In this document: one piece after another, positions 1 through 23,430 of the stretch | Position numbering within the stretch: position 1 is the first letter of the stretch | Layout of the letters: every line of letters begins with the position of its first letter | Source of the DNA: a virus | Strand: one strand, 5' to 3' | Virus record (IMG/VR): IMGVR_UViG_3300038470_000084 | Span: 1-23,430 of that record | Length of the DNA: 23,430 nucleotides | Notes under the pieces: generated by a model | Told to the model about the DNA's origin: nothing | Database searches by the model: none | The model's input: the letters and a program-made list of their open reading frames with translations, nothing else | Made by a program: the position numbers and the translations under genes

Positions 1-15
1 TATTGCAATGCACAA

Positions 16-37
16 CCGGCGCGCCGGATCGCGATCC
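16..37. repeat. Two overlapping palindromes upstream of the NADH dehydrogenase gene
   Basis: CCGGCGCGCCGG (16-27) and GGATCGCGATCC (26-37) are perfect 12-base palindromes sharing two bases, 23 bases upstream of the ndh start codon. They could be an operator, or the stem of a terminator for a gene left of the window. Short GC palindromes are common in such genomes, so the assignment is weak. Confidence 0.3.
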
Positions 38-60
38 GCCGGTCTGCCGATCGAGGAGGA

Positions 61-1386
61 ATGCGCTTGATCCCCGACAAGAAGACCCAGATCGTCATCG
101 TCGGGGGCGGCGCCGCCGGCCTCGAACTCGCGCGCAAGCTCGGCGCCCGCTATGGCCGCAAGCGGCATGACATCATCCTGATCGATCGCAACCGCACCCA
201 TATCTGGAAGCCTCTGTTGCACGAGGTCGCGACCGGATCGCTCGACGCCAGCCTGGACGAGGTCGGCTATCGCAGCCACTGCCATCGCTGGGGCTATCGC
301 TATCTCTATGGCACCTTGCAGGGCATCGACCGGGCCGCGCGGCGGGTCCATATCGCGCCGGTGTTCGATCCTAAGGGGCGTGAGGTGGTGAGCGCCCATT
401 CGGTGCGTTACGACTATCTGGTGCTGGCCTATGGATCGGTCACCAATGATTTCGGGACGCCGGGCGTCGCCGACAATTGCCTGTTCCTCGACAGCCGGGC
501 CCAGGCCGACAGCTTTCGCGATCAGTTGCTCGACCATTGCTTGCGCGTATCGCGCGCCATGTCGGCCGATCCCGCGTCGGATGCGCGGGTGCGGATCGCG
601 ATCGTCGGCGGTGGCGCCACCGGGGTCGAACTGGCGGCGGAACTCTATAATGCCGCCGATGCGCTGGGCTATTATGGACTGGAGGTGTTCGACCGCCAGC
701 GGCTCGACGTCACCCTGCTGGAGGCGGGACCACGCATCCTGCCGGCCTTGCCCGACCGACTGGCCGACGCCGCGCGCGAGGAACTGGAGGTGCTGGGCGT
801 CAAGGTGCGCGCCGGCGTCGCCGTGACCGCCTCCACGCCTGAGGGGATGGAGACGAAGGATGGCGGCTTCGTCCCCGCCGATCTTCAGGTCTGGGCCGCC
901 GGGGTCAAGGCGGCGGCGATCCGCGACGGCCTGGATGGGCTGGAACTGTCCCGCGCCGGGCAGGTGATCGTGCGCCCGACGCTACAGAGCCTGGCCGACG
1001 ACCGCGTCTTCGCGATGGGCGATTGCGCCTCCTACACGCCACAGGGCGCTGATCGGCCGATCCCGCCGCGCGCGCAGGCCGCGCATCAGATGGCCGACAC
1101 GGTGTTCGCCAATCTCGGCCGACTGATGGCTGATCGCCCGCTCAAGACCTTTGTCTACAAGGATCATGGCTCGCTGGTGTCGCTCAGCCGCTATTCGACG
1201 GTCGGATCGCTGATGGGCAAGCTGGTCGGCGGGCGCATGGCGGTGGAAGGGCGGCTGGCCCGCTTCGTCTATATGTCGCTCTATCGCATGCATCTGCTCG
1301 CCGTTCACGGCAACATACGCGGCCCCGCGCTGATCCTGGTCAGCCATATCAACCGCTTCGTGCGCCCCCGCCTCAAGCTGCATTGA
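61..1386 (+). CDS. ndh: Type II NADH dehydrogenase (NDH-2, FAD-dependent NADH:quinone oxidoreductase)
   Basis: NDH-2 enzymes oxidise NADH and pass electrons through FAD to membrane quinone without pumping protons. The 441-aa length fits the family. The N-terminal FAD-binding Rossmann motif IVGGGAAG is at about residues 13-20, the second (NADH) Rossmann motif IVGGGATG at about 181-188, and the second FAD motif with AMGDC at about 318-322. The C-terminal 70 residues are basic and hydrophobic, as expected for the membrane-anchoring part. The start is supported by a GAGGAGGA purine run directly upstream. It is the only clearly chromosomal metabolic gene here, on the opposite strand to the recombinase that follows, so I read it as the host flank of the prophage. 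It seems complete, so integration lies downstream of it. Other members of the pyridine nucleotide-disulphide oxidoreductase family are possible, but NDH-2 is the best match. Confidence 0.88.
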   Translation: MRLIPDKKTQIVIVGGGAAGLELARKLGARYGRKRHDIILIDRNRTHIWKPLLHEVATGSLDASLDEVGYRSHCHRWGYRYLYGTLQGIDRAARRVHIAPVFDPKGREVVSAHSVRYDYLVLAYGSVTNDFGTPGVADNCLFLDSRAQADSFRDQLLDHCLRVSRAMSADPASDARVRIAIVGGGATGVELAAELYNAADALGYYGLEVFDRQRLDVTLLEAGPRILPALPDRLADAAREELEVLGVKVRAGVAVTASTPEGMETKDGGFVPADLQVWAAGVKAAAIRDGLDGLELSRAGQVIVRPTLQSLADDRVFAMGDCASYTPQGADRPIPPRAQAAHQMADTVFANLGRLMADRPLKTFVYKDHGSLVSLSRYSTVGSLMGKLVGGRMAVEGRLARFVYMSLYRMHLLAVHGNIRGPALILVSHINRFVRPRLKLH

Positions 1387-1564
1387 GGCGCCGGGCGGCT
1401 GCGGCGGCAAGCGACAGGGGCATCGCCACAGAATTGCTGCGATCAAGTTGAGACGGGCGGCTGTCTGCGCCCTGGTCTGTCGCTTGAAAGCGCCCCCAAG
1501 GGCCATTTTCTATGTCTTGGAAATGGTGGCGGAGGAACGCGTTGGACGGGAAGATACCTGTCTT
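1387..1564. other. Probable left host-prophage junction (attL region)
   Basis: This 178-base gap separates the end of ndh from the end of the recombinase gene. Large serine recombinases usually sit next to their attachment site, so attL is expected here or close by. It holds a perfect 10-base inverted repeat CAAGCGACAG (1408-1417) / CTGTCGCTTG (1477-1486) and a direct repeat CGGGCGGCTG near 1391 and 1454. The crossover cannot be fixed without the right junction. No convincing gene is seen. Confidence 0.4.
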
Positions 1565-3121
1565 TCACTTTGCTAGGTTGATGATGTTGGCCATGTGGCC
1601 GGTGAGTTGAATCTCGACGCCGCGCCCCGTCTTGTTTGGGATCAGTGTGAGGGTGTCTATGAGTTCGCGGATGGCGGAGGCGGCGCGTTCGCGGGCGGCT
1701 CCTTCGGTTGCCAATGCGTCATCCAGTTGTGCGATATAGATGCGGTAGCGATCGGCCAGGTCGTCGGGCAACGCGATCGGTGCAGCATCGTCCAGCGCTT
1801 TCAACTGATGTTCTGCGTCTGCCAGGTCAGCGCGGGCGGTGCGCAGGCGGTCTTTGACCTCCTGGAACTCGCCAGCACCATCAGCGATCGCGTCCACAAG
1901 GCGCGAAATCCTGCCGCGCAGGTCAGCGGCTTTGCGCTCGAGCGGGGCGCGATTTGCGGTGGCTTCCGCAAGGCGCTTGCGGATGCCGACATTATATCGC
2001 TCGACAAACAACTGAATAGCGTCGGGATTGAGCAGGATTTGCTTTAGCTGCCCCATCGTGCGCTGCTCATAGAGCGCGGTCGAGATGGTGCGCGTATTCG
2101 AGCAGGCCTGTTTGTTCTTGGCAGTCGAACAGCCCCATTTTGCCGGACTGATGACGGTCCATGTGCCGCCGCAAACCCCGCATTTTCCGAGGCCGGACAG
2201 CAGCCTTTTCGGGTGTCGCTTCTTTGTCCTGATTTCCCCATCGAACGCGGCGTAATGGGCCTCGATCGCCGCCCATTGCGCGTCTGAGACAATGCGCAGA
2301 TGGGGCACGTCGACGAAACGCCATTCGCTGACCGGGTTGACGCGAGCGACATAACGGCGCGTCTTGGGATGATAGGCGCGGCGGGTTCGGCCGTAGACCA
2401 TCACACCGCGATAGAGATTATTGCGGAGAATGCCGTTGGCCCGAATACGATCGCCATGGATGACATTCGTTGCCCATAATTTGCCGCTGGGCGAGGGTAT
2501 GCCTTCTTCGTTGAGGGCCTTCACGATCGCGCGGCTGGAGACCCCGGCCAGTGTCTCATCGAAGATACGGCGAACGATCGCCGCCTCTTCTTCATTCACC
2601 TGGAGGATGCCGCGAACGATTTCGCCATCTTCGCCGATTTTCTTGACCACGTTATAGCCGTAAGCGAGGCCGCCGGCATTGAAGCCGCGTCCGTGCTGTC
2701 CGCGTTGCCCGCGCCGAATGCGATCCGCCAGATCCTTTAGGAAGCGGGAGTCCATCAGCCCCTTGATGGTGCCGGTAATTTCGTCGACATGGCCATCAGC
2801 GAGGGTGAAGAGCCGTGCGCCGAAATGCTCCAAATGTTCGCGGACTGCATGGGCGTCGCCGCTGTGACGCGCAATGCGGTCGGTGGCTTCCGCCAAGACC
2901 TGATCGACATCGCCGCGCTCCACACGGTTGAGCATCGCATTGAGTCCAGGGCGCTGCATTTCACCAATGCCCGCGCGGCCGCTGATCTCTTCGTCGGCGA
3001 ATGTGTCGATAATGGTCCATCCTTCGCGATCAGCGCGCTCGCGCAGCGACGCGATCTGATCGACAGTGGACAGGGCATTTTGCAGTTCGCTGGAATATCG
3101 GGCGTAGAGGATCGTGCGCAT
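1565..3121 (-). CDS. Large serine recombinase (phage integrase)
   Basis: The 518-aa protein has large-serine-recombinase architecture. An N-terminal resolvase domain (about 1-140) starts with YARYSS; Ser10 after Arg8 is the expected nucleophile, and EISGRAG and DRIARHSGD are conserved catalytic-domain segments. The recombinase domain follows (about 150-300, with GLAYGYNVV and IFDETLAGVSSRAIVKALNE). Next is a zinc ribbon (CGVCGG, then two more Cys about 11 and 20 residues on) and a long charged coiled coil (about 375-450), which in such enzymes controls synapsis and excision. It would integrate and excise the prophage at attP/attB without replication. It is the last gene of the leftward early operon; the upstream small ORF stops three bases before its ATG and no good Shine-Dalgarno is seen, so translation may be coupled. 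P2 itself uses a tyrosine integrase, so this is a module swap. Confidence 0.93.
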   Translation of the reverse strand: MRTILYARYSSELQNALSTVDQIASLRERADREGWTIIDTFADEEISGRAGIGEMQRPGLNAMLNRVERGDVDQVLAEATDRIARHSGDAHAVREHLEHFGARLFTLADGHVDEITGTIKGLMDSRFLKDLADRIRRGQRGQHGRGFNAGGLAYGYNVVKKIGEDGEIVRGILQVNEEEAAIVRRIFDETLAGVSSRAIVKALNEEGIPSPSGKLWATNVIHGDRIRANGILRNNLYRGVMVYGRTRRAYHPKTRRYVARVNPVSEWRFVDVPHLRIVSDAQWAAIEAHYAAFDGEIRTKKRHPKRLLSGLGKCGVCGGTWTVISPAKWGCSTAKNKQACSNTRTISTALYEQRTMGQLKQILLNPDAIQLFVERYNVGIRKRLAEATANRAPLERKAADLRGRISRLVDAIADGAGEFQEVKDRLRTARADLADAEHQLKALDDAAPIALPDDLADRYRIYIAQLDDALATEGAARERAASAIRELIDTLTLIPNKTGRGVEIQLTGHMANIINLAK

Positions 3122-3124
3122 CGT

Positions 3125-3274
3125 CTATTTTATGTCTTTGCTGTGCGGTGCAGTGGTGGATTTGCGGCGGGCGCGCGCTGTGAACATGGCCAATTGGCGG
3201 CCCTGGCCGGGATGGGTGCGATCAAGCTGACGGCATGCCATGCAGTCGCAAAAGCCCGATCCCGATCGGTTCAT
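3125..3274 (-). CDS. Small Cys-containing protein directly upstream of the recombinase
   Basis: A 49-aa ORF beginning MNRSGSGFCDCMACRQL. It has three Cys in CDCMAC near the N-terminus and a basic, Ser/Thr-rich C-terminus (TARARRKSTT). Its TAG stop lies three bases before the recombinase ATG, in the order and spacing of a co-translated pair. I do not recognise a family. It could be a small DNA- or protein-binding factor. Because it sits beside a serine integrase it is one candidate for the recombination directionality factor, though known factors of this kind share no common sequence. Support is mainly positional. Confidence 0.45.
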   Translation of the reverse strand: MNRSGSGFCDCMACRQLDRTHPGQGRQLAMFTARARRKSTTAPHSKDIK

Positions 3275-3296
3275 TTGGCCGCTGCGCGGAGCAAGA

Positions 3297-3458
3297 TCAC
3301 GGCATCCTCCATTGCTGAGGGATTGAGCCGTTCGTCAGGGTGGCGGCGCTGTGGCGGCCGCAGTTGACGGTGCCGCACCGAGGGCAGGAGGTGCGCGTCA
3401 AGCGCAGGGGGATTACCTGCACGACCTGGACGGGGTGAGCGCGGCGAAGAATGGTCAT
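3297..3458 (-). CDS. Small zinc-binding-like protein
   Basis: A 53-aa ORF starting MTILRRAHPV, with CPRCGTVNCGRH at residues 25-36: a compact CxxC plus CxxxH arrangement that looks like a half zinc ribbon. The start is five bases after the stop of the previous small ORF and is preceded by AGGG. The same frame is open further upstream to 3644, but that extension is low-complexity Pro/Arg/Ser overlapping the previous ORF in another frame, so the internal ATG is preferred. Function is unknown; nucleic-acid binding is the usual role of such folds, and a phage accessory regulator or recombination factor is possible. Confidence 0.5.
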   Translation of the reverse strand: MTILRRAHPVQVVQVIPLRLTRTSCPRCGTVNCGRHSAATLTNGSIPQQWRMP

Positions 3459-3463
3459 CGGCG

Positions 3464-3619
3464 TCAATTCCCTATGTTCGCCTGGCGCGAAGGTACAGGA
3501 AGAGGGACGGTGGCGCGCAGGCGGGCGATGTCGCGATCGACCATGAGGTCGGCGAGGGCTTCGACGATGCGCGCGATGGCGGGATCGAGGGGGCGGTGCT
3601 GTCCCATAGGACGGTTCAT
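3464..3619 (-). CDS. Small hypothetical phage protein
   Basis: A 51-aa ORF, MNRPMGQHRPLDPAIARIVE and on, with an alpha-helical core (PAIARIVEALADLMVDRDIARL) and an AAAAAGG-like ribosome site just before the ATG. It follows gapR by 93 bases, which contain a hairpin, and runs into the next small ORF with a five-base gap. No family is recognised. The even, non-repetitive amino-acid use, the ribosome site and the spacing support it as real. A helical DNA-binding or recombinase-accessory role is speculative. Confidence 0.5.
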   Translation of the reverse strand: MNRPMGQHRPLDPAIARIVEALADLMVDRDIARLRATVPLPVPSRQANIGN

Positions 3620-3667
3620 CCTTTTTCGAACTGGGCGGGATCAATCGGGGGGCATCGGGAGAGAAGG

Positions 3668-3696
3668 CCTCTCCATATGCAGGGCAGATGGAGAGG
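3668..3696. terminator. Inverted repeat after gapR (possible weak terminator)
   Basis: CCTCTCCAT (3668-3676) and ATGGAGAGG (3688-3696) form a perfect 9-base stem with an 11-base loop, 17 bases beyond the gapR stop on the minus strand. No T-run follows on either strand, so it may be an attenuator or an RNA-stabilising hairpin between gapR and the recombinase group. Confidence 0.35.
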
Positions 3697-3712
3697 TGAT
3701 CGGGCCGGCGGG

Positions 3713-3955
3713 CTATTCCATGCCCAGCGCGGACAGATAGGTCTGGAGAATGGCCTCCATTTCCTGCCGATCATGGAGCGGCATCTTTCGCAGGGCGATG
3801 ATCTGCCGCATGATCTTGGGATCATATCCGGTGGCCTTGCCCTCCAGATAGACGTCCTTGATGTCGTCGCTGAGGCCCTTCTTCTCTTCCTCCAGGCGCT
3901 CGATGCGCTCGATCAGGAGGCGCAGCTGATCCGCCGCGACGTTGCCGGTGCTCAT
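3713..3955 (-). CDS. gapR: GapR family DNA-binding protein (DUF2312)
   Basis: An 80-aa protein of the DUF2312/UPF0335 family, whose Caulobacter member GapR is a nucleoid-associated protein that binds overtwisted AT-rich DNA and helps topoisomerases ahead of moving polymerases. Family features are plain: the coiled-coil start [17 protein letters not shown], then [19 protein letters not shown], then [12 protein letters not shown] and a C-terminal helix. I chose the ATG at 3955, with AAGGGG eight bases upstream, over an in-frame TTG at 3961, which is too close to that site. It lies three bases after the stop of the 30-aa membrane ORF. A phage-borne copy may act on phage DNA topology during replication or rival the host protein; both are inference. 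Confidence 0.88.
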
Positions 3956-3957
3956 GT

Positions 3958-4050
3958 TCAATTCCCCTTCTGGTTGGTCAGTGCCCAGGCGATGATGAAG
4001 GGCATGACGAGGATGGTGGCGATGATGAGGAGCAGCTTGACCAGGCGCAT
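3958..4050 (-). CDS. 30-residue single-pass membrane peptide
   Basis: The ORF encodes [20 protein letters not shown], then [10 protein letters not shown] and a stop: a short basic N-terminus, one hydrophobic helix covering most of the chain and a polar C-terminus. Its ATG overlaps the stop of the upstream HTH gene by one base (TGATG), and it ends just before gapR, so it looks translationally coupled. It has the form of a small phage membrane protein, for example an exclusion, signalling or lysis-timing peptide, but no family is recognised. It is too short for many gene finders. Confidence 0.5.
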
Positions 4051-4439
4051 CACTGGCCGGTGACCTGCTCGCAGCGGGTGCAAATGGCGTCGTCGGTGCG
4101 CGACCAGGTGATCAGGCCACCGCAGCCGTCAGGCTGATCGGTGTGGGCATCCCAGCCGCAGCGCTGGCACAGGCGCGGATGTTGAAGCGGCGGAAGGTCG
4201 GCCAACTGGCGATAGACGCTCGCGCTGAACGGCATGGCCTGGTCCAGTGCGGCGATCTGCTGGAAGCGCAGGCCGTGGGTTTCGATAGCGCGCAAGTGGC
4301 GCTCATAGACTTTGCCGCCAAGCGCGGTGGCCAGTTGTTCGACGGACAGACCAGCGGCGTTGCGTCGCATGGCGACATAATCCCAGGGCTGGATTACGGG
4401 CGTGGCCGGCGCGGCGTGCAGAAGATTGGCGTGGCGCAT
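4050..4439 (-). CDS. HTH-like protein with C-terminal zinc finger
   Basis: A 129-aa protein. Residues about 20-55 ([20 protein letters not shown]) resemble the first helices of an Xre-type helix-turn-helix. Cys91, Cys94, Cys106, Cys120 and Cys123 (CQRC, CGG, CTRC) look like a zinc ribbon. AGGAGC about seven bases before the ATG is a good ribosome site. It lies between the Ogr-like gene, 105 bases away, and the overlapping 30-aa membrane ORF. Such fusions suggest a phage transcription regulator. I do not recognise a named family, and a structural role for the zinc site is equally possible. Confidence 0.7.
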
Positions 4440-4544
4440 GATCGAAGCTCCTGATTGTCAGGCAAAGAGAGGGCGTTGCCGGCAGCGGGGGGATGCCGGA
4501 TGGATCAAATCTGGTGCGGAAAGCTGGCCCTGCGGCCGGGCGGC

Positions 4545-4880
4545 TTAGCTGGTCAGCATGTCGGCGTTCGGCTCGCTGGGCGGATCATCGTCATTGGCGG
4601 CACGATCATTGGCGGCGGCGCGCCAGGTCGTCATCGGCAGCGTTTCAAGCGGCTTGGGCCAGCGGGAGGCGCGAACGGTGCGCAGCGCGGAAATGCCCAC
4701 CACAAATTCATGACCGCAGTCGCGGATATCGCGGCAATGATAGTAGACCTCGCGATAGAGCAGGGTCCGCTTGCCGATCTGTCGGGCGAAGGCGCGCTGC
4801 CCGCAGCAAGGGCAATCCACCGATGCCATGCGGGGACGTTCCCCGCTGACGCTTGTTTGTGGCCGCTGGCCCTTGCTCAT
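4545..4880 (-). CDS. ogr: Ogr/Delta-like zinc-finger late transcription activator
   Basis: Ogr of P2 and Delta of P4 are small zinc proteins that bind upstream of late promoters and contact RNA polymerase to switch on morphogenesis genes. This 111-aa protein has the core: CPCCGQRA (Cys23, Cys26) and, after about 22 residues, YYHCRDIRDCGHEFV (Cys49, Cys55), then a basic region ending in RWPKP. The C-terminal tail is acidic (NDDDPPSEP). Its ATG overlaps the CII-like gene stop as ATGA. An internal ATG at 4829 would remove 17 extra N-terminal residues relative to P2 Ogr; just before it is an inverted repeat CGGGGA-CGT-TCCCCG (4831-4845) that could affect its use. In P2, ogr follows gene D; here it sits inside the early operon. 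Confidence 0.78.
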   Translation of the reverse strand: MSKGQRPQTSVSGERPRMASVDCPCCGQRAFARQIGKRTLLYREVYYHCRDIRDCGHEFVVGISALRTVRASRWPKPLETLPMTTWRAAANDRAANDDDPPSEPNADMLTS

Positions 4881-5368
4881 GTGCGTACCCCCGCATTGTC
4901 CGCGCCGGCGCCATTGCCGGGCAGGAATGATCTGAGCCGGCCCAGAAGGCGGGTCAGGCGGACGCCGGCTTCCTCTGTTTCGGCGATGGCGCGGTGCACG
5001 GCGGTGGGTGACGCGCCAGGCTGAATGATCTGGATGCTGGCACCGATGGCGTCAGCGGTTTCACGTGATACGGCGGCGATGTCATCGCCCAAGGCAGCAT
5101 GACAGGCCATCGCGGGTGCGAGGGCGACGTCGAGTTGGCGCGCATAGCTTTCGAGGATCGGAGCGAAGCCGCCGCCAGCCTCAATGAAGGCGCGATCGAG
5201 CGCGATCGCTTGATCAAGGGTGGGCGTGCCCTTCTTGTCGCTTTCGCTCCAATGCCGCAGCGTACGATTGGCGCGGCGCGTAATGCGCGCAGCAGCATCC
5301 CATCCCACGAGGCAAATAGCCGTGGTGATGGCAAGCGAGAAGGAGAGGGGGGCGCGAACCTTGGTCAT
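4877..5368 (-). CDS. CII-like phage regulatory protein
   Basis: A 163-aa protein. The N-terminal part (about 10-65) reads as a helical DNA-binding domain: SLAITTAICLVGWDAAARIT, then RTLRHWSESDKKGTPTLDQA, then helices ending in GGGFAPI. This pattern, in which a helix-turn-helix is followed by a W-S-D segment and a long helix, resembles the phage CII/CP76 regulators. The rest is helical (IAAVSRETADAIGASIQIIQ) and could oligomerise. The ATG overlaps the previous stop by one base and its own stop overlaps the ogr start, so this is a tight coupled series. It probably acts on early or lysogenic promoters; the family call is by eye. Confidence 0.6.
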   Translation of the reverse strand: MTKVRAPLSFSLAITTAICLVGWDAAARITRRANRTLRHWSESDKKGTPTLDQAIALDRAFIEAGGGFAPILESYARQLDVALAPAMACHAALGDDIAAVSRETADAIGASIQIIQPGASPTAVHRAIAETEEAGVRLTRLLGRLRSFLPGNGAGADNAGVRT

Positions 5369-5541
5369 CAGGCGCCAGCTCGACCCATGGCCGTCATTGC
5401 CAGCAAGGTGCCGTAAGCGCCGCCGATGAACAGAAGATATTGGCTAAGGCTATAGGCGCTGCGCAGGCGCTCGATCCCGGTTTTGGGGCGCTCCAGAGGT
5501 GTCCGGTTGCGGCGGGGCGGGAGTTTGATGATCGTCTTCAT
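5368..5541 (-). CDS. 57-residue single-TM protein
   Basis: A 57-aa ORF with a basic N-terminal half (MKTIIKLPPRRNRTPLERPK) and a hydrophobic C-terminal helix (YLLFIGGAYGTLLAMTAMG), so it probably sits in the inner membrane with its N-terminus inside. It overlaps the CII-like gene by one base (TGATG) and follows the Cro-like gene by 73 bases. GGAG lies about 11 bases before the ATG. No family is recognised. Its place between two regulators in the early operon would fit an exclusion peptide or a membrane-tethered regulator, which is speculation. Confidence 0.5.
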   Translation of the reverse strand: MKTIIKLPPRRNRTPLERPKTGIERLRSAYSLSQYLLFIGGAYGTLLAMTAMGRAGA

Positions 5542-5614
5542 TCCGTTCTTGCTCCATACAAGGGCGGTCCGATCAGGCGGGTGGCGTAGCCCGCCCGGTC
5601 AATTTCCTGAAAAT

Positions 5615-5917
5615 CTAGATCTTCCGTTCGGCCGTTTCTGCGGGTTGCGATTCGCTCGACCGATCGCAAAAGACGCGCTTGCCAGGCGGCGGTAGATCGG
5701 TGTGTGCGGCATGCGGCCGACCCAAGGGGAAAACGACATGTTCAGCGGTGATCGGCAGGCCCAACTTCAAGCCAACGGCCAGCACATGGGGCTGCTTTTC
5801 AGCCGGTATGCGGCCGACGCGCTTCCATGCAGCTACATTCGAAGGATGTTCGCAGAGTTCGCGCGCCATAGGGCGGACGCCTCCAAACATATCGAAAATG
5901 GTCGTACGATGTTCCAT
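5615..5917 (-). CDS. Cro-like HTH protein (carph-isopro/YdaS type)
   Basis: A 100-aa protein whose first 65 residues form a compact HTH: TIFDMFGGVRPMARELCEHP, then SNVAAWKRVGRIPAEKQPHV and a helix ending LGLPITAEHV. The GG-x-R-x-MA-x-E-L, W-x-x-x-G-R-IP-x pattern is that of Cro/YdaS-like phage repressors. The last 35 residues are low-complexity and charged. It is the first gene of the leftward early operon and diverges from the repressor-like gene at 6002, with three dyads between. It is therefore the likely Cro counterpart, shutting off the repressor promoter on induction. The exact family is inferred. Confidence 0.72.
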   Translation of the reverse strand: MEHRTTIFDMFGGVRPMARELCEHPSNVAAWKRVGRIPAEKQPHVLAVGLKLGLPITAEHVVFPLGRPHAAHTDLPPPGKRVFCDRSSESQPAETAERKI

Positions 5918-6001
5918 GTCGACAGGCGTATAACAATTTTATACGGCGATCAATACGTATTTTGACCGGACGCCGTGTAAAAATTTCGTACAGCTTGGTT
6001 T
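5918..6001. promoter_or_regulatory. Divergent immunity control region with three dyads
   Basis: The 84 AT-rich bases between the Cro-like and repressor-like genes contain GTATAA-N5-TTATAC (5928-5944), the perfect palindrome AATACGTATT (5952-5961) and TGTA-N9-TACA (5976-5992). All three share TA(C/T)-type half-sites, and a further small palindrome TCGTACGA lies inside the Cro-like gene (5902-5909). TTGACC at 5962 could be a -35 for the rightward gene. These are the probable operators where repressor and Cro compete; promoter positions are not certain. Confidence 0.6.
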
Positions 6002-6526
6002 ATGCCTCCCGTCGGACCCAAACTTAAAGAATTGCGTCTACGCGCAAAGCCCGCTCTCTCCCTCAGGAGGATGGCTGACGAACTTGGTATGGGCCATTCG
6101 CGCTATCAGTATTTTGAAGATCCGAACCGTTACAAGAAAGCGGCTTTGCCTATCGATTTGACCCGGTCGGTGGCGGAGGTTTTAGGACGATACGGAGTTG
6201 ATGCCTCTGAGGTCATGACCCTTGCGGGATTGACAGATACAGAGGCCGAGCCCGAAGCCCGCGAGATTGAAGCGCAACGGCCTGCTTTTGTCAGCATCAC
6301 CTTGCCCGTGATCCTACCTAGTGAAGTCGCCCTGCGCGATATGTTCCGCAGCCTGCTCGTTCTGGTTCCCGAGGGTGCAACGAAGGACGAAGCTGCTGCC
6401 ATTCTTGCTCGACGGCTGCCAGCTGGGCTTGCAGCGATCGGCCCTCTCTCGCTCGATCAAGCGACGGTTGCATCGCTTGCAGCCGGTGAAGCTGCTCAAT
6501 CTCCCGCCACAGAGCATCGTGCATAG
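6002..6526 (+). CDS. Phage repressor-like HTH protein
   Basis: A 174-aa protein with an Xre-type N-terminal domain: LKELRLRAKPALSLRRMADE, then LGMGHSRYQYFEDPNRYKK, then helices with LTRSVAEVLGRYGVDASEVM, to about residue 75. The C-terminal 100 residues have no visible S24 peptidase Ser-Lys signature, so RecA-driven self-cleavage is not apparent and induction may work another way. It diverges from the early operon across the dyad-rich control region. No strong ribosome site precedes the ATG, which may be close to the transcript start. Immunity repressor is the likely role by position and fold. Confidence 0.7.
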   Translation: MPPVGPKLKELRLRAKPALSLRRMADELGMGHSRYQYFEDPNRYKKAALPIDLTRSVAEVLGRYGVDASEVMTLAGLTDTEAEPEAREIEAQRPAFVSITLPVILPSEVALRDMFRSLLVLVPEGATKDEAAAILARRLPAGLAAIGPLSLDQATVASLAAGEAAQSPATEHRA

Positions 6527-6918
6527 CCGCTAGCGTCGCGCAGCTGACCATGCAGGCCGTGCAACGAAATTCGCATCCTGGCGTCAGTCTGATTGCTCGT
6601 TCGCTCAATTCACCGCTACCCGAATGTTCGCCATATGTTCTATTCTATGGGCTAGGTAAGGTGCTGTAGGAAAGAGGGAAATGTGTCGGCAGGATTTTTC
6701 CTGTGCAACATCAACCCTGAAGTGGGCAGTGCGCGAAGATTTGAGCGGCAGCTGATCTAAATCATGGGCAGTCCTGTGACATTGGTGAGTGTCAAGGTTG
6801 CGGTCTCCCTGAACCCACTTGCTTTCGGTCTGAAACCGTCAGTAGATGGTGTTCGAACTGTCATATTTTGGCGGCATGTCGCGCTATGGAGCGCGACATG
6901 CCGGACTTTAAAGGTGTC
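6527..6918. other. Gene-poor stretch between repressor and accessory block
   Basis: I see no convincing gene in these 392 bases. Two tiny plus-strand ORFs are present: 39 codons from about 6552, and 24 codons from 6681 after a good AGGAAAGAGGGA site; neither resembles a known protein. The only clear structure is the hairpin near the right end. Confidence 0.5.
6872..6903. terminator. Strong 13-bp hairpin, probable terminator of the DUF6232-like gene
   Basis: CGGCATGTCGCGC (6872-6884) and GCGCGACATGCCG (6891-6903) pair perfectly around the loop TATGGA. The hairpin begins 16 bases beyond the stop of the leftward gene at 6919. On the minus strand it is followed by CCAAAATATG, without a T-run, so it is not a classic intrinsic terminator; it may still terminate or protect the 3' end. 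Confidence 0.5.
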
Positions 6919-7302
6919 TTAGGCCGCGACCATCGCGGATTCGATCTTTCGGCGAAGATCATCAATCATCTCGCCATCACGAGAGGTGATGGCCTGCGCC
7001 TCAGAAGATGAGGTCATCAAGAAGAGCTGATACTCAATTATCTTGGACTTGAGCCACAACCTGTAGGCGACGAAGCCAAAAATGGCGGCGACGATCAGTG
7101 AGGTGAAGCCGCCCGAACTTTCTCCAGAGCCTAAAAGCGTCCCCAGCCCAGACATCCCGAAAATGAATGCCAGAACCCCAAACATGAACATACCGGCTTG
7201 TCCATGCGGCTTCCGCTCCCGGACCTCTACAGTGTTAATTTTATTGATCGCGTAGCTCTTCGATCCGAACCGTGCGAAATCCTTGTCAACGGTGACGTTC
7301 AT
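6919..7302 (-). CDS. DUF6232-like small membrane protein
   Basis: A 127-aa protein with a short beta-rich N-terminus (DKDFARFGSKSYAINKINTV, then EVRERKP), two membrane helices (about 37-58, GMFMFGVLAFIFGMSG; about 68-88, SLIVAAIFGFVAYRLWL) and a helical C-terminal tail. The order YAINKIN-x-VEVRE, two TMs, then a polar tail resembles DUF6232 membrane proteins of unknown function. I took the ATG at 7302, with GGGGGGAACG upstream, over an in-frame TTG at 7314. It stands alone, with 252 bases before it and a strong hairpin after it, so it is probably an independently expressed lysogenic-conversion gene. Confidence 0.68.
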   Translation of the reverse strand: MNVTVDKDFARFGSKSYAINKINTVEVRERKPHGQAGMFMFGVLAFIFGMSGLGTLLGSGESSGGFTSLIVAAIFGFVAYRLWLKSKIIEYQLFLMTSSSEAQAITSRDGEMIDDLRRKIESAMVAA

Positions 7303-7554
7303 CGTTCCCCCCAAATTGCGTCCATAGTTTGCCCAGCCGCAGAATTTGCAAATGCATTACTAATAGTAAAGGATTTTGAAATTGGCTGGGGTACAAGCTG
7401 CGGTTTGAAAAGTTCAAATCGCGATCGTAATAGTGCTCGGTGTCCTGGCTGATCGGAGCGATCTTCGCGGCCCGCCTGCGGTTGATCGGGGCACACCACT
7501 TCTCGCATAAATCGACGCTATTTGGCTGATGAGATGCCCATGACGTCATAGTCC

Positions 7555-7782
7555 CTATGATTTCGCCAATGGTGTGCACAAGTGCATTCTTAATGGCCTC
7601 GACACATCGATCGAGGTGGTAGAGGCCGTTGTCGGCGCCCCGCCGGTGGCGTCGGTCTGGCTTTGGCCATTAGGTGCCTGACAGGTTTCAAACGCTTCGC
7701 CCGTGAAAGCGGACCTTTCAAACGTCAATGAGTCAACCACTCCGGCGAATATGGGCACCTGAAAAACATATCGCATGATCAT
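7555..7782 (-). CDS. Fourth ORF of the overlapping cassette, hypothetical
   Basis: A 75-aa ORF starting MIMRYVFQVPIFAGVVDSLT. Its ATG overlaps the stop of the preceding cassette gene as ATGA, the same arrangement as the other junctions, which is the main reason to accept it. The C-terminal half is rich in Thr, Ser, Ala and Gly and looks unstructured; a short hydrophobic segment lies near residues 6-16. No family is recognised. An upstream extension in the same frame (to 7842) would overlap the previous gene by 64 bases and is rejected. It may be a non-functional overrun. Confidence 0.4.
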   Translation of the reverse strand: MIMRYVFQVPIFAGVVDSLTFERSAFTGEAFETCQAPNGQSQTDATGGAPTTASTTSIDVSRPLRMHLCTPLAKS

Positions 7783-8327
7783 GCATCGGGAGGCGTTATA
7801 CCAAATGGCGGCGCATAGAGCCCATAAAGACGATGAAGCCAATGCTCACGCAATGACATATTCCAATGGCGCGCGCGCCGTGGCCGGATCCAAACCACGC
7901 CGCCGCGAAACGGCACCTCGAGACCGACCTTAAGATAAGCGGCGGCACGATGGCGACGCGGAGTGGCGACGCACCAATGCTCACTGTCGATGTCCCATGA
8001 GACCGTGGCGCGTGCAGCAAGCACGGTCAGGGGCGGGTCATGGTCTTCCATGTCGGTCGCATAATTGAGCAACAGCGGCAGAGCAGGCGTCGCGATGAAC
8101 CAAGCCGGACCGATGTATCGGAATGTGAGCGCCAGATCAGAGCGGTTGGTAATGGTGAAGCGATGCCAGGATTCTTGGGCGTTGTTGCCTTCGCCATAAT
8201 CGATGGAGATGCGCAGCCGTCGTCGCCACTGCGCGGTCAGGAACGTATAGAATCCCGTCAGCCCCCCGATCAAACCGACCCAGCCGCCCGCATCTTTCAC
8301 CGTCGCGGCAATCCCGGCCCAGTTCAT
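7779..8327 (-). CDS. Membrane-anchored hypothetical protein with beta-rich domain
   Basis: A 182-aa protein with one N-terminal TM helix (about 14-31, GGWVGLIGGLTGFYTFLTA) followed by RRRLR, so the C-terminal domain should be cytoplasmic. That domain reads as a beta-sandwich: RISIDYGEG, WHRFTITNRSDLALTFRYIG, then repeated strand-like segments. The FTITNRSDLALTFRYIG pattern recalls Ig-like/fibronectin-type strands in uncharacterised membrane proteins. The ATG overlaps the previous stop by one base (TGATG); a GTG three bases earlier would give a GTGA overlap. It is part of the leftward cassette 9249-7555. Function is unknown; a structural or sensing role at the membrane is inference. Confidence 0.6.
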   Translation of the reverse strand: MNWAGIAATVKDAGGWVGLIGGLTGFYTFLTAQWRRRLRISIDYGEGNNAQESWHRFTITNRSDLALTFRYIGPAWFIATPALPLLLNYATDMEDHDPPLTVLAARATVSWDIDSEHWCVATPRRHRAAAYLKVGLEVPFRGGVVWIRPRRARHWNMSLREHWLHRLYGLYAPPFGITPPDA

Positions 8328-8770
8328 CACCAGACATACCCGGCGGCTTGCAATGTAAAGCCAAGTAGGATGAGGACCAAACCGCCATAGGTAACACGCA
8401 GCGACATACGAGCCGTCTGCTCGTCGCTCTCAACCGTAGCCGCCATCATCCGGGCGACGGTGCCCACATGGTCCGCGAGACCGTTGATCCCGTCTTTGAC
8501 CTCTTCTAGACTGCGCTCCGCAGCGTCATGGTCGAAGGTGCCTGCGCTGGGGAGGAATTGACCGTCGTCGCGGTAATATTCCCGGAAGTCACCTGAGATC
8601 GACTTCAGAAAGCGCTCCATTCCGCCTGCGCCCGCTACCACCTCGGTCAGCGCTGATAGACGGTCCGACGCATCGCTTCGTAATTTTCGCTGGACCCGGA
8701 CGAGATCGGCGCCAAGCATCATCACGCCGACGAAATCGAGCACCAACCCGCTCACGCTCAGCGCGATCAT
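8327..8770 (-). CDS. Two-TM hypothetical protein of the accessory cassette
   Basis: A 147-aa protein with a TM helix at each end (about 4-22, LSVSGLVLDFVGVMMLGADL; about 124-145, RVTYGGLVLILLGFTLQAAG). The soluble middle is helical and charged (VRVQRKLRSDASDRLSALTE; ERSLEEVKDGINGLADHVGT). Hairpin topology would place the middle on one side, probably the cytoplasm given RVQRKLR after TM1. Its ATG overlaps the upstream stop as ATGA, and its stop overlaps the next gene's start. I do not recognise the family. It could form a complex with its two neighbours, since coupled translation often marks subunits. Confidence 0.62.
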   Translation of the reverse strand: MIALSVSGLVLDFVGVMMLGADLVRVQRKLRSDASDRLSALTEVVAGAGGMERFLKSISGDFREYYRDDGQFLPSAGTFDHDAAERSLEEVKDGINGLADHVGTVARMMAATVESDEQTARMSLRVTYGGLVLILLGFTLQAAGYVW

Positions 8771-9249
8771 TCTACAGGATTCCGAGACAACCTATTGATG
8801 ATGCGACCTGGTCCTATCCGCCAGATGCGTTTGATCGTCCACCCCTTCGTCACCTCCCATTCCCGTTTGAGGACGGCACGGGACAACCTCATGGCGATCG
8901 CCAAATTCTCCTGCTCTGCGTCATCGAGAAGAGAATGGAGGATGTTCGCAAGATCCGTGTGCTGGGGCTCGCCGGCATTCAACCGCAAGAGAATCTGGCG
9001 ATACTCTTTCTCCGCGATTTGCTGCGCCTCCTTCAGGGCCGACGGGCCATTGGTGTCCTTCCGAGACCGCGCCGCCGCGAGGCGGTCGATCAAGTAGAAA
9101 TAGTCAGAAAGGTGATCGCGGAGCGCGTTGATCCACGCTTGCCGATGCCCGGCGATCGCAACAGCCTTATTCATTCGGGCGCTCACGACCGCAGCGATAA
9201 CCGTGCCGATGCCGATCCCGGCAACCAAAGTCATCCATGGCGGACTCAT
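8767..9249 (-). CDS. One-TM hypothetical protein, first gene of the accessory cassette
   Basis: A 160-aa protein. MSPPWMTLVAGIGIGTVIAA forms an N-terminal TM helix; then HRQAWINALRDHLSDYFYLI and further charged helices follow to the C-terminus, where a basic stretch (KRIWRIGPGRIINRL) could touch membrane or nucleic acid. The HRQ-x-WIN-x-LRD pattern after one TM is found in uncharacterised bacterial membrane proteins; I know no function. The start at 9249, preceded by GGAAGCCTC, is chosen over the longer open frame to 9462, whose extra 71 residues have no visible start signal. It is the promoter-proximal gene, facing the divergent gene at 9589 across 339 bases. Confidence 0.65.
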   Translation of the reverse strand: MSPPWMTLVAGIGIGTVIAAVVSARMNKAVAIAGHRQAWINALRDHLSDYFYLIDRLAAARSRKDTNGPSALKEAQQIAEKEYRQILLRLNAGEPQHTDLANILHSLLDDAEQENLAIAMRLSRAVLKREWEVTKGWTIKRIWRIGPGRIINRLSRNPVE

Positions 9250-9588
9250 GAGGCTTCCATTCGGCACGACAAGTCCCTCGCGATTGAAATCGCCATCAAG
9301 GGTAAATAGTACACACCTTATTGTCGATCGGCAAAAGCAGATCGACGTCGCAGGCATGCTATTGATTGCAGACAAATTGAATATTTGGTCTTTTATTGAG
9401 TCACCGCTCTCGCGATGGACGACCTCAAGCTGCGAGCTCGCACAGAGCGCTTGGGCGATCACAAAGGGATTGGCCGATTTCAGTCTGTCTGCTTACCGGC
9501 GGGTAAAAGGGAATAGTTGCCGTCCGCTAGCACTGTTTTTCTTGGCGAAGGAACCCTGTCCAAGTAGCATTCGGGTTTGGGGGATTGC
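9250..9588. promoter_or_regulatory. Divergent intergenic region between the cassette and the plus-strand gene
   Basis: This 339-base gap lies between two genes transcribed away from each other, so it must supply promoters for both unless they are silent. The part from about 9350 to 9400 is notably AT-rich. I could not assign -35/-10 pairs with confidence and see no strong dyad. A 33-codon ORF at about 9415 lacks a ribosome site and is not accepted. Confidence 0.4.
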
Positions 9589-10665
9589 ATGGCTAACATA
9601 GGCAAAAATTGGAACGGTCACATTTTCGGGACAAACACGGGTAACGTCGCTGTCTCGCTTGAAGGAGAGGACTCAGCCCTTTCCGGGCTGGTCCGACTAA
9701 GCGACACGCAGCATGGCGTCATCGTCTATGAAGTCTTTGGCAGCTTTGAAGCGGGAAGCCTGAACCTAACCGGTAAGCCGCAAGGGGAAGTTCCCGAAGG
9801 AGTCGTCGTTGGGGAGTTGACGGTTACCGGAGCGCTCACCCCAGAGGGCAGGATCGATGGCGAATGGTCAACCACGATCGGCACGGGTGGCACCTACCAG
9901 CTTTGGCCTCATGCATATGAAATTCGCCCGACAAACCCCGGCGCCATTCCCGAGCAAATGAACACATCTACCCGGTCAATGGGAGCAATCCGCCTTTATG
10001 CAGATGATGTGCGGAGCCTCATCGCTCAACTCGTGAAAGATTTCTCGCAGAAGCGAGCTGTTGTTACATTCAACGATAGAGGCAACGAGAAGAACATTTA
10101 TGCCGACGAGTTTGAATCTATTTTGGATGATCTTCCCGAATTACGCTACCTAAAGATTTCTGTCCAAGAGCCAGAAATGTATGGGCTTAACCGAAACGCA
10201 ATGATCGAATTGACCGCGTGGGGCGAAAACACGATCAGAGTTCAAAGTGTTCAAGAGGCCTGGGCGATAGGAAAGGCGGAAGCCCTTTCTCGGCATGTGC
10301 TCGGATTTCAGCGGAAACTTGCCACACAATTCCGAAAGTTCGGATTGACGGTCAATGTGATGATTACTGTTGCTGCGCTAGCTGCGTTACCGGGATTGCC
10401 AACATTTTGGCAACGATTAACGTTCGGGGCTAGCACATTTGTCGTCCAATCCCTTATTGCCTACTTCCATCGCCAGTATGTGCCAAACTTCATGTTGTTT
10501 CCCACCAAACGAAAATCCAGTTGGCTTGGAAAGCTGGGGCCAGGTGTAGTGTCATGGGCTATTACGATAATAGGAGGAGTTTTCGCCGCCGTTATCTACG
10601 GCTTGCTCAAGGGTGAATTAGACGGCTCACCGCTGGCGACAGCGCTTCGTGGACTCTTCCCGTGA
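9589..10665 (+). CDS. Three-TM protein with beta-rich N-terminal domain, candidate membrane effector
   Basis: A 358-aa protein. Residues about 1-105 are glycine-rich and strand-like (NWNGHIFGTNTGNVAVSLEG; later IDGEWSTTIGTGGTYQLWPH), with the look of a beta-barrel or beta-sandwich. Residues about 125-240 form a mixed alpha/beta domain (IRLYADDVRSLIAQLVKDFS; RYLKISVQEPEMYGLNRNAM). Three TM segments follow, near 255-272, 277-297 and 318-341. GGGGGAT just before the ATG supports this start over the in-frame TTG at 9577. Base composition is unlike the phage core: 25 of 60 bases at 10081-10140 are G/C. It faces away from the membrane cassette and converges on the nuclease-like gene. No family is recognised; a soluble sensor joined to a membrane domain is the plain reading. 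Confidence 0.72.
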   Translation: MANIGKNWNGHIFGTNTGNVAVSLEGEDSALSGLVRLSDTQHGVIVYEVFGSFEAGSLNLTGKPQGEVPEGVVVGELTVTGALTPEGRIDGEWSTTIGTGGTYQLWPHAYEIRPTNPGAIPEQMNTSTRSMGAIRLYADDVRSLIAQLVKDFSQKRAVVTFNDRGNEKNIYADEFESILDDLPELRYLKISVQEPEMYGLNRNAMIELTAWGENTIRVQSVQEAWAIGKAEALSRHVLGFQRKLATQFRKFGLTVNVMITVAALAALPGLPTFWQRLTFGASTFVVQSLIAYFHRQYVPNFMLFPTKRKSSWLGKLGPGVVSWAITIIGGVFAAVIYGLLKGELDGSPLATALRGLFP

Positions 10666-10735
10666 TTGGCTAAGGGTAGACTTCACAATTCTCTAAAACC
10701 GAAATCGTACGCTTAGGGTGAGCTTGGAACCAGCG

Positions 10736-12148
10736 CTATTGTCCTAGACCTAGCGAATCCTGTACGAACAGCACCTCGGAATCGCTGCGAAGCCAACGAT
10801 GCTCGCCAAACATATAATTTCGTATCTGTGCGACATCGACCTGCTGGAACGGGCCGTAAGTGTCCATCATCATCGCGCGGGAGGATTCCAAACCCTCTCG
10901 CTGGCTGTCCGCGATCCAAGACAATGATACGAACTCGTACGCGACACGCGCGACCAATTGCTGAGCGATGCCAACTACGCCGCCAGCGTCGTGAACGCAA
11001 TGAAGAGCATAGTCGCTCCCTGGGTCGAAATCAATTTGCCAACCCGGCGTGGCCATCTGCCTGCATAGTTCGTCCATGCTCGCCGCGACGATGATAAAGA
11101 TGTTGCCCTCGATAAAATCTAAGAGGTGCTGGGGCTCGCGAATTGTGAGGATGAAAGGCGTGTAGGGCGCCCACGCAAAGTCGTTCTTGTCGCCGTTCAG
11201 AGTCCAGAACACGCTCCGCTCGTGAGCGAGCGTCTCAAAGATCGCTGAGTAGTCGGGCCGCCCGCCAGCAATTACCGCGTAAGCAATGCCTGGTTCCGGC
11301 CGAGAAATCGCAAACCCTGTCCTTTTAGCTTCAGCGATGCACTCATTCAGCGCTGCGACATTGTTGCGCTCAGGGACGGTGACCACTTGCCGCTTCGTCT
11401 CGCCAGGCGCTCCCCTGTAGCCGACCGCACGATCAGTCTCCAAGAAGCTGCGCAGCTTCTCCATCTTCTCGGCCTGCCGCTTACCTCGACCGCTTTGCTT
11501 CGGGCTGCTTTTCACCTCGATAGGCACGGGATCGGAAGCACCGAGCAAACACACATCGCCATAGCGGATGGTGTTAGTAATGTCGGAAAGGACTGCTGGC
11601 ACCTTATGCTCCAGGGCACTGAATAGGCACTTCAGCTCGCCAACTAACCCCTCTTTGCCACGGATCATCCCGGCATCACGTTTTATGGCGAAGCGGTCGG
11701 TGTCATAGTAGGCATGCTTGATTGCGAACTTGTCGAGATAGAGGAACGCGAGCGCGTCCCCGCAGCATTTCCAGATGTAAATCTGCTTGGCGTATCGGTC
11801 GATGAATCCCGCCTTGCGCTTGATCTTTATTCTGAGCGCCTTGCTGATTTCCTTCGATCCCCGACCTGTTTTCAACTGCCGGTACAGTTCCTTGTGCGCA
11901 AGGCGATGCTCGTCCTGCTTTCGCTCTGCGCGAATGATCTCCTTCAAGACGAGGAGGTTTAGGGCTTTGACCGAAGCAAAATCATCCTGATCCGCTTCAA
12001 TCGTGCGGAGCAGCCGTACCATTTCAAAAAACCGCTGCTGTCGCCGACCCACCATCATTAGCGTTGTACCGACCTCCGCGTAAATCGGCATATCGTTATC
12101 CCAAACATCACCAAATGGCGATCGCGGAGGCGGCAGCCCGACCTTCAT
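10736..12148 (-). CDS. Putative PD-(D/E)XK-superfamily nuclease protein
   Basis: A 470-aa protein. Residues about 20-165 are helical and very basic (LRIKIKRKAGFIDRYAKQIY). At 170-225 there is a pattern fitting a restriction-endonuclease-like active site: KEGLVGELK (Glu171), RYGDVCLLG (Asp198), PIEVKSS (Glu211, Lys213) and then KRQAEKMEKLRSF with Gln225. This E, D, ExK, Q order suggests metal-dependent DNA or RNA cleavage. The C-terminal half (230-470) is unassigned and may bind target or partner. The start at 12148 avoids overlap with gene D, which ends 55 bases upstream; ATG 12091, after GGGA, is the alternative, and the open frame to 12250 is rejected. It may be read from the late operon or its own promoter. 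The nuclease call rests on motif spacing by eye. Confidence 0.65.
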   Translation of the reverse strand: MKVGLPPPRSPFGDVWDNDMPIYAEVGTTLMMVGRRQQRFFEMVRLLRTIEADQDDFASVKALNLLVLKEIIRAERKQDEHRLAHKELYRQLKTGRGSKEISKALRIKIKRKAGFIDRYAKQIYIWKCCGDALAFLYLDKFAIKHAYYDTDRFAIKRDAGMIRGKEGLVGELKCLFSALEHKVPAVLSDITNTIRYGDVCLLGASDPVPIEVKSSPKQSGRGKRQAEKMEKLRSFLETDRAVGYRGAPGETKRQVVTVPERNNVAALNECIAEAKRTGFAISRPEPGIAYAVIAGGRPDYSAIFETLAHERSVFWTLNGDKNDFAWAPYTPFILTIREPQHLLDFIEGNIFIIVAASMDELCRQMATPGWQIDFDPGSDYALHCVHDAGGVVGIAQQLVARVAYEFVSLSWIADSQREGLESSRAMMMDTYGPFQQVDVAQIRNYMFGEHRWLRSDSEVLFVQDSLGLGQ

Positions 12149-12203
12149 TTGAATGTCCGCTTGCAACCACAGAAAAATCCCGGTCAAACGGCTTGGATGG
12201 GCG

Positions 12204-13211
12204 CTAAGTCGCCGTTTCCATCTTGAGCGCTGTCGTGAACCCGCTGCCATTGTCGAGGTTATGGCTCACTTCGTTGATTAGCCAGATGCCATCGATCCCC
12301 GCCTTGATACCGCTCACGCTGGCGCGTAGGTCGACATAGATATCGGCGCGGCCGAGCGCCAGGCGGATGTCCAGCGTGGCCGGCGCGCGCTTCAAGCGCG
12401 CCTGTTCAGCGGTTGCCGCGCGACGCGCTGACGCTTCGTCCGCAAAAGTCTTGCGGAGCCGCTTGGAGCCGTCCTTCTCGCCCACTGTGACCGTCTGGCG
12501 CTTCGCTGCCTTGCGATCGTGCCAGCTGGCGGTCACGCCGGCCTGGCCATCGCGCTTTTGCCGTTGCCAATTGTGGCCGTCGCCGGCACTGCGACGGATG
12601 GTCAGGGTGGGCAATGCGGTGCCGCTGGTGGTGGTGCCGGCGCCCTTGCGCGCGAAGATCAGCTTGCCGTCCTTGATGGTCGCAACGGCGTCATTTTCGC
12701 GCCCCAGGCGGCGCAGGAACGCGATATCGCTCTGCCGGCTCTGACTGACGGTCGGCAGCGCGATCGACGCCAGATCGGCTGCTATGCGCGGCCTCAGGCC
12801 ATTGCGCCCGGCAACCTCCGTTAACACCGCGCCCAAAGTGGTATTTTGCCAGCTCTGTTCCCGGCGGTTACGGATGTGGCTGGTGAAGTCGGCGGCGCGG
12901 GCGCGAATGCGGACCTGATCGGGCGGGCCGCTATGACTGACATCGTCCACCTTGAACGTGCCCTTGTCGATCAGGCCTGGCGTTACGTCACGGCCTTGTT
13001 TCCAGCCCAGGGCAAGGCGCAGCGTTGCACCCTCCGATGGGAGGGCCAGACCGCCATCGCTATCGTCCAACACGATATCCAGCTGGTCCGCCTCATCCCC
13101 GCGCTTTTCCGACAGGGTGAGCGACACCAGGCGCGGGCGCAGCTTGCCGGTCAAATCGGTGTCGCCCAGCGTGACGCGGAAATCGGGGATATTGGCGATG
13201 CGATCCGTCAT
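12204..13211 (-). CDS. D: Tail hub protein, late control gene D
   Basis: A 335-aa protein matching P2 gpD, the baseplate hub between tube and spike. It starts PDFRVTLGDTDLTGKLRPRL, has the conserved SEKRGDEADQLDIVLDDSD block at about 33-51, LPSEGATLRLALGW at about 56-70 and a C-terminal WLINEVSHNLDNGSGFTTAL typical of the family. The ATG overlaps the gpU stop as ATGA. It is the last gene of the recognisable tail operon. In P2, ogr would follow; here an accessory gene follows. Confidence 0.92.
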   Translation of the reverse strand: MTDRIANIPDFRVTLGDTDLTGKLRPRLVSLTLSEKRGDEADQLDIVLDDSDGGLALPSEGATLRLALGWKQGRDVTPGLIDKGTFKVDDVSHSGPPDQVRIRARAADFTSHIRNRREQSWQNTTLGAVLTEVAGRNGLRPRIAADLASIALPTVSQSRQSDIAFLRRLGRENDAVATIKDGKLIFARKGAGTTTSGTALPTLTIRRSAGDGHNWQRQKRDGQAGVTASWHDRKAAKRQTVTVGEKDGSKRLRKTFADEASARRAATAEQARLKRAPATLDIRLALGRADIYVDLRASVSGIKAGIDGIWLINEVSHNLDNGSGFTTALKMETAT

Positions 13212-13600
13212 GCCGCAGCGTCCTCGTCCGCCACGCGCAGCAGGTCGATGGCGAAGTCGATGCGCTGGGCGCGGCCATCAGTCATCAGATAGGCATGGCG
13301 TTCGTCGATCGCCTCGATCACGAAATCGCCGAACACAGTGCCGGTGCCATCAAGCAGCGGCCAGGCCTCGCCCGATGCGGCCATGGTGCGCAGATCGTCG
13401 ATCGACACGCGGCCATCGGTGATTTCCGCATAGACTGCGCCCGACAGGTTGATGGTTTCTTCGCCCGGCCCGACGAACTGGGTGGCGTCGCGGGCGCCAA
13501 CGCGGGCGCTGCGCGCGTGGCGCCAGGATGCACGGCGTTGCAGCTCGTCATGGGCGAGGGTTGGCAGGTCGAAAATGAACATGCCCAGGGCCATCAGCAT
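13208..13600 (-). CDS. U: Tail protein U
   Basis: A 130-aa homologue of P2 gpU, a tail-completion protein. It starts with MLMALGMFIFDLPTLAHDEL, then an aromatic-basic stretch; GPGEETINLSGAVYAEITDG is the usual central block, and AYLMTDGRAQRIDFAIDL is near the C-terminus. The ATG at 13600 overlaps the tape-measure stop by one base (TGATG); an in-frame TTG at 13603 is less likely. Its place between T and D is the P2 order. Confidence 0.9.
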   Translation of the reverse strand: MLMALGMFIFDLPTLAHDELQRRASWRHARSARVGARDATQFVGPGEETINLSGAVYAEITDGRVSIDDLRTMAASGEAWPLLDGTGTVFGDFVIEAIDERHAYLMTDGRAQRIDFAIDLLRVADEDAAA

Positions 13601-16056
13601 CAATAGTCCCCTTCGTCGCCAAAGCCGCGACCGCGCCGTTCGCGCTCGATCTGTTCGATCGCCTTGCGGACTTCATCGGCGATGTCGGTGGCGGATGCGT
13701 TGCCAGCGCCGACATCGATCTTGATGCTGTAGGTCACCGCGATCGGCGCCGCCGCCATAGCGCCGCTCGCCTGGGCCGCCGCCGGCGCACCGACGGCAAT
13801 CGCCGCGCTACCCGCGCCAATGGCCAGGGCACGGGTCATCTGGCCCGACAGGTCGGACATTCGACCGATCGGCGCGGACGTGTTGTTGGCCAGGCCCTGA
13901 TCGAGGCCGCTCATCACATGGCCGCCGATTTCGGCGAACACGCGCGACGGGGAGTGAATGCCGAGCAGCTTGCGCAGCCCATCCGGCAGCATTTTGCCGA
14001 TTCTGCCCACGATCGCCGTCAGGTTCGGGAAGGCTGCCTGCATGCCGTTGACCAGGCCGTCGATCAGATGGCGGCCGATCGCCGCGAAATCGAGCGAGCG
14101 CAGATAGGAGAGAACCGGCAGGAAGGCCCGGATCATCAGGCCAAGTGGCGTGAAGTTCAGAAAGGCGTCCACTAACGCGCCGATCGCGGCGACGGTGTTG
14201 CTGCGGATCGTATCCCACAGGCCGGCGAGCCAGCCAACCATCGCGCCCCAATTTGCATAGACGACGTAGACCAGGGCGGCGAGCGCGGCGATGGCCGCCA
14301 CGATCAGCAGCAGCGGGCCAAGGGCAATGCCGAGTGGCGCAGCGGCAGCGGTCAGGGCGGCAAAGCCGAGGGCCAAACCGCCAAGCAGGATCAGCAGGCC
14401 CGACCCGACGCCCATGAAGATCATCAGCGCCTTGGTGATGCCGGGATGTTCCTGTGCCCAGTGGCGCAGGCCGCTGGCGGCCCATTGCACCAGCTTCGCC
14501 AACTTGACGACGGTCGGCAGCAAGGCCTTGCCCATGGTGATGTTGAGGCCCGACAGGGCGTTGGTGGCGAGGCCGGTCGCGCCCTCTGTCGTGCCGATGC
14601 GGTTGAGGAATTCCGCCTGCATCGATCCGGCATAGCGGCTTTCGTCGCCGACCAGCGCCAGGCGGTTTTTCAGGCCGTCGAGATTGGTCAGCATGGGCGC
14701 GATGGCGGCAACGCTTTCCGAGCCGAAAAGCTGGGTCAGGAGGCCCGACTGCTGATCGGCGTCCAGCTTGCCGATGCGGGACATGACATCGACGATCGCG
14801 CCGGCGGCATCGGTCTGCATGCGCTTGGCAACGTCGGTGGCCGACAGGCCCAGCGCCTTGAACGCGCCCTGCTGGCTTTTCGTCGCCGCCTCGCCCTTGG
14901 TCAGGGCCAGCATCGTGTTCTTGATGCCGGTGGCGGCGACCTCGCTGGGCACACCGATCGAATCGAGCGTGGAGCCAAGCGCCGCAATTTCCGGCGCGGC
15001 GAGGCCAGCGACCTTACCCAGCGGGCCGATGCGGGTGATGATGTCGGTGACGTTCGCCGCCTTGCCGCCGAAGGTGTTGGTCAGCGCATTGACGCGGTCG
15101 CCCAGCGCGCGAACCCCGTCCTGGGGCAGTTCGAAGGCGGTGCGCCATTTGGCCATGGTCTCGCCGGCGACATCGGCGGTCATGTCGAACGCCACGCCCA
15201 TCTTCGCCGCGTCGGCCGTGAATTCTTCAAGCTGCTGGCGCTGGTCGGCCATGGGCCGGCCCATCTTGTCCATGCCGACACCGGCGGCGCCGGCCGCCGC
15301 CGCGATTTGGGCCATGCCTTCCGCCGGCACCGGGATCGTCTCGCTCAGATCGAGGAAGTCTCGCGACATTTGCTCGATCTGCGGCTTGGTCATGTTGGTG
15401 ACCTTGGACACATCCGCCATGGCGCTTTCCAGCGTCATCGCCTGCTTGGTCGCAGCGACCACGGGCACGCCAGCGGCGGTGCCGGCGGCGATCATGCCCA
15501 GGCCTGCCCCGGTCGCCTTGGCGCTGATGTCGTTCAGCTTTTGCGTGTTGCTGTTGGCCCGGTTCAGCTTTTCGACGGTCCCGATCTGCTGCTTGAGAGC
15601 CTTGTTCGCGTCATAGACCCGGCTCGACAGCCGATCCTCATGGGCGGCAAGGTCGGCGACGTCGATGCCGGCCGCCTCCAGCTGGCGTTGCAGCTGCTGC
15701 AACTCCTTGCCACCCGCATCGACCCGGTCGGTCAGCATGCTCGCCTGGCGCTGCGCCTTTTCAAATTCGGTGCGCAGCTTCTTGGTCGGGGCCTCCGTCA
15801 CCTCCAGTTCGTGGCGCAGCTGCGCGACGCGTGCCTGTGTCTGCTGCAGCTGCTGATGATCGGCCGCAAAGCGTCCTTCGGCCGCCTTGTAGCCACCGAC
15901 CTGTTTTTGCAGGGCGTCGAGCGCCTTCAGCTGCTTTTGCGTTTCGGCCAGGTCGCGGCGTGCATTGGACGACGCATTGGTGATGGACTTGAGGGGCGCG
16001 GTGACGCGGTCCAGCCCCTCAAGGATCAGCTGCATGCGCAGGTTACGGTCGGCCAT
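13600..16056 (-). CDS. T: Tail tape measure protein (gpT)
   Basis: At 818 aa it is the longest gene in the window and sets tail length. The first 170 residues are coiled coil (LAETQKQLKALDALQKQVGG and similar). A TP901-type core follows at about 195-500 (ESAMADVSKVTNMTKPQIEQ; later LGSTLDSIGVPSEVAATGIK). Several hydrophobic helices lie at about 545-610 (ALMIFMGVGSGLLILLGGLA), as in proteins that enter the membrane during DNA injection. The C-terminal LLGIHSPSRVFAEIGGHVM motif is typical. The start overlaps the end of the E' frame by 14 bases, as expected for a frameshifted chaperone encoded just before the tape measure. Confidence 0.95.
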   Translation of the reverse strand: MADRNLRMQLILEGLDRVTAPLKSITNASSNARRDLAETQKQLKALDALQKQVGGYKAAEGRFAADHQQLQQTQARVAQLRHELEVTEAPTKKLRTEFEKAQRQASMLTDRVDAGGKELQQLQRQLEAAGIDVADLAAHEDRLSSRVYDANKALKQQIGTVEKLNRANSNTQKLNDISAKATGAGLGMIAAGTAAGVPVVAATKQAMTLESAMADVSKVTNMTKPQIEQMSRDFLDLSETIPVPAEGMAQIAAAAGAAGVGMDKMGRPMADQRQQLEEFTADAAKMGVAFDMTADVAGETMAKWRTAFELPQDGVRALGDRVNALTNTFGGKAANVTDIITRIGPLGKVAGLAAPEIAALGSTLDSIGVPSEVAATGIKNTMLALTKGEAATKSQQGAFKALGLSATDVAKRMQTDAAGAIVDVMSRIGKLDADQQSGLLTQLFGSESVAAIAPMLTNLDGLKNRLALVGDESRYAGSMQAEFLNRIGTTEGATGLATNALSGLNITMGKALLPTVVKLAKLVQWAASGLRHWAQEHPGITKALMIFMGVGSGLLILLGGLALGFAALTAAAAPLGIALGPLLLIVAAIAALAALVYVVYANWGAMVGWLAGLWDTIRSNTVAAIGALVDAFLNFTPLGLMIRAFLPVLSYLRSLDFAAIGRHLIDGLVNGMQAAFPNLTAIVGRIGKMLPDGLRKLLGIHSPSRVFAEIGGHVMSGLDQGLANNTSAPIGRMSDLSGQMTRALAIGAGSAAIAVGAPAAAQASGAMAAAPIAVTYSIKIDVGAGNASATDIADEVRKAIEQIERERRGRGFGDEGDY

Positions 16057-16186
16057 TCTTCTTTTTCCCGGTTCCGGGCGGCTTGGCCCGCTTGGCAGCC
16101 TGTTCGCGCCAGCCCATCAGTTCGGGCAGCGTCATCGGGTCCATGACGTCGGGCGACCAATGGAAGATGATCGCCACGTCCGCCAT
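16043..16186 (-). CDS. E': E' segment (GpE family tail protein), made as gpE+E' by -1 frameshift
   Basis: This region encodes MADVAIIFHWSPDVMDPMTL and a basic tail, the GpE/E' signature (family pattern: ADIA-x-x-FHWPPS-x-M). It lies in the -1 frame relative to gpE and is open back through the slippery site at 16234-16240, so the likely product is a gpE+E' fusion of 154 aa: 91 codons of E, then 63 from the -1 frame, beginning AAEVASCGC. The coordinates given are for the local ATG, nine bases after the gpE stop, which has no good ribosome site. In P2 the two products chaperone the tape measure during tail assembly. Confidence 0.82.
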   Translation of the reverse strand: MADVAIIFHWSPDVMDPMTLPELMGWREQAAKRAKPPGTGKKKNGRP

Positions 16187-16194
16187 CGCGTCAT

Positions 16195-16506
16195 CTACTG
16201 AGCGAGGGCATCCGCACGATGCGACTTCTGCAGCAAAAAACCGCCGATTTCCGTGCCGATGGCGAGCAGGTCGGCGGTGTCGAGATTGGCCACATCGACT
16301 TCGGTGATGGTGGGCATGGCGATGCGCGGCACGATCTTGATCAGGGCATCGACCTTGAGCTGGCCCAGATCGACCAGGGTAAGGCCGCGCAGTTCGCCCG
16401 AGCGGGGCTTGCGCAGCTGCAGCGTGTCGATGGTGGTGTCGCCCTTGATGATGGGTGTGTCGAGCGTGACGGTACGGAAGATGGGGCCGGTGGCATTGTC
16501 GTTCAT
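16195..16506 (-). CDS. E: Tail assembly protein E
   Basis: A 103-aa homologue of P2 gpE (phage tail assembly chaperone family). RTVTLDTPIIKGDTTIDTLQ, then LRKPRSGELRGLTLVDLGQL and a C-terminal LAIGTEIGGFLLQKS are characteristic. It carries the TTTTTTG heptamer in the right phase, at residues 90-91 (Phe-Leu), 13 codons before its stop. Most ribosomes would make this short form and a minority the fused form. It lies between tube FII and tape measure T, the standard place. Confidence 0.88.
   Translation of the reverse strand: MNDNATGPIFRTVTLDTPIIKGDTTIDTLQLRKPRSGELRGLTLVDLGQLKVDALIKIVPRIAMPTITEVDVANLDTADLLAIGTEIGGFLLQKSHRADALAQ
16234..16240 (-). promoter_or_regulatory. Programmed -1 frameshift slippery site TTTTTTG
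   Basis: Read on the minus strand, the codons are GGT TTT TTG, so T-TTT-TTG fits the X-XXY-YYZ rule. Slipping back one base gives TTT TTT and then GCT GCA GAA, entering the E' frame, which stays open to 16043. It is the same T6G heptamer used in P2 E/E'. Confidence 0.88.
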
Positions 16507-16562
16507 GGCGATAACCTATGTGCGAGGGGAAGGGCGGCCCGGCGCACGACCGGGCCGGGGGA

Positions 16563-17075
16563 TCAGAAGATGCCGATGGCGTTGCGGATGGCGGCGCGGC
16601 GATCGACGCCATCGACAATCTCGATGCCGGCCAGGACGTCGATTTCGATTTCGGTGCGGCCGTTCCAGACCAGCTTGTAATAGACCAGGCCCGAGGTGAC
16701 GGAGAATTCCCCGGCCTCGCCGACTTCCTGATCGCCGAATTCGATTTCCTTGTGGCGGCCGCGCACGATCACCTCGACGCTGTCGACGGCGCCGCTATCG
16801 TCCTGCTGATAGGCGCCGGCAAAGCGCAGATAGACGCCGTTGACGGTGGTGATGCCGAACTGGCGCAGGATGTCGCGCATCGGGCCGCCAAAGGTGGAGC
16901 TCATCTCCAGCGCCTCCAGCCCCATGTCCATTTCCGCGACGCCGCCCATACCGCCGCCGCGCCATTCTTCCGTCTTGCGGGTCAGGGTGGGCAGGGTGAC
17001 GGTCTTGCACTCGCCAATATAGGCGAGGCCTTCGTTGAAGAGCATCATGTCCTTGAGGGTACGGGCCATGCCCAT
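16563..17075 (-). CDS. FII: Major tail tube protein FII
   Basis: A 170-aa homologue of P2 gpFII, which forms the inner tube of the contractile tail. It starts with MARTLKDMMLFNEGLAYIGE; TLPTLTRKTEEWRGGGMGG at about 27-45 and FGGPMRDILRQFGITTVNG follow, with a strand-rich rest. AAAGGA lies about eight bases upstream of the ATG at 17075; ATG 17069 is also possible. It follows the sheath gene by 46 bases and must be made in similar excess. Confidence 0.94.
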   Translation of the reverse strand: MGMARTLKDMMLFNEGLAYIGECKTVTLPTLTRKTEEWRGGGMGGVAEMDMGLEALEMSSTFGGPMRDILRQFGITTVNGVYLRFAGAYQQDDSGAVDSVEVIVRGRHKEIEFGDQEVGEAGEFSVTSGLVYYKLVWNGRTEIEIDVLAGIEIVDGVDRRAAIRNAIGIF

Positions 17076-17121
17076 GGCGATATTCCTTTGATCGAGAGGG
17101 AGAGAAAGGCGCGCGCGGGCG

Positions 17122-18303
17122 TCAGCCGACCTCAGTCAGCTGGGCGGCGAAGTCGGCGAAATATTCGTCCGTGATTTCCTGCTGGAAGCCGAGATCCTCG
17201 AGCGGCGGCGGGACGGTGTATTTGTAGCGGATCACCAGCTTGCCGGCCTTGAGGCTATCCACCGGGTTGGCCGTTTCGTCATACCAAGCCTCAAAGCCCA
17301 GCACGACGCCGGCGGCCTTGAGGTTGCGGCCCAGGCCGTTGATGGTTTCAATGATGTCCTTGGCCAGGCTGGGCGTCAGCGGCTTGTCCATCGCCCAGTC
17401 CATGCCCTTGGCGACCGTGTCGGCCAGCAGCTGGGCCACACGCACGCCGCTCTCGAAGACGAACTGGGGATCGTCCGAACAGGTGCGGTTGCCCCAGAAA
17501 TAGAAACCGCTGCTCTTGCGGATCAGCGCTGTGATTTGGGAGGCATTGAGCAGGCCGGCATCGGTGTCCTGATCCTCGATATCCCAGTGCATCGGCTGTG
17601 ACAGGCCGACCACGCCATCGACTGCCACGTTGGACAGGGTCTTCTGCGGCCCGGTCTGTTCGTCGATATAGGCGCGCAGGCCCATGGCATGCGCCGCCGC
17701 GAAGCTGGTGACATTGGCGCTGGCGTCGGTGTCCCAGGCGATGAAGTCGGGCATCAGCAGCATAAGTTCGCGCTGGCTGAAATTGGCGCGGTAGAGGGTG
17801 GCGGCCGCGACCGTCGCGCCAATCGCGCGCGCATAGGCAAAGGCGCGCAGCTTCTTGGCCACCACGGCCAGCGCGGTGGTCACCGCCTGTGTCTCCAGCC
17901 CCGGCGTGCCCAGGATGCGCGGGATCACGCCGACGTCGGCCGATGCCGACAGCAGCGCCTGCATGCCGGTACGGCCGCCATCGGCCGTCACGGTGCCGAT
18001 GACATTGCTGGCGGTTTCGGCCGCATCCTCTCCTTCCTCGACGCGGATCAGGACGATGATGGGCCGGGTGATGTCGGCGATGGCGCGCAGCGAGCGGGCC
18101 AGCGTGCCTTCCGCGCCGATGTCGCCGATCGCCGCTTCGATGTCGCTGATCAGGATCGGCTTGTTGATCGGGTAGGCGGCGGGATCGGCGTCGGGTGCGG
18201 TGCCGACCAGGCCGATGATGGCGGTGCTGACCGCCGTCAGGGTGCGGGCACCGGTCGATACTTCGGTGACAGTGATGCCATGCTTGAATGCAGTGGTGGC
18301 CAT
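17122..18303 (-). CDS. FI: Tail sheath protein FI
   Basis: A 393-aa contractile sheath protein like P2 gpFI. It begins MATTAFKHGITVTEVSTGAR, then a strand TAIIGLVGTAPDAD. Other typical blocks are PRILGTPGLETQAVTTALAV, the SSGFYFWGNRTCSDDPQFVF segment at about 260-280, and a C-terminal LVIRYKYTVPPPLEDLGFQQ. GAAAGG just upstream of the ATG is a good ribosome site. It comes directly after gpW with a 13-base gap, whereas P2 has J, I, H and G between. Confidence 0.96.
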   Translation of the reverse strand: MATTAFKHGITVTEVSTGARTLTAVSTAIIGLVGTAPDADPAAYPINKPILISDIEAAIGDIGAEGTLARSLRAIADITRPIIVLIRVEEGEDAAETASNVIGTVTADGGRTGMQALLSASADVGVIPRILGTPGLETQAVTTALAVVAKKLRAFAYARAIGATVAAATLYRANFSQRELMLLMPDFIAWDTDASANVTSFAAAHAMGLRAYIDEQTGPQKTLSNVAVDGVVGLSQPMHWDIEDQDTDAGLLNASQITALIRKSSGFYFWGNRTCSDDPQFVFESGVRVAQLLADTVAKGMDWAMDKPLTPSLAKDIIETINGLGRNLKAAGVVLGFEAWYDETANPVDSLKAGKLVIRYKYTVPPPLEDLGFQQEITDEYFADFAAQLTEVG

Positions 18304-18316
18304 GATGGACCTTTCT

Positions 18317-18667
18317 TCAGCGGATGAGGGGCAGTAGGATGCGGGAGAGGCTGGCGGTGGCGATGTCGCCCTTGCGTTCGGCCTCGACCGACAGCGACGC
18401 AGAGCCGGGCCGGTCGCCGGGCACCAACTGCAGCCGGCGCAGGCGAATGCGATCTTCCCAGCGCGACAGGGCGAGGGCGGACGCGGCGAAGATGCGCAGG
18501 ATGTTGGCGCCGGTCATGGGCTGGTCGACAAGGTCGGGGACCAGCGATCCATATTCACGGCGGCCGACCAGCGATCCTATGGGCGTGCCGATGATATCGG
18601 CCATGGACTGGGCGATATGCTCGATGCCGTCGAGCCTGGCGCCGGTGGTTCGATCCATGCCCACCAT
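18317..18667 (-). CDS. W: Baseplate protein W (gp25-like)
   Basis: A 116-aa gpW/gp25 family baseplate wedge protein. It has MDRTTGARLDGIEHIAQSMA, then IIGTPIGSLVGRREYGSLVP, the signature of the family (TP-x-GS-x-x-x-R-x-EYGS), and a C-terminal strand region ending LLPLIR. The ATG at 18667 overlaps the gpV stop by one base; ATG 18658 after GGTGGG is an alternative. These proteins help nucleate sheath polymerisation, which fits its position next to FI. Confidence 0.93.
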   Translation of the reverse strand: MVGMDRTTGARLDGIEHIAQSMADIIGTPIGSLVGRREYGSLVPDLVDQPMTGANILRIFAASALALSRWEDRIRLRRLQLVPGDRPGSASLSVEAERKGDIATASLSRILLPLIR

Positions 18668-19251
18668 CAAACGGGCGCCCCGGACTGGGCACCGCCGGCC
18701 TGCACCTGGCCATGCTTGTGCGATTTGAGGCTGATCCCGCCGCCCAGGACATCGGTGTCCGCCGTGACGGTGCCGGTAACATGCAGATCGCCGTCGATCG
18801 TCGCATTGCCTTTGATGACGGTGTCGCCGGTGATCGTGACGCCGCCCGATGCGTCGATCGCGACGGTTCCGCTGGCTGGCAGGGTGGCGGTCAGCGCATG
18901 GGCCGCGTGATCATAGGCGATGATCGCACCGTCAGGATATTCGATCAGGCTGACATTGGAATCAGCCGAGGGGGCAGGGCAGGCGTCGGAATAGAGGCCC
19001 ACGATCGCCATTGCAGCCGCCAGATCGCCTTCCGGCGCGAGGATCAGGCATTGTTCGCCGACGCTAGGTGGCGACCAGGTGCGGACATTGCCGGCGCGCT
19101 GAGCGATCCACGGGATGTCGCCGGTGACGATGTCGCCGCTTTGCGCCGTGCAGGTGGCATTGGCTAGATCGACAGATGCGATCGTGCCGAGGCGAAGCAC
19201 TTCGCCGGCTGCAGCTTCGGGATCAAAATAACGCGCCATGGCGGCGACCAT
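18667..19251 (-). CDS. V: Baseplate spike protein V
   Basis: A 194-aa homologue of P2 gpV, the membrane-piercing spike. An N-terminal OB-like part (about 15-95, VLRLGTIASVDLANATCTAQ; WIAQRAGNVRTWSPPSVGEQ) is followed by a beta-helix of short repeats (TITGDTVIKGNATIDGDLHV). The tip region SHKHGQVQAGGAQSGAP has the His-x-His motif that holds iron in P2-type spikes. No clear ribosome site precedes the ATG at 19251; ATG 19239 is an alternative. It is the first gene of the V-W-FI-FII-E-T-U-D run. Confidence 0.93.
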   Translation of the reverse strand: MVAAMARYFDPEAAAGEVLRLGTIASVDLANATCTAQSGDIVTGDIPWIAQRAGNVRTWSPPSVGEQCLILAPEGDLAAAMAIVGLYSDACPAPSADSNVSLIEYPDGAIIAYDHAAHALTATLPASGTVAIDASGGVTITGDTVIKGNATIDGDLHVTGTVTADTDVLGGGISLKSHKHGQVQAGGAQSGAPV

Positions 19252-19637
19252 GACGCGGAGTAGAAAAGAGCGCGCCAGCCGGCATATGGAGAGGCTGCCT
19301 TACCATATGCTGTCTCAAAAGGGTTGGCCTACCCTGCGAATCTGATAAGCGAAAAGGCGATCCGTCCGCGACGGCGGACGGATCGCTGGGTCTGTCAATA
19401 TGACGGCTAGTCCAGTGATCCCGGCGCTCTTGACCAGCATTCGCACTGGGGCGTCGGGATCGACCCAGGGGATCAGTTTATTATGAAAAACGTGGAAGGC
19501 ACGGTTCGGGGAGCAACCGAAACAGCCTTTCGGGCCTAGGATGAATGTTCTCCAGGTTCATCTCGAGGTCACCTGAGGCAGATTAAATTCGCACTTCGAC
19601 GCCTGGCGCAAGCGGTATGCAAAAGGGCCTGAATATA
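19252..19637. promoter_or_regulatory. Intergenic region between gene V and the plus-strand moron
   Basis: These 386 bases should contain the promoter for V (leftward) and for the moron (rightward). Present are a dyad GCATATGG-N13-CCATATGC (19282-19310), centred about 45 bases before the V start codon and possibly an activator site, a terminator-like hairpin, and a weak stem CCGAAA-N5-TTTCGG (19517-19533). I looked for the TGT-N12-ACA dyad reported for P2 Ogr and did not find it here. No convincing gene is present. Confidence 0.45.
19357..19386 (-). terminator. Intrinsic-type terminator ahead of the V operon
   Basis: GCGATCCGTCCGC (19357-19369) and GCGGACGGATCGC (19374-19386) form a perfect 13-base GC-rich stem with a 4-base loop. 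On the minus strand the stem is followed at once by CTTTTCGC, a short T-run. It would stop leftward transcripts coming from the tailspike side, so V would need its own promoter between here and 19251. Confidence 0.62.
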
Positions 19638-19859
19638 ATGATGATATCGGATGACCTGCCTGCACCGTGGGAGCGCAAGAGGAATTGGATAGCGGTCGAA
19701 GCATTTCCGGTCGGCCTTGCTTATATTGATAGAGATGCGGTCGTAGCGATTTCTCCCGCTGATCATGGTTCCACCATATTCCTTGAAGGAGGTGGCAGCA
19801 TTCAGGTTCCTGGCAATACGGAGCGAATATGGCAGGAGATGTCCCACCCGGGCCCTTGA
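19638..19859 (+). CDS. Small FlbD-like hypothetical protein (moron gene 1)
   Basis: A 73-aa protein starting MMISDDLPAPWERKRNWIAV. The core EAFPVGLAYIDRDAVVAISP, then ADHGSTIFLEGGGSIQVPG, has the strand-turn-strand pattern of FlbD-like and similar small proteins, where a residue series like I-x-AI-x-P is followed by a short beta-hairpin. AAAAGGG lies about 10 bases before the ATG at 19638, chosen over ATG 19617. It is on the opposite strand to all neighbouring tail genes and overlaps the next gene by one base. Function is unknown. Confidence 0.62.
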   Translation: MMISDDLPAPWERKRNWIAVEAFPVGLAYIDRDAVVAISPADHGSTIFLEGGGSIQVPGNTERIWQEMSHPGP

Positions 19860-20071
19860 TGGCGTATAGCGTCAACGAATGGACGCTATGGGCTTCGGCT
19901 CGCATGGTTATCAGTAAGCAGGGATGCAACGCCCTAAAGCATGCACGAACGCGCATTTCTGAGCTGACGGCTGAAGGGGATGAGGCGGGGGCTAAGGTGT
20001 GGCGATTGATCGCTGAAAGGATCGACCTGCTGGTTGATCCGATATCGGAAGAGCCGCTTAGTCGACAGTGA
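19859..20071 (+). CDS. DUF6961-like small protein (moron gene 2)
   Basis: A 70-aa helical protein: YSVNEWTLWASARMVISKQG, then ARTRISELTAEGDEAGAKVW, then RLIAERIDLL. The pattern of W-x-x-WA-x-A, an HG-like turn, RI-x-EL-x-x-x-GD-x-AG and then IA-x-R-x-D-x-L fits small DUF6961 proteins common in sphingomonads. The ATG overlaps the preceding stop (TGATG); an upstream in-frame ATG at 19829 lies inside that gene and is less likely. It converges on the tailspike gene with 31 bases between. Function is unknown. Confidence 0.7.
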   Translation: MAYSVNEWTLWASARMVISKQGCNALKHARTRISELTAEGDEAGAKVWRLIAERIDLLVDPISEEPLSRQ

Positions 20072-20083
20072 AAAAGTTGAGCG

Positions 20084-20103
20084 GGAAGCGCGAACCGGCT
20101 TCC
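20084..20103. terminator. Short hairpin between convergent genes
   Basis: GGAAGC (20084-20089) and GCTTCC (20098-20103) form a 6-base stem between the convergent moron and tailspike genes, touching the tailspike stop codon. On the minus strand a run of five T follows about eight bases after the stem. It is a weak terminator candidate. Confidence 0.35.
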
Positions 20104-22265
20104 TACTGGTCGACCACACCCAATGGGGCTGCAATATCGATGGTGCCGCTCACTTTGACTTTTTTCGGTGCGCTACCACGGAACCTGAGATCGCCGTAGG
20201 GCACGGACAACGTGCCACCCCGTACCCAAAGGTGACAACAAGGTCGCGCCGGATCAGTTGGCGTCGCGCCTTCATCGACCGGATCTATCGAGGCGCAATT
20301 GTAGAGGGTCAGGCGGTTGCGGCTATCAGCGGCGCCCAGTACCCCAAAGCTGCGCCGCGCGCCTTCAACGATGATGTTGTAGCCGATCGCTTCCGTCGCG
20401 GCGCCCCGATCCGCCGGTGGGTTTCCACCTGCTGGATCTTCGATCGCGCAGAAGCCTTCACCTGTGGTCAAATCCCACTGACCCGACTTGCGGATCAGCC
20501 CATCCCGGTGAACCGTGCGGCCGCCATAGGCCGTCGCCACACCGCGGTCGCCGGCATATTCGTAGAGGAAATTCTCCGTCTCGCCGCCGCAGCCTTCATG
20601 GACGGATTCGGTGTCGTCGAGCGAATAGGCGCACCACATGCCGCTCATCTTGTGCCGGACCTGGCGATCATCGGCCGAATAGCGATGCGCGCCGATCGCA
20701 TCGAGTCCGCTGCCCAGCGCAATGCAGTCGCGCAGTTCGGTATAGCGAGTGTCTGACCATTGGATATTTTCCTGCCGCGAGCCGCACAGATAGAGGTCGG
20801 TGAGGCGCGCCGAGCGCCAGTTGCGCGCCTGGATGTTGCGGGTGAAGTAGAGGATATCCAGCCCGCTCAGGTCAAATTCCTGCGTGCCGTCGCCAGCGTT
20901 GAAGAGGTTGTACTGCGCCGGGATATAGATGCTGGCCAGGCGCCCATCGCCGCCATCGGAACAGGTGAAATAGAGGGTGGGGACACCGGCGCTGGTCGGC
21001 AGCGCGCCGCTCTCGTCCGCATAGAAGGCTGGATAGTCCAGCGCATCGATCTGGGCCAGGCTGACCGTCCTGGTGTTGATCGCGGTTTGCCCCATGATGC
21101 GGGTGTGATCGAGGCGATAGCTGCGGCCGCGATGGAGCGGGTGGCGCTCTTCGTCGCTGATCGCCGTGCGCAGGTCGACCACGCCATCCTGCCAGATGAT
21201 GTTGACGCCGTTGAGGTGCCCCACGATCGAGGGATAGGGTGGGCCGAGAATGACCTGCGAATGCAGTAGGGCATGCGACACCTGATAGACTTTGGCAAAG
21301 CCCGGCGTCTTGGTGATAGGGCCAAGCTCGTCCAGGCGCACGCCGCCCAAGACGCGCGCCTTGATGCCCGGCGCCACGCCGATCTTCACGCCCGTCTTAT
21401 TCGCGGTCGTAAGCGCAGCGGGTACGCGATAGTCGCCGCTTTCGGTGATGATGATCGTACCCTTCTCACCGATCGCCTTATAGGCTGCGCCGAAGCTGCG
21501 CAGCGGCGCGGTCAGCGCGCCATTATTCTTGTCGTTGCCCGATGTGCCGGCCAGATAGAGCGTCGGATCCTTGCGCGGCATGCGAAAGGTGGACATGCCG
21601 CCGCGCCCGACGAAGGGCAGGGTGAAATAGAGCGAGCGGGCATTGGTGCCGCCGGTGTTGCGGATGATCAGCCGGAAATCCAGCACCGCCGCTTCGGCGA
21701 CCTTGGCGACATTTTTGAGGCTGTTGACCGGCGAGACCAGCAGGCCGTCGCGCGTGCCCAGCTGGCCCGTCGTAGTGCCGCCGGCGATGCTGGACCGGTC
21801 CGCGCGCAACTGCATCAGGTCGAAGGTGCAGCTGCTTGCGCCGCCGGTACCGGCAGCGGGCGAGGGGGTGAGGTAGAGGGGCTGGATCGATGCACTGATG
21901 ACATCGCCGACATCGAGATTGGCGAGGTCGGTGAAGGTGAAGACAGTGTCCATGATCGCATTGGCCGGGCAGTCCAGGCGCCAGCAGGGGATATTGTTAT
22001 AGACATCGGGCACGGGCAGCACATGCGAGCCGCTGGCCGGTAGGTTGCCGCTGGTGTCAGCGAAATTGACCTGGGCAGAGGTAAACCAGTTGGGCTGCTG
22101 ATCGCCCAGCGCCAGCGAGAGAAGAATATCGCGCGCCGGCGCGATGCCGATCGCGGCGAGATAGGCGAGCGCCTGGGCGCGATAGGTCTGGCCGCCATGT
22201 TCGACGACGATCTGTTCGCTGGCATCGGGCGCGGCGAGCGCTGGTAGATCCTGAATCTTGGGCAT
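20103..22265 (-). CDS. Beta-helix tailspike-like receptor-binding protein
   Basis: A 720-aa protein. The N-terminus (MPKIQDLPALAAPDASEQIV, then a helix) resembles short attachment domains of phage fibres. At about 238 the passage TLYLAGTSGNDKNNGALTAP, then LRSFGAAYKAIGEKGTIIIT, is the usual entry to a right-handed parallel beta-helix; strand-turn repeats run to the end, with scattered Cys, Asp and Trp that could form a glycan cleft. Such proteins bind or cleave surface polysaccharide. GGAG six bases before the ATG supports the start, three bases after the chaperone gene. It follows a fibre-chaperone pair and precedes gene V. Enzyme activity cannot be read from sequence alone. Confidence 0.78.
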   Translation of the reverse strand: MPKIQDLPALAAPDASEQIVVEHGGQTYRAQALAYLAAIGIAPARDILLSLALGDQQPNWFTSAQVNFADTSGNLPASGSHVLPVPDVYNNIPCWRLDCPANAIMDTVFTFTDLANLDVGDVISASIQPLYLTPSPAAGTGGASSCTFDLMQLRADRSSIAGGTTTGQLGTRDGLLVSPVNSLKNVAKVAEAAVLDFRLIIRNTGGTNARSLYFTLPFVGRGGMSTFRMPRKDPTLYLAGTSGNDKNNGALTAPLRSFGAAYKAIGEKGTIIITESGDYRVPAALTTANKTGVKIGVAPGIKARVLGGVRLDELGPITKTPGFAKVYQVSHALLHSQVILGPPYPSIVGHLNGVNIIWQDGVVDLRTAISDEERHPLHRGRSYRLDHTRIMGQTAINTRTVSLAQIDALDYPAFYADESGALPTSAGVPTLYFTCSDGGDGRLASIYIPAQYNLFNAGDGTQEFDLSGLDILYFTRNIQARNWRSARLTDLYLCGSRQENIQWSDTRYTELRDCIALGSGLDAIGAHRYSADDRQVRHKMSGMWCAYSLDDTESVHEGCGGETENFLYEYAGDRGVATAYGGRTVHRDGLIRKSGQWDLTTGEGFCAIEDPAGGNPPADRGAATEAIGYNIIVEGARRSFGVLGAADSRNRLTLYNCASIDPVDEGATPTDPARPCCHLWVRGGTLSVPYGDLRFRGSAPKKVKVSGTIDIAAPLGVVDQ

Positions 22266-22268
22266 GGG

Positions 22269-22739
22269 TCACTCCACCGGCCAGAGGGGATGGGCGGCCA
22301 GGTCGATGGCCTTGAGCGTCTTTGCGGTCGCGGTGGCGATATCCGCCTCGATCGCGTTAGAGGCGGCGCGGATCGCGTCGATCGCGGCAAAGCGGATGGT
22401 GGCGGCCTGTGCTTGGGCATTAGTGGCGGTGCCCGCGTCGCGATCGCGGATATCGTTCATTTGTCGCCAGAGCGGCGCCACCGCCTCGATCCGGCGCGCG
22501 GCCTCGCGCTTGGTGCGCGCAATCGCCTGGGCGCGCAGCTTCGCCAGCGTCGGTTGCACGACGGGCGCCAGGCAGGGATGGCCATCGTCATCGGCGATGA
22601 TCGTCCGGCCCTGGCTTTGTCCGTCGATCAGGACGCGATGCGCTTCTGCGGTGATGGCGACGGCGTCCGCCGGCACCGCGTCACCATGCAGGACAGGGGT
22701 GAAGAAGGCGCATGCATCGGGGGAGAAGAAGATATCCAT
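22269..22739 (-). CDS. Tail fibre assembly chaperone-like protein
   Basis: A 156-aa protein. The N-terminal FFSPDACAFFTPVLHGDAVP, then DAVAITAEAHRVLIDGQSQG and ADDDGHPCLAP, matches the style of Tfa/gpG fibre assembly proteins (a short strand region, IP-x-DAV-x-IT-x-E, GQSQGK/R-like). The rest is a long helical region (about 65-150). The start at 22739, with GGAT upstream, is preferred over an in-frame TTG at 22751. It directly follows the fibre gene, as P2 G follows H, so it probably helps that fibre fold. Confidence 0.75.
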   Translation of the reverse strand: MDIFFSPDACAFFTPVLHGDAVPADAVAITAEAHRVLIDGQSQGRTIIADDDGHPCLAPVVQPTLAKLRAQAIARTKREAARRIEAVAPLWRQMNDIRDRDAGTATNAQAQAATIRFAAIDAIRAASNAIEADIATATAKTLKAIDLAAHPLWPVE

Positions 22740-22740
22740 A

Positions 22741-23430
22741 TCAATATCCAAATGCGATCCAGTCGAAGCCGTCGGCCCGGTTGTCGCTGTCGTCGCTCGC
22801 CTGAAAATAGGCGTTGAAGCCCGTGCGGGTGCGCTCGCGTATCTGCACGAACAGATCGCGGATATTGCTGTCGGCCGAGATGTAGGTGATCGGGCCGGCC
22901 CAAAAGCAGGCAGTGGGGAAGGCGACGGGGAAAAGAATGGGCGCCACCAGTTCGGTGGTCACCAGCGTGCGCAGCGTGCCCGCCATGACGATGACCGGGG
23001 TGCCGGGGATGCGGAACAGCGGAATGCCAGCGTCCCATCCGCCGAGTTCCGTGAGGCCGCCGAGCAGGCCGGACGGGGTCACCGCCTTGCTGGCGATCAG
23101 CCCGGCCGCCGTCTCGGCCGCACTGGCAACATCGACACCCAGCACGCGGCTCGCCGACAGGTCGCCGCCGCCGCTGACCAGGCCCGCGCCGGTGATGGTG
23201 CGCGCGGTAAGCGCCATGAGCAGCGCGTCAAAGCCGTTCGCCAGAGCCTCAAGGTCGGCATCGACCTGAAGGCCGAAGGCATCGATCACGGCTTTGAGCG
23301 TCGCCGGCGTGATGATGCGTTGAGGATCGGCGCCGGCGAGCGCTTGCGCCTGGGTGGCAAGCGCAGCGACGCCCTGCACAGTCTCGCTGGCCGGCGGCAG
23401 CAGGAAGCTGGTGTCGCCGAACATGATCTC
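22741..23430 (-). CDS. Tail fibre protein, C-terminal part (runs off the window)
   Basis: About 229 codons are visible. The first in-window ATG is at 23424, but the frame is open to the edge and the sequence begins inside a fibre repeat (GVAALATQAQALAGADPQRI, then ITPATL), so the gene probably starts further right. The middle contains GAGLVSGGGDLSASRVLGVD, a common fibre shaft motif. The C-terminal 70 residues (ITYISADSNIRDLFVQIRER; ending GFDWIAFGY) resemble the receptor-binding tips of gp53-like fibres. It is the likely counterpart of P2 H. Confidence 0.75.
   Translation of the reverse strand, partial: EIMFGDTSFLLPPASETVQGVAALATQAQALAGADPQRIITPATLKAVIDAFGLQVDADLEALANGFDALLMALTARTITGAGLVSGGGDLSASRVLGVDVASAAETAAGLIASKAVTPSGLLGGLTELGGWDAGIPLFRIPGTPVIVMAGTLRTLVTTELVAPILFPVAFPTACFWAGPITYISADSNIRDLFVQIRERTRTGFNAYFQASDDSDNRADGFDWIAFGY

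Follow-up and report, generated by a model that had tools for sequence, protein, structure and literature searches.

P2-like phages carry anti-phage hotspots, which have been described at the old/tin and fun loci in Escherichia coli and at a site between the repressor and the integrase in Vibrionaceae (PMC9122126, PMC9519451). One P2-like phage, AC1, carries a three-gene system consisting of a TIR protein and transmembrane proteins that has been shown to protect (PMC9122126). Here, we describe the region from the tail gene gpD to the repressor as a P2-like cargo position rich in defence genes in Sphingomonadales phages, within which lie three undescribed families of predicted membrane proteins (A, B, and C). 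The DNA analyzed, hereafter the window, comprises 23,430 nt and represents a 23.4-kb IMG/VR virus record. It is a prophage of the P2-like type, and we infer a host of the order Sphingomonadales from the occurrence of relatives of its proteins there. Over 16,153 bases, the window matches another contig, L021, at 100.000% identity; the two are therefore the same phage. P2-like tail genes run leftward and occupy the window from gpD to its right end. The landmarks of the window are as follows.

61-1386: host-type gene
1565-3121: serine integrase
5615-6526: repressor/Cro-like pair
12204-13211 (leftward): gpD, P2-like tail gene (PF05954, 1.9e-16; phrog_52, 9e-128)

With gpD as the query, 80 related phage contigs were collected. 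Nucleotide homology between the window and three of these contigs (L022, L023, and L025) ends at the gpD stop codon (window positions 12187-12205) and resumes at ~6704, just before the repressor. Across the 60 related contigs that contain both borders, the region between them varied from 0.9 to 7.5 kb, and its gene content differed from phage to phage. Known defence genes at this position include a complete Septu system (L023; PtuA, 5e-151; PtuB, 6e-68) and LmuB (L092; 9e-161), together with the candidate systems PDC-S06 (L084), PDC-S20 with a KAP NTPase (L037), and PDC-M41A (L083), as well as a TIR gene (L097), three C5 methylases, and one Vsr gene (PADLOC, Pfam). Non-defence cargo is found there too, such as glycosyltransferase-like (L022) and, by eye, sulfotransferase-like (L075) genes, among others. 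The gpD-to-repressor region is therefore a hotspot for cargo in which defence genes abound, and the proposal in the initial annotation that the cassette occupies a variable site of a P2-like prophage is borne out by the swapped content of the 60 contigs and by the known defence systems in relatives. The hotspot resembles those described previously in being a site between conserved genes with swapped content that includes restriction-modification, Septu, and other known systems, but its position, between gpD and the repressor, is not that of old/tin (between gpA and gpQ), of fun, or of the cI-integrase site, and its host belongs to the Sphingomonadales. In the window, the hotspot is organized as follows.

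6704..12203 (no strand assigned): cargo hotspot, gpD stop codon to repressor, holding the 504-aa ORF, the 358-aa gene, A-B-C, and the DUF6232 gene
6919..7302 (−): DUF6232 gene, 127 aa, two transmembrane (TM) helices; cargo in common with L024 (96%), L091, and L062
7555..7782 (−): fourth ORF, 75 aa, judged not to be a gene (codon score, alignment with L024)
7779..8327 (−): gene C, 182 aa; weak N-terminal membrane segment, then a strand-rich cytosolic domain
8327..8770 (−): gene B, 147 aa; two TM helices (1-19 and 122-140) and a cytosolic loop of ~100 aa
8767..9249 (−): gene A, 160 aa; N-terminal TM helix leading into a cytosolic four-helix bundle
9250..9588: intergenic region between A and the divergent 358-aa gene, presumed site of the operon promoter
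9589..10665 (+): divergent 358-aa gene; strand-rich N-terminal part, two C-terminal TM helices; cargo, no family
10736..12250 (−): 504-aa ORF matching PHROG 14906 (function unknown); cargo

Searches for the 358-aa protein in plasmids, phages, and IMG/VR returned the same phage only, as did searches for the 504-aa protein in phages and IMG/VR. The 504-aa ORF contains a PD-(D/E)XK-like stretch (GDVCLL...PIEVKSS; motif by eye). Its first ~33 residues overlap the end of gpD out of frame, which accounts for the similar initial residues of an unrelated ORF in L022, and its true start is therefore probably located later.

The initial annotation described a cassette of four ORFs in which every start overlaps the previous stop. 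For A, B, and C, both the ORFs and the junctions hold: the B start lies on the A stop (4-base overlap; ATGA at 8770-8767), and the C start lies on the B stop (1-base overlap; TGATG at 8329-8325, where the positions given earlier, 8327-8329, cover the stop codon alone). An SD-like GGAAG precedes the ATG of A, C starts without a clear SD, and codon scores as well as operon geometry favour all three as real genes. The fourth ORF does share an ATGA with C (7782-7779), but it is not a gene. Specifically, its codon score is negative, with other frames of 7555-7782 scoring higher, and alignment with the related phage L024 (from window position 7689 downwards) revealed several indels and no third-position bias, the substitutions per codon position being 12/9/11 compared with 3/2/16 for the DUF6232 gene in the same alignment. 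Positions 7525-7689 of the window, which are common to L024, read DNGLYHLDRCVEAIKNAL in a frame other than that of the fourth ORF, and L024 has the similar DNGLRHVDQCVDAIRNVL; the stretch may be what is left of an earlier cargo gene.

Elsewhere in this genome, neighbouring genes overlap by 4 bases in four further cases and by 1 base in one. Since such overlaps are common in this phage, the geometry of A-B-C indicates an operon with translational coupling and not a complex of fixed stoichiometry. The earlier suggestion of a shared complex with fixed stoichiometry is unsupported, given that the overlaps are ordinary in this genome and that homologues of A, B, and C were only found apart (see below). 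In the intergenic region (9250-9588), no sigma-70 consensus was found above chance, and a scan for promoters and terminators likewise returned nothing above chance.

None of the three proteins has a match of meaningful length in Pfam, PHROGs, PADLOC, or NCBIfam, which agrees with the previous remark that the cassette contains no known phage structural family. Among the PADLOC-DB models, A and C had no match and B matched ZorA over a 44-residue stretch only (E = 0.0045); no relative of A, B, or C was found among INPHARED phages, and comparison of these proteins and the 358-aa protein with the sequences of solved structures gave matches at chance level only. TM helices had been proposed for all three genes. 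This is clear for A (one helix) and B (two helices), whereas the Kyte-Doolittle score of C stays below 1.3 in every 19-residue window (its Novosphingobium relative reaches 1.34), so that a TM helix in C is likely, not firm. By the positive-inside rule, the soluble parts of all three proteins are predicted to be cytosolic.

Relatives of A were detected in 11 of 398 Sphingomonadales genomes, in one more alphaproteobacterium, on one E. coli plasmid, and in seven further prophage contigs, and the conserved columns of the family contain the motifs RQxWIxxLR and LKxEWxxxK. An AlphaFold2 model built from seven A sequences (pLDDT 77) consists of a long N-terminal helix continuing into a four-helix bundle, with pLDDT >90 over most of residues 40-130 and low confidence in the TM part. 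Fold searches with the bundle gave a best Z of 12.1 (6db1, a chemoreceptor sensor domain), which is within the tool's range for unrelated helical models, and a best Foldseek E-value of 0.32. The matches are generic helical bundles.

The genes observed beside A relatives, given here as a raw listing, include several linked to defence. The A-family gene of L120 has as neighbours both Gabija (GajA and GajB, with E-values reported as 0) and an Mrr-like nuclease accompanied by a CHAT-like ORF, and that of L119 adjoins an Mrr-like/CHAT-like pair alone. Other neighbours are an nSTAND3 protein (L121), a PLD-like protein (L122), HATPases (L118 and L123), and putAbiC (L017). At least two A relatives (L018 and L124) are without a defence neighbour, and in the seven prophage contigs (L126-L132), the A-family genes are mostly single, low-GC, and on the strand opposite to their neighbours. 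Judged by its relatives, A is a recurrent, undescribed family of phages and defence islands. Its recurrence beside Gabija, putAbiC, STAND, and nuclease/CHAT-like genes therefore makes it a concrete candidate, open to testing, for a membrane component of general use in bacterial immunity. The layout of a membrane helix plus a cytosolic helical part is shared with putAbiC (PF16872) and other membrane abortive-infection proteins, but PF16872 matches none of A, B, and C. A repeated two-gene islet was also observed, in which a DUF7946-like gene lies on the other strand from an A-family gene (L020:6191-7781, L114:7414-8451, and L116, with the A-family gene near 7030); in related phages, the cargo at the hotspot also includes a DUF7946 match (Pfam 5.9e-30; L040 by eye).

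For B, a single relative was found in 299 Sphingomonadaceae genomes (~30% identity [29%], E = 2e-15, TM motifs conserved). It is chromosomal and stands alone, with low GC3, beside pcrA/uvrD and without a defence neighbour. A B profile had no match in 337 alphaproteobacterial genomes, a set that contained no known positive. The weak match to the MotA/ExbB-like ZorA of Zorya covers residues 78-121 of B and 44 of 487 model positions, B is only 147 aa long, and A-B-C includes neither ZorB nor an effector; on these grounds, the locus does not qualify as Zorya, and B was rejected as a ZorA relative.

In the genome-contig search, C used alone retrieved 0 loci, and a two-sequence C alignment retrieved 4. 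Relatives ~50% identical to C are located in Novosphingobium islands, directly behind a 419-420-aa protein with four TM helices and, where annotated, with an integrase-family gene downstream. The AlphaFold2 model of C (pLDDT 36, from four near-redundant sequences) was too poor for use. In two loci (L004:4659-6456 and L006:6716-8516), an AbrB/PIN toxin-antitoxin pair is located upstream of the four-TM protein and the C-family gene.

Taken across all searches, none of the 126 other loci contained two of the three families, and the sole second copy of A-B-C, also the only one among the 80 related contigs, is that of L021, i.e., the same phage. The gene order thus did not recur in unrelated genomes, and the homologues never co-occurred in this sample, an outcome that the initial annotation had named as refuting its reading, although B is represented by one relative only; with one known relative, the co-occurrence test is therefore weak for B and stronger for A and C.

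We consider, with moderate confidence, that A-B-C is an accessory ('moron') operon serving as anti-phage or exclusion cargo in a defence-rich hotspot, the defence or exclusion role being suggested by context. In a lysogen, A-B-C would be transcribed leftward from the intergenic region between A and the 358-aa gene, and the overlaps would couple the translation of B and C, both of which are without a clear SD. From their predicted topology, the three proteins would be anchored in the inner membrane and expose to the cytoplasm soluble domains that could sense infection or act on the membrane. Action against other phages might take the form of a block at an early step of infection (exclusion) or of a membrane-damaging abortive response, and protection of the cell from other phages would protect the prophage as well. 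The parts were probably assembled from separately mobile families, with A as a widespread module of phages and defence islands. Like the AC1 system, the locus comprises three cargo genes, includes transmembrane proteins, and sits at a hotspot of a P2-like phage, but it is without a TIR or other nucleotide-signal gene; the likeness noted here is one of layout. Against an anti-phage role stand the lack of a match to known defence models, the non-defence cargo at the hotspot, the chromosomal B relative and the two or more A relatives that have no defence neighbour, and the separate occurrence of A, B, and C relatives.

This separate occurrence speaks for an alternative that we regard as quite possible, namely, that A, B, and C are separate co-transcribed membrane morons, each acting alone (one maybe as an exclusion protein), with no joint system. 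The finding that none of the 126 other loci combines two of the families, the single A genes of the seven prophage contigs, the solitary B relative beside pcrA/uvrD, and the different partner of C (the 419-aa four-TM protein) all fit this explanation, but the order A-B-C with its two tight overlaps, set among cargo that is otherwise loosely spaced, speaks for a degree of joint expression, and the one known B relative makes for a weak test of co-occurrence. A bolder form of the defence-cargo reading seems rather unlikely: A-B-C would be a novel anti-phage system of three inner-membrane components that sense through cytosolic domains, and the A and C families would be membrane parts able to replace each other in an unnamed defence module, whose partners at other loci are an Mrr-like nuclease and a CHAT-like protease. 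Lysogenic conversion unrelated to defence, in which the operon alters the host envelope, stress response, or metabolism, is improbable; cargo of such a kind does occupy the same site in relatives (the glycosyltransferase-like and sulfotransferase-like genes), but A, B, and C showed neither an enzyme-like motif nor a secretion signal, and relatives of A have defence neighbours. A role in the phage's own lytic cycle, as a structural, lysis, or other module, might be suggested by small membrane proteins encoded by overlapping genes on the tail-gene strand; it is highly improbable and was rejected, for the genes match no PHROG or Pfam family, are missing from other related phages with the same tail genes, and lie within swapped cargo.

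The pairing of an Mrr-like gene with a CHAT/caspase-like gene, which is absent from PADLOC, was itself observed to recur in Sphingomonadales (L119:7405-8977(−), L120:5126-6689(+), and L009:8478-10571(+)), with the motifs W.QFEELC...GQAQ.GVDI...G.QCK in the Mrr-like and HF..HG ... C in the CHAT/caspase-like member. The A-family gene is convergent to the pair in L119 and L120. In L009 (Erythrobacter colymbi), a frameshifted C relative, i.e., a remnant, precedes it, lying 24 bp before an Mrr-like gene that is 31% identical to that of L119 (2e-16) and is followed by the CHAT-like gene. The meeting of A and C with the same unusual pair at different loci (three loci, one with a C remnant) is the most interesting link to emerge here.

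Follow-up and report, generated by a model that had tools for sequence, protein, structure and literature searches.

A predicted PD-(D/E)XK nuclease carried as cargo by a P2-like prophage, a candidate for single-gene antiviral defence

What is the gene that follows gene D in this P2-like prophage, and could its product be a nuclease that defends the host? The gene lies in IMG/VR virus record IMGVR_UViG_3300038470_000084, positions 1 to 23,430; this whole stretch of 23,430 nucleotides is called the window below. A first-pass annotation had read ORF 10736-12148 as a 470-aa protein with the residues of a PD-(D/E)XK nuclease. The ORF does translate to 470 aa on the minus strand, and the frame is open up to 12250. 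Its four closest relatives are in bacterial genomes: L002 (89% identity), Sphingobium chungbukense (L003, 88%), Sphingomonas sp. TDK1 (L004, 87%) and Qipengyuania mesophila (L005, 82%). In L003, L004 and L005, stop codons interrupt the frame just 5' of the position equivalent to the ATG at 12058, and L002 has one in-frame stop in the stretch covering the region 5' of this ATG. Since all four have in-frame stops upstream, the start is at 12058 and the protein has 440 aa; the 470-aa reading, with its earlier start, is 30 codons too long and is ruled out by these stops. The gene itself is real, since dN/dS is 0.12-0.19, showing purifying selection, in all 10 pairwise comparisons among the five closest sequences over 430 codons. 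Thus, the gene had been read correctly, but its length had not.

10736-12058, minus strand: candidate PD-(D/E)XK nuclease gene, 440 aa, from the corrected ATG at 12056-12058; dN/dS 0.12-0.19 with four relatives
12059-12135, minus strand: non-coding leader that moves with the gene; from here on the DNA is homologous to L002, L003 and L004

The 30 codons 5' of the ATG at 12058 are a non-coding leader, with partly conserved DNA. A near-palindrome can be seen by eye in this leader, with seven-base arms in L002 and one mismatch in the window, and is perhaps an operator. The N-terminal half of the protein is very basic, as had been remarked: residues 1-220 contain 45 K+R versus 29 D+E, and residues 221-440 contain 17 versus 28.

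The core of PD-(D/E)XK enzymes has the order helix-strand-strand-strand-helix-strand. The residues picked out at first, E171, D198, E211, K213 and Q225, become E141, D168, E181, K183 and Q195 in the 440-aa protein, and their codons are as follows.

11636-11638, minus strand: E141 (formerly E171), in the first helix of the predicted nuclease core; invariant in 14/14 rows, model helix 138-150
11555-11557, minus strand: D168 (formerly D198), just before the second core strand; invariant in 14/14 rows, model strand 169-171
11510-11518, minus strand: E181-V182-K183 (formerly E211-V-K213), just after the third core strand; E and K in 14/14 rows, model strand 178-180
11474-11476, minus strand: Q195 (formerly Q225), in the following helix; invariant in 14/14 rows, model helix 190-208

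All five are unchanged in 9/9 rows, 14/14 rows and 15/15 domain rows, and every aligned relative keeps them, down to 24% identity, including L015 (50%), L009 (35%), L007 and L016; L008 and L010, which are disrupted or partial, were left out of the alignments. No aligned sequence lacks the Glu, Asp, Glu-x-Lys and Gln, so the conserved acidic residue, D and (D/E)xK of a PD-(D/E)XK motif occur in the right order, as had been claimed. The 14 rows represent fewer than 14 independent lineages, since L023-L025 nearly duplicate one another and the five rows from sphingomonads are much alike. In this alignment E141, D159, T161, R165, G167, D168, E181, K183, S185, R191 and Q195 are all invariant, and altogether 4 of 29 Glu, 3 of 28 Asp, 4 of 26 Lys and 1 of 20 Gln are. 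With so few such residues invariant, it is improbable that five invariant ones were named by chance, although the rows are related and these odds are not a formal p-value.

A structure was predicted with AlphaFold2 on the 14-row alignment (mean pLDDT 77.5, pTM 0.78); the model from the single sequence was poor (pLDDT 34). By DSSP, the model has helix 138-150, strands 155-157, 169-171 and 178-180, helix 190-208, and strands 210-212 and 220-222. The predicted order is that of the PD-(D/E)XK core; the motif falls at helix 1 and at strands 2 and 3, and the named residues are in the positions expected for this fold. The confidence of this core is moderate, with block pLDDT of 59-90 and just 59-69 for residues 181-220. 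Two further domains are predicted:

11711-12049, minus strand: N-terminal all-helical domain, residues 4-116, with long helices 27-64 and 69-107; AlphaFold2, block pLDDT 76-96 (residues 1-110)
10829-11368, minus strand: C-terminal alpha/beta domain of no recognised family, about residues 231-410; AlphaFold2, no Pfam match

We conclude from the motif and the modelled topology that the protein is likely to be a PD-(D/E)XK nuclease.

To which family does it belong? No family model of Pfam, NCBIfam or PADLOC matches the window protein. Its sole family match is PHROG 14906 (E 2.8e-54, residues 50-414 of the 470-aa reading), a likeness over nearly the full length, and PHROGs assigns this family no function. 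Searches of PDB sequences gave nothing convincing. Single domain rows matched SmaI (E 0.016, 1 of 15 rows) and Hjc (best E 0.088, 2 of 15 rows), and these matches stand among equally weak ones to unrelated families. In hhalign comparisons of the domain alignment with reference profiles for YraN (23 of 30 fetched loci), Mrr (17 of 30) and SduA (6 of 6), the probabilities were 1.4%, 0.0% and 1.0%; 15 shuffled profiles gave 0.1-1.2% and four unrelated profiles 0.1-0.2%. Filing the protein under YraN, Mrr or SduA was rejected, as none is clearly above the shuffled controls. Foldseek found no match at E <= 0.001 in PDB or BFVD, and the VIA matches cover mainly residues 18-131; the results of both are dominated by the N-terminal helices or are insignificant. 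No chain described as a restriction enzyme is among the 50 Foldseek matches listed or the VIA matches listed, a result of little weight because the N-terminal helices fill these lists. Thus, the expected similarity to PD-(D/E)XK profiles was not significant in the profile searches or in hhalign against YraN, Mrr and SduA. Because there is no significant match to known PD-(D/E)XK families, membership of the fold rests on motif and topology.

Shedu (SduA, DUF4263) is a single-gene defence protein with a PD-(D/E)XK core, and the window family resembles it in having a single gene and a predicted core of this kind; an SduA gene also adjoins the relative in L003. However, the window protein has its predicted core mid-chain and SduA has it at the C-terminus, Pfam and PADLOC find no SduA/DUF4263 domain, and hhalign is at the 1.0% given above. 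Mrr-type restriction endonucleases combine a PD-(D/E)XK core with an accessory domain, as the window protein is predicted to do, but Mrr_cat is absent from the Pfam matches of every row, and the hhalign value is 0.0%. Could the protein nevertheless be a type IV-like, modification-dependent restriction enzyme, in which the N- or C-terminal domain reads a modified phage base and the core cuts, so that no partner methylase is needed? The gene stands singly with no constant partner, and a Mrr_cat protein adjoins the member in L015, as this alternative would have it. Pfam detects no known modified-base reader domain, however, and the conserved all-helical N-terminal domain of the family is not usual for modification-dependent restriction enzymes. 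We regard this alternative as unlikely.

The gene moves as a single unit. When the window was aligned with the four loci L002-L005 (about 17 kb each, E <= 1e-5), only the nuclease gene region aligned, and the block common to the window and the sphingomonad loci runs from about 80 bp before the ATG to about the stop codon. Members are found in E. coli, on Rhizobium plasmids and in sphingomonads. The nine-row alignment as query recovered ten viral contigs, one of them 100% identical to the window, and no family match was found in 50,697 phage records. The gene is in at least 4 of 396 Sphingomonadales genomes; such counts are lower bounds because SduA_C was missed in genome G002, though the L003 protein of the same genome matches it. 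The gene appears to move between viral and bacterial defence sites. These data bear on whether it could be a DNA-processing enzyme of the phage itself, that is, a Holliday junction resolvase or a replication or packaging nuclease. PD-(D/E)XK resolvases exist, and the weak Hjc match would fit one. But a gene that is this rare and has no match in the phage records, that is interchangeable cargo of prophages, and that also has members outside prophages, next to defence genes, is very unlikely to serve the phage in this way. A literature search with the PHROG number and two E. coli protein accessions returned no paper, though the family may still be in print.

What are the neighbors of the relatives? 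On a Rhizobium leguminosarum plasmid (L009), the family gene is divergent to MkoA, which is followed by MkoB, GajA and GajB, so that it adjoins Mokosh and Gabija systems. In R. sullae (L008), an annotated AAA protein is at the corresponding place; the family gene there is split, with IS5 elements flanking it. The relative in L003 has an integrase, SIR2_2, a 219-aa protein and an LmuB-like SMC protein upstream, and SduA and FRG downstream. The SIR2_2, 219-aa and LmuB-like SMC genes stand in a row (L003:3102-7953) and resemble a Lamassu operon with a SIR2 effector. L002 has a type IIG-like methylase and a weak Mrr_cat_2 match as neighbors, and L015 the Mrr_cat protein. In Klebsiella (L007, a 5.4-Mb record labelled plasmid), PRTase-CE and NADAR are neighbors and the family gene is frameshifted; an FRG-DUF1508 gene is upstream of the member in L020, and a DUF2971 gene, a PDC-S31 candidate, is near the member in L022. 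Among the part of the neighbors scanned in L004, L005, L010, L016, L018, L019 and L026, no defence gene was identified. With no background rate or random-locus baseline computed, these neighbors are examples and not a test of enrichment.

L018:1-558 and L016:905-1537 hold related genes (29% identity, E 4e-19) just upstream of the family gene, with no Pfam family; the pair is possibly a two-gene variant. As a partner of the whole family this gene was rejected, because it is not constant. This matters for the idea that the protein acts on RNA or is a toxin-like gene that stabilises its element instead of defending the host. One of 14 rows weakly matches an anticodon-nuclease activator family (E 0.0073), as an RNase or toxin might. 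However, there is no constant antitoxin-like partner, only L016 and L018 having been seen with a common upstream gene, and the E/D/ExK motif is typical of DNA nucleases. Either role is therefore highly improbable.

In E. coli, 17 of 5426 genomes carry the family gene. Sixteen of them have an unbroken 3.5-kb block that extends through the portal gene; in the remaining one the block is interrupted and the match overlaps an IS3-like transposase. Annotation was read for two of these 17: there the gene, labelled hypothetical, stands between those for the replication endonuclease and the portal. WP_001704922.1 is one of the E. coli members. The gene upstream in E. coli, of 251 aa, was weighed as a possible partner and dropped. 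The members of L023-L025 are at the A-Q site of P2, and the member of L021, a diverged P2-like prophage, is also between A and Q, with an adjacent Ogr-like zinc-finger gene below the Pfam cut-off. Thus, members occupy this site in two diverged types of P2-like prophage. The member genes are AT-rich, with a G+C of 34% versus 50% for the locus in L023 and 35% versus 53% in L021. Many P2-like prophages that lack the family (e.g., H40-H47) match 57% of the query, including its first and last base; we read this pattern, though not from an alignment, as flanks in common with different cargo. In the portions of PMC9122126 and PMC9519451 available to us, the A-Q interval is described as an antiviral hotspot, which holds old and tin in P2, and no family member was recognised among the A-Q cargo there. 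The E. coli and L021 relatives are thus at the same site between A and the portal gene Q as P2 cargo such as old and tin (Rousset 2022, Vassallo 2022). Unlike this cargo, the copy in the window follows gene D.

The site in the window is bounded as follows.

12204-13211, minus strand: P2 gene D-like tail gene, the conserved edge of the variable site; phrog_52, E 9.3e-128
6705-12203, no strand assigned: variable cargo region, replaced in related prophages; blastn against L030-L034 and L036, left edge differing between relatives

The placement just after gene D holds, since the neighbor is the phrog_52 tail protein, and the site is variable, as the first-pass annotation had said. Six related prophages were compared (L030-L034, L036). 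In five of them, about 6 kb reaching to the end of D has 91-94% identity to the window; the sixth, L034, matches in one piece at 85% and in another at 92%. These matches end at window positions 12187-12232, at or near the stop of D, and the cargo differs beyond it. The family is therefore accessory cargo at variable sites between conserved phage genes, after D in the window and at A-Q in relatives. In 80 fetched gene-D loci, the ORFs starting within 3.5 kb after D form 171 clusters, some surely spurious, and in 30 loci the gap from D to a repressor-like gene, labelled by eye, is 932-3989 bp. We scanned 73 of 119 cargo ORFs of at least 200 aa, leaving out the near-identical copy of the window, recurring repressor-like ORFs and spurious-looking ones. 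The matches include cytosine and D12 methylases, AAA_15, TIR, Cap4 nuclease, GmrSD, KAP NTPase, DndB and HEPN. With such defence-type domains among the cargo, it is plausible that the site after D is a defence hotspot, although not every cargo ORF need be for defence and several of the matches also have other roles.

By eye, an AAA/OLD-like ATPase, a TIR-like protein and cytosine methylases are seen after D in L100:6010-7731, L105:6061-7284, L046 and L048; the scan of 73 ORFs detected the AAA/OLD-like, TIR-like and methylase domains in the set as a whole, without assignment ORF by ORF. In the window itself, a 362-aa cargo protein is encoded convergently with the nuclease gene (9577-10665, plus strand), with apparently hydrophobic C-terminal segments by eye. 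It has no family above the cut-off in Pfam, NCBIfam or PADLOC, and its only relative on a viral contig is in the near-identical copy of the window. Three more cargo genes at 7779-9462 (minus strand), of 183, 147 and 231 aa, have no PHROGs match.

What, then, is the likely function? A defence role of the family is probable, since its relatives lie in defence islands and in the P2 A-Q hotspot; the single-gene nuclease defence first suggested is thus supported by context. The nuclease and defence readings taken together also seem likely to us, and we favor a stand-alone defence protein of three domains, part of the prophage cargo, whose PD-(D/E)XK nuclease would cut DNA in a metal-dependent reaction on infection. 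In this mechanism, one chain would join a helical N-terminal domain for oligomerisation or sensing, the PD-(D/E)XK core, and the C-terminal alpha/beta domain. The protein would most likely be expressed in the lysogen from the gene's own leader and be kept inactive. Infection by another phage would then lead to cutting of DNA, of the invader or of both genomes, with metal-dependent cleavage through E141, D168, E181 and K183. The predicted role, judged from the context, is that the gene probably protects its host from rival viruses. The kind of system is known, a prophage-borne PD-(D/E)XK defence candidate; the family is one that carries no defence label in Pfam, NCBIfam, PADLOC or PHROGs.

More tentatively, it is quite possible that this is an undescribed, widespread family of single-protein defence systems, in which the N-terminal helical domain and the new C-terminal domain would regulate the firing of the nuclease on a phage signal. 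The gene with its leader, a unit of about 1.4 kb, would move among prophage hotspots, plasmids and chromosomal defence islands, and P2-like prophages of sphingomonads would have another defence hotspot, so far unrecorded, in the stretch from D to the repressor region. If this is true, 'hypothetical proteins' of E. coli, Rhizobium plasmids and sphingomonads would become a testable single-gene defence nuclease; with the E. coli members, phage plating on laboratory strains would be an easy and direct test. The P2-like prophages of sphingomonads would also be worth searching for more systems downstream of gene D.
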